Part shown: positions 1 through 55,203 of the stretch, piece after piece
How the letters are laid out: every line of letters starts with the position of its first letter
How positions within the stretch are numbered: the first letter of the stretch is position 1
Origin: Cyclobacterium xiamenense
GTDB lineage: Bacteria; Bacteroidota; Bacteroidia; Cytophagales; Cyclobacteriaceae
Direction of reading: 5' to 3'
Length of the DNA stretch: 55,203 nucleotides
Assembly: GCF_009467825.1 (NCBI RefSeq)
Contig: NZ_WIOK01000032.1
Location: 1-55,203, forward strand
Position numbers and translations under genes: made by a program
The notes under the pieces: generated by a model
Told to the model about the DNA's origin: nothing
Database searches by the model: none
The model's input: only the letters and a program-made list of their open reading frames with translations

Positions 1-18
1 TATGAACAAAAGGAAGAA

Positions 19-46
19 AGATCCCAAAGGGGATCTACTGTTTTTT
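19..46 (+). terminator. Rho-independent terminator of a gene upstream of the window
   Basis: The sequence shows a perfect 7-bp stem (AGATCCC at 19-25, GGGATCT at 30-36) with an AAAG loop, followed four bases later by six T at 41-46. It fits termination of a plus-strand gene that would end before the window. The short spacer before the T run weakens the call slightly. Confidence 0.5.
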
Positions 47-213
47 CCAAAATAACCTGACCTTTAGGGTTTTACGTCCTTAAACTGACGGCTATGGCCA
101 GTAGGCAGACGAATCATCCAAATTCTCAAGGTGAAAAATCCGGAAACTGTTCCAGCTTCCTAGCACGTCACCCAGAAAATGGCTTTTTGGCAGAAAAAAA
201 TAGGCTGGCAGGG

Positions 214-1218
214 CTACACCATCCACAAGTAATCTTGGCCTTCGGTGAAAGATTCGGCGTCCAAAAAGTTCTGGATCCACCGTTTGCCCTTCATGTTTCC
301 TACCATTACCAGCAACAGGGCTTTTCCCCGCAATTGCCCGGCCTCCGCCGGCGTAATCACCGGCAGCTGATCCTCGCGCAGCTCCGGTGTAAGGGCCAGA
401 TAGCCCGCAGGTTTCAAGCCACGGCGTCGAAAGGGAGCGAGCCTCCGCTCCACGGTTCGGCCGTACCCGCAGATCCAAATGGGCCTCCCTTCCGGAGCAA
501 CGAAAGCCTCGGCAGCGGCTTCCCGAAAGGCCCGTTTGGCATAAGCAGGATGGCTGCGAGACAACCTGCCTTCCCAGTCGTTCCAGACAAGCAGGCATTC
601 CTCTAATTTCGCAAAACGCACGCCCTGGTTCATCCAGCGAAGCCATAAATCGAAATCTTCCGGCACCGCTTGTCCCATTTCGTTTCGTTCCCGGTAGGAA
701 GCCATGTTGAGCAATTCCCGGCGAAACATGACCGATGGGTGGATCACCACCGCTTCTGCGTAGCGCTTTGATTCCATCTTTTCGTGCGTATCCAGGTCGT
801 TTACCTGGCTGACAAAGCGGGCAAAGCCGGGATTTTTGCTTGGGTCTCCTCCGTACCGCACCCGACAACTTACCAGCCCCACCTCAGGATTTGCATCCAG
901 GTACTGCTGCTGCACGGCAAACCGGTCTCCCAGACAAAAATCGTCCGCATCCATCCGGGCTATATAGGTACCACGGGCCGCCGCCAAACCGGTAAGCAAC
1001 CCGTTTACCAATCCTGCTCCCCGGGCTTTCGCCATCCGAACCTGGGGATGGGTTAGCGCTTCATTGACAAACGGCTGGCAACGGGGATCCATGCGCTCGT
1101 CCACCAGGACAAGTTCCATCCCGGTATGCAGGCAGGAAATCGTGCCTTTCAGGCTTTCTTCCAGGAACGGCGTGTACGCTTGTATCGGTACAATGACGGA
1201 AACACTGCACGTAGGCAT
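214..1218 (-). CDS. Family 2 glycosyltransferase
   Basis: This 334-residue protein carries a GT-A fold glycosyltransferase family 2 domain in its N-terminal two thirds. It starts with the usual beta strand (SVSVIVP, residues 5-11), and the metal/nucleotide-sugar binding DXD-type motif DADD is at 90-93. No signal peptide or membrane helix is seen, so it should act in the cytoplasm, moving a sugar from an activated donor to an unknown acceptor. The C-terminal ~100 residues do not look like the standard GT2 tail; they include WICGYGRTVERR (about 248-259), which resembles a nucleotide-binding segment. It lies 31 bp downstream of the YCII gene on the same strand, so the two are probably co-transcribed. 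The acceptor cannot be inferred. Confidence 0.85.
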   Translation of the reverse strand: MPTCSVSVIVPIQAYTPFLEESLKGTISCLHTGMELVLVDERMDPRCQPFVNEALTHPQVRMAKARGAGLVNGLLTGLAAARGTYIARMDADDFCLGDRFAVQQQYLDANPEVGLVSCRVRYGGDPSKNPGFARFVSQVNDLDTHEKMESKRYAEAVVIHPSVMFRRELLNMASYRERNEMGQAVPEDFDLWLRWMNQGVRFAKLEECLLVWNDWEGRLSRSHPAYAKRAFREAAAEAFVAPEGRPIWICGYGRTVERRLAPFRRRGLKPAGYLALTPELREDQLPVITPAEAGQLRGKALLLVMVGNMKGKRWIQNFLDAESFTEGQDYLWMV

Positions 1219-1249
1219 AGGTATGATGGGTTGGTGGCCGGACAGCAGT

Positions 1250-1528
1250 CTACCCGCCTACCACCACGGTCCATTTTCTAATTTCCCAGGAATGTACCAA
1301 TCCATTTTTTACGTATGGATCCTCCCGGACAAATGCTTCCGCCGCCGCCGGGCTTTCTCCCCGAAACAACAAGATGGCCCGGTCTGCCGGGTCGGCCAGG
1401 GCTCCTCCCATCAGCAAGTCTCCGTTTTGGTGATGCTTCCCGGCAAGGGCCAGGTGCTCCTCCCGGTAGGCACCCCGCCTTTCCAGGTAATCGGAGGCCA
1501 CCGTATACATAAGCAAGTAATGATTCAT
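1250..1528 (-). CDS. YCII-related domain protein
   Basis: A 92-residue protein of the YCII/YciI-like ferredoxin-fold family. The start is placed at the second Met (MNHYLLMYTV), because family members begin with a beta strand of this form right after Met; a longer reading to 1555 adds nine unlike residues. Visible family features are YREEHL (about 20-25), a GGALADP stretch near 41-47, and FVREDPYVKNGLV near 66-78, matching the family pattern in which a His before the helix and an Asp-Pro loop form the putative active site. Function in the family is mostly unknown. It is the first gene of a likely two-gene unit with the glycosyltransferase. Confidence 0.8.
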   Translation of the reverse strand: MNHYLLMYTVASDYLERRGAYREEHLALAGKHHQNGDLLMGGALADPADRAILLFRGESPAAAEAFVREDPYVKNGLVHSWEIRKWTVVVGG

Positions 1529-1751
1529 GCGGTATCGATTCAGTGATTTTCCCAATGTTACGGATTTTAGGCAACGATTTAAAATTTTGTGCGCCGGTAC
1601 GGGAGGTATTCAACCCACACGTCCCGGTCAACGAACTCAAAATCATAAACTTAAAACACAAAATAATGCATAATATATCCTTCTTTTTGCTATATTGAAA
1701 GGCAAACCGGACGAATGCGCCGGTAGCTAGCAACCACCAAAACCCACACAC

Positions 1752-2609
1752 ATGGACGAAAACGATGCAGCACATGCGGAGCCCGACCCCAAATCTGCAC
1801 TTCGGGACCTGCTTCCCGAGGCCGGTTACCGGGCCGGACGGCTACAGGGACTAACGGCCGTCTTCAACGGCCTCGGTATCGGTTTGTTTCTGGGGCTGCT
1901 GATGGGGCTCTCCGTATCGCCCGTGGTGAGCGGGGTGATCGGAACCATCACCTCCCTGCTTGCCGTACTGATTGGATTGAATGAAAAATTTCTGGACCCG
2001 GTCAAAAGCCTGCGTATCGGCTCCTTTGGCTTGTTTTCCGCCCTGGGTATTTTGCTGGGACTGTACATCCGGTCAAACGACCCCTTCGCACCCAGCCTTT
2101 CTGACAAAATGCAGGAATACCTGGAGATTGGCTACAGCCCCGAAGAGGCAAAGGTCTTGGTAACGAACTTTATCCGCGCCGATTCTTCCCTGGCCATCCG
2201 CCAGGCGAACGTGCTCTACAGCGACGAAATCAGCATCACGGCCTGCGACCTGCTCGTCTATGCCGATCCCTCCACTCCCGCTTCCGAGGTGTTCAACACC
2301 TTCGAGACGGCAGGAGGCCTATGGGCCAAGGTGGCCACTAGCTTTCGAAACGGCTTGAGCGAAGGCGATTCCAAAACAGCCCTATTGCTCCTTCGAGATG
2401 GGCTTTGCGCCGGTAATGGGCAGGGAGCGCAGACGCTCGGCATTCCCAAAGGCATACAGACCGAACAAGAGCTGCCCGAATTGGAAAAACAACTGCGCGG
2501 CCTCGACGGACCCTGGCCCGATATTGTCCGCCTGATGGAAGAAAAATTTCCGGCAGCAACCCGACAGCAAATCTATTCCCGACTAGTTGACGAACTTCGC
2601 AATGACTAA
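1752..2609 (+). CDS. Membrane protein of unknown function
   Basis: A 285-residue protein not assigned to a known family. It has a soluble N-terminus of about 37 residues, three hydrophobic segments (about 38-55, 58-76 and 90-107) and a soluble C-terminal domain of about 175 residues. The first helix is rich in Gly and Leu. The soluble domain contains ISITACDLLVYADPS near 159-173 and a C-terminal helix (PAATRQQIYSRLVDEL). Its last codons overlap the start of the downstream protease by 8 bp (ATGACTAA), so the two are translationally coupled. A role as a membrane partner or target of the protease is an inference from this overlap only. Confidence 0.75.
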   Translation: MDENDAAHAEPDPKSALRDLLPEAGYRAGRLQGLTAVFNGLGIGLFLGLLMGLSVSPVVSGVIGTITSLLAVLIGLNEKFLDPVKSLRIGSFGLFSALGILLGLYIRSNDPFAPSLSDKMQEYLEIGYSPEEAKVLVTNFIRADSSLAIRQANVLYSDEISITACDLLVYADPSTPASEVFNTFETAGGLWAKVATSFRNGLSEGDSKTALLLLRDGLCAGNGQGAQTLGIPKGIQTEQELPELEKQLRGLDGPWPDIVRLMEEKFPAATRQQIYSRLVDELRND

Positions 2610-4170
2610 ATTCCGCTCCCTTTTAATGGGCATTACGTTCCTTTTGGTTTACCAGGCTTCTGCCCAGACATTTGATCCCGGGAGGGTAAAAAACTCCCTG
2701 GTGAAGGTATTGGTGACGGTCGATAGCCGCTCTTCCAATGCCCTGACGGGATTCGTCTGGAAATCGCCGGAACAAATCGTCACTTCCCTGCACGGCATGA
2801 GCCGGACCGGAGATATCCGCATTTTGTACCAAGGCCAGGCCTGGCGAAAAGCCCGCATCAAAAGAGTACTCCAGAAAGCCGACCTGGTCTTGTTGGAACT
2901 CCTGCCGGGACAGGCAGCGCCTCCGGCTGGAGTGACCCCGCTGGCCAGCTATTCTGCGGAAAAAGTCCCCTTTGGCAGCAGCATCTATGCCATGGGATTC
3001 AACGGGGGCGCCGCCGGGAGCTCCTCCCGGCAGTTAAAAAAAGGCTTCGTAGACCCCGAAACCCTGGCCAACCTCATTCCAAAAAAGGACAAAGACGCTT
3101 TGGCCCGCATCGGTTTTCCGGCCCTGGATTTAAACATCCTGTACCTGGAGGGTAGCCTGCTTCCGGGATTTTCCGGAGCGCCGGTATTTGATAACCGCAG
3201 CCGACTCGTTGGAATTGGGGACGGGGGCCTGGAAAAAGGAGCAAGCAATGTGAGTTGGATCATTCCGGCACACTACCTGGCCGAATTGGAAAAATCCTCC
3301 TCTACCAGCCTGCCTGCAGGATTTGAAAACCTGGTGCAGCTCTTTTCTGCGGCAGCGAAAATCGAACTACCCGCGGAAACGACAGCCAATGCCGGCGGAG
3401 CAAATACCGGTACAGAAAAAATGCTGGAAAATAGTTTCGTCAGCGATGAAGGCGAATCAATCGAGGCGCTGGGCTTTGCCTTTTATCCCATCAAAACCCG
3501 CTCCCTCAGCGAAATGATGGACACCTCCGACGATCCGGAAAACATTGAAATGCTCTCGGACGAGTTTGCGTTGGACTTGAACATTCAACTCGATTACGAC
3601 AACATGTACTTCGATATCTACGAGGATATCAACAACGGCGTGGTACTGGCGGTACCGGAGGGGCAGTACCTGTATTACAATCCGGCGGAGGAAGCCTTTC
3701 AGGTAAGCGGTGCCGAAGGCAGCGACATGCAGGTGTATTTTTACGGGGTGCAGGACGACTTTTCTTCCGTTAATTTTGAAGAATTGCTGCTGGTCATGGG
3801 CGAAACCATCAATCAAAATTTTGCCGCGCGCTACGGGATGAGCGGGTTTACCGTCGACGAAGAGTACTCCGTCTGGAACGAATTTGAAGGCGGAAGAAAA
3901 ATCGCCTGGATCCTCTCCCTGGGCAACGAATACCTGATGGGGCAGGATGGCCTGCAGTACGGCCTGTACGTGTACACCACCCTGCTGCTGACGGAAGAAA
4001 AAACCTTTATCGCGATTGCTACCATCCCCGTACCGGTGGAAATGCTGGCATTGGCGCTGACCACCGGGCTGGATTGCAACAATCCCGGCATCTACGCCGA
4101 ATACTGCACCTATTTCAACAAGGTATTCCAAACCTTCGCGGCCACCCACCTAACCAATTTTGCCTATTAA
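2602..4170 (+). CDS. Secreted trypsin-like serine protease with novel C-terminal region
   Basis: This 522-residue protein has a signal peptide (1-21, ending ASA-Q) and a chymotrypsin-fold peptidase domain of the trypsin_2/HtrA type. The likely triad is His64 (VTSLHGM), Asp94 (KADLVLLEL) and Ser191 (GFSGAPV), with an acidic or periplasmic location expected. There is no PDZ domain. After about residue 235 comes a 290-residue region rich in Asp, Glu and Tyr that I do not recognise. The ATG at 2602 is preferred over the TTG at 2587 because it gives a standard signal peptide and the common stop/start overlap with the upstream membrane protein. Substrate is unknown. Confidence 0.8.
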   Translation: MTKFRSLLMGITFLLVYQASAQTFDPGRVKNSLVKVLVTVDSRSSNALTGFVWKSPEQIVTSLHGMSRTGDIRILYQGQAWRKARIKRVLQKADLVLLELLPGQAAPPAGVTPLASYSAEKVPFGSSIYAMGFNGGAAGSSSRQLKKGFVDPETLANLIPKKDKDALARIGFPALDLNILYLEGSLLPGFSGAPVFDNRSRLVGIGDGGLEKGASNVSWIIPAHYLAELEKSSSTSLPAGFENLVQLFSAAAKIELPAETTANAGGANTGTEKMLENSFVSDEGESIEALGFAFYPIKTRSLSEMMDTSDDPENIEMLSDEFALDLNIQLDYDNMYFDIYEDINNGVVLAVPEGQYLYYNPAEEAFQVSGAEGSDMQVYFYGVQDDFSSVNFEELLLVMGETINQNFAARYGMSGFTVDEEYSVWNEFEGGRKIAWILSLGNEYLMGQDGLQYGLYVYTTLLLTEEKTFIAIATIPVPVEMLALALTTGLDCNNPGIYAEYCTYFNKVFQTFAATHLTNFAY

Positions 4171-4431
4171 ACCGGAACGATGCGTTAGCCTATCTACTAC
4201 GAACCGAAACTGCTTCAGGAACAGTCGCTACGCTGCGGTTTTCGATTTCAACCTGGCCGCGCTATGCCTCCATCTCCAAACAGCCTGGTTTTCTTGCAGT
4301 ATCCATTAACCTAACGATTCTTCATGCATGATCCGGGTTAATGGGAGCCGGCCTGGGACGCTAAAGGCAGCCTATCCCCGCACATCGATTGCCTCGACCT
4401 GATCCGGTAGGCAGAGGATCGTACCGAACCT

Positions 4432-5814
4432 TCACCGCACCGGAACGGGGAATACGGGCAGGCTTTCTGCACCATTTGCTCCCACGGCCTGCACGGCAAA
4501 GAAGTAATTGTCCTTGGAGTAGGGCAGTTCCATTTCCAGCGCTTCGGTATAAAATTTTCGCTTCCACATGGAATCGCTCGTTTCCCGCATCAGCACGTAG
4601 TAGCCGCGGGCGGTACCGTTTTCCGGGCTTTTCCAGCGCAGCCGCGTGGCATTGCTCAGCCCGCTGATATCCACCCCTACTTCCTGGGGCACCCCGGGTG
4701 CGGAGGCCAGACTGGCCAACACGGCCAGGTTTACCGAAGTATTTTTACGCAGGTATTCGTAATCGATGTGCTCGATCAAGTCCCCGTATTGCTGCCCTCC
4801 CTCCATTCGAAGGTCCTGGTGCTGCTGGAAATAGTTTTCGTTCATTTCGCAGAGACGCACGGCCGTAAATCCTTCCCGGGAGAAGGGGGTATGGTCCCCT
4901 CCCCGTAGAAACCGGTCGTTGCGGTAGATCAACTTGATCTCCAGCTGATCTACGTAGCGCTCGCCCACCTCCTTGATGTAGCGGGCCAGTTGCCGGGACT
5001 TGCTGTCGTTTTCGGCATTGGTGGAGCGGCGCAGCGCGGCCATTTGTTCGGTTTCTACCAGGGGAATGCCCTCGCTAAACACGCGAAGCCGGGTATTGTC
5101 CCGCAAGTTGGTGCCGCTGGACGCGCTGTTGCCGATCATGTCGTTATTGATCATGGCCACCAGGTTCCAGTTTTCTTCGCTTGCCCGACGGGCAAGATAC
5201 GCCGCACCGATCAGGCCTTGTTCCTCCCCCGATACGGCCACAAAGATAATGGTGGCGGGAAAAGGCTGCTGACTCATGATTCGAACCATCTCGATCAGGG
5301 CGACCACACCGGAACCGTCGTCGTTGGCGCCCGGGGCATCGTCGGTCGCGTTCATGATGTCCGAAACCCGGCTGTCAATGTGTCCGCTGACCAGAAACAC
5401 CCGGTCATCTTCCGGATCGGTTCCTTGTAGCGTCGCCATCACGTTGCCCATGCGCACCTCCCGGTCCACCCGTCGCCCGTTCGGTTCTACCTGGAAATAA
5501 TCAATCGTCGCGCTTAACCTGCCTTCGGAACCCGCTTCGAAAGATTGGAAACGAGACAGGACGTATTGCCGGGCGGCCTCGATCCCGCGACCTTCCTCCT
5601 CCGGGCTTAGCGTATGCCGCGTGCCGAAACTCACCAGGTCTTCCAGGTACTCCTGCAAACTGTCGGTGGACACCTGCGCCACCATGGATGCCAGTCCGGG
5701 ATCGCGGTGCACGGCAGGCACCTGTGCCCTTCCCGAAAAAGGCAGCGTGAGAAGAAAGCCCAGACCGAGTAGGACCAAATAAGGGATAGCATAGAGATGG
5801 ATTCGCTGTTTCAT
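4432..5814 (-). CDS. M28 family zinc aminopeptidase, secreted
   Basis: A 460-residue protein with an N-terminal signal sequence (1-30) followed by a complete M28 peptidase domain. The two-zinc ligand set is visible: H145 and D147 in GHIDSR, D165/D166 in GANDDGSG, the catalytic Glu pair E197/E198 in SGEEQG, D225 in NNDMIG and H309 in GGDHTPF. This predicts removal of N-terminal residues from peptides outside the cytoplasm. The C-terminal ~95 residues look like a fibronectin type III module (RLRWKSPENG...YYVLMRETSD). No type IX secretion tail is recognisable. The start at 5814 was chosen because the upstream ten codons precede a normal signal peptide. It is transcribed divergently from the M48 protease gene. 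Confidence 0.92.
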   Translation of the reverse strand: MKQRIHLYAIPYLVLLGLGFLLTLPFSGRAQVPAVHRDPGLASMVAQVSTDSLQEYLEDLVSFGTRHTLSPEEEGRGIEAARQYVLSRFQSFEAGSEGRLSATIDYFQVEPNGRRVDREVRMGNVMATLQGTDPEDDRVFLVSGHIDSRVSDIMNATDDAPGANDDGSGVVALIEMVRIMSQQPFPATIIFVAVSGEEQGLIGAAYLARRASEENWNLVAMINNDMIGNSASSGTNLRDNTRLRVFSEGIPLVETEQMAALRRSTNAENDSKSRQLARYIKEVGERYVDQLEIKLIYRNDRFLRGGDHTPFSREGFTAVRLCEMNENYFQQHQDLRMEGGQQYGDLIEHIDYEYLRKNTSVNLAVLASLASAPGVPQEVGVDISGLSNATRLRWKSPENGTARGYYVLMRETSDSMWKRKFYTEALEMELPYSKDNYFFAVQAVGANGAESLPVFPVPVR

Positions 5815-6033
5815 AGCACCAAAGTAATCAATTTTCGCAGCCATTGCCGAAAAAACAGCCTGGAAAAAACCCCTATTGGGTGGATTTTCTTTTACTTCCC
5901 TGCTGTGGGGTTGGGTAGGTGACGAAACCCGCTTCCTCCCCGGGCCAAAATAAACCGACCCGGTCCCGTAACTAGCACAGGTTTTGATACGTTACCATGC
6001 CGTATACCCCCGGTAAAAAAAACGAAAAAAGCC

Positions 6034-7479
6034 ATGCCCTTACTCCTTATTGTTGAACGTGTACTCCTTGTCGGATTGGTCCTGTTTCAAATCAGCTGTG
6101 CCCGAAATCCGGTGACAGGCAAAAAACAGCTGGTGCTGATGTCCGAAAACCAGGAAATCCAGATGGGGAAGGAATCGGACCCGGAAATACTGGCCTTCTT
6201 TGGCCGGTACGAGGATCCCGATTTGCAGGCATTTATTACTGAAAAGGGCAACGAAATGGCCGCAGTCTCCCACCGACCCAACCTGGCCTACGAATTCAAG
6301 ATCGTTGATTCCCCGGTGATCAATGCCTTTGCAGTACCGGGGGGATTTGTGTACTTCACCCGGGGTATCATGGCCCATTTTAATAATGAGGCCGAGTTTG
6401 CCGGTGTATTGGGGCACGAAATCGGGCACGTGACGGCCCGCCATTCCGTGATTCAGCAGCGCAACAACCTGCTGGGACAGCTGGGCATGATCGCCGGTGT
6501 GGTGCTGGTGCCCCAGTTGTCGGAATTTATCGAGCCCCTTTCTCAGGGCATGCAGCTGGCACTGTTGAGCTTTGGGCGGGATGCCGAACGGCAATCCGAC
6601 GAACTCGGCGTGGAATATTCCTCCAAAATCGGCTATGACGCCGTGGAAATGGCCGGATTTTTTGAAACCCTGGAGCGACAGCAAGATAAAGCCGGAGGCA
6701 GTACGGTACCGGAATTTCTATCGACCCACCCCTCACCCGCTGAGCGAAACCTCACCGTGGCCCAACTGGCAGAAACCTGGAAGGAAAAACTGAACCTGAC
6801 AGACACCGAGGTAAACCGGGAAGCCTATTTGCGCCGTATCGAGGGACTGGTCTACGGGGAAGACCCCCGGCAGGGATTCCTGGAAAAGGGCGTATTTTAC
6901 CATCCCGAACTAAAATTCCGCTTTCCGGTGCCCGCCGACTGGAGCTTTCAAAACAGCCCCCAACAGGTTCAAATGGCGCCCAAAAATGGCGAAGCCGTCC
7001 TTTCCCTGACCCTGGCTTCCGGTGAGAGCCTTCGCGAGATGGCCAATCAGCTCGTGGAAAACTACCAGCTGGAGGTCCTTTCCCTAAGCGAAGAAAAAGT
7101 CAACGGCCTGCCCTCCGTGCAGCTATATGCCGAACAGAAACAGGAAAACGGATCCGGTATTCGGCTGTTGGTGTATTTTATCGAGCACAGCGGTACCCGG
7201 TATCAGTTAATGGGATTGGCCGAAAGCGGCAATTTCTCCAGCTACGAATCCGCTTTTCTTTCCACCATGAAAAATTTCAGCGTGCTGAAAGAGGCGGACA
7301 AATTGAACCGGCAACCCGAACGGCTGCGCATACAGACGCTTTCCCGGGACACAACGCTGAAGCAGGCGCTAAAGGCACAGGGCATGCCCGATGCGCGCCT
7401 GGAGGAACTGGCCATCCTAAATGGTAGGAAGCTAGACGAATCCCTGCCGGCAGGAACCTTGGTCAAGGTACCGAAATAA
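6034..7479 (+). CDS. M48 family metalloprotease lipoprotein, BepA-like
   Basis: A 481-residue putative lipoprotein: the hydrophobic N-terminus ends in a lipobox (FQISC, Cys22). The M48 domain has the zinc motif HEIGH at 128-132 and the third ligand region around E185 (GRDAERQSDELG). This is the BepA/YfgC-type arrangement, in which a periplasmic protease takes part in outer-membrane protein quality control. Residues about 285-420 form an extra beta-rich domain. The last ~50 residues (TTLKQALKAQGM...LPAGTLVKVP) resemble a LysM-like module and end the protein with the typical turn. No TPR domain is evident, unlike BepA itself, so the exact role is uncertain. Confidence 0.9.
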   Translation: MPLLLIVERVLLVGLVLFQISCARNPVTGKKQLVLMSENQEIQMGKESDPEILAFFGRYEDPDLQAFITEKGNEMAAVSHRPNLAYEFKIVDSPVINAFAVPGGFVYFTRGIMAHFNNEAEFAGVLGHEIGHVTARHSVIQQRNNLLGQLGMIAGVVLVPQLSEFIEPLSQGMQLALLSFGRDAERQSDELGVEYSSKIGYDAVEMAGFFETLERQQDKAGGSTVPEFLSTHPSPAERNLTVAQLAETWKEKLNLTDTEVNREAYLRRIEGLVYGEDPRQGFLEKGVFYHPELKFRFPVPADWSFQNSPQQVQMAPKNGEAVLSLTLASGESLREMANQLVENYQLEVLSLSEEKVNGLPSVQLYAEQKQENGSGIRLLVYFIEHSGTRYQLMGLAESGNFSSYESAFLSTMKNFSVLKEADKLNRQPERLRIQTLSRDTTLKQALKAQGMPDARLEELAILNGRKLDESLPAGTLVKVPK

Positions 7480-7590
7480 GCCTACCGCCACCCAGTGTAC
7501 TACCCCAAAATAGGGCTATTGCTTCCATACTTGCGAAGCCAAAGCAGACCGGGTCCGAATACCTGATTAGGGTAAGGCAGTTTGGAGCGG

Positions 7591-9039
7591 CTACAGTTCG
7601 ATGAATTTTTTGTAATGCTCGTAGCGCAGGAAAATATCTCTTACATAGTTGTAGGGCTCGGTTCCCCGGACAAAACCGTGCCGAACCACCTCGTCGTAGT
7701 AGTATTCCTTGTCCATGAGTTTCAGCAGGTATTCCTCTACGTGCCCGTCCCAGATCGTGGGATCCTTGCCGTGCTTTTCGGCCAGCCGCATGGCATCGTA
7801 CACGTGCCCGGCGCCACAGTTAAAGGCAGCCAGGGTAAACTTCACTTTTTGAATGGAATCCTCTACCGAGTCGAAATTGGCCCGCATTTTTTCCAGATAC
7901 CGCACCCCTCCCCGCAGGTTTTGTTCCGGATTGAAACGGTCGGTAACGCCTACTTCCTTTGCCGTGGCCGGCATCAGCTGTATCAGCCCGCCGGCACCGA
8001 CCCAGGAAGTAGCCTGGGGGTCAAACTGCGATTCCTGGTATACCTGAGAACTGAGAAAGCGCCAGTCCCAACCGATTTGCGTGGCATTTTTCTGAATGAT
8101 CGGATCGTAGCGGCTGATTTTATTACCATTTTTACTAAAAAAATCGCTTTGGATTCTTCCTCGAAAGGATTTCGTATTTTTAAAGTATTTATTGTAAATC
8201 ACGTAGTAGTCGTCCTCCTTTTTCTCCTCCCGTATCCAGGCATTGATGGCCCTTAGCAGTTCCGGAGAATTTTGCCGCACGGCCCAGGCGATGCGTTGGG
8301 AAAAGGAAATCCGGGTATCGATGTGCAAAATGGGGTAGTAGGTCTTGTTGATGGCCGCGATGTTGTAATCCGCCACTGTCCGCTCGATCTCTCCCTCCAC
8401 CACCATGCGGATGATTTCGTCGGTGGGTACATTCCCGTCGATATGGGCCACGGGGATCGTAGCCCCGATTTCGTCCTGCAGGTTTTGCAGCCGCTGGGAA
8501 TAGGAGGAATTTTCCCGCACCCAGACGGTATCGTCAGCCAATTCGAGCGTATTGGAAATCACCTGCTTGTCAATCTTGTAGCCGGGAAGCGAGCGCCAAT
8601 TGTCCGGCATGCGCTGTACCAGGGCCTGGTGGGTGACGTAATGGTAATCCGTGAAGTGCACCAGTTGCTTGCGCGGCTCCGTGATCGTCAGGCCGTAGGC
8701 AATCAGATCGCCCTCGCCTTCGTTTAGCAGGGTAAACAACTCGTCAATGTCCTCTGCGATGGTGATTTTTAGTTCCAGGTCCAGGTGCTCCGCGAGGCGG
8801 GACAAGAGTTCGTACTCAAAGCCCATGGGCATGCCCTTGTAGAGAAAGTAACTGGTGGAGCTGTAGATGGTGATGGCGTGCAGCACGCCATCTTCCTTGA
8901 TCTGTGCCAGGTCTTTCGACACAGAATAGGGCACCTCCGCCTGCAGTAGTCCTGTCGCTTCGTCTACTTTTTCCCCCGGCGTACAGGCAACCGCCATCAG
9001 GAAAATCAAGGCGATTAATCCGTTTTTTCGTTTATCCAT
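7591..9039 (-). CDS. MltF-like lytic murein transglycosylase lipoprotein
   Basis: A 482-residue lipoprotein (lipobox LMAVAC, Cys19). Residues about 45-285 form a family 3 solute-binding-protein domain, and about 315-450 form a lytic transglycosylase SLT domain. The catalytic glutamate is E336 in VYQESQFDP, followed by the expected GLIQLMPATA and the later AFNCGAGHV motif. This domain order is that of MltF, which cleaves peptidoglycan and whose binding domain senses peptidoglycan fragments. The protein should sit on the inner face of the outer membrane. The gene is single, convergent with the M48 gene, with no clear terminator between them. Confidence 0.92.
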   Translation of the reverse strand: MDKRKNGLIALIFLMAVACTPGEKVDEATGLLQAEVPYSVSKDLAQIKEDGVLHAITIYSSTSYFLYKGMPMGFEYELLSRLAEHLDLELKITIAEDIDELFTLLNEGEGDLIAYGLTITEPRKQLVHFTDYHYVTHQALVQRMPDNWRSLPGYKIDKQVISNTLELADDTVWVRENSSYSQRLQNLQDEIGATIPVAHIDGNVPTDEIIRMVVEGEIERTVADYNIAAINKTYYPILHIDTRISFSQRIAWAVRQNSPELLRAINAWIREEKKEDDYYVIYNKYFKNTKSFRGRIQSDFFSKNGNKISRYDPIIQKNATQIGWDWRFLSSQVYQESQFDPQATSWVGAGGLIQLMPATAKEVGVTDRFNPEQNLRGGVRYLEKMRANFDSVEDSIQKVKFTLAAFNCGAGHVYDAMRLAEKHGKDPTIWDGHVEEYLLKLMDKEYYYDEVVRHGFVRGTEPYNYVRDIFLRYEHYKKFIEL

Positions 9040-9189
9040 AGCCCCCTAATCTACGAAAATAAATGACTTTTGCAAGAAAACGGCTACTAAACGTACCAGA
9101 CTTCCCCCAGAACCCGGCGAAACAAGCCCAGAATCTGCCCCGGCAACTGGCTTACAAGCACCGAAGCGGTCCCCACGCAGTTGCTGGCT

Positions 9190-10077
9190 TTATCCCAACT
9201 TTTCCTGAAAGAAATCGATGGTCCGGCCCCAGGCGAGCTTGGCCGAGGCCTCGTCGTAGCGGGGCGTAGAATGGTTGTGAAACCCGTGGTTTACCTCGGG
9301 ATACATAAAGGCCTGGTATTCCTTGTTATGGGCCTTCAGTTCGGTTTCGTAGTCCGGCCAGCCGGCATTCACCCGGGTATCGAGTCCGGCAAAATGCAGC
9401 ATCAACGGCGCCTGAATCTGCGGCACCTCCTCTGCCGTAGGCTGTCCCCCATAAAATGGAACGGCAGCAGCCAGGTCCGGCACCCGCACGGCCATCATAT
9501 TGGATATCCAGCCACCGAAGCAAAATCCCACCACACCTGCTTTGCCGGTGCAATGTTCGTGGCCCTTTAGCATTTCGTAGCCGGCGATAAAATCCTGCAA
9601 CATGTCCTCCCGCTCCCGTTTGGACTGCAGGGTACGGCCTTCGTCATCCGAACCCGGATAGCCTCCAAAAGGTGTCAGTGCATCCGGGGCAAATGCGATG
9701 AAACCGTCCAGGGCGGCCTGGTGCGCCGTATCTTCGATATAGGGATTGAGCCCGCGGTTTTCGTGCACCACCAGAATGCCCGGAAGCGGGCCACTTTGGT
9801 CCTTGGGCCGGGTAAGCAGGCCCTTCATGGTGCCGGCTCCTTTGGGCGAAGCATAGCTCACGTACTCCGAAATCAGCCGGGGGTCGTCTTGGCTGTAGCG
9901 CCGGGCAGCAGCGTAATTGGGCATCAGGTAGCCCATAATCGCCGACACGGTCAGCCCGCCTACGGCAAATTTAGACAAGCGTTGCACAAATTCCCTTCGC
10001 TCAATGCGGCTATGGGCGTAATCGTCGTACAGGTCAAATACTTCCTGGTCCAGGTCTTTTTTATCGATGGGTTTCAT
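9190..10077 (-). CDS. Dienelactone hydrolase family protein
   Basis: A 295-residue alpha/beta hydrolase of the dienelactone hydrolase family, YghX-like. The nucleophile is Cys186 in GFCFGGW, with Asp233 (GLDTRV) and His264 (EVNHGF) completing the triad, and an early HENRG motif at 105-109. An N-terminal extension of about 60 residues contains [12 protein letters not shown] followed by a hydrophobic stretch (38-58). This looks like the degenerate Tat-like leader seen in YghX-type proteins and suggests export or membrane attachment. Physiological substrate is unknown. No operon partner; the next gene is 270 bp away on the same strand. Confidence 0.9.
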
Positions 10078-10350
10078 ATGATTATAATTTGCTCTTAAAT
10101 GGCCATATGGAATCTCGCATGCTTTATAATCATTCCTCCGTGGGTTGCTTACGTCATGCTCGATTTCATGGGTAAAAAGGATTAGTAGTTAAGCATATAA
10201 GGTACCCTATTTTTCCGAAAATTAGTTAAAAAACCGGCGAAACTTTTCTTTTTGGGAGGGATGCCTTGGAAAATTCATCAGGGAAACCAGGAAGGGATTG
10301 TTGAACCTCGGTCTTTCCATTTCTTAGGGCATCAGTTTATTGGTGAAGTT

Positions 10351-11994
10351 TTATTCCGCTACTCTTTCAAATAGAATATTTTTCACCGTGCCCTCCGATG
10401 CCACCTCAAAATACAGGATGTCCTGCTTATTTTTTCCATGAAAACTGTATTTCGTTCTTCTATTCGCCCCAAATACTCCGGTTTGCCCCTCGGTGAGGAC
10501 CAGGCGATTATTGGGGTACGTTAAAACCAGTTGCTGATCGATTACCTCTAGCACATAGGTCACATCTAGTTCTTTGGAATAGTAGTTCCCTGCATAGATT
10601 TCCAGATGCTGATTGGGCTGATCCGCTAGTTGGATTCTCTCAAAATAAAAAATAGCACCGCCAAAATCTACCTGTAGCGCATCATCCGCATCTCCTTGTC
10701 CAAAGGTGTAGGTAATATACGGATTGTCGATTCGGAAGAATCGATTCGGGCCTTCCGGAATGAGGGGCGTGCCCGTACTTCCCCTGCTGCTAACCGCTTT
10801 CAAGGTATCGTTCTCCACATAAATCGCCATGCGCAAATCGCTGTTTAATTCCTGGTAGGTTCCGGTAAGGGCCTTTAAGTCCGCCGGCGAATGAGGGGTA
10901 AACGTTGCCTGTTGACCGGCTTCTGCCGGTTCCTGCACAAACAGGTCCAGGATCTGGTAGGAGAGATTGACGGCATTGATAGTTTCATCGTTTGCAAATA
11001 CAACCACGGCTACGTTTAGGGCTGGAACGGCGATAAATTGGCTGCGCATGCCCCGATCCCGTCCGCTGTGATGGTAGGTGGTAAGCGCCTTATAGGGAGA
11101 AACAAATAGTCCCCTGGCATAGCTCATCCGTTCTCCATTAGTCAGGGTATCCCGTTGCGTGAGGAAATCTTTCAGGTAGGAAAAATCATGTGCGGGGTTT
11201 AGGAATAGTTCCGACCAGCGGAGCATATCGGGAATGGTACTTTCCATGCCCCCGGCTCCTACGCAAAGGGTGAGGGATTTGGGTTGGCGATATCCCTTCT
11301 CCGTGGCAAAATAGGGATAGGCCCGGTTGGGGACAAGGGTTTCCAGATCCTGGATAAAGAACGTTTGTTCCATATCCAGGGGGTCGAAAAGTTCCCGTTT
11401 TGAAAATTCATGCAGATCCATCCCGGACACCCGTTCCACGATCAGGGCCAGAAAAACGTAATTCGTATTGGCGTACAGCATTTTTTCGCCCGGGGCGTTA
11501 TTGACACCTTTTTGCCGAAACATCAGGTCTTGAATCATTTCATTGGTGTAGCCCTGATGGCTGTAGTCAAAGCCTTTTAAATCCAGCAGCACGTTGTGGT
11601 TTCGGATTCCACTGGTATGGTTGAGCAAATGCTTTATCCGGATCGTGTCCCCATAAAACGCCAATTCCGGGATATACGTTCTTACATCCTCCTCTATGGA
11701 TAATTTACCCTGCTTCTCCAATAGACCGATGCAGGCGGCTGTAAATTGTTTGGTAACCGAGGCCAGCCCGACCACCGTGGAATCATTGAATGGGAGTTGG
11801 TATTCCAGGTTCATATTTCCCCTGCTGCCTTGGTACAGGACCTGCCCGTCTTTTACCAGGCCAACGGTTAGTCCGGGATGTGATTCCTCCGGTACCACTT
11901 CCATTAACAGCGCATCGATGCTGTTTTTCACCGGGTTTTGGGCATGTACCTGAACAGCCGTAAGTATCCATAATAAGAGGCAGAAGGATTTCAT
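10351..11994 (-). CDS. Serine hydrolase, beta-lactamase/class C fold
   Basis: A 547-residue secreted protein (signal peptide 1-18, ending VHA-Q) with a beta-lactamase-related (PF00144-type) domain. The catalytic motifs are S79-V-T-K82 (SxxK) and Y174-A-N176 (YxN), with HHSGRDRG later acting as the HxG-type third motif. Such proteins are esterases, D-aminopeptidases or peptidoglycan peptidases; the reaction cannot be told from sequence. The C-terminal ~150 residues form a beta-rich domain typical of Bacteroidota members. The start at 11994 removes an unlikely 74-residue extension and restores the signal peptide. Confidence 0.9.
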   Translation of the reverse strand: MKSFCLLLWILTAVQVHAQNPVKNSIDALLMEVVPEESHPGLTVGLVKDGQVLYQGSRGNMNLEYQLPFNDSTVVGLASVTKQFTAACIGLLEKQGKLSIEEDVRTYIPELAFYGDTIRIKHLLNHTSGIRNHNVLLDLKGFDYSHQGYTNEMIQDLMFRQKGVNNAPGEKMLYANTNYVFLALIVERVSGMDLHEFSKRELFDPLDMEQTFFIQDLETLVPNRAYPYFATEKGYRQPKSLTLCVGAGGMESTIPDMLRWSELFLNPAHDFSYLKDFLTQRDTLTNGERMSYARGLFVSPYKALTTYHHSGRDRGMRSQFIAVPALNVAVVVFANDETINAVNLSYQILDLFVQEPAEAGQQATFTPHSPADLKALTGTYQELNSDLRMAIYVENDTLKAVSSRGSTGTPLIPEGPNRFFRIDNPYITYTFGQGDADDALQVDFGGAIFYFERIQLADQPNQHLEIYAGNYYSKELDVTYVLEVIDQQLVLTYPNNRLVLTEGQTGVFGANRRTKYSFHGKNKQDILYFEVASEGTVKNILFERVAE

Positions 11995-12044
11995 TTTGAT
12001 AGGTGGTATCTGGTTTTCTACGAAGGAAGGAATCCAGGCAGGTA

Positions 12045-12656
12045 TTAGGTTGCTGCCTGACTTGCTTGAAACATTCGGAAGAAGAAAAAGGGGAGAAAGC
12101 CCAGGCCAAAGAGCAAAAAGCCCAGCCCCAGCAGCAGACCGGCCCCTTGTAAATGGAGTAATTTGAAAAGGCATGCCGCAATCAATACCATACCAGTCAG
12201 GGAACCCAACAGCCATTGTAGTTTTCCGGAAAGGTGTAAAAACAGCCTGTTTTTGAGTTTGGTGACCAATAACAAGGGCAGGAAAACAAAGGCAAAACCC
12301 AACATACCCGCATACAGTAAGGAAGTAGCCCCCGGCAAATACATGATTTTAAAAAAGGCACCGAGGGTAGCCGAAAGGGCAAACACATAGCCTGAGAGGA
12401 AGGTGCATTGGCTTAGGAGCAGGCGCTTTTTATGGTTGCGTAGATAAAGCGTTTCCTGCTGTATTTCTCCAAATCCATTGGGCGTGATTTGCGCATACGC
12501 GGCTTTAAAGGCGTTTTCAAAGGATTGCCCGCTTTGCATTTCCGCCTCTACAACGCAACAAAAATGGTCGATCAGGTCATCCTGCAATGCTTTGTCGGCA
12601 ATTTCACTGTGCCGAATGGCCCGGCTGATGATGGTTAGTTGTTGCTCGGAAATCAT
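12045..12656 (-). CDS. Four-helix membrane protein with HAAS-like N-terminal domain
   Basis: A 203-residue protein with a soluble helical N-terminus (about 1-75) and four membrane segments (about 80-100, 110-128, 145-163 and 168-190). The N-terminal part (LIDHFCCVVEAEM, SFENAFKAAY) resembles the HAAS-like domains encoded next to PadR regulators, which may signal to the regulator. Its start codon overlaps the stop codon of the PadR gene by 4 bp (ATGA at 12653-12656), so the pair is co-transcribed and coupled. Precise function is unknown; such partners often sense envelope or membrane conditions. Confidence 0.8.
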   Translation of the reverse strand: MISEQQLTIISRAIRHSEIADKALQDDLIDHFCCVVEAEMQSGQSFENAFKAAYAQITPNGFGEIQQETLYLRNHKKRLLLSQCTFLSGYVFALSATLGAFFKIMYLPGATSLLYAGMLGFAFVFLPLLLVTKLKNRLFLHLSGKLQWLLGSLTGMVLIAACLFKLLHLQGAGLLLGLGFLLFGLGFLPFFFFRMFQASQAAT

Positions 12657-13000
12657 ACGGCTGGAGTGGTTTTCGTGTCGGTAAAGATGATTTTGTGTAG
12701 CGTGCCCATAAAGTCGGCCAACTCCCGCACGGCCATTTTCTGCTCACCTTTGCCTTTGGGTGTCAGGGTATAGTACTTGCGTACCCGTTTTCCCAAGGCG
12801 ACTTCCTCGGTGGTAACCATGCCCTCTTGGAGCAGCTTGTGCAGGATCGGGTAGAGGCTGCCGTCTTTGATCAGGATTTTACCGTCCGAAATGCCCTTTA
12901 CTTTCTGGCAGATTTCGTATCCGTACATTTTTCCGTTTTCTTCCAGGAGTTTTAAAATAATCACCCCCAGGGTGCCTTTTAACAATTCTTTTGAATACAT
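12653..13000 (-). CDS. PadR family transcriptional regulator
   Basis: A 115-residue winged-helix protein of the PadR family, short subfamily. It begins SKELLKGTLG and has the recognition-helix/wing segment GSLYPILHKLLQEGMV (about 48-63), then the typical RKYYTLTPKGK. The ATG at 13000 is preferred to the upstream start at 13066 because PadR domains begin within a few residues of the first Met. PadR proteins usually repress their own operon and respond to a ligand or stress. A 6-7-6 inverted repeat lies right at the promoter (13011-13029), and the target membrane protein gene follows with a 4-bp overlap. Confidence 0.93.
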   Translation of the reverse strand: MYSKELLKGTLGVIILKLLEENGKMYGYEICQKVKGISDGKILIKDGSLYPILHKLLQEGMVTTEEVALGKRVRKYYTLTPKGKGEQKMAVRELADFMGTLHKIIFTDTKTTPAV

Positions 13001-13004
13001 AGGG

Positions 13005-13029
13005 CAAATATACATCATATTCCGATGTA
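13005..13029 (-). promoter_or_regulatory. PadR promoter with overlapping operator
   Basis: On the minus strand a Bacteroidota -7 element TATATTTG (matching TAnnTTTG) lies at 13012-13005, and a TTG sits 18 bases further upstream as a possible -33 element. An inverted repeat TACATC-7 nt-GATGTA at 13011-13029 falls between these two elements and touches the -7 box, which is where a repressor would block polymerase. The -7 box is only four bases from the start codon, which implies an almost leaderless transcript. Confidence 0.55.
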
Positions 13030-13381
13030 TCAACATAAAAGGTAAGGTTTTTTTACACCCTCTCAAAAATGCGTCCAGGCAATACGGGGATTTAGTCGGT
13101 AATGTGAAATCCGTAGCAGAAAATGCACCTAAATTTTGAAGACATCGTTTTCTTCGGAAGAAATGGAAAGGAAACGGTGACCGGTTTCAATGAAGGACTT
13201 CGCACTCATGTATACGCGGCAAAGACTTCCCAAAGAATGCGGAAAGCATTTATTCCCAAAAACGTTCTTTTCGGTTTGGTAGCTTGATGTTAACTCGCTT
13301 TTTTACCCGGTTTTACTCCCGCCGCTTTATCCGAAGCTTCCGATTTTTCCGGATAGGTGCTGTTTCCAACCGATCGCCTTT
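13030..13381. other. Intergenic region, no gene seen
   Basis: No reading frame with coding character is visible. A 15-bp palindrome (TTTCTTC-G-GAAGAAA) lies at 13149-13163, and a TATCCG/CGGATA pair can form a weak hairpin around 13327-13357. No function is assigned. Confidence 0.4.
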
Positions 13382-13600
13382 TTACAGGATCCCTCCTCCC
13401 AGGACCAATCGGATAATTCCCACCAACACGGCGATACCGCAGAGCACCATGCCTTCGTTGGATTTTCCGATCGCACTAATGATCAAGCCGATAATGGCGA
13501 AAGGGATATTGATCCAATTAAACCAGCCCAAAAGCGGAATAAATCCCAGCAACATACCCAAGGCGGCCAGTACGCCAAGGATTAATCCAACTGTTTTCAT
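13382..13600 (-). CDS. Small hydrophobic membrane protein
   Basis: A 72-residue, almost entirely hydrophobic protein with two to three membrane segments (about 3-22, 26-44 and 50-70), Gly- and Ile-rich, with a short polar turn GKSNEG in the middle. Small membrane proteins of this shape are common in Bacteroidota, often without known function. No neighbour in the same orientation is close enough to form an operon. Start at 13600 is the only Met giving a full first helix. Confidence 0.65.
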   Translation of the reverse strand: MKTVGLILGVLAALGMLLGFIPLLGWFNWINIPFAIIGLIISAIGKSNEGMVLCGIAVLVGIIRLVLGGGIL

Positions 13601-15153
13601 AGGAATCGTCTGTTTTTAGTTAAGGCCTTTGCCGAAGGGGGAAGTAGGGAGAACGGAACAAACGCCGCAACGCAGCGCCCCTGTACCGGCATTCCGGGCG
13701 ACCTGCAGGTACCGCGCGTGCCTCCGGGTTACCGCCGCCCCATGCCTACCCTCCTTTCCCACAAACAAAGGTCCATTAAAACTAGCAAAATTTTCCTGTT
13801 AGACGCAACGCGTTTTCGAAATAGTTGCTACTTCAATCGGATGGGGGGAGTATCGGACGGCGATTTTACCGGTGGGGGTAGTTGCTGCGGAATATACTGC
13901 TGCCTCGATTTCCACGAAGATCCTGTCTCCCATGGGAAAAACAATAGCTGCCGACCGAGATAGCGATCGGACGCGCCGGAACGGACGATAAAAACCGGAG
14001 GCACACCATCTAGAAGCGATCTACTCATTTACCCAAAAATTCCGTTTGTATCCAATAAGCGGCTTTTGGCGGAATCGTTTCTTCCCTATTCCCATTCCTT
14101 CCATCGCACGAAAGGCGGCAAAATTGCTACCACCTCGCAAAATTTCCACCTAAGCAACAATTTATCCATAAAAAAATTTGGATCGTTACAAAAAATTACT
14201 AAATTCACTTCCATAAACGGTCAATACTACCGTTGACCGGTTTATTCTCGTTTTCGTTGCTGACATCGTGTTTTGTCAGGGGTCCTTTTTGATGCAGACA
14301 TCTTTTTGCTGTTGTAACAAAAAGGTTTTTCAATCAACTTCAACGCCGAAAACTGTTGACGGTAAACAGCTTTTTTCAAAAACAAATCTACCAATTTACC
14401 AACCTTTAGGTGTCGTTTCAGTCCCTGGTGACTTTTTGAATGTCGATTACACCGCAGTGCTTAAAGGTTTTCGTTTCATCGAGCTTGTGTCTCCGCTGTA
14501 AACAGGAATTTGGCATTTCTACGTGTTTACCCTACGAACGCCTTTTGCGTATGAAACCTTTTTTAAGCGCACCGGAAGCTCTCCCATGCCTTTGGCTGGG
14601 AACCCTATCCGCTCCGAAAAAAATCTGGCCCCGCCTGATTTCGGACCACTGCCACACATCCCATGACAAGCCGGCCGACAAAAGCCCGGCCCACCCCAAC
14701 CGTACCGCATGGCGCCGCAAAGCAACGGAATCAGCCCCTTCCCAAGCGGAGGGCTCCGGAACCCACACACGGGGAGGACCCGGCATGCCCCCGTCTTAAT
14801 CGCAGCCCGACACCAGGGCTTTGCAAGGCAGGTTCCCGCCAGGGCACCACAAGCCCCCCGTTGCGATCGTATGCCAACTCCGGCCGAAACGCCGGTTTCA
14901 TGCAACCTGCACATTGGTTTTAATCTTCGCTTCGGTTTTTTGTCTTCCGCCGCATCCGGCAGGCAGTAAAGGTATCCATCCATACCAGCGGTACTACCCC
15001 ACTGCTGCCAACGATCGTGACGGAAGGGTTACTATCCGGGAATACCTCTGCCGAGTGACGCCCGGAGCAGGAAGAAAACACACCTTTATAAAACGAACAT
15101 TCCGGCACTTGACCGGAAACAACAACCCTTTTTAAACCGCTACGCTTTTTGCC
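13601..15153. other. 1.55 kb region without recognisable genes
   Basis: I see no convincing gene here on either strand: the longest frames have erratic composition (many Cys, Arg and Pro) and no family resemblance. The left and right parts are GC-rich, and 14050-14420 is AT-richer. A weak terminator-like hairpin (CTGTT/AACAG followed by six T) is at 14353-14376. The region precedes the RHS locus and may hold its promoter, a long leader or decayed DNA. Confidence 0.4.
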
Positions 15154-18100
15154 ATGAAAACAGTCTACAAATGCAACCAACGCGGGTGGAGACGTTTTTC
15201 TCTATCCCTTCTATTCGGTACGCTGTATGCGTTCACAAGTGCCCAGGATATGACCTTCCGGGCGCAGGTCATCCCGCCTTCTCCCGAAGTAAGCGCCCTG
15301 GCCAAATTTGCCGATACCCGGGTATCCCACTATTCCGGGATACCGGATATCCAACTACCGCTCTATACACTTGTGGAACAGGACCTGGAACTACCGATTG
15401 CCTTGCAGTACCACGCCGGAGGAATCCGAGTCGAAGAAAGAGCGGGATGGGCCGGACTGGGATGGGCGCTGAATGCCGGAGGAAGCATCAGCCGAACCCT
15501 AAAGGGCCTTCCGGACGAGCAAACGGGATCGGGCAGTGGCTATACCAAGCACGAAGTAGCATTCGATCGACTCTCGACTGCCGAAAGGATGGATTATTAC
15601 CACCGCTCGCAGAACGGAACCATCGATTTTGAGCAGGATATCTTTCACTTCGCCTTTGGCAATTACGCTGGGAAATTTGTCCTTGGAAAAGATGGCACCG
15701 TATCCTTTCTAAGCGCCAGCTATTTAAAGATTCAATTTGAACAGGTAAACCGGGACATCGTTCGCTGGAACGTATGGGACGGAAACGGAAACCGCTACAT
15801 ATTCGAAGACCTGGAGCGAACCATTACAGAAGATTTCTCCAAGCACAGGACGGTGCCGTACCGTTCCAACTACTACTCGGCCTGGCACCTAAGTAAAATC
15901 ATCACTTATAACGGGAGGGAGATACGCTTCAGCTATGCACCCTACACAGCCTCCTACTATACACGTTCTTCTCAATCCGCTTCCTATTTCCTAACAGGAA
16001 CTACCGGCGAATACATCTGCGGAAACGACCGAATTACCGATGCCTTTACCGAGGTAACCGTTCGGGGAAAACAGCTGCAGTCGATTCGCTTTGGATTGGG
16101 CGAAGTCCTCATTGAAAGTAAAAATGACCGGAAGGATGCCAGTTCCAATCGACTAGCCGGGATCAAAGTGATCAATAATCGGGGTAGGTTAATCAAATCA
16201 TTTGTGTTTGATCACGATTACTACCAGTCCAACCTGTCTTCGAAATACACCCACCTACCGGACGCTATAAAGAAAGCGACGCCCACGAAAAGACTTCGTC
16301 TCGTACTGGTTACAGAAAACACGACGAATCCTTTCTTGGATTATCGTTTTGAATACCATGGTAATGTCTTGCCCCATTTTTTTTCCAATTCCCAGGACCA
16401 TTGGGGTTTCTACAATGGAGCAATTAACGAGAGCCTGATCCCCCAGTACATGAGGTTTCGAAAAGCGAATGCCAACCGGCTGGTCGTTCCGGAGTACGCG
16501 CTGACCGGTACCTTGAAGAAGGTTTCCTACCCCACCGGAGGCAGTGTAAGCTATGAAATGGAAAGCAATACCGCGCTGGTTCATTCGGGCGAATACTACA
16601 ATTTTTTTAGTCCGGTAACCCTGGAGGCGGATCAACCAACCTATGCCGTATCGGTAAACAGCCAACGTAGGAAAGCCTTCTTTCAGGTGGAACCGCAGGA
16701 ATCCGACCTGGATACGCTCAAGTTGATCAGGTACAGCGTTCAACTAAGCGGCAGGGTGGATTGCGACGGACGAGACAGAGATTGCCGAGGCTCCGTGGAC
16801 GTATACCTGTACTCCCCTGCGGACAGGTCCTTTATAAGTCTGCTTTCGAATACCATCCAGGACGGTGCCGTCTCCGGTAACGTCTGGCTGAAAGCAGGAA
16901 CCCGTTACGAACTGCACCTGGATGGCCCATCGCGACTGGCTGCCGGACTGTCCGCCACGGTTTTCGGACGAAGAAATCCTCCGAAACAGGAAGAAACCGG
17001 GCGTATAGAGGTGAGTACCGGAGGATTGCGGGTAAAGTCGATCACCAAAGATTTTGGCAACCAAACCGAAACGGTAGAATATCATTACGAGCAGCCCGAA
17101 ACCAACCAATCCTCCGGTTCATTGGCAACCTTCCCGAAATACGATTTCATCATTTTTAATACGTTCGAGAGAAGGGTACCAACTAGGAACGATATCATTC
17201 TGGAAGCATGCCTGAAATTTGAATTACGGTCGTATTCCCAGGTTCCCTTGTCGGTAAACGCGGATTTCTTTGGCTATGGCAACGTCAAAGAGATCCGGAA
17301 AAACAAAGCGGGGGAAATCCTGCGTACGGATTACCGGTACCTGTCCCCAGCGGATTTTCCAGATCAATCCAGCTACTCCTCCCCCTTTGGCATCGTCAGG
17401 AGCGCCGCTGCCAAACGGGGTGTTCCTAAAGCGGAAGTTTATTATGTGCAAACCGGAGACAGTTTTCAAAAATCCTTGGAAAAGGTCTACACCTACCAAC
17501 CATCGGAACGGGTTTCTCACGAAAACTTTAAATTTTTCTGCATGGGATACGGGCCTGGCGGATGTCGGGACGTCCGTTATTTGAAATACTTCAACACCAC
17601 CGTCTGGAATCCCCGCGTTGAAATAAAGGAGATCCGCTACGATAGCCAGACGGGGGCTTCTTTTGAAAAAACCAGCATCCTAACCTATGACAAAAACTAC
17701 CTTTTACCCACAAAAACGACTCGTGTAATCGCTACAAACAACAGCATCGAAGAAGAATATTACTATCCGTTCAACCTGCCCGCATCCCTAAATGCCTCCC
17801 GAGATCCGTCAGTACTCACCGACCTGATCGAAGCCAACCGAATTGTCCCCACCCTGGCCCAACGTAGAAAAGCGGGCGGGCAGCTGCTCGAACAAGAACA
17901 GGTACAATTGCAAAGGTACCACGGGAGACTATTGCCAGCTGCGCTTTTGAAAAAGCATGCGGGCCAATCCGAGTACGAAGACCTCAGGGTTTTATCGTAC
18001 GATCGCTTCGGTAATATCCTGGAGCAAAAACCGCGAACCGGCCCAAGGCAAAGCTTTCTTTGGTTTGAGCAGGGAAACTGGATGGCGGCGGCCGTGCATA

Positions 18101-18642
18101 ATGCAGCCGCCGAAGAGATTGCCTATACTTCCTTCGAAACGGAAGACATGGGCGGATGGACCTTCAGTGGAGACCCTCAAGCCACAGAACAGGGCAAAAC
18201 AGGGCAAAAACAGTACCACTTGGGTTCGGGACCCATCAGCAAAACCGGTATCCCGGCTTCAAAAAACCGTATTTTCCTACTTTCTTTTTGGGCTAAGAAA
18301 GCAAGTAAAAGCATGTCCGGAAGCTGGTCCTTTATGGGCAAAACGGAAGTGTTAACGGATGATTGGCAGTTGATCCAACGGGAAATTACTACATCCCGGA
18401 TTGCCATTACCGGACAGGGAGTGCTGGTAGATGAAGTACGGCTTCATCCCAAAGACGCATTTATGGAGACTTTTACCCATGAACCTTTGCTCGGGATGAG
18501 TAGTAGAACCGATCAGCGTCACTACACCCACTACTACGACTACGATGGCATGGGCCGCCTGGCGACCATCCGCAACGCGGATCGGGATGTTTTGGAACAC
18601 TACCTCTATACTTTTCAAACCCAAAAACAGGCAAAACCATGA
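15154..18642 (+). CDS. Secreted RHS-type protein, N-terminal partner of the RHS toxin
   Basis: A 1162-residue protein with a signal peptide (1-30) that opens with the domain usually found at the start of Bacteroidota RHS/YD-repeat proteins: a Tyr-rich segment around GIPDIQLPLY, then YHAGGIRVEERAGWAGLGW (about 87-105), which also occurs in SpvB-like proteins. The middle is rich in short Tyr/Gly/Arg beta repeats. A YDYDGMGRL-type YD repeat closes the protein (about 1128-1136). There is no RHS core motif and no toxin tip. Its stop overlaps the start of the next RHS gene by 4 bp (ATGA at 18639-18642), so both are made together. It may form part of the same shell or act as a carrier; this is inference. 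Confidence 0.8.
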   Translation: MKTVYKCNQRGWRRFSLSLLFGTLYAFTSAQDMTFRAQVIPPSPEVSALAKFADTRVSHYSGIPDIQLPLYTLVEQDLELPIALQYHAGGIRVEERAGWAGLGWALNAGGSISRTLKGLPDEQTGSGSGYTKHEVAFDRLSTAERMDYYHRSQNGTIDFEQDIFHFAFGNYAGKFVLGKDGTVSFLSASYLKIQFEQVNRDIVRWNVWDGNGNRYIFEDLERTITEDFSKHRTVPYRSNYYSAWHLSKIITYNGREIRFSYAPYTASYYTRSSQSASYFLTGTTGEYICGNDRITDAFTEVTVRGKQLQSIRFGLGEVLIESKNDRKDASSNRLAGIKVINNRGRLIKSFVFDHDYYQSNLSSKYTHLPDAIKKATPTKRLRLVLVTENTTNPFLDYRFEYHGNVLPHFFSNSQDHWGFYNGAINESLIPQYMRFRKANANRLVVPEYALTGTLKKVSYPTGGSVSYEMESNTALVHSGEYYNFFSPVTLEADQPTYAVSVNSQRRKAFFQVEPQESDLDTLKLIRYSVQLSGRVDCDGRDRDCRGSVDVYLYSPADRSFISLLSNTIQDGAVSGNVWLKAGTRYELHLDGPSRLAAGLSATVFGRRNPPKQEETGRIEVSTGGLRVKSITKDFGNQTETVEYHYEQPETNQSSGSLATFPKYDFIIFNTFERRVPTRNDIILEACLKFELRSYSQVPLSVNADFFGYGNVKEIRKNKAGEILRTDYRYLSPADFPDQSSYSSPFGIVRSAAAKRGVPKAEVYYVQTGDSFQKSLEKVYTYQPSERVSHENFKFFCMGYGPGGCRDVRYLKYFNTTVWNPRVEIKEIRYDSQTGASFEKTSILTYDKNYLLPTKTTRVIATNNSIEEEYYYPFNLPASLNASRDPSVLTDLIEANRIVPTLAQRRKAGGQLLEQEQVQLQRYHGRLLPAALLKKHAGQSEYEDLRVLSYDRFGNILEQKPRTGPRQSFLWFEQGNWMAAAVHNAAAEEIAYTSFETEDMGGWTFSGDPQATEQGKTGQKQYHLGSGPISKTGIPASKNRIFLLSFWAKKASKSMSGSWSFMGKTEVLTDDWQLIQREITTSRIAITGQGVLVDEVRLHPKDAFMETFTHEPLLGMSSRTDQRHYTHYYDYDGMGRLATIRNADRDVLEHYLYTFQTQKQAKP

Positions 18643-21600
18643 AAACCTCTTCTATTTACCTAACCCTACTTCCGGTATTTTTCTGGCTTGGGAAGCAGTC
18701 CGTTGCCCAGGAAAACAGCATTCGGACCATTCGCCCGGAAATGCCGGTAAATGCAATATCCGCATTACCGAACTCCCCTTCCCTCAAGCAGTCCATCCTG
18801 TATTTCGACGGACTGGGCCGGGAACTACAAGCCGTCGAACAGGGCGCCTCTCCCGGAGGTGGAGACATGGTACAGCCACTGCATTACGATAGCTTCGGCA
18901 GACCCGACCGGGAATACCTACCCTATTCGCCTGCAGCGGTGACGACACCCGGCGCCTTCCGTCCGGATTTTGAAAACGAACATGCTGCTTACTACAGGCA
19001 AACCCATTCCGGAGACCCGTTTGGCTATCGGGAAATCGTTTACCAGCCTTCGCCACTTCTATCCCCGCATACCGTATCCCCTCCCGGGAAGGCCTGGCGA
19101 CCGGGGTCCGGACGGGAAACAAGGTTTCACGAACGACCCAATCGGGCCGATGAACAGGTCCGCATCTGGACCGTAGCTAGTGACGGCCTGCCCTTGACCA
19201 AGGAAGCCTACGCAGCAGGCGAGCTATGGGTCCACACGATCACCGACGAGGAAGGTATGCGCAGCCTGACGTACACCGATAAACTCGATCGGGTAATCCT
19301 GAAAAAGACCCAGGCTTCACCCAAACCTTCAGCGGCACACGCGGGATGGCTCTGTACCTATTACGTATATGACCTACCGGGCGATTTACGGGTGGTGCTT
19401 CCTCCCAAAGCAGTGGAAATCCTGGCCGGAAACTGGCAGCGGTCCCGGGAACTCCGGTTGGTCGATGGCCTGTATTTCCGCTACCGCTTTGACGGCAAAA
19501 AACGGTTGATCGAAAAGAAAAGCCCGGGAAAAGCAGGAGAAGAATTCCTCTACGACCACCGCGACCGGCTGGTGGGCCATCAGGACGGAAACCTGAAACT
19601 GGCCGGCAAATGGCGGTACACAAACTACGACGCACACAACCGTCCCGTACAGACAGGCCTGGTTTCCGACAGCAGAAACAGAGGGCCCCTGCAAAACCAA
19701 TTGGATGCGGAGAGTCTTCGGCACCTACCCGCCAAACCCGAAACCCGCATGCCCCAGCTCGGACAAACCAGTCCTACAGCCTCCTTTAACTGGCAGGAAC
19801 AGTTCCCGACCGTTCAGCCTCCTGAACTGAAACCCGGATTTTTGTTTCCCACACAAAGCGCCCGGACGACGCCTACCGGCATAAAGCTTTCGCCGGAGAA
19901 ATCGCTTCCTCCCAAAACCTTCCCCCGGGAAGCGGGCGAGATTCTTAGCCAAAGCTTTTACGACGACTACCGATACAGCAAAAAAGCATTTCGGGAAAAA
20001 GGAATCGGCATCAGCTCCCTTCCCGCTTCCGGACTACTCACGGGAAAACTGGTGAAAAATATGGCTTCCGGCCAGTTAATGGAATCCGCTGTGTATTACG
20101 ACGAGCGGGGCCGGGAAGTGCTTACCCTATCGGAAAACCACCTGGGCGGGCAAATCGAAACGTCATTCAAATACGACTTCACAAGCAGGCCCCTCGAAAC
20201 AAAAACCCAACTTCGGGGTGCGGTGTCCTTGGAATATACCGATCGGTTCCGCTATAGTCCCGAAGGCTACCTCAGCGCAGTGTACCGGCGCATGGGGGAG
20301 CAGCCGGAAACCCTGCTGGCCTCCTATTCCTACGGGTTGACCGGGCAATTGGAAGCAACGAACCCAGGTGGCCTGGCCCCATTCCACTACCAGCGGCATA
20401 TTCGGGGATGGACCACGGCCCTCCGGCCCGAAAGCCCCTACCCTGGTTTGTTTTCCCTGTACCTGTCTTACGAGACCGGCCCGCGGCCTTCGTACAATGG
20501 CAACATCTCCGAAATGGCCTGGAGCGGACGCGACCAACAACGCCGAAGCTACCGGTTTGGCTACGATCCAGCCGGCCGCCTCGCAGGCGCTAGCTATACC
20601 GTTCCGGGAAAAACACCCGAAAACGGACGGTACAACCTGCGGGATATGCGCTACGATACCAATGGCAACCTCCTATCCCTTACCCGTAGCAACCGACAGG
20701 GGGAAAACAGCTTTGGGGAAGTGGACCGACTCCGCTACCACTATGCGCCCCATAGCAATCAACTGCAAGGCATCAGCGATGCCGTACCCGATGCCGGCTT
20801 TGCCGCAAGGGATTTTAGCGCCGCTCCTGCTCGGGGAAATTACCAGTACGACGCCAACGGCAACCTAACGGCCGATCCCTATAAAGGCATCCAACGTATT
20901 CGCTACAACCACCTGGATCTTCCCCAAGAGATGGTAATGGACTCCGGTGAAAAACTACAATTCGCCTATTCGGCGGAAGGACAGCTGCTCTACCGGAAGC
21001 TGGAAAAACCCGGAAAACCGGTACAGCGTACCGACCAGGTAGGGGACCTGGTAGTGATCAATGGTACGCCCAGGGAGCTGCTGCATCCGGAAGGCCGGTC
21101 GGTTTGGGAACACGGAAAATGGGTGCCCGAGCTTTTTGTCCGCGACCACCTGGGGAATGTCCGTCAGGTTCTCAGAAAACCGGTATCTTCCACGGTAACG
21201 GCCAGCATGGAACCGGCACGAAGCAGCCAGGAAACCAAAAACTTTGAAGGCATACACCAAACCCGCCAATCCGGTGTCGAACACAATAGCACGCCCGGAG
21301 GCAGCCATTCGGCCTGGCTGAATGCCGGCCGGGGGAGAATTCTCGGTCCTGCCAGGAGACAAGAGGTTGCAATTGGCGAGCAGGTACTCCTTTCGGTCCG
21401 CGGCAAATACCGGGATAGGCGAGGCTTGTCGGTAAAGCCGGAGACCTTTATCGCCAGTGGCGCCAAAACCCAGCTGCTCGACCGCCTGACCGAATTTAGA
21501 AATGCTCCTGCGGCAGCCGGTAACCCGGTGCTTTGGCTTTCGCTGGCGGACCTGCTGATTCACTCGCTCCAGCGCAAACCGGTACCCGAGGCCTATCTGT

Positions 21601-22757
21601 TGTACGCGCTATACGATAGCGAAGGAAAACTCTACCGCCAGGGAAAAAGGGCCTTGTCAAAAAAAGCGGCCGGAAAACACGAATTTCTGGAGGTAAATTT
21701 TTATATTGAAAAGGATGGGTATATGGAAGCCTTTTTGGTAAACGAGACCGAGACCGATGTCTGGTTTGACGACTTCCGGGTACAGACCCTGAGTCCGCTG
21801 GTGGTGCAGGAAGACCACTACGACCCCTGGGGGCTGGCGCTTAGCGGGCTGGAATACCGGATGGAAGATCGGCAGGAGAGTAGGTACGGATTCAATGGTA
21901 AAGAATTAATCTCTGACGCTAGGCTTAATCTATATGATTTTGGTGCGAGACTTTATGAGCCAACTGTTGGACGATGGACGACAGTTGACCCTTTATCCGA
22001 TCACCAAAAACAATTGGATAAATCTCCCTATGCTGCCATGTGGAACAACCCGGTCAGGTACAATGACCCCGATGGGAGATGTCCTGAATGTGAAGAAGAG
22101 GTGAAAAATCCGATTGACGGGCAGGTGTATGAGACACGTGGAGGTACGGAATATACGTTTGGAAATGGGCAATGGACGCGAGATGGGGGAATACTTGACG
22201 GAGTTAATGTTGAGGCCTCAAGGTTAGAAAATAATGGGCCCGATCTCGGTCGTGTAAACCTCGCATTGACTATTGGAGGGGGCATTTATGGAGGATTTGA
22301 GGGACTGGCAACAAGTCAGGGTTTATGGCTTGGCAAAAACGAAAAATATTATTCGGTCAAGTGGGGCGGAAACCAGTATTCTGGAAGTAGAGCTGGAGCT
22401 TTACAAGCAGCAAGATCATATAGATTGGCGGGCAAGGCTACTTTAATTGGATCATTAGGGATTGGTTTTTATTTAACCTTAAAAGCATATCAAGTTGACG
22501 GAGAAGAATTTGGCTATAATACCCAGAGGGCGGCTGCCGGAAGTGCAGGAAGTATATTGGGAGGATTAGCAGGAGCTAAAGCAGGTGTATTGATTGGAGG
22601 GGCAGCAGGTTCTTTCTTTGGAGGGGCGGGAGCAATTCCTGGTGCTGTAATCGGTGGTGTAATTGGTGGTTTTGGATTAGGAATGGGAGGAAGTTATTTA
22701 GGCGAGTTTGCTAGCAAGGCCGCAATTGATCAACTTCATAAAGCTAAATATTGGTGA
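18639..22757 (+). CDS. RHS-repeat polymorphic toxin with glycine-zipper tip
   Basis: A 1372-residue RHS protein with a signal peptide (1-23), a DUF6443-like N-terminal domain (about 30-170; SILYFDGLGRELQ), YD repeats over about 250-860 with DHLGNVRQV near 836, and the RHS-associated core at about 1058-1145 (DPWGLALSG, RYGFNGKE, YDFGARLYEPTVGRW, NNPVRYNDPDG). Everything after about 1146 is the variable tip. It contains a linker VNVEASR near 1188 and a long glycine zipper (roughly 1290-1355, repeated GxxxG-type steps), which predicts membrane insertion rather than an enzyme. Base composition drops sharply from about 21888, just before the core ends. A small three-helix membrane protein follows at once, as expected of an immunity gene. 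A catalytic toxin fold is not visible. Confidence 0.88.
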   Translation: MKTSSIYLTLLPVFFWLGKQSVAQENSIRTIRPEMPVNAISALPNSPSLKQSILYFDGLGRELQAVEQGASPGGGDMVQPLHYDSFGRPDREYLPYSPAAVTTPGAFRPDFENEHAAYYRQTHSGDPFGYREIVYQPSPLLSPHTVSPPGKAWRPGSGRETRFHERPNRADEQVRIWTVASDGLPLTKEAYAAGELWVHTITDEEGMRSLTYTDKLDRVILKKTQASPKPSAAHAGWLCTYYVYDLPGDLRVVLPPKAVEILAGNWQRSRELRLVDGLYFRYRFDGKKRLIEKKSPGKAGEEFLYDHRDRLVGHQDGNLKLAGKWRYTNYDAHNRPVQTGLVSDSRNRGPLQNQLDAESLRHLPAKPETRMPQLGQTSPTASFNWQEQFPTVQPPELKPGFLFPTQSARTTPTGIKLSPEKSLPPKTFPREAGEILSQSFYDDYRYSKKAFREKGIGISSLPASGLLTGKLVKNMASGQLMESAVYYDERGREVLTLSENHLGGQIETSFKYDFTSRPLETKTQLRGAVSLEYTDRFRYSPEGYLSAVYRRMGEQPETLLASYSYGLTGQLEATNPGGLAPFHYQRHIRGWTTALRPESPYPGLFSLYLSYETGPRPSYNGNISEMAWSGRDQQRRSYRFGYDPAGRLAGASYTVPGKTPENGRYNLRDMRYDTNGNLLSLTRSNRQGENSFGEVDRLRYHYAPHSNQLQGISDAVPDAGFAARDFSAAPARGNYQYDANGNLTADPYKGIQRIRYNHLDLPQEMVMDSGEKLQFAYSAEGQLLYRKLEKPGKPVQRTDQVGDLVVINGTPRELLHPEGRSVWEHGKWVPELFVRDHLGNVRQVLRKPVSSTVTASMEPARSSQETKNFEGIHQTRQSGVEHNSTPGGSHSAWLNAGRGRILGPARRQEVAIGEQVLLSVRGKYRDRRGLSVKPETFIASGAKTQLLDRLTEFRNAPAAAGNPVLWLSLADLLIHSLQRKPVPEAYLLYALYDSEGKLYRQGKRALSKKAAGKHEFLEVNFYIEKDGYMEAFLVNETETDVWFDDFRVQTLSPLVVQEDHYDPWGLALSGLEYRMEDRQESRYGFNGKELISDARLNLYDFGARLYEPTVGRWTTVDPLSDHQKQLDKSPYAAMWNNPVRYNDPDGRCPECEEEVKNPIDGQVYETRGGTEYTFGNGQWTRDGGILDGVNVEASRLENNGPDLGRVNLALTIGGGIYGGFEGLATSQGLWLGKNEKYYSVKWGGNQYSGSRAGALQAARSYRLAGKATLIGSLGIGFYLTLKAYQVDGEEFGYNTQRAAAGSAGSILGGLAGAKAGVLIGGAAGSFFGGAGAIPGAVIGGVIGGFGLGMGGSYLGEFASKAAIDQLHKAKYW

Positions 22758-22771
22758 TAAAAAAAGCAACA

Positions 22772-23290
22772 ATGATGGCAAAAATAGAACTTTGGTTAAA
22801 TATTGTACATTACTGCATATATAAAATGGATTATAAGATTCACCTACTATCCAATAAAATAAATCCATTTTTGCTTATAGGAAAAATTCCGTCAGTGGAA
22901 AGGAATTTTAGAGAACAAGGCACGAGCTTAAAAGAATTTGGAAACAAGTTTTGGACAGATAGACGATATGGATTCGGGATAATGATATCTGGTGCAGCGT
23001 TGACCGTATTTCTTTTTTTCGTGATTTGGGCGAGCTTTCTATTTGTGAATAGATTATTGGGTTATCCTTTAAATTTTTCCTGGCATCCGTTCGTTTTCTG
23101 CTTTGCTTGGGCTTACTTCATTAGCTATCTATTTGTTTTTCAAAATGAAAAATACATAAAATACTTTAAAAAATTTGATAAACGATCAAAGCAGGAAAAA
23201 AGAAAATATGGGGTATTGTCTCTAGCATTTGTAGCCAGTACAATTGCCTTGGTTATTTATAGTTTCAGCCTTTTACCGCCGCTTCCTTAA
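22772..23290 (+). CDS. Candidate immunity protein, three-helix membrane protein
   Basis: A 172-residue protein lying 14 bp after the RHS stop codon, AT-rich like the adjacent tip. It has a soluble N-terminal part and three membrane segments (about 68-92, 101-121 and 145-165) separated by a basic loop (KKFDKRSKQEKRK). I do not recognise a family. Position directly after a polymorphic toxin tip, small size and shared composition are what immunity genes show; a membrane immunity protein would suit a membrane-active glycine-zipper toxin. The ATG at 22772 was chosen over the overlapping TTG at 22751; the ATG at 22775 or a later Met would also be possible. Confidence 0.6.
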   Translation: MMAKIELWLNIVHYCIYKMDYKIHLLSNKINPFLLIGKIPSVERNFREQGTSLKEFGNKFWTDRRYGFGIMISGAALTVFLFFVIWASFLFVNRLLGYPLNFSWHPFVFCFAWAYFISYLFVFQNEKYIKYFKKFDKRSKQEKRKYGVLSLAFVASTIALVIYSFSLLPPLP

Positions 23291-23320
23291 TGGAAAAGCA
23301 TAAGCAAGGCTATGATATAA

Positions 23321-24067
23321 ATGCTAATCCTGTTCCGGATACGCTCAACATTCTTCATAGGCTTTCCTGAATCTCGGCTCCCGTTAGTGACGGTAAGCGC
23401 CAATCCGAACCATAGTAACCGGATGATGTTGGAGTCCCAACTACAGCTTATGCGTCAGAGTCGGAACCCCGTTTACCGCAACCTGGGGCAAACGGCCTAC
23501 CGGGAAGGGCTGCAGGCCGCCCTGGACTTGTACCAGCGGGGGAGGAAATTACACTTCAGCGAATCGGAAGCGCTGGCATCCAGAAACAGCCGGTATTTAG
23601 ACGGGATTGGCAAAATGGTTACCTATGGCATTAGCGGCAGCATGGTAGCAGCCGCCGCTTCCCCGGCTTTGGTTAGGGGAATGGTCGAGGGACTGGGTGG
23701 CCGGGTAGTTCAACGAATGGGAATGGAGGCAGGATTGCAGATGGGAGCAAACTTGATTTTTAGGAGCAATTTATCAGGCGTGGATATTGCCGATATTGGA
23801 TTTGCAGGATTGTTTGGGAAATGGGGATTCATAAGTAGTGCCTTAATTGATATTAAACCAGATCAAGGATTCTCTACATCCTTTGGCATAGGCAATAAAA
23901 AGTCAATCTACGAAACAACAATAGATATGGGAATCGGGGGATACAATCGTAGTTTTAATCAATTGCTGGATATTTCTGAAATAAATAAAAGTGTAATAAA
24001 ACTTGTCTCTTCCATTAACGGATATTCTAGAGTGTTAGTTGGTGAAGCAATGAAAATACAACAGTGA
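23321..24067 (+). CDS. Orphan RHS tip module, displaced toxin C-terminus
   Basis: A 248-residue frame with no signal peptide and no RHS repeats. It appears to be the detached 3' end of an RHS gene: near its start is VTVSANPN (23-30), the same kind of linker as VNVEASR after the core of the intact toxin. It then has a Gly/Ala-rich hydrophobic stretch (about 95-140) and a tail with GVDIADIGFAGLFGKWG (about 151-167) and repeated IG/GG turns, a pattern typical of non-enzymatic RHS tips. Codon use is GC-rich until about 23720 and AT-rich after. The ATG at 23321 may be incidental: the module may be silent until recombined onto the core. Its stop is one base from the next gene. Confidence 0.55.
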   Translation: MLILFRIRSTFFIGFPESRLPLVTVSANPNHSNRMMLESQLQLMRQSRNPVYRNLGQTAYREGLQAALDLYQRGRKLHFSESEALASRNSRYLDGIGKMVTYGISGSMVAAAASPALVRGMVEGLGGRVVQRMGMEAGLQMGANLIFRSNLSGVDIADIGFAGLFGKWGFISSALIDIKPDQGFSTSFGIGNKKSIYETTIDMGIGGYNRSFNQLLDISEINKSVIKLVSSINGYSRVLVGEAMKIQQ

Positions 24068-24068
24068 A

Positions 24069-24455
24069 ATGAACAGAAAATCTAAATTTATAACCGCAAT
24101 AAAGATAGTACTCGTACTACTGGCTGTATATTTCGGAAATCAATGGTATGAAAACAGATATAATGCTTTTGAAAAAAACTATGTTGTCGGAGAATTAGAA
24201 AAGACTTATCGAATTTATGGACAGGGAACGTCTATTGATTTTATTTTTGATTATTATGGAAAAAGGAATAAAGCTTCAAATTATTTAGGGACAAATAAAA
24301 TAGTAAGCAAAAACTACCTTATCGAAGTCCCGATAAAGGATATAAAAAAAAGCCGAATCCTCTGGGACTATCCCGTCCCCGACACGCTGAAAGCTCCCTA
24401 TGAAGGCTGGGAGGAGATACCGGCGTTTTTAAAAAAGCGCCCAAGAGAAAATTGA
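24069..24455 (+). CDS. Candidate immunity protein for the orphan tip
   Basis: A 128-residue protein beginning one base after the orphan tip stop codon. It has a single N-terminal membrane helix (about 9-22, IKIVLVLLAVYF) followed by a ~100-residue soluble domain with beta-strand character (YVVGELEKTYRIYGQGTSID). This membrane-anchored layout, with short basic N-terminus, recurs among immunity proteins next to Bacteroidota RHS tips. Low GC and tight spacing tie it to the preceding tip. No named family is recognised. It might protect against sibling cells carrying the active version of that tip. Confidence 0.6.
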   Translation: MNRKSKFITAIKIVLVLLAVYFGNQWYENRYNAFEKNYVVGELEKTYRIYGQGTSIDFIFDYYGKRNKASNYLGTNKIVSKNYLIEVPIKDIKKSRILWDYPVPDTLKAPYEGWEEIPAFLKKRPREN

Positions 24456-24467
24456 CATGCAATCCAT

Positions 24468-24502
24468 CCAGTTAGCGAAGCAACTTCTCCTTCGCTGACT
24501 GG
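24468..24502. repeat. Hairpin after the orphan tip/immunity pair
   Basis: Arms CCAGTTAGCGAAG (24468-24480) and CTTCGCTGACTGG (24490-24502) pair over 13 bp with one wobble and a 9-nt loop; flanking CAATCCA/TGGATTG extends the symmetry. No T run follows, so it is not a classical terminator. It marks the end of the RHS cassette region, and may be a transcript 3' stabiliser or a recombination boundary. Confidence 0.45.
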
Positions 24503-24680
24503 ATTGATCGCTAGTGTCTGGCAGCTCTGGATTCGCAAGGTTGCAGTTGGCGACCGTGCACAGGAAAAGTTCTGTTTTTTTAGGCTTTTGGATTTTCTCC
24601 CGGCCTACCCAAAAGCGTTACGATGCATTCCCTTTGCACAAGGCAAGCCCTTTTGTTGTGGGGCGGGGCGTTGGTTTGGC

Positions 24681-24845
24681 TTACTCGTTTTTTACTTCCA
24701 GCACATTTTCCAATATCCGGTAGTAGCGGCTGGCGATACATTCGGCCGCTGCCTGCTTGCAATGTACCTCATCGGCCAGCAAACCGTCGGTAAAGCCGGT
24801 AAACCTATCCTGAAGTTCTTTGGGAGAAGGCGCATGGTCGCGCAT
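24681..24845 (-). CDS. Possible small ORF, 54 residues
   Basis: A minus-strand frame of 54 residues (begins MRDHAPSPKELQDRF, ends LEVKNE) with balanced, backbone-like codon use and a helical composition. It sits in a 555-bp gap between the RHS cassettes and the collagen-like lipoprotein. No family is recognised. It may be a genuine small gene or the surviving end of a decayed one; nothing else in 24456-25010 looks coding. Confidence 0.3.
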   Translation of the reverse strand: MRDHAPSPKELQDRFTGFTDGLLADEVHCKQAAAECIASRYYRILENVLEVKNE

Positions 24846-24928
24846 CCTAAGATATACCTAACAAATACCTTTCATACTCCGTTAAAACCAAGTCTTATTC
24901 TATGTTTTTTAGCTACTGAAAAAATATA

Positions 24929-24964
24929 TTTTGTATTGTATAAAAGTTTACCCTATATTGTTTG
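24929..24964 (+). promoter_or_regulatory. Putative promoter of the collagen-like lipoprotein gene
   Basis: TTTTG at 24929-24933 and TATTGTTTG at 24956-24964 are close to the Bacteroidota -33 (TTTG) and -7 (TAnnTTTG) boxes, with one extra base inside the -7 box. Spacing is about 22 bases. The predicted leader before the ATG at 25011 would be roughly 40 nt, and the whole stretch is markedly AT-rich against GC-rich flanks. Confidence 0.35.
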
Positions 24965-25010
24965 GATAAAATCCAGCTTTCCCGTTTAGGTAATCCAATC
25001 TTTATTCGCC

Positions 25011-25742
25011 ATGAAGCCGACGCTATTTTCCCTCCCCCGTATTTACCTGCTTTTGCTGGCTTTCCTGGTGGCCGGCTGTAGTTTGCTGGAAGGCCCCGAA
25101 GGCCCTCCGGGCGATCAAGGACCGCAGGGGGAACAAGGGGAACAAGGTCCTCCGGGTGAACAGGGCGAGCAGGGAATCCCCGGTGAGGACGGACAGGCCG
25201 GCACTCAGGGAGAAAAAGGAGAGCCCGGACAAGACGGGGCCGACGGAAATGCCAATGTCCGGATAAAAACCGTCACCATCGCCAATGAGAGCTATACCGA
25301 TGATTACCTCTCAGCCAGGCATTCCAACAATACCCTTTTCTTTTTTCCGGCAAAAATTGCACGGATCACCGATCCCGATATTACGGCGGACATTATAGAC
25401 AACGGCATGGTCCTGTCCTACATCCGCGTGCCCCTGGGATTGGCTTTCGAGCCGAGTCAATGGACCAGTTTGCCCTATACCTACCGACACCTAAATCAAA
25501 TTTATACCGCCAATTATACCAGTGGCTTTAGCCTGAATACCTTCACGGTTAACTTTTATTTTACCCGAAATACCGAGGGCACCATGCCCGACATCCGGAA
25601 CTGGACGGTGCCCACCAATACCCTGCGCTATGTCATCATCAGTGGATCGGTCATGGCGCGCATGGCAAATGCCCGGGTGGACGTTACCGATCTGGAAGCG
25701 CTGGAAGCCTATCTGGCCACCGAAGGGCTTTTGGAAAAGTAG
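25011..25742 (+). CDS. Lipoprotein with collagen-like triple-helix repeat
   Basis: A 243-residue lipoprotein (lipobox LVAGC, Cys23). Residues about 28-81 are 18 uninterrupted Gly-X-Y triplets (GPE, GPP, GDQ, GEQ...), rich in Glu, Gln and Pro, the signature of a collagen-like triple helix. It is likely to trimerise into a short rigid stalk. The C-terminal ~160 residues form a beta-rich domain of unrecognised family, with SYTDDYLSARH near 94-104. Similar stalk-plus-head lipoproteins occur in Bacteroidota with unknown roles. The head domain would then be displayed from the outer membrane; adhesion or surface binding is a guess. Monocistronic. Confidence 0.8.
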   Translation: MKPTLFSLPRIYLLLLAFLVAGCSLLEGPEGPPGDQGPQGEQGEQGPPGEQGEQGIPGEDGQAGTQGEKGEPGQDGADGNANVRIKTVTIANESYTDDYLSARHSNNTLFFFPAKIARITDPDITADIIDNGMVLSYIRVPLGLAFEPSQWTSLPYTYRHLNQIYTANYTSGFSLNTFTVNFYFTRNTEGTMPDIRNWTVPTNTLRYVIISGSVMARMANARVDVTDLEALEAYLATEGLLEK

Positions 25743-26080
25743 CGGTTTTTCCGAACGACAGCCTTTGGAAAACGTGCAACGGGCAACTGGCTTGGGTGGC
25801 GGGCTGACCTGATCTGCCTGAAAGCGGTGGCGGGTCGGACTCGAAACCAGGTTAGATACCGTTAGCTTTTATTGCTGGATTTGGGAACGAACCCAAATGA
25901 GGCTCTCCTACATGAAAACAGAAAAAAACGCATGAAGGTCCTTTCCGCTTACCTGCTGCCATTGCCGGTACGGATCCTTTTGCCCTTTGTAAGATAATTG
26001 ATGAAACCGCCTATTCGTCAGAGTCCGGAACAATAGCCCTTCAACGCCAGAAGCTTTTAATCTGCGAAAAAGGAGCTGTT
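25743..26080. other. Intergenic region, nothing recognised
   Basis: The 338 bp between the collagen-like lipoprotein and the convergent YetF-like gene contain no coding-like frame, no clear terminator and no repeat that I can see. Confidence 0.4.
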
Positions 26081-26602
26081 TCAGGTGCCAACCTTAACGT
26101 CTTCATAGGTCGGTTTCTTGCCTCCCACTGCCTTTTTAATGAGGGTGATATCACCGGTAGTTTCTAAAACGATCATATCGACCTCGTCCAAAGTGGCGAT
26201 ACCTTCTTGCCGGCCTTTGCTATAGATTTCCTCAACGGTGATTCGCTCCTTTTTCATCGCCGGATATAAAAATTCTCCCTTATAAAACAGTAAGGAAGGA
26301 CTACTGGTAATTAATTTTTTAATGGTCTTTATCCGGACAGACAGCCAGGTCAACAAAAACTGAAAGCCTATAAATAGAATAATAGCCGTCACTCCGTCGG
26401 CCAGAGGGACATTTTTATTCAACGCCACAGTCGCCAGGCAGGAGCCCAGGGCAATGGTAACGATAAAATCAAAGGCATTCATTTTGGATAAGGTTCTCTT
26501 GCCCGAAATCCGTAAAATTAGCACCATAGCGGCGTATCCCAGTGTTGTCAAGCAAATCGTCCGGATCAGGCTTTCCCAGTTATCAAACCAACTAGTTTCC
26601 AT
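26081..26602 (-). CDS. YetF/DUF421 family membrane protein
   Basis: A 173-residue protein with three N-terminal membrane helices (about 17-33, 45-62 and 68-90) and a C-terminal YetF (DUF421) domain. Diagnostic motifs are LRISGKRTLSKMNAFDFIVTIALGS (about 30-54, shown here as two parts of a known signature) and the domain end with EVDMIVLETTGDI (about 139-151). The family is widespread, also in spore formers, and its biochemical role is unsettled. It is encoded 6 bp downstream of a DUF305 protein on the same strand, suggesting one transcript. Length is slightly short for the family, but all main motifs are present. Confidence 0.88.
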   Translation of the reverse strand: METSWFDNWESLIRTICLTTLGYAAMVLILRISGKRTLSKMNAFDFIVTIALGSCLATVALNKNVPLADGVTAIILFIGFQFLLTWLSVRIKTIKKLITSSPSLLFYKGEFLYPAMKKERITVEEIYSKGRQEGIATLDEVDMIVLETTGDITLIKKAVGGKKPTYEDVKVGT

Positions 26603-26608
26603 GCTTTC

Positions 26609-27067
26609 CTATTCCTTATTTTCCAATCGTTTGATCATCGCCTTCATCTCGGCGATTTCCCGCTCCTGGGCCTTGATGATTTCATCGGCAAGCTGCCTCA
26701 CTTCGGGATCTTGCAGGTCTGCCCGCTTGCTGGTCAGGATGGCAATGGAATGATGCGGTATCATCGCCCGCATCCATTTCACATCCGCAATGGGTACCTG
26801 CTGCCGTACCAAAAAGGTGGCACTTGCCATCAGCAACAGGCTGCACAGGATCACGGCCACATTTTTTTTCTTGTTGGCATACATCTTTCGCATAAACAAA
26901 AACATGATGATCGCCATGCCGCCAATGCCGATCAGCGTCATGTACATCCGGGTCCAGCTAAAAAAGACATGACTGATCGCGTAGGTATTGAAGTACATGG
27001 TGACGTACATGGAAAGGGCCGAACAGGCCAGCATCAAAACGAAGGTGGTATAGGGTGATTTTTTCAT
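26609..27067 (-). CDS. DUF305 domain membrane protein
   Basis: A 152-residue protein with three membrane segments (about 6-25, 35-55 and 64-81) and a C-terminal DUF305 segment. The family hallmark MIPHHSIAI (about 100-108) is followed by a helix ending [17 protein letters not shown]305 proteins are ferritin-like helical proteins often found with copper and metal genes; the His pair could bind metal. The start at 27067 was chosen because the preceding 21 codons are unlike the family and lie outside the first helix. It is the first gene of a pair with the YetF-like gene (6-bp gap). Confidence 0.88.
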
Positions 27068-27585
27068 AGGAAACACTTTTGGTCTGTGTTCAAACAAACA
27101 AAAAGCAGGCCGATAAGCAAGCGACGGCATCCGCCCATAAAAAACTCAAAAAAATCAACCGTATAAAATAATCAATATAACGTATAGAAACAAGTACGAA
27201 CGGTAGGCTATCATTTGGCAAGGCAAAAGAAAATCAGCAGCCGGTTTCCGCAAAATCCTCCTCCTGCAGCAAGCCCTTCCCACTGCAGCCGGACGCTGCC
27301 AACCTCGGATCGCCGCCAACTCCCCTGCCCGTTCGAACGGGATAATCCAAGGATTATCAGTGCCCTAAACCCAATCCTCCAACTGCAAGAAAACGAATAC
27401 CGGTGCCAGCGAGCTACCTGGGATCATCCGGTTGATAACCCGATCCTGTTCCTTCCATTTGGGACCGGGCGCACCAATTTTTTTTATATAAAATAAAAAA
27501 TTATAGGTATATTTTTTTGATGAGCGGTATATTGTGGTTTGAAAAAACTTTTGCCGTCACGTTTTTATCACGCAACGTTAGCACC
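27068..27585. other. Intergenic region upstream of the RND efflux operon
   Basis: The 518 bp between divergent genes hold no convincing gene; a 93-residue plus-strand frame here is compositionally random. The last ~120 bp are AT-rich (poly-T tracts at 27479-27520) and probably carry the efflux promoter. Palindromes at 27331-27358 are listed separately. Confidence 0.4.
27331..27358. promoter_or_regulatory. Adjacent palindromes, candidate operator
   Basis: An 8-bp palindrome GTTCGAAC (27331-27338) is directly followed by an inverted repeat GATAATCC-AA-GGATTATC (27341-27358). Both are perfect. They lie about 230 bp upstream of the efflux operon and 260 bp upstream of the DUF305 gene, between divergent units, and could bind a dimeric regulator. 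No regulator gene is adjacent. Confidence 0.3.
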
Positions 27586-28722
27586 ATGAAAAACGATTTT
27601 CCGCTGTTATACCTGTTTGCGCCTTTACTTCTCGCCTTTTGTTCGGAAAAGGAGGTACAACAGGCCGCTCCCCCAAACCTAAAAGCCGTCGAGGTAGTGG
27701 AACGGGAAGTTCCCCTCTTTAAAGAATTTGTCGGGCAAGTATACGGAAAGGCCGACATCCCCATTCGGGCACGGGTAGACGGCTTTGTCGAGAAGCTCCA
27801 TTTCCAGGAAGGTAGCCGGATTGCTAAGGGGCAACTCCTGTACAGCATCGACGACGATCCCTTTCGGCTCAATGTGAGCCGGGAAGAAAGCATGCTCTCC
27901 GAGGCCAACGTCAATTTGGTCAACGCGGAAAACGAACTCGCCCGCATTGAGCCGCTAGTCTCCATCAATGCCATCAGCAAGCGGGACCTGGATGCCGCTA
28001 CCGCCCGAAGGGATGCTTCCGCCGATGCGGTAAAAGCCGCCGAAGCCAACCTAAACCTGGCAAAGGTCAACCTGGGCTATGCCCAGATACGCGCCCCCAT
28101 CAGCGGTATCATCGGTAAAACCAAAGCAAAGGAAGGGGAATACGTGGGTAAAAGCCCCAACCCCGTCATTCTCAATACCATCTCCCAGATAGACAGCGTG
28201 GTAGTCGAATTTTTTCTGAACGAAAAAGATTACATTACATTCTACAAACAATTGCTGGAAAACGGTGACAGTGGATTAAATCGTACCAGCCACCCGCTGG
28301 AACTGTACCTGGCAGATGGGGAAAAATTTCCTTACACCGGAAAAATCACCTTTTTGGACCGAAACGTGGATCCAGGTACAGGCACCATACTGGTGCAAAG
28401 CATTTTTCCCAACCCCGAGGGACTGATTCGACCCGGCTTGTATGCCAAGGTGAAAAGCATCGTACAGGTATTGGACCAAGCCTTGCTCGTGCCGCAGCGT
28501 TGTGTGGTCGAGCTTCAGGGATTTTACAACGTCTTTGTCGTGGGAGACGACGGTCTGGTCACCCAAAAACGGGTGGAAATACTGGACGATTTCGAGGACT
28601 TATTTGTCATCCAATCCGGACTAAGCAAGGGCGAAAAAGTGCTGATGGAGGGGTTGATGGCCGTGCAATCGGGTCAGAAAGTGACCGCTGAACTTGTGTC
28701 ATTCAACCCGGAAAACCCATGA
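27586..28722 (+). CDS. RND efflux membrane fusion protein (AcrA-type)
   Basis: A 378-residue periplasmic adaptor lipoprotein (LLLAFC, Cys19). It shows the usual order: biotinyl-lipoyl-like half (VDGFVEKLHFQEGSRIAKGQLLYSID, given here as a known signature spanning about 65-90 in pieces), a helical hairpin rich in Ala/Asn/Glu (about 100-155), the second lipoyl half (APISGIIGK), then beta-barrel and membrane-proximal domains. It links the inner-membrane pump to the outer-membrane channel. The ATG at 27586 gives the lipoprotein leader; the earlier frame start does not. It is the first gene of a three-gene operon, overlapping the pump gene by ATGA. Confidence 0.93.
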   Translation: MKNDFPLLYLFAPLLLAFCSEKEVQQAAPPNLKAVEVVEREVPLFKEFVGQVYGKADIPIRARVDGFVEKLHFQEGSRIAKGQLLYSIDDDPFRLNVSREESMLSEANVNLVNAENELARIEPLVSINAISKRDLDAATARRDASADAVKAAEANLNLAKVNLGYAQIRAPISGIIGKTKAKEGEYVGKSPNPVILNTISQIDSVVVEFFLNEKDYITFYKQLLENGDSGLNRTSHPLELYLADGEKFPYTGKITFLDRNVDPGTGTILVQSIFPNPEGLIRPGLYAKVKSIVQVLDQALLVPQRCVVELQGFYNVFVVGDDGLVTQKRVEILDDFEDLFVIQSGLSKGEKVLMEGLMAVQSGQKVTAELVSFNPENP

Positions 28723-31700
28723 AGGAAATGCAGCACCACTTTTTTGTCCGCAGGCCCATAGTCGCCATTGTCATTTCCATCATCACCGTTACTGTAGGAC
28801 TGGTATCCCTGGCCGGCTTGCCCATCGAGCAGTATCCCGACATCACTCCGCCGGTGGTCCGGGTCAGTGCCAAATATACCGGTGCCAATGCCATATCGGT
28901 GGAACAATCCGTAGCCACCGCCCTGGAACAACAAATCAACGGGGTGGAAAACATGATCTACCTGAAGTCCACCAATTCCAACGACGGTACCATGGGCATT
29001 CAGGTCACCTTTGATATCGGTACGGATCCGGACATGAATACGGTATTTACCCAAAACAGGGTGTCCTCGGCCATGGCCAAGCTTCCGGAGGAAGTCACCC
29101 GCATGGGCGTCACCACGGAAAAGTCCATGTCCAACACCCTGCTTTTGATCTCCCTGATTTCCCCCAATCAGTCCTACGATCAGCAATTTTTGGGCAATTA
29201 TGCCATGATCAATATCAAGGACCGACTGGCCCGAATTCCCGGTGTGGGACGGGTGAGCGTGATCGGCGCCTCGGATTACTCCATGCGCATCTGGGTGCAA
29301 CCGGACCGCCTTTCGAAGATGGGGCTTACCATCGGCGAAATTACCCAAGCCATTCGCGCCCAGAACACCATCGTGCCGGGAGGGAAGCTGGGGGCCGAAC
29401 CCGCACCGCCGGGTACGGAATTTACCTACGTGGTGCGGCTACCGGAGCGGCTGCAGACAGAGGAGGCCTTTCAGGAAATTGTGGTCCGAACCCATCCCGA
29501 TGGCTCACAAGTTCGCCTCAAAGACATTGCCCGGGTAGAACTGGGTACAGAAAGTTACAGTGCCTTTACCCGGACCAACGGCACCGACGCCGCCCTGATC
29601 TCCATCTACCAGTCGCCCGGCTCCAATGCTGTACAGGTGGCCGAAGACGTGAAAAACGAGCTGGAAGCCCTCTCGCAGGGCTTCCCGGAAGGAATTGATT
29701 ACGGCGTCTCACTGGATGCCACGAAGCCAATAGTCGCCGGAATCGACGAGATCGTCGAGACGCTTGTCATTGCCCTGGTATTGGTCATATTGGTGGTCTT
29801 TCTGTTCATACAAGACTGGCGGGCCACGCTGATTCCCACTTTGGCGGTTCCCATTTCGCTGATCGGGGCCTTTATGCTATTTCCCCTGCTCGGATTCAGT
29901 ATCAACGTACTTTCCCTGCTGGGGCTGGTCCTGGCGATCGGCATCGTGGTGGACGATGCCATTGTGGTAGTGGAAGCCGTACAGGTCAAAATGGAGCAGG
30001 GATTGGGCGTAAAACGGGCCACCACCGAAGCCATGAAAGAGGTGACCGCGCCTGTCATTGCTACCAGCCTGGTATTGGTGGCCGTATTTGTGCCGGTAAT
30101 CGGTATCCCGGGAATTACGGGCAAGCTGTACCAACAATTCGCCATCACCATCGCCGTATCGGTCATCATTTCCAGCATCAACGCGCTCACCCTCTCTCCG
30201 GCCCTTTGTGCGCTGCTACTCAAGCCAAAAAAGGAAGGAGAAAGCCGAACGGGGCTTTTGGGTCGGTTTTTCGACCGATTCGATCGTGCCTTTGACCGCA
30301 CCACTGCCTCCTATACGTCCTTTACCACGGTGATTTCAGGTAAATTGAAGCGGGGCGCCGTATTCATTGTCCTTACCCTGCTGGCAGCCGGCATTCTCGG
30401 ATCCAGGCTTCCCGGAGGATTTATCCCAGAAGAAGATCAGGGCTACCTGTTCCTGAGTGCACAGCTACCCAATGCGGCGAGCTTGCAGCGCTCCGACGAG
30501 GTCTCCCAGAAGATCGAACGCCTGCTGAAGGAAATACCGGAAATCGACACCTATTCTACTGCTGTGGGGTATAATATGCTGGCCGATGCGCTGAGCACCA
30601 ATGCCGCGTTTATGTTTATCTCCCTAAAAGACTGGGACGAACGACCCGATCAGACAGCCAAGGATGTGGCCCAAAAAATCAACGTTTTGCTCTCCCGGGA
30701 AATCAAAGACGCCTTTACCTTTGCCTTTGGTCCTCCAGCCATCCCGGGATTGGGTTCGGGCGCGGGGTTCAGCCTGATGATCCAGGACAAACTGGGCGAA
30801 GATCCGCAGTACCTCTTTCAGCAAACGCAGGCATTTATCGCAGCAGCCCGGCAGCGACCGGAAATTGCCCGGGCCTCCACCCAGTACCAGGCCTCCGTAC
30901 CCCAGCGGTTTATCGAATTGGATACCGACAAGGTGCTGAAAACTGGCGTGAACCTGCAGGAGTTGTACCAAACCTTTGGCGCCTTTCTGGGAGGTGCCTA
31001 TGTCAACGACTTTTCCAAATTTGGACGAACGTACCGTGCCTACATTCAGGCCGAATCGGAATACCGCCAAAACGAGCAGGGGCTGGACCTCTTCTACGTA
31101 AAAAACAACGCCGGTGAGTCGGTGCCCATCAGTACCTTTCTCACCGTCCGCGAAGTAAGCGGACCGGAATACACCAACCGGTTTAACCTGTTTCGCTCGG
31201 CGGAGGTGACGGGGATTCCGGCGACCGGGTACAGTTCCATTCAGGCACTGAATGCCCTGGAGGAAGTGGCAGCAGAGGTATTGCCGGAAACCATGGAATT
31301 TAGCTGGAGTGGGATGAGCTTTCAGGAGAAAGCCTCCTCCGGCTCGGCAGGACTGATTTTCGCCTTCTCCTTCTTTTTGGTATTTCTCATACTGGCCGCT
31401 CAGTACGAAAGCTGGTCCCTGCCGCTCAGCATCCTGCTGGGGACGCCATTTGCGCTCTTTGGTGCCTTTCTCTTTCTGGCGGGAGCCCGCCTCTTTAGCC
31501 TGAGTTTTGAAAACAACATTTTCGCGCAGATTTCGCTTATCCTGCTGATCGCCATGGCAGCCAAAAACGCGATTCTGATTGTGGAATTTGCCAAAATGAA
31601 ATTTGATGAGGGGCTGTCCCTGTTTGATGCAGCGATCGAGTCCGCCCGATTGCGGTTCCGTCCCATTTTGATGACGGTATTTTCGTTTGTGCTGGGAATT

Positions 31701-31895
31701 CTCCCTTTGATTCTGGCCTCGGGATCGGGTGCGGAAGCACGGAAAGTAATGGGAATGGCCCTGCTCGGAGGCATCGGCATGGCCACCTTCCTGGGCGTAT
31801 TTCTGTACCCCATGCTTTTTGTGCTGGTAGGCAAAGTATTCAACTACGAGAAAAAAAGAGCGCTGGCTGCAACCATAAATCCCTCAGACGAATGA
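28719..31895 (+). CDS. RND multidrug efflux pump, HAE1/AcrB family
   Basis: A 1058-residue inner-membrane proton-driven transporter with the full 12-helix RND layout and two large periplasmic loops. Marks of the HAE1 group include the start FFVRRPIVAIVISI, the TM4 aspartate pair in GIVVDDAIVVVE (proton relay), and KNAILIVEF in the second half. The large hydrophobic-amphiphilic export class covers antibiotics, bile salts and dyes; the actual substrate cannot be read. Operon position between the adaptor and TolC-like channel, with 4-bp overlaps at both ends, shows a complete tripartite system. No linked regulator is seen. Confidence 0.96.
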   Translation: MKEMQHHFFVRRPIVAIVISIITVTVGLVSLAGLPIEQYPDITPPVVRVSAKYTGANAISVEQSVATALEQQINGVENMIYLKSTNSNDGTMGIQVTFDIGTDPDMNTVFTQNRVSSAMAKLPEEVTRMGVTTEKSMSNTLLLISLISPNQSYDQQFLGNYAMINIKDRLARIPGVGRVSVIGASDYSMRIWVQPDRLSKMGLTIGEITQAIRAQNTIVPGGKLGAEPAPPGTEFTYVVRLPERLQTEEAFQEIVVRTHPDGSQVRLKDIARVELGTESYSAFTRTNGTDAALISIYQSPGSNAVQVAEDVKNELEALSQGFPEGIDYGVSLDATKPIVAGIDEIVETLVIALVLVILVVFLFIQDWRATLIPTLAVPISLIGAFMLFPLLGFSINVLSLLGLVLAIGIVVDDAIVVVEAVQVKMEQGLGVKRATTEAMKEVTAPVIATSLVLVAVFVPVIGIPGITGKLYQQFAITIAVSVIISSINALTLSPALCALLLKPKKEGESRTGLLGRFFDRFDRAFDRTTASYTSFTTVISGKLKRGAVFIVLTLLAAGILGSRLPGGFIPEEDQGYLFLSAQLPNAASLQRSDEVSQKIERLLKEIPEIDTYSTAVGYNMLADALSTNAAFMFISLKDWDERPDQTAKDVAQKINVLLSREIKDAFTFAFGPPAIPGLGSGAGFSLMIQDKLGEDPQYLFQQTQAFIAAARQRPEIARASTQYQASVPQRFIELDTDKVLKTGVNLQELYQTFGAFLGGAYVNDFSKFGRTYRAYIQAESEYRQNEQGLDLFYVKNNAGESVPISTFLTVREVSGPEYTNRFNLFRSAEVTGIPATGYSSIQALNALEEVAAEVLPETMEFSWSGMSFQEKASSGSAGLIFAFSFFLVFLILAAQYESWSLPLSILLGTPFALFGAFLFLAGARLFSLSFENNIFAQISLILLIAMAAKNAILIVEFAKMKFDEGLSLFDAAIESARLRFRPILMTVFSFVLGILPLILASGSGAEARKVMGMALLGGIGMATFLGVFLYPMLFVLVGKVFNYEKKRALAATINPSDE

Positions 31896-33328
31896 AAACG
31901 ATCTTTCAAGTCCTACTCTTGGTACTACTGCTTGGCGCTTGCAAAGCCGGGAAAAATTATACCGGCGTGGATGTCGTCGTCCCTGGCGCCTTCCAGGCAT
32001 CTGGGGACCCAACGGAACAAGCCGAAGCCGACAGCGTCAATACCCTGGATTTAGCCAAAGCTGGCGATGCAAACCTGGAATGGTGGAGCTATTTTGACGA
32101 TCCCTTACTTGACACGCTCATCCGTTCCGCCCTGCGTTACAACCGAAACGTGAATATTGCGGCAGAAAGGCTGCTGCAGAACCGCTACGCACTGCGTCTG
32201 CAAAATGCAGAGCTACTGCCCAAAATCGGTGCGCAGGCTTCGGCAGAGAGGGGCAACTTTCTATTCAACCAAATTGGGCAGGTAAACGAGCTGTTCATTG
32301 CCGGCGCCGGTCTCAACTGGGAGATCGATTTTTGGGGCAGGTTGCGGAACTTATCCGATGCCGCCCGGTACAACCTCCTGGCAAGCGAGCACGGGCTAAA
32401 AAGCATGCAACTATCCCTGATTTCAGACGTGGCAGCTATCTATTTCAATTGGTTGCAGGCCCTGGAAGAACTGGAAATCGCCGAACGCAACCTGGCCCTG
32501 AGGGACAGCATGCACCGCATTATCGTGGCGCGCTTTGACGAAGGCATCATCCAGCAAACCGACGTGGATCAATCGAATATCCTGAAAAACATCGCGGCAG
32601 GTGCGGTACCAAGATTTCAGCGAAAATCGGTTCAGTTGGAAAATGCCCTCAATTTTTTGATCGGCAGAAACCCCACCCGCCTTCCAAAAGGACGTTCCCT
32701 ACCCGAACTGGTGGTAGACGTGGATACAGATCGTTTTTCTCCGGTAGAACTGCTGGAAAACCGCCCCGACATTCTGGAAGCAGAGTACCAACTCATGGGC
32801 CAATATGCGCGGGTAGGCGCCGCCAAAGCAAGCCGGCTTCCCACGATCAGCCTGAATGCCACCCTCGGCATCATCACGGATGATTTCCGGAATTGGGATC
32901 TCTCCAATCCCCTATGGAACATCGGCGGACAACTCATGGGCCCTTTGTTCTTTTGGGGGCAACTCCGGCGCCGGGTGGACATCGAGCAGAGTAGCGCCTT
33001 TCAACAGCTATTTGCCTACGAAAACACGGTGCTGAATGCGCTGCGGGAAGTAGAAGACGTGAAAGTGGAAATCAGCACACTCAATCAGGAAATAATCGCC
33101 GCCCAGGAACGGAAAAAATCGGCCTTAAACGCCCAATACCTTAGTGGAGAGCGGTACACCCAAGGTGTAACCAGCTACCTTGAAGTCCTGGAATCGCAGC
33201 GACAGGCGTTCGATGCAGAACTGGCCCTGGTACAGCTGCGGCAATCCCTGCTTTCAGCCCATATCCGGTACTACAAGGTGGTTGGTGGGGGACCGCTTTC
33301 TGAAAACGGATCCAAGCAAACAAATTAA
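31892..33328 (+). CDS. TolC/NodT family outer-membrane efflux lipoprotein
   Basis: A 478-residue outer-membrane factor with a lipobox (LLLGAC, Cys17) as in NodT/OprM-type channels. Two OEP repeats of long helices plus beta strands are visible: the first with LIRSALRYNRNVNIAAERL (about 71-89), the second with NRPDILEAEYQL and the closing SYLEVLESQRQ helix. It forms the trimeric exit duct of the RND pump encoded upstream. The start codon overlaps the pump stop codon by 4 bp. A beta-barrel protein follows 24 bp later and may be part of the same transcript. Confidence 0.95.
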   Translation: MKTIFQVLLLVLLLGACKAGKNYTGVDVVVPGAFQASGDPTEQAEADSVNTLDLAKAGDANLEWWSYFDDPLLDTLIRSALRYNRNVNIAAERLLQNRYALRLQNAELLPKIGAQASAERGNFLFNQIGQVNELFIAGAGLNWEIDFWGRLRNLSDAARYNLLASEHGLKSMQLSLISDVAAIYFNWLQALEELEIAERNLALRDSMHRIIVARFDEGIIQQTDVDQSNILKNIAAGAVPRFQRKSVQLENALNFLIGRNPTRLPKGRSLPELVVDVDTDRFSPVELLENRPDILEAEYQLMGQYARVGAAKASRLPTISLNATLGIITDDFRNWDLSNPLWNIGGQLMGPLFFWGQLRRRVDIEQSSAFQQLFAYENTVLNALREVEDVKVEISTLNQEIIAAQERKKSALNAQYLSGERYTQGVTSYLEVLESQRQAFDAELALVQLRQSLLSAHIRYYKVVGGGPLSENGSKQTN

Positions 33329-33352
33329 CCAAAACCTTCCAATGCAACTACC

Positions 33353-34006
33353 ATGAAAAAATGTCTATTTATTTTACTGCTCACCGGGCTAAGTTCGGTT
33401 GTGTTCGGTCAGGAGATCCGCATTAATACGTATGGAGGCTATGTCTTTAAAGACCGGGTGGACTCTTACTATTCCAGTAGCTCGTACTACGACGGACAGA
33501 TTCAAGACGGAGGCCGCTTTGGGGGCGGTATCGAATACCTCATCCCCGATAGAGGCGGCCTGGAGCTACAGTACCTCCGGCAAAACACCAACGCCCCCAC
33601 GGTATACCTGGACAATATACTCTCTGGAGGACAGGTGCAGCAAACCAATTTTGATTTACGACTGAACTGGCTGATGTTAAACGGGACGCGCTATTTCCGG
33701 GTAAGTGAACAATTGGAACCCTTCGCCGGCGCTGCCCTCGGAATGGGGATCTTTTCGCTGACCAATCCCAGCACCAATAACGAACGATCGACCACCAAAC
33801 TTGCTTACAGTGCACGCGGAGGCATCAATGTATGGTTGCTGGAAAACCTGGCGTTCCGGGCGCAAGCATCCCTGTTTTCCGCCGTGCAATCCATGGGTGG
33901 GGGCTTTTACTTCGGCACCGGTGGATCGGGAGTTGGATTGAACTCCTATTCCAGCATGTTCCAGTTTGGCTTTGACGGAGGGCTGGTCTTCCGGGTCGGG
34001 CAGTAA
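33353..34006 (+). CDS. Outer-membrane beta-barrel protein
   Basis: A 217-residue protein with a signal peptide (1-19) and alternating aromatic/polar strands ending in a Phe-rich, C-terminal strand (QFGFDGGLVFRVG), typical of small porin-like barrels of the OmpA-barrel or outer membrane protein beta-barrel group. About eight strands can be drawn. Serine/tyrosine-rich loops appear near 35-45. It is 24 bp after the efflux channel gene. Likely outer membrane; function unknown. Confidence 0.75.
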   Translation: MKKCLFILLLTGLSSVVFGQEIRINTYGGYVFKDRVDSYYSSSSYYDGQIQDGGRFGGGIEYLIPDRGGLELQYLRQNTNAPTVYLDNILSGGQVQQTNFDLRLNWLMLNGTRYFRVSEQLEPFAGAALGMGIFSLTNPSTNNERSTTKLAYSARGGINVWLLENLAFRAQASLFSAVQSMGGGFYFGTGGSGVGLNSYSSMFQFGFDGGLVFRVGQ

Positions 34007-34155
34007 CCAAAAAAATACGGACGGTTTTCCCGGCAGGTCCTGACTCCCTTTCCGGCGGACGAAACGCAGGTACCTGCTCTGCTGGTAAAAGCCGTATCAA
34101 AACCTAAACAAAACACGCATTCACCAATCAGTAAGCTACGTAAACCATAATCCTC

Positions 34156-34623
34156 ATGAAAAAAACAACGTTTCTTTTCCTGCTCTCCTTTTCTCTGGGC
34201 AGCCTGGCAATCGCTCAGGACATCAACGACGAAATCACGCTTATCCAGGCAGAATTTGGCATGGGTAAAAAACAACTGGTAGAAGCCGTAATGGATCTGC
34301 CTGAATCGGTGGCACCCGGCTTTTGGATCGTTTACCAGCAGTACGAGGGACAACGCCAACTGCTCGCCCGGGAACGCATTTTGCTCATCAACGAGTACCT
34401 GGAAAATTACGCAAACCTGGATAATGAATTATCCGATTCGCTCGCCAAAGGCATCATGAAAAATACCGCGGCTCGCAACAAACTCCACAAAAAGTACTAC
34501 AAGCAATTCAAAAAGATGACATCGGCCCGGGATGCAGCAAAATTTATGCAGCTGGATAATTACATCCACAGCACCCTACGAAACATTACCTTACAGGAAC
34601 TTCCCTTTATTGACGAATTCTAA
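34156..34623 (+). CDS. Secreted helical protein of unknown function
   Basis: A 155-residue protein with a clear signal peptide (1-20, SLAIA-Q) and an otherwise helical, charged mature part. The pattern of Lys/Asp/Gln-rich helices (GMGKKQLVEAVMDL, KLHKKYYKQFKKM) recalls small periplasmic Spy/CpxP-like chaperones or Bacteroidota sensor-of-ECF proteins, but no LTxxQ motif is seen. I do not assign a family. It is followed 21 bp later by a DUF4136 lipoprotein, so the envelope genes from here to 35843 probably form one unit. Confidence 0.65.
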   Translation: MKKTTFLFLLSFSLGSLAIAQDINDEITLIQAEFGMGKKQLVEAVMDLPESVAPGFWIVYQQYEGQRQLLARERILLINEYLENYANLDNELSDSLAKGIMKNTAARNKLHKKYYKQFKKMTSARDAAKFMQLDNYIHSTLRNITLQELPFIDEF

Positions 34624-34644
34624 CGAATAAAACCCCTGCTAGCT

Positions 34645-35193
34645 ATGAACAAGACATTGAAAATCCTGTCTTTTTTCTTCCTCGCAGTTGTATCTGGCTG
34701 CGGTAGTGGCCCGGTCCTGGTAGATGCAGAACGGTACGAACCGCTTGACCTGGGCGCCTACCAAGCCTTCGATTTCTTCCAGATCGATGCGGAAGACACC
34801 GGCACGCCGGAATTTGCGCAAAACATCGCCTACCTGAAAGAGGCCATCAGCCAAAAAATGGAAATGTATGGCCTCCGGCAATCTTCCACAAATCCCGACC
34901 TGAAGATTAACCTGGGTATTGTGGTGGAAGACAAAGTTCAAACCCGGGAAACCAACCTGGCAACGGATCCTTTTCTGTACATCGGCCAACGCTCCTATAC
35001 CTGGAAAGTAGAGGAAATCCCGGTAGGTAGCTACAAGGAAGGCACGCTAACGATGCACCTGGTAGACAACGCATCCGAGGAGCCCGTTTGGGTGGGAACC
35101 ATCCAACGCGCCCTTCCCAAAAAAGCAAAAAACACTCCCGGCACCATCGACGATGTGGTCGAACTTCTCTTTCAGAAAATGACCAAAAAATAA
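34645..35193 (+). CDS. DUF4136 family lipoprotein
   Basis: A 182-residue lipoprotein (VSGC, Cys19). The DUF4136 pattern is present: a strand with Tyr/Phe after an Asp-rich start (LGAYQAFDFF), a helix with AISQKMEMYGL, then a strand PDLKINLGIVVEDK and a closing helix where the protein ends in a VVELLFQKM-type segment. The domain is periplasmic in most members and its role is unknown. It is immediately followed, 11 bp later, by a second related lipoprotein. Confidence 0.82.
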   Translation: MNKTLKILSFFFLAVVSGCGSGPVLVDAERYEPLDLGAYQAFDFFQIDAEDTGTPEFAQNIAYLKEAISQKMEMYGLRQSSTNPDLKINLGIVVEDKVQTRETNLATDPFLYIGQRSYTWKVEEIPVGSYKEGTLTMHLVDNASEEPVWVGTIQRALPKKAKNTPGTIDDVVELLFQKMTKK

Positions 35194-35204
35194 TCCGCCA
35201 CCCC

Positions 35205-35843
35205 ATGAAAAAATTATCCATCCTCGCAGGAGTCCTGCTGCTTTTACTTTCCTCCTGTGCTCCCAGTGTTCGTATTATCGGATCCTGGACTAGCCCTGAA
35301 AAAAAACTAACCGAAGGCTATTCCCGTCTGTTTGTGACGGCACTGACCAAGAATGTTTTGGCCAGGCAAACCGTAGAGTCACAGCTGGAAGAAACGATCC
35401 GATCCCAGGGAGTCTCGGCGACCGGAAGCTTTGCGGTCATTCCTCCGGGGTTTAACGCGGAGGAAGCCGACAAGGAAAAAATACTGGAGGAAATCCGGAA
35501 GTTGGGGACGGAGGCCATCCTCACGGTGACTTTGCTGGATCAAACAAACGAAACACGTTACGTTCCAGGGAACACCATGTACGCGCCCATCGGGGTTGGT
35601 TTTCACGGACGGTTTTGGTCGTATTACGGCACCTACAATCCCTTTATGTACGACCCTGGCTATTATACCACCGATAAAAATTATTACCTGGAAGCCAACC
35701 TGTACGATACGGAAACGGAGCAATTGGTCTGGTCCTCTCAATCCGAAACCACCAACCCCTCCTCATTGGAGAAGTTTTCCACCTCCTTTGCCAAGGCAGT
35801 CGTCGAACAGCTGCTACGCGATGGGTTGATTGCGGAGAACTAA
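35205..35843 (+). CDS. DUF4136-like lipoprotein, second copy
   Basis: A 212-residue lipoprotein (LLSSC, Cys18), with the start moved from the longer frame (35088) to 35205 because only this Met precedes a lipoprotein leader. It shows the same general plan as the upstream protein: RLFVTALTKNVLARQTVE, a helix with EEIRKLGTEAILTVTLL, and a closing amphipathic helix (AKAVVEQLLRDGL). A Tyr-rich insert lies in the middle (FWSYYGTYNPFMYDPGYY, about 148-165), which suggests an exposed loop. Functional partners of DUF4136 proteins are not known. Confidence 0.75.
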   Translation: MKKLSILAGVLLLLLSSCAPSVRIIGSWTSPEKKLTEGYSRLFVTALTKNVLARQTVESQLEETIRSQGVSATGSFAVIPPGFNAEEADKEKILEEIRKLGTEAILTVTLLDQTNETRYVPGNTMYAPIGVGFHGRFWSYYGTYNPFMYDPGYYTTDKNYYLEANLYDTETEQLVWSSQSETTNPSSLEKFSTSFAKAVVEQLLRDGLIAEN

Positions 35844-35890
35844 GGAACTTTCTGATATTCCAGGGTTTTTGCCTGTAATTTAGTATGATT

Positions 35891-35948
35891 TGGCTAAAGC
35901 CAGGGGTAGTGAGAACGTTTCAAATTGCCTACAGCTGAAGCAGTAGGC
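35891..35948. repeat. Paired palindromic intergenic repeat
   Basis: TGGCT-AA-AGCCA (35891-35902) is followed 24 bases later by a second hairpin, GCCTAC at 35927-35932 with GTAGGC at 35943-35948, whose interior GCT-GA-AGC also pairs across one A-A mismatch. This doublet of an AAAG-centred and an AGCT-centred hairpin resembles dispersed intergenic repeats I have seen in other Bacteroidota genomes. It lies in the 146-bp gap between convergent genes. Confidence 0.45.
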
Positions 35949-35989
35949 GGTTGATCAAAAGAACCATACGAGTACCTTTTTCCAGGACA

Positions 35990-38900
35990 TTAAAAGGAAT
36001 TCACCTGCAACTCAATTTCATTCATGCCGGGCGAAAGGCGGATGGTGCCAAACTGCGTATTGACTTTTTCACCATTGAGGGATAGTGCATCGTTGGGGCC
36101 GTATTCGAGCGAAAGTTCTGCCGAGACATTGGCAGGCAAAACGAACGTGTAACGCTGCAGGCGGTTATTGACCCGTTTGTAAGCGGCCTCCACGGTACCG
36201 GTCAGGAAAGGGACCCGAATGGAGGTTTCGGTCAGTCGGCCCAGTTGGGGCTTGATCTCCAGTAGGGCGGCTCCCGGTGTCTTGGGGACGATGCCCCACA
36301 TCTTGCGGGCCACGATATTCCCGGGTACGGCTCCCCAGGCATGGTTCCAGTCGGCATTGGGCTTGTATTTCATATCCCAGGCCTCCAGGGTCATGGTAGA
36401 GCCAATGGCGATCATGTTCCACCAGCTTCTGTCGTGGGTGGCCGTCATCAAGTCCAGTGCATAATCTGCCTCTCCGGCATTGTAGAGTCCGTCCATCAGG
36501 TACTGGGATCCGTACACACTACAGGCCATGCCCCGGGACTTGATAAATTCCACTACCGGGGGGATATGTTCCTCAGGAACCATATTGAACGCCAGCGGCA
36601 TCATGTTGGCATGCAGGGAGGAATGGCCCGCTCCTTCCCCGTCCAGGTAAATGCCGGTTTCGGGATCCATCAACTTCTCGGTGACGGATTTCTTCACCTT
36701 GGCTGCCATCAGCTCGTACTCCATGGCCTCCGCAGTCTTGCCCAGTATCCGGGCAAATTCGCCCATGATCTGCAGGTTGCGGAAGTACAAGGCATTGATG
36801 ACAGTATTGATGGGCGTAAACACAAAACCATCCCGCTCGCCCTCTTCCGTGGCCAGCTTCCAACCCGTATCCTTTTGTGCCGGTGGCCAGTCCACGATGT
36901 CGCGCATCTTCACCTCCGGATCGCTAAAGCCCAGCTTTTTCATAAATTCCGGCGTGGCGCGTTCCGAACTGATCAACCCGTCTTCCCGGGCCAGTTCCAT
37001 CAGGGTTTTGTGCTTGAGCTCCTCGTAATAGTGTTCGATCAATTCGGTATTGCCGGTATACAGGTAATCCTCGTAAAACATCAACGCCACGTGCAGTTGC
37101 CACTCGGTGGGCCAGGTGGGGTTTTCCATAAAGTATTCGATGCTCCGACGAGCGATAGGGTATTCCCAGTCTACTGCATAATGGCTGAGTTGGTTGATGT
37201 AGGCGTCGGCTTCGTAAGGAATGCGCTCCCGGTCTCCATCCACGTAAATCCCGGCAAAGGAGGTGGCCTTCATGGAGTACTTGCACAGGTCCCACACCTG
37301 ATTCAGGATGGTATCCGAACTGCTAAAACTGCTTTGATCTTCCTCAAAATACCCAAAATAGGCTTTTTGGGTCAGGCTTTCCGGCTGTTTTTTTGCGGTG
37401 ATTTCCGCATAGCGAAAGGGAAGCAACACAGGGAAGGAGTCCGGTAGGGCCACGGCTGCAGGCCCGGTATTCCGTTCATCGGGTGGCAATTGCAGCACAT
37501 ATCGGTCTTTTTCGGGACTCACCGCCACCTCCACTTGCTGAAAGCGGATATGGCCCTGCGGGTTCCGGTTGATCCTCCCTCCTTCCAGCTGCTCGCCCAG
37601 ACGAACCGTCAGGGTTTCCGGTTTATCCGCCTGGTAACGGAAAGTCAGGTTGGCAAAGGCGGCTTTTCCAAAATCCGCGAGCCAAGTCCCGTTGCCTACT
37701 TTTTTCAGGGTCTGGGGCAGGATGTCTTCCTGCATGAACCGATTCGCCGTGGTAAGGTAGCCTTGCTCCTGGCCGCCCAGCTGAAATGACTGGGCAGCCG
37801 AATACCTTCCGGTACGGTTGTCCCCGTCCCAAATGCGCACCTTCCAGTAGTAGGTCTTATTTTCATCCAGGGCAGGCCCTTCGTAGGCAATGTTGATCGA
37901 TGCTTTGCCCGGCACCTTTTCGCTATCCCAGACATCGCCCAGATTCTGCCGGCTTTTTTCCGGCGAACTGCTCACCAGCACCTGATAGGCTGTTTGGAAG
38001 GCGATTCCTTCGGGTACCTGCCAGCCAAATTCCGGATTTCGGTCGCGCAGCGGCAGCCCTGCAGGCTTTCGCAGCATTTCCACGTGCAGGTTTGTCGGAG
38101 CCGCGGTGGTTTCGTCCGAAAGCGACTCGCCCATGGCATCCATTTTTTTGCGGAATGCCAGCAAGGTAGCGGCATGAGCAGGGTCGGTGGCCAAATTGTT
38201 TATTTCCCGGGGATCCGTTCCCAGGTGGTACAGTTCTTCGATGGACTTGTCGTTGATGTAGCGGAAATATTTCCAGTCTGCCGTACGCAGGCCTTCGCTG
38301 GGAGGAATGTTCACAAAATCCCAGAGGTGCTCGATAAGTATCGTATCCCGGCCGAGTTCCTCCCGTCCCTGAACCACCGGAACCAGACTTTTGCCCTGGT
38401 AGGCCTTGGGTACCTGGACCCCAGCCAAATCCAAAATGGTAGCCGGCACGTCCACATTGGCAGCCAATGCGGCCGATTCTACCGGCTTGTCCACCCGTGG
38501 ATCGTGAACGATCAGTGGCACCCGGATGGAGTTGTCGTACAGCAACCATTTGCCGGCCAATTGCCGCTCGCCCAAAAAGTACCCGTTGTCTCCCATCAGG
38601 ATAATGACCGTGTTTTGGTCCAATCCTTTGTCAGCGAGCTGTTTTCTGATTTTGGCGATTTCCCGGTCGATACCGGAAATCATGCGGTAATAGCCCTTGA
38701 CACTATGCTGGTATTTTTCCGGAGTATCGTAACGCCAGGTCCAGCGCAGGCGATTGAAGCCGGACTTGACAATCTCCGGCTGGGCCTCAAAGTAACGGTC
38801 TTCCGAAAGGTCGGCATCCGGAACCGTAATGCCCTGTAAAAGGGGATCCACTTCCTGCTGCCAAAAATACTGGTCTTCGGCCGGATCGTGTGCATGGGGA

Positions 38901-39487
38901 GCACTGAAGGAGAGCGACAGGCAAAAGGGTTCCTCCGGATTGGCTTGCTCAATGAAATCCAGTGCCTGCTGCCCTGTGTATCGGGTCAGGTGGACGGTAT
39001 CGCTGCCGATGGTTTTGTAAAAATACCCCCGGCGGTCTTTAAATTGTCCGTTCCGATCGTAGGATTCGTATTCGTCAAACTGCCCGGCCAGGTCCTTGTG
39101 GTTAACGCCGAATTTTCCGAAAAAACCGACACGGTATCCGGCTTCCTTCAACAGCTTGGGGTAGGCGGTTTCCATGTATTCTTCCCGAATAGGGCCGGTT
39201 TGAAACGTGTAGGCATGGCTGCGTTCGTACAGGCCGGTGAAAATGGTGGCCCGACTTGCAGCGCAGATGGGTGTGGTGACCATGGCATTTTTGAAATAGG
39301 CTCCCTCGGCTGCCAGCCGGTCCATTTCCGGGGTATGAATCAACTGATTACCGGCATGCCCCAGGGCATCCCAACGCTGATCGTCGGTCAGGATAAAGAT
39401 GATATTGGGCTTGGAATTGGATTGTGCCTGGCTGTGTATCCGGCCGATGGCCAGGAAAAACAACAGGACGAGCATGGGTCTATGCAT
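35990..39487 (-). CDS. Sulfatase-alpha-L-rhamnosidase fusion (S1 + GH78)
   Basis: A 1165-residue secreted protein (signal peptide 1-20) with two catalytic modules. Residues about 25-460 are a formylglycine sulfatase of the S1 family: Asp35/Asp36 (LTDDQ), the FGly motif C75-A-A-S-R79, GDNG at 299-302 and a Lys at 313. Residues about 464-1165 are a GH78-type alpha-L-rhamnosidase: a fibronectin-like domain with PEFGWQVP, an N-domain (LADFGKAAFANLTFRY), and the catalytic toroid with DGDRERIPYEAD (E754, R755 and D761, aligning with the classical DERxGWxGD site) and ADWNHAWGA near the end. It would remove sulfate and rhamnose from a sulfated rhamnan. The same two-module order is known in ulvan-degrading Bacteroidota. 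It is last in its operon. Confidence 0.93.
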   Translation of the reverse strand: MHRPMLVLLFFLAIGRIHSQAQSNSKPNIIFILTDDQRWDALGHAGNQLIHTPEMDRLAAEGAYFKNAMVTTPICAASRATIFTGLYERSHAYTFQTGPIREEYMETAYPKLLKEAGYRVGFFGKFGVNHKDLAGQFDEYESYDRNGQFKDRRGYFYKTIGSDTVHLTRYTGQQALDFIEQANPEEPFCLSLSFSAPHAHDPAEDQYFWQQEVDPLLQGITVPDADLSEDRYFEAQPEIVKSGFNRLRWTWRYDTPEKYQHSVKGYYRMISGIDREIAKIRKQLADKGLDQNTVIILMGDNGYFLGERQLAGKWLLYDNSIRVPLIVHDPRVDKPVESAALAANVDVPATILDLAGVQVPKAYQGKSLVPVVQGREELGRDTILIEHLWDFVNIPPSEGLRTADWKYFRYINDKSIEELYHLGTDPREINNLATDPAHAATLLAFRKKMDAMGESLSDETTAAPTNLHVEMLRKPAGLPLRDRNPEFGWQVPEGIAFQTAYQVLVSSSPEKSRQNLGDVWDSEKVPGKASINIAYEGPALDENKTYYWKVRIWDGDNRTGRYSAAQSFQLGGQEQGYLTTANRFMQEDILPQTLKKVGNGTWLADFGKAAFANLTFRYQADKPETLTVRLGEQLEGGRINRNPQGHIRFQQVEVAVSPEKDRYVLQLPPDERNTGPAAVALPDSFPVLLPFRYAEITAKKQPESLTQKAYFGYFEEDQSSFSSSDTILNQVWDLCKYSMKATSFAGIYVDGDRERIPYEADAYINQLSHYAVDWEYPIARRSIEYFMENPTWPTEWQLHVALMFYEDYLYTGNTELIEHYYEELKHKTLMELAREDGLISSERATPEFMKKLGFSDPEVKMRDIVDWPPAQKDTGWKLATEEGERDGFVFTPINTVINALYFRNLQIMGEFARILGKTAEAMEYELMAAKVKKSVTEKLMDPETGIYLDGEGAGHSSLHANMMPLAFNMVPEEHIPPVVEFIKSRGMACSVYGSQYLMDGLYNAGEADYALDLMTATHDRSWWNMIAIGSTMTLEAWDMKYKPNADWNHAWGAVPGNIVARKMWGIVPKTPGAALLEIKPQLGRLTETSIRVPFLTGTVEAAYKRVNNRLQRYTFVLPANVSAELSLEYGPNDALSLNGEKVNTQFGTIRLSPGMNEIELQVNSF

Positions 39488-39719
39488 GTATCTGGTTATT
39501 TTGTATTCGGTGATTGTCTGTTTGAAAAAAGAATAGGAAAGATACCTCTTTTTGAGAAAATATCCAGCACCCCGCGAGTTATTGGGCCGCTTCAAACAAA
39601 GACTGCCAAAAAATGTACCCCTAATCCTCCCGGCAAGTACAGCGCCTTGTTTTTTGATACGTCTTCCAAAATTGGCTCTATCCAACGTACCGGCATGGCC
39701 AGGCAGCGGGCACTTGCAT

Positions 39720-42206
39720 TTAAAACCTCCGGTATACGGATTTTTTACCAGAAGCCGGACGAATGACCCGGGAACCGTACCGCAGCTCCTCCCCTTCCCC
39801 AATATAGATCGATTGCAGCTTACCGTCACTATCAGTGGTAATGACAGCAAAAGATCCGGTAAACGAAATGCCCAGGCTGTCGTCCCGGAAGCCTTTCCCG
39901 GAAGCCGGTAGCAAGACGTACTGTACCAGGTCGCGACCCGCTACCCGGCTATGAATTCGAAGGCCCGCAAAATCCCCCTCCTGCCTCAGGTTTTCAACGG
40001 ACTGCAACGTGGGCCTCGCCGCTTTACCCCCAAACGGTTCAAAAACAAGTGCAAAAGGTTGGTGCCAGGCTTCCCCCTGCTGGCGGATCAGCAGCGTTGG
40101 CGTGGGCTGGTTTTCGTAGGGATCCGGCGCTTCGAACGTGGGTGGAGCGAGCACCTTGGTGTAGGACCGGCCGTCCTGTGGGGGGATGTGCAGGTCCATG
40201 TAGATGGGTTGATCGAATTTCTCTGCAACAAACCTGGCCCGGACACCTTTTTGGTAATTTTCCGCTGTTTGGACCTGTTCAAAAAAATGCCAGCCCGGAT
40301 GGCGGTATTGCCGGTTTTGTATCCAGGGCAAACTGGCATTGGCGGTATAGCGATCCGGCGTGGGTGTCAAGGTCAGCTCGTCGTTTAGAAACACCAGGCT
40401 ATCGCCGATATTGTGGTACAGGTAATCGTGGTACTGCTCCCGTAATTCGGAACGGGAGCGAAACACATCCACGTAATACCCGCTGGTATCCGAAGTGCGT
40501 ATTAGGGCCAGGGTACGTTCCTGAACGGCCTTAGCCAGCTCGCCTTTGTCGTCGACAAAACGGGTAATGGAGAAGGAATGATCGGGAGAAAGGGCCTTTT
40601 CCCAGGGCTGCGGTTCCATGGCTACCTGGGTAACGGTGTTGATGCCCAGGTTTACCCAGCCGCCCTCACTCCGGGAATTTCCGTTGACGATTACGGTATT
40701 GTGGGCCGCAAACAGGCGGGAATAGTTTTCGTGAATGTCTTGTTGGTACCGGCCCCGGCCGTTGTCCACACCCAGCACCTCGCCCCTGCCGTACAGCTCG
40801 ACGTTCATCCCTTCCGCGTGCCCGTGTACCATGTGGGCTCCCCCCACAAAAGCCATCAGCCCGTCTTCGGGATTTCCGGTATTGCTTTCGTTGCGTTGGA
40901 GAAAGATCCCGGCGTGGTCCACTTTATCCGTTCTGGGCAATACCAATTCTTCTCCCTCGCCACTGTATTCCTGCGCGTACCAGAGGACGGCCAATATTCC
41001 GGACCGATGGTAAGCACCCTCCTGCATGGCGCTGACCAATAAGGAAGCAAATTCTCGGGTGATTTCCTCCGAACCGTCCATGGCCCCCAGGAGGTAGGCT
41101 TCTTCGTAGCTGCTGTAGGGAGGAGTTCCGGTTCGCTTTCCATCCCCCCAGCGAATCAGTTGCCCGTTTGGATACACCAGGTAATCCAATGCCGGCAAGG
41201 AATACAAGATGGGCGCGTACCGTTGTCCCAGCCTATTTGTGGGATCGTAGCGGTTGACGACCAGCATGAGCCGTGTCAAAATGGAAGCGGCGGCATTCAG
41301 GTATTGGGAGGTTTCGGGCCAGAGGTCTCCCTTTTTCTTATACATTTTTGCCATTTCCGATAATGCATCCTGATTCTCGGTATTTTCGGTTAGAAAATAG
41401 GCCAGCAACCGGTCCCGCTCCTGCTCGTTCTCCATGGCCAGGGCATTGTAGACCAAATTGGGAGCTTCCAGAATGGGGTGATTCGACCCGGTCTGCCCAT
41501 AATGTATGCTCAGCGCTGCATAGGTACGGAATACTTCCTGCGCGGCAGCAACTGGAAATTCGGTTGTCGAGTTTTTCACCGGATCAAAGGGTTTTCCGCC
41601 ATCTTTGAGGTAGTCGGCGATAAAATCGTACACCAGGGGTACCTTGTACCCGATCTCCCGAACCTCCCGGAATCCATCGTCCGGAAAAAGCCAGCCCCCG
41701 CGTCCCCGCCATTCCGACACCGGTGATTGGCGCACGGCCGTTACAAAAACGTACAGTATATCTGCGGCGCATTGGGCGTATTTTTCTTCTTCGGTCAGGT
41801 AATACGCGATGCCACAGTCCACCGCTACTTGCAGGTAGCGGATTAGGGTTCTGGCATGGGCCATTTCGGCTTCTGTGGCATTGTCCAGGTTTTTGTGTAT
41901 TCCGTCTTCGATGTGGTACGTCCGATGAAAGGGCGGAATTTGGTCGCCTGTTCGCTTCTCCCAATCGAAAGGCAATTCGCCGAGGAACTGCACGGGGTCG
42001 GATTCATGGATTTGGATAGTCTTGTCCAGTTGATCGATAAATTCCGTATAAATTTCGTTGGCCCAGGGCTGCTTCTCAACCTTCTCCAGAATGGCCATTC
42101 TATCCTGTGCACGCACCCAGATGAATGGTCGCTGCTTTTGCTGCGCGGGAAGCGTGCCGCAGAGACAGACCAACATCGGAACCAGCCACCACCTCGACCT
42201 GTTCAT
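39720..42206 (-). CDS. Heparinase II/III-fold polysaccharide lyase, PL40-like
   Basis: An 828-residue secreted protein (signal peptide 1-21). It has an alpha/alpha-toroid N-terminal half (about 30-410) and a C-terminal heparinase II/III beta-sandwich (about 430-820). Conserved segments include SNHPILE (241-247), likely lining the cleft, HGHAEGMN at 461-468 and AHNTVIVNG at 501-509. Such enzymes cut uronate-containing polysaccharide by beta-elimination. Next to the sulfatase-rhamnosidase fusion, this fits an ulvan lyase of the PL40 type, but the subfamily is inferred from context. Its start overlaps the sulfatase stop by 4 bp (ATGA); the downstream fusion gene follows after 232 bp. Confidence 0.85.
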
Positions 42207-43621
42207 GGTTGATCTCTTTTAGTCAGGAAATCCGATCCCCATCGCTCCCGCAGTTCCCGGGACAATTCGGCTACCTTGGTTTGGTACGCTTCCTTTTCGG
42301 CCAGGTTATCTAGCTGCAACGGATCGGAGGCTTGGTCAAACAGCATGCGTTCGTAGGCTACCCCTCGATCATCGGTCCATTCGGTATACTGGAACGAGCC
42401 GGATATCAGCGTGACTCCATCGTGAAACTTGACCACCGCATGGTCCTTTTCCCGTTTTCCGGTTTGCATTAGGGAAACGAAGCTGTCACCTTCCAGGTGC
42501 GCAGGTTTTTCGATGCCTGCGAGCTCACATAGGCTGGGGTACAGGTCGATGGTCTCGGTGATGAAATGGGTGTGCTGTCCATTGGTTTTCCCCGGGACTT
42601 TCACCAGCATGGGAACCCGGAGGGAGGAATTAAAATTGGCGTGTTTGCACCAAAGCTTGTGGTCGCCCAGATTCCAGCCATGATCTCCCCAGAGGACCAC
42701 GATGGTGTTTTCTGCCAGGCCCAGCCGCTCCAATTCATCCAGAACCAGGCCGATTTGGGCATCGGTATAGCTGACGCAGGCATAATACCCATGGATCAAT
42801 TCCTTTGCCTGTGCTTCCGGCAAATCACCTTCCTTGGGAATGGTCTCGTAATTTCTGAGCTCACCAAAGTTATGATAGGCTTTGCGGGGCGTAGTTTCCG
42901 GCTGCCGGTAATTTTCGGGAAGCGCTATGTCCTCCCGTCGGTAGGCATCCCAATATTTTTTGGGTGCTGTAAAGGGTAGGTGGGGTTTGTAAAAACCCAG
43001 CGCCAGAAAGAAAGGCTTGTTTCCTTCTTTGAGTTTGTTCAAATCACGAATGGCTTTTAGCGCCAACTTACCGTCCCTGTACGCGGAATCCGGTACATCA
43101 GCGTTTTCCATAGGCATGCCGCGGTAGGTGCTTGCCCGAATTTCCCGGTAGGCATCGGTCGCATAGGTATATTTTCCCGACGGCTGCCATTGCTCGTCCC
43201 AGGCCAGGGAATCGTCTTTGGCATGGTGGTACACTTTCCCATTAGAAATGGTCGTATAGCCGTTATTTTTGAAGCGCATGGGCAGGGATTCTGCCTCCGG
43301 GTAGTCCGCATCCTTCAGGGTCTTAAAATCCAGGTACCGGTGGCGGGTGGGCCTGGCCCCGGTCAGCAAGCTGGCCCGGGATGCCCCGCAGACCGGCACG
43401 TTGCAATAGGCCCGATCGAATACCAGGCTTTGGCTGGCCAGCCGATCGAGGTGGGGGGAATGAATGTGCCCTTCCCCATAAAAATTGAGTTCGGGCCGCA
43501 AATCATCCACGGCAATAAAGAGGATATTGGGTTGCCTCGTTTCCGTTTCTTGTTGCTTTTCCGAACAGGAAATCAGGAAAACGCCAACCAGTAGGAAGGC
43601 CCCAGTGATGTATTTTTTCAT
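42203..43621 (-). CDS. Sulfatase, S1_7-like (iduronate-2-sulfatase type), lipoprotein
   Basis: A 472-residue sulfatase with a lipobox (FLISC, Cys19), so probably anchored in the membrane facing the periplasm. Residue pair Asp39/Asp40 (VDDLRPE) and the FGly motif C78-G-A-S-R82 are intact, with a metal site in WGDHGWN ([14 protein letters not shown]) and an HDGVTLI segment near the end. [12 protein letters not shown] is the mark of iduronate-2-sulfatase-like S1 sulfatases, which remove sulfate at position 2 of uronates or position 3 of rhamnose. It is translationally coupled to the lyase gene and lies 80 bp after the DUF6250-like gene. Activation needs an FGly-generating enzyme not present in the window. 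Confidence 0.92.
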
Positions 43622-43701
43622 TTTTGCACGATATAAAAGATTGTTTTCGATCATTTTTTCCTAAGTGTTAGAACTATCCACTTTTTTTTTCTTTTTTGGT
43701 A

Positions 43702-44442
43702 CTACGGAACATCCATTTTTGAAAGGTCATACACGTTAAAATCATCAATAAAAAGGTGATTATTCACCGTTCGAAAGGCAAAATAGCCGGAATCATACGG
43801 TGACGCATCGTATACATTAAAAATCAGTTGTTCATTTCTCCAGTATTGGATCGTAGTAGTGTACACGATAATGCGTATCCGGTTGGGTACATTCGGGACG
43901 ATCAGGTAGGCTTCATCCGAAAGATCGTGCTCCGGGAGTAGCGGCTTTTGCCCATCTCCAGCATACCTGCGAAACCTCGTCTTGGTGTTATTATGACCGC
44001 CAAGCCCCACGTAATAGAGCTGTAAGCTATCGTACTGACTAAATTTACCCGTTCTGTGGGGATGCGGGTCCCCAAAAAAATCCCTGTGCCAGGGATCGCT
44101 GGCCAGCCAGAAACAGTTTAAGTCCGAGACCCGGTCCTGCGGCCCACCTTCATCGATCACCGTAGCGGTAAACTCGATCATAACAGGTTGCTGCAACGGT
44201 TGTTCAAACCATACGGTACAGCCCGCTTTGTCTTCGATTTCCATTCTACCCCCGTTTAAAACAACCGTTCCTCCGGGTTGTTGTTCGGTTTTCCAAGCGT
44301 TTAGGTCATTGAATGCTTCCGAATAAATCAAAGAAGGCTTCAAAACCAGGGAGTCATTCAATGTGACATGGCCAGAATCCTGAGCAACCAAGCTAAATGG
44401 TAAGCTGATGAGCAGGGGTAATAAACGTACAATCAGTTTCAT
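43702..44442 (-). CDS. DUF6250-like secreted protein, carbohydrate-associated
   Basis: A 246-residue protein with a signal peptide (1-20) and a concanavalin-A-like beta-sandwich, as judged by strands such as MIEFTATVIDEGG, GYFAFRTVNNHL and the closing FIDDFNVYDL. This matches the DUF6250/DUF1961-like group found with polysaccharide lyases and sulfatases, where it may be a binding module or lyase. DLNCFWLASDP and TGKFSQYDSLQLYYVGLGG (about 135-153) are typical. It leads the degradation operon, 80 bp ahead of the sulfatase. A gene remnant ends 12 bp upstream. Confidence 0.72.
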   Translation of the reverse strand: MKLIVRLLPLLISLPFSLVAQDSGHVTLNDSLVLKPSLIYSEAFNDLNAWKTEQQPGGTVVLNGGRMEIEDKAGCTVWFEQPLQQPVMIEFTATVIDEGGPQDRVSDLNCFWLASDPWHRDFFGDPHPHRTGKFSQYDSLQLYYVGLGGHNNTKTRFRRYAGDGQKPLLPEHDLSDEAYLIVPNVPNRIRIIVYTTTIQYWRNEQLIFNVYDASPYDSGYFAFRTVNNHLFIDDFNVYDLSKMDVP

Positions 44443-44454
44443 TGCGTATTGTTG

Positions 44455-44583
44455 TTATAGCTGCTGTTCATGTTTGGCAATGGCAATAGCTGCTGCCACC
44501 GAGTCGCTCGTTTTCTCAAAATCCATGTAGCCCACCCGATTGGTCCATAGGGGATGGGTGTTTTGGGCAATAAGGATTTTGAC
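44455..44583 (-). pseudogene. 3' remnant of a gene upstream of the degradation operon
   Basis: A 42-codon open stretch in minus frame (contains NTHPLWTNRVGYMDF and SDSVAAAIAIAKHEQQL) ends at a TAA only 12 bp before the DUF6250-like start. It has clean, backbone-like protein character, but an in-frame TAA at 44584-44586 cuts it off, and the sequence beyond turns AT-rich. It appears to be the C-terminus of an operon gene lost by deletion. The family is not recognised. Confidence 0.45.
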
Positions 44584-45034
44584 TTACGCCGACCAAAATA
44601 CCAAATATTTTGTCATACACAGGATGAAGCTTTGATAATCTTTCCGAATTGGAAATGAGTTTATCGGAATAAGTCAATGAAAACCACCAGGTCCAAGGAC
44701 AATTCAAACCAGGAATGTAAACGTAAATCCCTCCGTAGACAAAATCCCCCTTTCTTTAGGGGGGTTGGGGGATTTTTTTCGCAAATATTCAGTAACACTG
44801 CACTTTACATTTTAAAACTCACTTCTAAATCCCTACCGATTTTAGGAGGAAAAGTCTCTTCCCTATAAATATGGAGATTCGTTGAGCTTTTGAAATTGAT
44901 GTCGGAAAAAATATAGCACATCACCACATCATCAAATTATCACATCATCAGCACATCAACTTGATTGTATAGTTTTCCATGAATCACCTGCCTATCAACC
45001 TGTAATTCTGAAATATTATTTGTAATTTTCTGTT
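44584..45034. other. Intergenic junction with palindromic repeat
   Basis: No gene. AAAATCCCCC at 44741-44750 pairs with GGGGGATTTT at 44766-44775, and a T run follows; a related unit TAAATCCCTCCG precedes it. From 44810 on, the sequence is AT-rich, with simple CATCA/ATCACATC-like repeats at about 44913-44955. It separates the degradation operon from the accessory block. Confidence 0.5.
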
Positions 45035-45646
45035 ATGATCCCCCATGAAAAATCTGACCAATCGGAAGAGCCATTCACTTCTTATGGCCATTATACCTAT
45101 TTGGACTATCTCCAATGGCAGATGGATGAAATGGTGGAATTGATCAAGGGTAACGTATTCCGGGCGGCTACTGCACCGCGAAGGATCCATCAGGAACTTT
45201 TGCTGGAAATGGCCAGAATATTTGCTGACTACCTGGATCAACATCCCTGCAAGGTGTTTATTGCCCCATTTGATGTTCGTCTTCCTGAGGACTCCAACCT
45301 GCCTGAAAAAATAGATACCGTGGTACAACCGGATAGTTGCGTGGTTTGCGACCGCAGCAAATTGGACGAAAGGGGCTGTTTGGGTGCACCCGACCTGGTG
45401 GTGGAAATCCTATCTCCAGGCAATAACCAGAAAGAGCTCAAGCAAAAATATGACGTTTACGAAAAAAGTGGGGTTAAAGAATACTGGATCATTCATCCAG
45501 ATGAACAGACTTTATTGGTCTACCGGCTAATTAATGGTGCCTATCAGCCCAGCCGCTTACTCACCCATGGAGATCTGGTCCATTCTCAGGTAATTACAGG
45601 TTTTAAATTAACTATTTCGGACTTATTTGAAAGTTCGGAGGATTAA
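45035..45646 (+). CDS. Uma2 family endonuclease, copy 1
   Basis: A 203-residue Uma2 (DUF820) protein with a PD-(D/E)XK-like core. The visible active-site elements are VQPDSCVVCD (about 95-104), GAPDLVVEILSPGN (about 115-128, with the catalytic Asp and Glu) and the KYDVYEKSGVKEYWIIHPDE block (about 136-155). A second, closely similar copy lies at 52278-52883, and both share the opening Y-x-Y-T-Y-x-D-Y. Uma2 proteins are abundant in cyanobacteria and Bacteroidota and their role is unclear. A strong terminator follows directly. Confidence 0.9.
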   Translation: MIPHEKSDQSEEPFTSYGHYTYLDYLQWQMDEMVELIKGNVFRAATAPRRIHQELLLEMARIFADYLDQHPCKVFIAPFDVRLPEDSNLPEKIDTVVQPDSCVVCDRSKLDERGCLGAPDLVVEILSPGNNQKELKQKYDVYEKSGVKEYWIIHPDEQTLLVYRLINGAYQPSRLLTHGDLVHSQVITGFKLTISDLFESSED

Positions 45647-45657
45647 AAAAAGCCATT

Positions 45658-45695
45658 GAAACCGTTGAGGTCTTTGGGACCTCGACGGTTTTTTT
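45658..45695 (+). terminator. Rho-independent terminator of Uma2 copy 1
   Basis: ACCGTTGAGGTC (45661-45672) pairs with GACCTCGACGGT (45678-45689) over 12 bp with one G-T wobble and a 5-nt loop, followed by seven T (45689-45695). A run of A before the stem suggests it may also stop minus-strand transcripts from the lipoprotein gene beyond. Confidence 0.85.
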
Positions 45696-45726
45696 CGTAA
45701 ACGCTCCGGAAGAGACCTTCTTTAGA

Positions 45727-46872
45727 TTATTTTATTTTCAACTTTAATTGATAAAAAGTAACTTTATCCTCCTCCACCCCTAAATAATCCTGGTCCTTCA
45801 GACCAAAAATAGCTCCATTTTCATCCACCACACTGCTGAGCGTAATACCCTGTGGAACCGCAATATCCTTTTGCAGTATCCGATGTTCCCGGTCCAGAAC
45901 CGCCAGGTAATTGGTGATTTGAAGGGAAAATGCCGCTCTTTCTTCCATCGTATTCCTGGGAAAGGATTTGGCCTTTTCCTCCTCCATACCCTTGGTGTAA
46001 TGGATGAGGATCTGGCTGTCCAAAACAAACAGGTTTTGGATCCTGCCAAAGACATTGTAAAGACTCGCTTCGTAGTAATCATCCATGTTGGCCATGGGAA
46101 CACCCTTGATTGCGACGGCATCTTTCAGGTCCAGGTCGATGGTTTTTTGGTAAATCAAATGTTCCTCCTCCTGCCCGTACAGGTGATAGGCCAATTCGCC
46201 CCTGAAATAGACCAACCACTCCTCTCCGGCAGGAATCACGGTAGGAAAGGTCCAGTGGTAAAAATTACCGTCCTCGTATATCGTTCCGGGGGGAAAAGGC
46301 ATGGTCTGCCTGTAGGCACCTGTTTCCGGATCAAGTAGCTCCAGAATGGGACTGCGGTAAATGCTTGCAAACATTTCGGCCTGGTTGGTATAATCCTGTT
46401 CTCCCCTTTCCGGCCGGATATAAGCCAGTTCCTTTCCGAAGGCATGAACGGGACTTTTGAGCCCGTTGATAAAGGTGTACGGTGGATTTAAATCCATGCG
46501 CTTGACGATTTCTCCCTCCCTGGAAAAAAACAGCAAGCCCTTTGCGGCATCCATTACCGTGAATTGCCCCGTAAAAAAGCCCCATCCCATAGCCCAGGAG
46601 ATGGCATTGGGACCGTCCTTTGCCAGGTGAAACCGGGAACTGACGTTTCCTTCCCTGTCAAACAGCAATACTTCGTCCGTACCGTTGTCCATGCCCAGAA
46701 AAAGGTGGGTTAACGAGTCGTAGTCATAAAGAAACAGATTCCCCTGATAATCCACCTGAATGGAGTCAGTTACCATCAATTGATACGTAAAATCATCCTT
46801 GCTTTTTTTACCGTTATTGCTACACCCGAAAAAGGCCGAAGCCAAACAGCATATACAAAGCCCTATTTTCAT
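45727..46872 (-). CDS. DUF4221-like lipoprotein, copy 1
   Basis: A 381-residue lipoprotein (AFFGC, Cys17) with beta-propeller-like repeats: DSIQVDYQGNLFLYDYD (about 36-52), TDEVLLFDREGNV, HLAKDGPNAIS and a closing ALKDQDYLGVEEDKVTFYQ-like segment where the penultimate blade ends. It is a paralogue of the next gene upstream (47142-48305): both carry DSxxxDYxG, KDYD/YDYD, DDGPEAIS/KDGPNAIS, and GLKDQ/ALKDQ at the end. DUF4221 proteins are seen mainly in Bacteroidota with unknown role. The start at 46872 gives the lipoprotein leader. Confidence 0.75.
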   Translation of the reverse strand: MKIGLCICCLASAFFGCSNNGKKSKDDFTYQLMVTDSIQVDYQGNLFLYDYDSLTHLFLGMDNGTDEVLLFDREGNVSSRFHLAKDGPNAISWAMGWGFFTGQFTVMDAAKGLLFFSREGEIVKRMDLNPPYTFINGLKSPVHAFGKELAYIRPERGEQDYTNQAEMFASIYRSPILELLDPETGAYRQTMPFPPGTIYEDGNFYHWTFPTVIPAGEEWLVYFRGELAYHLYGQEEEHLIYQKTIDLDLKDAVAIKGVPMANMDDYYEASLYNVFGRIQNLFVLDSQILIHYTKGMEEEKAKSFPRNTMEERAAFSLQITNYLAVLDREHRILQKDIAVPQGITLSSVVDENGAIFGLKDQDYLGVEEDKVTFYQLKLKIK

Positions 46873-46983
46873 CTTCCCAAGATCCACAAAAGAAAATGAA
46901 ACCATTACATAAAAGGTGTTAAATTTTACTAATCGGGGGATTTTGGGAGATAAATAAAGGATTTTAATACTTAGCATGTCGAA

Positions 46984-47021
46984 AAAATCCCCCCTTGCCC
47001 TCCGCCGCGGCGGAGGGATTT
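46984..47021. repeat. Palindromic repeat between the DUF4221 paralogues
   Basis: A perfect 20-bp palindrome (arm CCCTCCGCCG, 46998-47017) is embedded between ATCCCCCC on the left and GGATTTA on the right. The identical 20-bp palindrome recurs at 48483-48502, and shorter relatives (TCCCCC...GGGGGAT) are at 44741-44775 and 48605-48642. Confidence 0.7.
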
Positions 47022-47141
47022 ATCTTATCTGCATTTTCTATGTTCATGGTAAAAAGGAACCACTTGTCCACAGAAACATCAGCTAGAATCGAATACAGGT
47101 TTCTACCTAATTGGCTATCTTCTCGCGACCAAAAATTAAAT

Positions 47142-48305
47142 TTACTCCCCTCCGTAGTCCAGTTTAAATTTATACACCGTATGAAAATCCTCTTCCACAC
47201 CTGCCTGTTCCTGGTCTTTTAGAGCCACGAGTTGGCCTTCCTTGTCCACTTGGGCTGTAAAAGGAACGATGCTTTTCGGAATGGGTAGGTCCACTGCGCG
47301 CAGGCCAAACTCCGAAACAAAAACGGCGAATTCCATGGGAAAGGAGTACACCAATTCCCGCCGCTGTGCTGGATCCGACACATCATAAGCCGCTTTCGTT
47401 TCGGGAGAAACCCCCTTGCTGTAAAAGGCGATAAAATGATCCTTCAGGGGTAAAAACCGGTGGATCTGGGGGATACGATACACCATTCCATTTTTTTCAA
47501 AGAAGGTATCCATCTGCTCCAATGGCACCGGCTGGTCCGTGAAGGCGTTCTTCGCCGGAATTTTTACCGTCTGCTCAAAGAGCAACTGCTGTTCCTTTTC
47601 GCTATAAACATGAAACTCCAGGGCATTGGTGACCGAAAGGAACCATTGGGAGCCGCTATTTTGAATAAGTGGCGTAGGATACCCGTAAAAGAGCCCTTCT
47701 TCAAAGGCATCAGTTTCCGGAAAATGCATGGTAGGATAATATTCGTCGCTGATTGTATCCAACACCTCCATCATGGGTCCTCCGTCCAACATGCGTTGGT
47801 AGGCTGCCTGCCGGTCCTGCCCCTCTTCCGCCGGTTCCGGTTTGTAGTACAGCAATTTATCCCCCAGCGAAGAGGCTGCTATATGCGCGCCCCCCACGAT
47901 CCAAAAATAGGGATAGGGTATCTCCGTCCGGTTCAACACCTTTCCCTCTCGGCTCAGGGTGTAGATTTTATCGCCAAAGATGCAGATGTTTCCTGCGGAG
48001 AACCTGGGGTTCAACCCATAGCCGCTGATGGCCTCCGGCCCGTCGTCTTGGAGGATAAACGTGTGTTGGATAGCCCCTGAGGTATCAAAAATCAAGACTT
48101 CCTTTTTTTGTTGGTTATAGGCCAGGTAGCGGTTGGTTTCCCGATCGTAATCCTTTAGTTCCAGGCTGCCCATATAGTCGATGCGAACGGAGTCTACCAA
48201 TTGAAGGGAATAGCTGGGGGAATGGGTAGTTTCCTTTTGGGAGCGGGAGCAGGACAGCAGGCAAGTTGCTAGTAGTGTTATTAGGACTAGGCGAAGATTC
48301 GACAT
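47142..48305 (-). CDS. DUF4221-like lipoprotein, copy 2
   Basis: A 387-residue lipoprotein (CLLSC, Cys19) similar in plan and motifs to copy 1: DSVRIDYMGSLELKDYD near 40-56, KKEVLIFDTSGAI, LQDDGPEAISGYG, ending LVALKDQEQAGVEEDF. The motifs suggest a six- or seven-bladed propeller that is displayed in the periplasm or at the surface. The two paralogues are separated by 269 bp, and copies of the same 20-bp palindrome lie on both sides of this gene, which hints at duplication by repeat recombination. The start at 48305 matches the signal peptide; the longer frame start does not. Confidence 0.75.
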   Translation of the reverse strand: MSNLRLVLITLLATCLLSCSRSQKETTHSPSYSLQLVDSVRIDYMGSLELKDYDRETNRYLAYNQQKKEVLIFDTSGAIQHTFILQDDGPEAISGYGLNPRFSAGNICIFGDKIYTLSREGKVLNRTEIPYPYFWIVGGAHIAASSLGDKLLYYKPEPAEEGQDRQAAYQRMLDGGPMMEVLDTISDEYYPTMHFPETDAFEEGLFYGYPTPLIQNSGSQWFLSVTNALEFHVYSEKEQQLLFEQTVKIPAKNAFTDQPVPLEQMDTFFEKNGMVYRIPQIHRFLPLKDHFIAFYSKGVSPETKAAYDVSDPAQRRELVYSFPMEFAVFVSEFGLRAVDLPIPKSIVPFTAQVDKEGQLVALKDQEQAGVEEDFHTVYKFKLDYGGE

Positions 48306-48477
48306 GATTAAAAGTAAAACTATTGGTTTAAAAAAACAAAGCAAAGCTTCCTACTTGCTGCTGTTAGGGGAATTTTTTTCAGTCCGTTTAAATGGCATTT
48401 ATTCAGCTTTAGTTGGTTAACTGTCCATTAGATTTACATGCACTAGTGGACCGCTAGCGCTTTCGGGTAGTGTAACT

Positions 48478-48557
48478 AAAATCCCTCCGCCGCGGCGGAG
48501 GGCAACGCCTCTCCCGACCAGAGTCGGGAGAGGATTTTGTCGGGAGAGGATTTTTTT
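48478..48557. repeat. Compound palindromic repeat with duplicated arm
   Basis: It contains the 20-bp palindrome (48483-48502), then a perfect 11-bp hairpin CCTCTCCCGAC-CAGA-GTCGGGAGAGG (48508-48533), then a direct copy of GTCGGGAGAGGATTTT (48523-48538 and 48539-48554) ending in T. The duplicated arm looks like slippage or insertion within the hairpin. The 399-bp gap 48306-48704 contains this element, the next one and no gene. Confidence 0.7.
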
Positions 48558-48604
48558 GTACCCATCCCATCTATGCATTTTACGATTTTGATACGATTTT
48601 CGTA

Positions 48605-48642
48605 CGTAAATCCCCCTGCCCCCTTTGAAAGGGGGATTTTAC
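48605..48642. repeat. TAAATCCCCC palindromic repeat
   Basis: GTAAATCCCCCT at 48606-48617 pairs with AGGGGGATTTTAC at 48630-48642 (nearly complete symmetry), with a CCCCTTTGAAAGG interior. It is related to the elements at 44741-44775 and 46984-47021 by the shared AAATCCCCC/GGGGGATTT ends. Confidence 0.65.
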
Positions 48643-48704
48643 TTTTTCAAAATTTGCAAGTACGTTCCTGGATTTCGATATACTCAGCACTTTGTTAATG
48701 CCCC

Positions 48705-49157
48705 CTAGGTATCTTTCCCGGGTGGGATCACCTGAATGCTGGGGTTGATGGTGAGCAGGTCGGCAATCAGGGCATCACTGTCTTCCGGGGCAATGTACAC
48801 ATCGTCGTACCGGTTGTATTTTACAATCAAGCCTCCGGTAGCCAGTGCAGGCTTCACTCCCACCCAGCGGGTTTTGCCTTTACGTATGGTCCGGATGCTA
48901 GCTATGTCAATTTCTCCCTTGATATAGCCTGACTTGTAGTAAAAGGTATGACCCCGTACCCGATACCGGGTGTCAAAATACGGCCAGATAATCAATAAGG
49001 CCGGAGCGGCCAGGGGGATGATCCTTCGCAGCTTCTCCTCCATGGGTTTCGGGTCTAAAAGCCCGTATGCCAGTGGCAATACCAGTAGGACAAGCAGTAT
49101 CCCCTGTATCAGGCGTCCTTTTTTTGCCTTGTACGTTTTCAATTTAAGCGGCTGCAT
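48705..49157 (-). CDS. PH-domain-like membrane protein
   Basis: A 150-residue protein with two hydrophobic helices near the N-terminus (about 17-33 and 46-60), followed by a soluble ~85-residue domain. The sequence FDTRYRVRGHTFYYKSGY then GEIDIASIRTIRKGKTRW is the pattern of bacterial PH-like (bPH) domains, in which the short helix-strand-strand segment IxxIxxI follows the first hairpin. It ends with LIADLLTINPSIQV. Similar small proteins sit in the membrane and are of unknown role. No operon partner. Confidence 0.8.
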   Translation of the reverse strand: MQPLKLKTYKAKKGRLIQGILLVLLVLPLAYGLLDPKPMEEKLRRIIPLAAPALLIIWPYFDTRYRVRGHTFYYKSGYIKGEIDIASIRTIRKGKTRWVGVKPALATGGLIVKYNRYDDVYIAPEDSDALIADLLTINPSIQVIPPGKDT

Positions 49158-49347
49158 CCCGTTATTTTTACTACTAAAAATAGCGAAGATTTATGATTAT
49201 TTAAAAATATCAAGGTAATTTTCAATGGAGTCCAACACTCTCAGGGCTAAAGGATCGGGAGGGTTTTGGGTTGTTCAGACCTGATTTTTTGTCATTGGAA
49301 TTGCTTTGAGTAGGAAAAGAGGTGGTTAAGGTTTACTGTTTAATTTT

Positions 49348-49380
49348 ATGTAATTTGAAAGTTTTACTTTCAAATTACAT
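49348..49380. repeat. Perfect 15-bp inverted repeat before the ATPase gene
   Basis: ATGTAATTTGAAAGT (49348-49362) and ACTTTCAAATTACAT (49366-49380) are exact inverse copies with a TTT loop. It ends 44 bp before the start of the DUF4143 ATPase. No long T run follows. It could be an operator, an attenuator in the leader or a mobile hairpin. Confidence 0.75.
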
Positions 49381-49424
49381 ACTTTATGGTTAATTTAAAA
49401 AAAACCTACTGAATTTAAGTAACA

Positions 49425-50615
49425 ATGATCCATCGGATTCTTGAAGAAAAACTGATCCAGGGTCTAAAATCCATGCCAGTAGTCGTCCTATTGGGACCCA
49501 GACAGGTCGGAAAGACAACCCTTGCAATAGATCTGAACAAATTCGACCTGGGTAAACCCCTCCATTACCTGGATCTGGAACTTGATTCGGATCTGGCAAA
49601 GCTGGATGATGCGGAAAGCTACCTGAGAAGGTTTGAAAACCAACTAATGGTAATCGATGAAATTCAACGTCGCCCCGCGTTATTTAAAATCCTCCGGGGA
49701 TTGGTGGACGTAAGGAAAAGAGTTGGGGAAAGAACCTGCCAATTTTTGCTTTTGGGGTCTGCTTCGAAAGATCTATTGCAGCAGTCTTCTGAGACCTTGG
49801 CTGGCAGAATCAGGTATTTGGAACTCAGTCCATTTTCAGTCATGGAGCTGTATCAGAATGATCCTTCGGGATTCAACTATGAGAAACTCTGGTTTAGAGG
49901 AGGGTTTCCAGATAGCTATCTGGCCGAAACGGATAGTGACAGTTGGGATTGGAGATACGATTTTATCACTACCTACGTAGAACGGGACATACCCTTATTT
50001 GGAGCCCAGGTTTCAGCTACCCGCATGAAACGATTTTGGTCCATGCTGGCGCATTACCATGGCCAACAAGCCGTGCTTAGCGAAATAGCTAAAAGTCTGG
50101 AAGTCAGTCACACCACCATTCGGACGTATTTGGACATTCTTCAGGATTTCTTTATGGTGAGGCAGTTGCAGCCCTGGTCTGGGAATACCAGAAAAAGATT
50201 GGTCAAGTCCCCGAAGATTTATATTCGAGATACGGGTTTGTTACACAGTCTATTAACGATCCCCAGTTTCGAACAATTGATGGGACACCCGTTGGTTGGC
50301 GCTAGCTGGGAAGGGTTTGTTATAGAAAATATCAGTACGCTCCTGACCCCCGATTGGGTCAGCAGCTATTATCGATCAAGCAATCAAAGTGAAATAGACT
50401 TGGTTTTGGAAGGACCTGCCCGGGAGGTTTGGGCGATAGAAATAAAAAAATCGGTTTCCCCAACCTTGAGTTCAGGATTTTACCATGCTTGTGAAGACAT
50501 ACAAGCCACAAGAAAGCTTGTGATTTATTCCGGTTCCGACCAATTCCCTATGAAAGGCGGTATTGAAGTAATAGGATTGGTGGCATTTTTGAAAATGATT
50601 AGGGAAAAAAATTAG
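49425..50615 (+). CDS. AAA ATPase with DUF4143 domain
   Basis: A 396-residue protein with an AAA+ ATPase domain (about 1-190) and a DUF4143 C-terminal domain (about 200-370). Walker A is GPRQVGKTT at 24-32, and Walker B is LMVIDEIQR with D78/E79. The C-terminal part contains a winged-helix stretch (SEIAKSLEVSHTTIRTYL) and a PD-(D/E)XK-like block (SEIDLVLEG...VWAIEIKKS). The family is abundant in accessory regions; roles in defence or maintenance have been proposed but not settled. It is single-gene, preceded by a long perfect inverted repeat. Confidence 0.92.
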   Translation: MIHRILEEKLIQGLKSMPVVVLLGPRQVGKTTLAIDLNKFDLGKPLHYLDLELDSDLAKLDDAESYLRRFENQLMVIDEIQRRPALFKILRGLVDVRKRVGERTCQFLLLGSASKDLLQQSSETLAGRIRYLELSPFSVMELYQNDPSGFNYEKLWFRGGFPDSYLAETDSDSWDWRYDFITTYVERDIPLFGAQVSATRMKRFWSMLAHYHGQQAVLSEIAKSLEVSHTTIRTYLDILQDFFMVRQLQPWSGNTRKRLVKSPKIYIRDTGLLHSLLTIPSFEQLMGHPLVGASWEGFVIENISTLLTPDWVSSYYRSSNQSEIDLVLEGPAREVWAIEIKKSVSPTLSSGFYHACEDIQATRKLVIYSGSDQFPMKGGIEVIGLVAFLKMIREKN

Positions 50616-50719
50616 GACAAATCCGAAATCGAACCATTTGCACATTAGCAAATCAATTTATCAGCCAATCATTCATCAAACCATTGTACCATCATATAAT
50701 CAAACCATCAATTTGTGCT

Positions 50720-50912
50720 GGGTGAAATTTGCAATTTCTCCCAGATATTTACGAAAATGCAATTTGGAACACCATATTCCAAAAGGCCATTTGTAATGGC
50801 CAGGCATAAATGAAATTTAGTTATTTCTTCATAAAACCATGTAATCGTTTGAAATCACGTAATCAGGATTGTAAATCCTGCTAGTCCAGGTTCGGAATTG
50901 CAAATTCCGAAC
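50720..50912. repeat. Cluster of hairpins with ATT-NNN-AAT tips
   Basis: At least four hairpins share a stem ending ATT, a three-base loop and AAT: GAAATT-TGC-AATTTC inside 50720-50742 (longer imperfect stem), GGCCATT-TGT-AATGGCC (50785-50801), CAGGATT-GTA-AATCCTG (50864-50880) and GTTCGGAATT-GCA-AATTCCGAAC (50890-50912). A further TTTGGAA/TTCCAAA pair is at 50763-50783. The stems differ in sequence but keep the tip. The enclosing gap 50616-51030 has no gene. Confidence 0.7.
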
Positions 50913-50984
50913 AGCACGGTTTACCAATAAAATGCAGATAATAACTAGGAACCTTTGTTTTTTTTCAAATCACTCTTTGCTTCT

Positions 50985-51001
50985 TTGACAAATTTTGTCA
51001 A
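50985..51001. promoter_or_regulatory. Palindromic operator for the XRE-MNT gene
   Basis: TTGACAAA-T-TTTGTCAA is a perfect 17-bp inverted repeat 29 bp before the ATG at 51031. Its size and position suit binding by the XRE domain of the encoded protein as autorepressor. Its presence also argues against the TTG start at 50995, which would lie inside the repeat. Confidence 0.6.
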
Positions 51002-51030
51002 GTTTTAAGTATCCAAAATCCAAAAATTGT

Positions 51031-51630
51031 ATGCGTAGCCTGGGAGAAACCATCAGGGAATTAAGGAATGAAAGGGAACTTCCACTTCGGACGGTGGCTG
51101 ATCATCTCGGTATTGACCAGGCTATTTTGAGTAAGATCGAACGCGGACTCCGAAGACCAAAGCGGGAGCTGGTAGTCAGACTGGCTGCTTATTTTCAAAT
51201 TTCCGAAAAAGATTTATTGCTGGCCTGGTTAGCAGACAAAATAACGTATGAGCTTGGTGATGAAGAGCTCGCTTTGGAAGCATTGCAAATGGCTGAAGAA
51301 AGGGCAGCTTATGCCGCATTTCAGAAAATTGACAGGGATCGGATTCTGAGAAAAATACAAAATGGAATCAGCAAATTCAAGCAGGTAAAAAAGGCCTGGA
51401 TATATGGATCATTTGCCAGGCAAGAAGATGGGCCGAAAAGCGATGTGGACATTGCGGTTCAAGCTGATCCCACTTTCTCCTATTTTGATCTGGTGGATAT
51501 CCAATATGCCTTGGAAAAAACCATCGACCGCAAGGTGGATATAGGATTTATCGATTCATTTAAACCTTATATTTTTGAGCAGGTAAAAAAGGACCTAAAA
51601 TTGATATATGAAAGAGAAGCATTGGGATAG
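51031..51630 (+). CDS. mntA: XRE-MNT fusion antitoxin (MntA-like)
   Basis: A 199-residue protein with an N-terminal XRE helix-turn-helix (about 4-60; LRTVADHLGIDQAILSKIERG) joined to a minimal nucleotidyltransferase domain (about 105-199). The MNT active site is complete: GSF at 126-128 and DVD at 138-140, with D170 as the third acidic residue. MntA enzymes add AMP chains to a tyrosine of the HEPN toxin and so neutralise it. The fused HTH lets one protein do both neutralising and operon repression. It overlaps the HEPN gene by 23 bp. An earlier TTG start at 50995 is rejected. Confidence 0.88.
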   Translation: MRSLGETIRELRNERELPLRTVADHLGIDQAILSKIERGLRRPKRELVVRLAAYFQISEKDLLLAWLADKITYELGDEELALEALQMAEERAAYAAFQKIDRDRILRKIQNGISKFKQVKKAWIYGSFARQEDGPKSDVDIAVQADPTFSYFDLVDIQYALEKTIDRKVDIGFIDSFKPYIFEQVKKDLKLIYEREALG

Positions 51631-51955
51631 CCAGAGGAGATTAGCGCAAATCCTTAAAGCCATAATTACCATCGACCGATATGTAGAAGGGTTGGATCGG
51701 ATTGCTTTCTGCAAAAACGGGCTTGTTCAGGATGCTGTATTGATGCAATTTATTATTATCGGGGAGTCAATCGACTACGTGGAAAACGAAAAATTGGTTA
51801 AATATGACTATCCATGGTATAAGGTTAAGTCCTTTAGAAATATGATCGCTCACGACTATTTCAACATCAAAATGAAAGCCGTTTGGGAAATTATCCAAAA
51901 AGACTTACCCCATTTAAAATCAATTGTTTCCGTAATTTTACAATCGGAGTTTTGA
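51608..51955 (+). CDS. hepT: HEPN toxin (HepT-like, DUF86)
   Basis: A 115-residue helical protein of the HepT/DUF86 family. The ribonuclease motif is R77-N-M-I-A-H82 (R-x4-H), followed by D83 and Tyr84; in the studied homologues the Tyr of R-x4-H-x-Y is the site that the MNT partner AMPylates. It is expected to cleave RNA (tRNA in the studied case) when free. The start codon lies inside the end of the antitoxin gene in another frame (23-bp overlap), so the two are translationally coupled, antitoxin first. Confidence 0.9.
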   Translation: MKEKHWDSQRRLAQILKAIITIDRYVEGLDRIAFCKNGLVQDAVLMQFIIIGESIDYVENEKLVKYDYPWYKVKSFRNMIAHDYFNIKMKAVWEIIQKDLPHLKSIVSVILQSEF

Positions 51956-52277
51956 CTTTTCGTATGCCGGATTGTACTCGTTTGCGGTAGCCAAGGTGGT
52001 GGTTAAGGGTTAAAGGGCCGGAAACGCTTTGGAAGCTGACAAAAATAGGGATATTCTGTGTTTCTTTTACGGCAATTTGATAAGACGGGTAGGAAAAGGG
52101 TTGTTTAGATTTCGTCAGATGATATTGACTTGGGCAGCAAAGTACCCTGGTAGCTTTTTGGGATTTTGTATCGAACTCCAGGCATCCAGTCCATGTTTCC
52201 GTTACCGATAGGTATTTCTCGCGGAATTGATTGGTTTTTATTATTTTTATAAATCATTCACGTGTTTTGTTAGCCCT
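51956..52277. other. Intergenic region, nothing recognised
   Basis: The 322 bp before the second Uma2 gene contain no convincing frame, no strong hairpin and no repeat that I can pick out; the last ~60 bp are AT-rich and may carry the Uma2 promoter. Confidence 0.35.
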
Positions 52278-52883
52278 ATGGAAACGCAACCTGAAAAAAA
52301 CATAGCCAAAGAACCTGACTTTGCTTACGGCTCCTACACGTATGCGGATTATCTTACCTGGGAGATAGATGAAATGGTAGAACTGATCCGTGGAAAGGTG
52401 TTTCGACAGGCAGCCGCACCACGAGTGATACACCAACGGATTTCCGGAAAAATTTTCTACTCGCTGTACGATTTTCTAAAGGGTAAGCCTTGTGAAGTAT
52501 TCTCAGCACCTTTCGATGTACGACTGCCGGTGGCTTCTAAAAAGAATGAAGATATCGATACGGTGGTCCAACCAGACTTATGTGTCGTATGTGATGCAGG
52601 GAAGATAGACGAACGTGGCTGTCTTGGTGCGCCAGACTTGATCATAGAAATACTTTCTCCCGGTAACAATCGAAAAGACTTGAAGTTGAAATACGACGTG
52701 TATGAGGATTCGGGAGTGAAAGAATACTGGGTCATCCATCCGGATGAGCGAACGCTTCTTATTTATACCCTGGATAAGCGGAAATACCGCGCCTCCCGTT
52801 TATTCACCTTGGGTGACAGGGTAATTTCTGAAGCCCTGCCTGGATTTGAGCTGAAGCTGGATCATGTGTTTGGAGGATTATAG
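52278..52883 (+). CDS. Uma2 family endonuclease, copy 2
   Basis: A 201-residue Uma2 (DUF820) protein nearly colinear with copy 1 (45035-45646): YTYADYLTWEIDEMVELIRG near the N-terminus, AAPRVIHQRI, VQPDLCVVCD, GAPDLIIEILSPGN and the KYDVYEDSGVKEYWVIHPDE block are shared with few changes. All predicted catalytic acids are present. The ATG at 52278 matches the length of copy 1, whereas the upstream ATG adds 17 unlike residues. No partner gene is nearby. Confidence 0.9.
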   Translation: METQPEKNIAKEPDFAYGSYTYADYLTWEIDEMVELIRGKVFRQAAAPRVIHQRISGKIFYSLYDFLKGKPCEVFSAPFDVRLPVASKKNEDIDTVVQPDLCVVCDAGKIDERGCLGAPDLIIEILSPGNNRKDLKLKYDVYEDSGVKEYWVIHPDERTLLIYTLDKRKYRASRLFTLGDRVISEALPGFELKLDHVFGGL

Positions 52884-53142
52884 TTTGGTCTCTGGCTTGG
52901 GATTCCAAGGCACAAAATAGAATACTAAAACAGTATCATATACGGAGCCAGTATTTCGGACTACAGTAGAATAACACCTAACCTATTATAGGGTGAATCA
53001 AAAAGAACATTGTGTTACGTCCTGATTACAATATCCTCCAAGATCCCCCAAAGGCTTGTATTGGAACAATATGTTATTTTTTTGCCATACCTGCGTATCA
53101 AAGAAACGAAAGACAGCATGCGCTATCCAGTTATTCAAACCC

Positions 53143-53460
53143 AAGCACTGAAAGTGCGCAATACCCAAACACAGGGTGCAGCCCACATCAGTCCATAGAA
53201 AAAAATATGCCGCCCATACAGGGCTCAGAGCAACCGGGGATTCCCATGTCGATGGGCTACACCCATCGCTGAGGTATCCCGCCCTTTCAGGGCTTGGATG
53301 AATGAAAACCGAACGGAATCCCGAGCACTGAAGGTGCGCAATACCAAAGCACAGGGTGCAGCCCTGTGACAAAACCCGAAACCTAAACCCCAGCCCTGTA
53401 AGGGCGAAATATGTTTGCCAAAACGCTCATCAGTCCATAGAAAAAAATATGCCGCCCGTT
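53143..53460. repeat. Degenerate long repeat, two copies
   Basis: Two segments recur in the same order: GCACTGAAAGTGCGCAATAC-type at 53145-53164 and 53325-53344 (the latter with GGTGCG), each followed by an ACAGGGTGCAGCC box; and CATCAGTCCATAGAAAAAAA-type at 53186-53215 and 53428-53457, followed by TATGCCGCCC. GCACT-GAA-AGTGC can itself fold. GCCCTTTCAGGGC (53281-53293) adds another palindrome. The enclosing 928-bp gap (52884-53811) has no gene. Confidence 0.65.
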
Positions 53461-53811
53461 CACGGGAAAAACAGGCCAGTTCACAGGTAATACAATTATT
53501 CATTTATATTTTTTGATTTTATCCATTAGATTGGGAAGTAATAAGAGCAAAAATATATCTGGGCTCCTATTTTTCTGGTAATCTACCTACTATTAAACTG
53601 TTTGATCCGCATGAATAATTGTTTCGACAGTTCCGGTAGAATCCTTGGATGACTAAAAGTAGCATTACAAAGGGATTACCAGCGTTGCAGACATCAAAGA
53701 ATACAATGCTTAAAAGTAGATAAAAAAAATTCTTTCGCGATGAGTGGGCACAAATCCCGGGTGTCTTTAGCTGGTCCGGGAAAATAACAAATATTACTAA
53801 TTTAAAGAAAA

Positions 53812-54039
53812 ATGAAAAAGTTAAATTTAGAAAAATTAAAGTTGGCAGCAGAGGATGTGCTACAGCGAAGCCAAATGGGAAATATTTATGGAGGATCCGG
53901 TAATTGCAATAACAATGGTTGGTGGAAATGTATGTGTTCGCCGGATGGTCCGTGGCAGTCCATATATATAACCGATTGTTCCTATCCTGAGGATGCGATG
54001 GTTGAGTGTGCTTGGGTGATACGATGTGAAAGGATTTAA
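53812..54039 (+). CDS. GG-leader peptide precursor (RiPP or bacteriocin-like)
   Basis: A 75-residue peptide whose leader (1-28: MKKLNLEKLKL, then an Asp/Gln-rich helix and QMGNIYGG) matches the class of Bacteroidota natural-product precursors that end their leader in Gly-Gly. The predicted core (29-75, beginning SGNCNN) is 47 residues, Trp/Asn-rich, with six cysteines at 32, 40, 42, 56, 66 and 72. An even number of Cys allows three disulfides or thioether rings. Export and cleavage by a C39-type peptidase transporter would be expected, but none is in the window. A hairpin follows, and a beta-propeller lipoprotein is encoded 62 bp downstream. Confidence 0.75.
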   Translation: MKKLNLEKLKLAAEDVLQRSQMGNIYGGSGNCNNNGWWKCMCSPDGPWQSIYITDCSYPEDAMVECAWVIRCERI

Positions 54040-54052
54040 TTTTTTGAAAATT

Positions 54053-54090
54053 TCGGAATATCCAAAAGGATATTCCGATTATATTATTTA
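54053..54090 (+). terminator. Hairpin between peptide precursor and propeller gene
   Basis: TCGGAATATCC (54053-54063) and GGATATTCCGA (54068-54078) form a perfect 11-bp stem with an AAAA loop, followed by the T-rich TTATATTATTT. It can act as a partial terminator or mRNA stabiliser, giving more precursor than downstream product. Confidence 0.6.
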
Positions 54091-54101
54091 AAAATAAAAA
54101 T

Positions 54102-55109
54102 ATGCTCCAAATACCAAATCTATATTTTTTCACATTTTTATGCCTTTTGACTATATTGATATCCTCTTGTCCATCCCCTTCAACTGTTAAAGAATTACCA
54201 ACCATTGTAATTCCTGAAAATATCGATTCAGATCTTTATTTAACTGATTTAACCCGTTCAGTACAGCGAGTACAATTAGAGACCAATGAAACTGCTCTTT
54301 TAGGAATAATTAAAGATGTCAAATATTATAATAAAAAATTTTATGTAAATGATGGAGTCCAGGTTCTCGTTTTTAACGATAAAGGAGATTTTCTTTTTAA
54401 ATTAGGAAATCAGGGAGATGGACCCGGCGAATATGGAGTTGTCTATTCCATGGCAATTGATTTCGATTCAAATTTGATTTATATCTCATCTGCTAGAAAA
54501 TTAATTGTTTTCTCTCAGGACCATGAATTGATTGAGGAAAGGAGATATCCTATGTTGCTTCCATATATTAATGTTATCGATAAGAACATATTGATCATTT
54601 CTGACGAAATTGTCGAAGATTCTGAGCTTGGAATTACTAATAACACAACTTTGTACAAGCTAGGTCATGATTTGATCGTTAATGATAGCTCAATGATAAG
54701 AAAAGTAATTATCGACGAAAATAAATCTACAGGGTATAATTTTAAATTTTATATATCAAGTGATGAGTTTGAAAACTATTTCTATAAACCAGTTTTAACA
54801 CAAGAGTCAATTTTTCCAGATACTCTCTACCAAATAGAAGGAGTTACAATGACACCATATAAAAAAATTGTTTTTGAAAAATCGAAAAAGTTAGATTTGG
54901 ATGGGTATATTACACCTTTAATGTTGAATATTTCTAACTCTTCCTCCTATATAGTATGTGAATATATGCAAGATGCTGAAAGAATGTTGTTCTTATATGA
55001 AAAGAGTACATCCAAATATTATAATTTGAAAAATGGTATTTTGGACAAAGATGGAATCCCTATCATGATCAGACCTTTAGATTCAAAAAACAATATTTTC
55101 TATTATTGA
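54102..55109 (+). CDS. 6-bladed beta-propeller lipoprotein
   Basis: A 335-residue lipoprotein (LISSC, Cys23), AT-rich like its neighbour. The mature part shows the pattern of the 6-bladed beta-propeller family (DUF5128-like): VQRVQLETNETALLGIIKDV near 54-73, then YYNKKFYVNDGVQVLVFNDKG and the hallmark GNQGDGPGEYG (about 105-115). Further blades include DFDSNLIYISSARKLIVF. The family's job is not known; in Bacteroidota these lipoproteins are often found next to small GG-leader peptides. The pairing here suggests a role in immunity, surface capture or sensing of the peptide. No biosynthetic enzyme is visible in the window. Confidence 0.82.
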   Translation: MLQIPNLYFFTFLCLLTILISSCPSPSTVKELPTIVIPENIDSDLYLTDLTRSVQRVQLETNETALLGIIKDVKYYNKKFYVNDGVQVLVFNDKGDFLFKLGNQGDGPGEYGVVYSMAIDFDSNLIYISSARKLIVFSQDHELIEERRYPMLLPYINVIDKNILIISDEIVEDSELGITNNTTLYKLGHDLIVNDSSMIRKVIIDENKSTGYNFKFYISSDEFENYFYKPVLTQESIFPDTLYQIEGVTMTPYKKIVFEKSKKLDLDGYITPLMLNISNSSSYIVCEYMQDAERMLFLYEKSTSKYYNLKNGILDKDGIPIMIRPLDSKNNIFYY

Positions 55110-55166
55110 ATAAGGCGTTTGTTAAATGGTTGGAATAAGGCTATATTGTCGTTAAACGCTGATTTT

Positions 55167-55203
55167 ATGGAAAAGAAGTATAAGAGTCTGTCTATATTCG
55201 AAT
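55167..55203 (+). CDS. Start of a CDS truncated by the window end
   Basis: An ATG at 55167 opens 12 codons (MEKKYKSLSIFE) that run off the window. The residues resemble the opening of IS-type transposases such as the IS1595 group, and a GCGTTT/AAACGC pair lies upstream (55117-55159), but twelve residues cannot decide it. Confidence 0.3.
   Translation, partial: MEKKYKSLSIFE

Follow-up and report, generated by a model that had tools for sequence, protein, structure and literature searches.

Co-varying peptide cores and propeller partners suggest an exchanged module behind a truncated double-glycine peptide locus of Cyclobacterium xiamenense

The locus raises the question of why a small cysteine-rich peptide gene with a double-glycine leader should be followed by the gene of a beta-propeller lipoprotein. 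It lies at the end of a 55,203-nt stretch of C. xiamenense DNA (hereafter the window, meaning that whole stretch), and a first reading, made from the sequence alone, had taken the pair as a candidate signalling or bacteriocin/immunity system. The features of the pair were as follows:

53812..54039 (+): precursor peptide with a GG leader, 75 aa, six Cys in the core (open reading frame; TIGR04149 18.6 bits; homologues)
53812..53895 (+): leader, 28 codons, ending in Gly-Gly (89 of the 90 leaders collected in relatives and here have 28 aa to the GG)
53896..54036 (+): core, 47 codons, six Cys, net charge −3
54053..54078 (+): hairpin between the peptide and propeller genes, 11-bp stem and AAAA loop (fold z −3.61)
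54102..55109 (+): propeller lipoprotein (DUF5128), 335 aa, truncated, with its stop codon at the junction with an insertion sequence (IS)
55107..55203 (+): end of an IS1595-type element at the contig end (55105-55203 identical to a copy near the end of contig C82 of the same genome; start of an open reading frame resembling the IS1595 transposase of Cyclobacterium locus L048 over 37 nt, 84%)

The GG-type leader and six-Cys core described by the sequence-only reading were confirmed in the open reading frame at 53812-54039, whose 28-aa leader is of the kind found in C39-exported double-glycine bacteriocins and precedes a core of 47 aa. A peptide search matched 27 of 196 genomes of the family, the C. 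xiamenense genome included, although three matches (G086, G100 and G128) were weak, lacked most of the leader and may be due to chance, and were dropped to keep 24. Moreover, this stretch was 93% identical to a locus of another Cyclobacterium (Cyclobacterium sp. Bin_11, L068), with 91% identity across peptide residues 12-75. Between these two loci, silent changes per site exceeded the others in the core (pS 0.114 and pN 0.026, from only three and three changes), the leader (pS 0.245 and pN 0.074, four and five changes) and the propeller (pS 0.083 and pN 0.020, 17 and 16 changes). Thus, the family-wide matches, the L068 copy and the excess of silent changes argue against a chance open reading frame. 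The Trp/Asn-rich core noted at first is true of this cassette but particular to it, other cores being highly variable. A second match in the same genome (C97:102931, E 0.06) was rejected as chance, since it fell inside a large helicase-like gene (named by eye).

The downstream gene had rightly been called a 6-bladed propeller lipoprotein, as its product matched PF17170 (DUF5128, ‘6-bladed beta-propeller’) with 80.2 bits against a cut-off of 22.9, carried a lipobox-like ISSC by eye and had the predicted fold of a propeller. Because the L068 homologue has 359 aa and the similarity to it breaks off at 55106, no more than 2 b from where the repeat begins, 24 C-terminal residues are missing from the protein in the window. 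Another cassette propeller, found in L048 at 11067-12808 (genome G067), had 330 aa where its homologues have about 380, and likewise ended by an IS1595-type transposase at a contig end.

The sequence-only reading had also stated that no modifying enzyme or C39 transporter was adjacent. This holds for the broken copy but is wrong for the system, since relatives carry C39-ABC and VKOR-thioredoxin genes beside the same type of pair, and it says little even here because the contig stops 94 b past the propeller gene. Across the C. xiamenense assembly, no match was obtained for C39 at E 0.001, for the cognate ABC transporter at E 1e−100 or for the VKOR-thioredoxin (VKOR-Trx) gene at E 1e−15. A C39 match of some kind appeared in the other 23 of the 24 genomes tested (a few with only a fragment or a VKOR fusion), and the cognate transporter was present at E 1e−100 in 3 of 12 Cyclobacterium genomes. 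Furthermore, a Pfam scan of the 11 main open reading frames of 43.7-55.1 kb, just downstream of which the contig ends, revealed no radical SAM enzyme, and the 20 kb read on the FtsY-side flank (contig C15) held no such cluster. L068 has codons 5-77 of the C39 gene 88 b past its propeller. Given the negative searches of the C. xiamenense assembly, which breaks at the IS, the exporter genes are likely absent from this genome, and the pair is probably a stranded module with its propeller cut by the IS.

The intact form was sought in relatives. The genome scan gave 45 named loci from ten genera, eight of these genera being placed under Cyclobacteriaceae in the NCBI taxonomy, while Rhodonellum and Anditalea fall outside it and were counted to the same family by the genome search. 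The clusters of relatives, mainly Cyclobacteriaceae, contained a C39-ABC transporter, an HlyD-family protein and a C39-like/VKOR/thioredoxin protein, and some also had LanC-like and glycosyltransferase-like proteins. In the cluster of G067 (L122), a different GG peptide had as neighbours a SPASM protein and a protein weakly resembling ATP-grasp enzymes, an arrangement of the grasp-with-spasm type. A total of 90 distinct peptides, including that of the window, were collected by the leader pattern, the downstream gene not being a selection criterion. In 84 of them an open reading frame of at least 150 aa followed within 700 b, with a median gap of 83 b (80 pairs); six had none by this rule, among which L066_7925 seems to have a partner hidden by the choice of start and L070_7908 a partner broken by a stop. 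Members of three propeller clusters followed 66 of the 90 peptides (26, 24 and 16). Among 82 distinct partner proteins, DUF4221 was matched by 25 and DUF5128 by 17, whereas Thioredoxin_8 (3/82) and CarbopepD_reg_2 (2/82) represented partners other than propellers; the third propeller cluster had no Pfam match in the member scanned. A lipobox was present by a crude pattern in 44 of the 76 partners of at least 300 aa, and others resembled ordinary secreted proteins by eye. As for the cores, 81 of 90 had an even number of Cys, and their charge was negative in 56 and zero in 12. Two peptides next to a full-length partner had lost their Cys.

The same order was found far from this family. A genome from a phylogenetically distant family of the phylum (L164) showed the gene order VKOR-Trx, peptide, DUF5128 propeller, C39-ABC, HlyD-family protein. 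It also carried a LanC-like gene, a C39 fragment with a match to PF03412, and another peptide gene with another DUF5128 gene behind it. A search with the peptide alignment across the phylum matched 4 of 395 genomes, an insensitive count as at most 14 candidates per genome were scored, and VKOR-Trx occurred in 41 of the 395. Among the 30 VKOR-Trx loci listed, propeller profiles matched the 1.5-kb flanks of 6 of 7 in distant family f24 and of 0 of 23 others, the short flanks making these zeros weak.

The similarity of cores and that of partners were strongly correlated among 73 non-redundant pairs (Mantel r 0.715, with a maximum of 0.090 in 2000 shuffles), in contrast to leaders and partners (r 0.045). 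For 67 of the 73 pairs, the partner of the nearest core in another locus belonged to the same cluster (about 14 expected), compared with 17 of 73 for the nearest leader. Two of the six misses came from a single apparent transposase insertion, counted once from either side (L055 and L090). The co-occurrence beyond chance that had been anticipated for peptide and propeller was therefore strongly supported, with 66 of 90 peptides preceding the three propeller clusters and core type predicting partner type. On the other hand, the nearest leader came from the same genus in 37.9 of 73 cases (16.0 expected), while the nearest core and the nearest partner did so in 18 each, some genus labels in this comparison being inferred. 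Mean normalised similarity was 0.71 for leaders and 0.13 for cores, the former inflated because the loci were found by their leaders, so that leader conservation is partly built in.

Co-inheritance through physical linkage only, with no functional relation, would be another account of these correlations, and the genes are indeed neighbours, as the median gap shows. However, the leader belongs to the same open reading frame as the core, and the C39 gene is as close or closer (median of 55.5 b from the partner, range −8 to 295, in 36 pairs before filtering), yet neither co-varied with core or partner. In 33 non-redundant pairs with a C39 sequence after the partner, core and partner were correlated with r 0.84, as against −0.03 for core and leader, 0.01 for core and C39, −0.08 for partner and C39, and between −0.10 and 0.01 for partner and leader; leader and C39 were weakly correlated (r 0.26, with 58 of 1000 shuffles as high). 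These values disfavour linkage alone, which we regard as very improbable. Since the leader and the nearby C39 gene do not track them, the comparison supports core and partner being a module exchanged as a unit, with exchange ending at the leader-core border and between partner and C39.

Other traces of exchange were seen in the arrangement of the loci. In Algoriphagus boritolerans (L057/L093), there were seven peptide-partner cassettes interspersed with six 5′ fragments of the C39 gene reaching codon 75-78. Altogether, 37 short C39 5′ matches were found, of which seven at a locus end were dropped; 25 of the remaining 30, some of which may be frameshifts rather than true truncations, lay within 100 b after an open reading frame. 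Moreover, pieces of the 3′ end of VKOR-Trx lay upstream of some peptides, and in Aquiflexum sp. TKW24L (L086) four genes of the DUF4221 cluster followed one another with no accompanying peptides.

The sequences themselves show the pairing, the co-variation, where exchange ends, what the clusters of relatives contain and the truncation, and from these a scheme of export, cleavage, disulfide formation, binding, toxicity and immunity can be proposed. The constant leader would direct a disulfide-rich core of variable sequence to an exporter made up of a C39 peptidase-ABC transporter and an HlyD-type adaptor; cleavage after Gly-Gly would fall to the C39 domain and disulfide formation to the VKOR-thioredoxin protein. 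A dedicated partner would be encoded together with each core. This would usually be an exported propeller, either lipoprotein or periplasmic, whose most likely role is to bind its own core and protect the producer. Core and partner would be replaced together by recombination with one end in the constant leader region and the other where the C39 gene starts, leaving cassette arrays and C39 fragments behind. Between the two functions first suggested, we lean towards bacteriocin and immunity. A polymorphic, disulfide-rich, bacteriocin-like peptide with an antagonistic core, and a propeller as its immunity or binding partner, is what we favour, with confidence slightly above even. The broader proposal, evenly balanced in our judgement, is that core and propeller make up a recognition module freely exchanged on top of an unchanging C39 export platform. 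The system would be one of polymorphic peptide toxins and immunity proteins (or of ligands and receptors), the propellers having diversified as peptide-specific partners, with recombination endpoints at Gly-Gly and where the exporter gene starts.

Several observations are awkward for the bacteriocin and immunity interpretation. Typical membrane-active bacteriocins are unlike acidic or neutral cores, which predominate here, and some partners are not propellers. Five partners were short (161-272 aa), away from contig ends and beside a peptide with an intact-looking core, and that of L070_7908 was interrupted by a stop; a full C39 domain was present in L070 and L071, where such short or broken partners occur, and this does not suit a simple antidote. 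In the window itself, the peptide frame is intact while the putative antidote is the truncated part.

The charge of the cores would be in keeping with ligand-receptor signalling, with a secreted pheromone, a specific propeller receptor in the cell envelope, polymorphism giving rise to strain-specific groups, and a LytTR regulator reading the output. The close match of core and partner types agrees with this, as do the stand-alone LytTR genes in Cyclobacterium clusters and a predicted fold like that of LRP6-type propellers, which bind disulfide-rich peptides. However, LytTR was found in seven loci, all from Cyclobacterium (the query was a Cyclobacterium protein, and more divergent regulators may have escaped it), an unsystematic look revealed neither a kinase nor a transmembrane relay linked to the partner, and the many different cassettes in one genome, together with the tandem partners lacking peptides, fit immunity better. 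We consider signalling rather unlikely.

Alternatively, a periplasmic or surface propeller could fold, display or help to secrete its own peptide, which would act elsewhere, for instance as an inhibitor. Such a carrier or anchor would be consistent with the lipobox or secreted-like start of the partners, with the VKOR-Trx gene, which points to folding in the envelope, and with the Sec-type Cys-bearing peptides that also precede propellers. Nevertheless, export through C39-ABC-HlyD should bypass the periplasm, and the tandem partners of L086 have no peptide to carry, which makes this role decidedly unlikely. The Sec-type peptides were noticed by eye in two places. On contig C82 (L014) of the C. 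xiamenense genome, two other DUF5128 propellers (4336-5794 and 10718-12200) followed small Cys-bearing peptides of this type, which suggests the same partner family with another export route; these two peptides may be NVEALA-like but had no Pfam match. In L053 (4792-6537), a relative of the clusters, two such peptides preceded a TolB-like 6-blade propeller (PF15869).

The putative antagonistic peptides with a partner for immunity can be compared with bacteroidetocins, class II-like bacteriocins of Bacteroidales (PMC6671954, PMC10352776), whose clusters, as far as the available parts of these papers describe them, share a GG leader, a Cys-bearing core, a thiol oxidoreductase and a peptidase-containing transporter. 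Compared by description, bacteroidetocins A and B have a 15-aa leader and four Cys, whereas here the leader has 28 aa and the core mostly four or six Cys. Moreover, the cassette arrays seen here do not appear in those parts of the descriptions (PMC6671954, PMC10352776), and a dedicated partner gene after nearly every peptide stands against the lack of an immunity protein stated there for bacteroidetocins (PMC6671954).

A parallel in organization is offered by polymorphic toxins, for which cassettes and strings of immunity genes are described in the part of the source available (PMC3482391). Like those loci, the collected peptide genes had a constant 5′ part for trafficking and a variable 3′ part, the latter apparently swapped with the adjacent gene, and formed rows of cassettes and immunity-like strings of genes. 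On the other hand, polymorphic toxins, in the same partial account, are large proteins with the toxin domain at the tip, whereas a core of about 46 residues is carried here on a double-glycine leader; the partners are also mostly propellers, and toxicity of the cores is putative.

With regard to known families, 27 of 28 aligned rows (one peptide appearing twice) matched TIGR04149 (GG_sam_targ_CFB) at E 0.1 or better, but the window peptide scored below the curated cut-off of 25 bits, and the scanned open reading frames of the window included no radical SAM enzyme. The propellers resembled in sequence and predicted fold the Bacteroidota families DUF5128 and DUF4221 (structures 4raa and 3s9j), which are listed without an assigned function and for which a peptide partner is proposed here. 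No open-access paper on a peptide-propeller pairing was found by title and abstract, nor any naming NVEALA, DUF4221, DUF5128 or their Pfam numbers. The proposal would supply a candidate function for DUF5128, DUF4221 and the cluster without a Pfam match in the member scanned, all large propeller families of Bacteroidota, and it predicts specific binding across dozens of natural peptide-propeller pairs.

The hairpin between the two genes was a recurrent part of the gaps between peptide and partner. A stem of at least 8 bp was present in 42 of 61 such gaps of 25-200 b. In control gaps of 30-200 b, taken between other same-strand open reading frames of the same loci, the count was 20 of 73 (Fisher P = 2e−6). 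The hairpin sequences varied between cassettes, and in L068 a U-A pair was changed to C-G on both sides of the stem (by eye). The hairpin may set the production of more peptide than partner.

Elsewhere in the window, two further propellers were found on the opposite strand:

47142..48344 (−): a relative of the second partner cluster with no GG peptide (orphan propeller; profile A4, 65.4 bits for 47142-48305)
45727..46977 (−): second orphan propeller of the same kind, without a GG peptide (profile A4, 89.3 bits)

Propellers similar to these two were present in Cyclobacterium loci L048, L049, L051, L054 and L098. Upstream of the peptide, 53250-53294 (+) and 53324-53368 (−) were repeats like Rfam RF01687 (Acido-Lenti-1), which scored slightly under the gathering threshold, and similar repeats were seen by eye near peptides in related loci. 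Finally, adjacent HTH-nucleotidyltransferase and HepT-like genes at 50995-51955 likely form a toxin-antitoxin pair, and Uma2 nuclease genes were located at 45035 and 52227.
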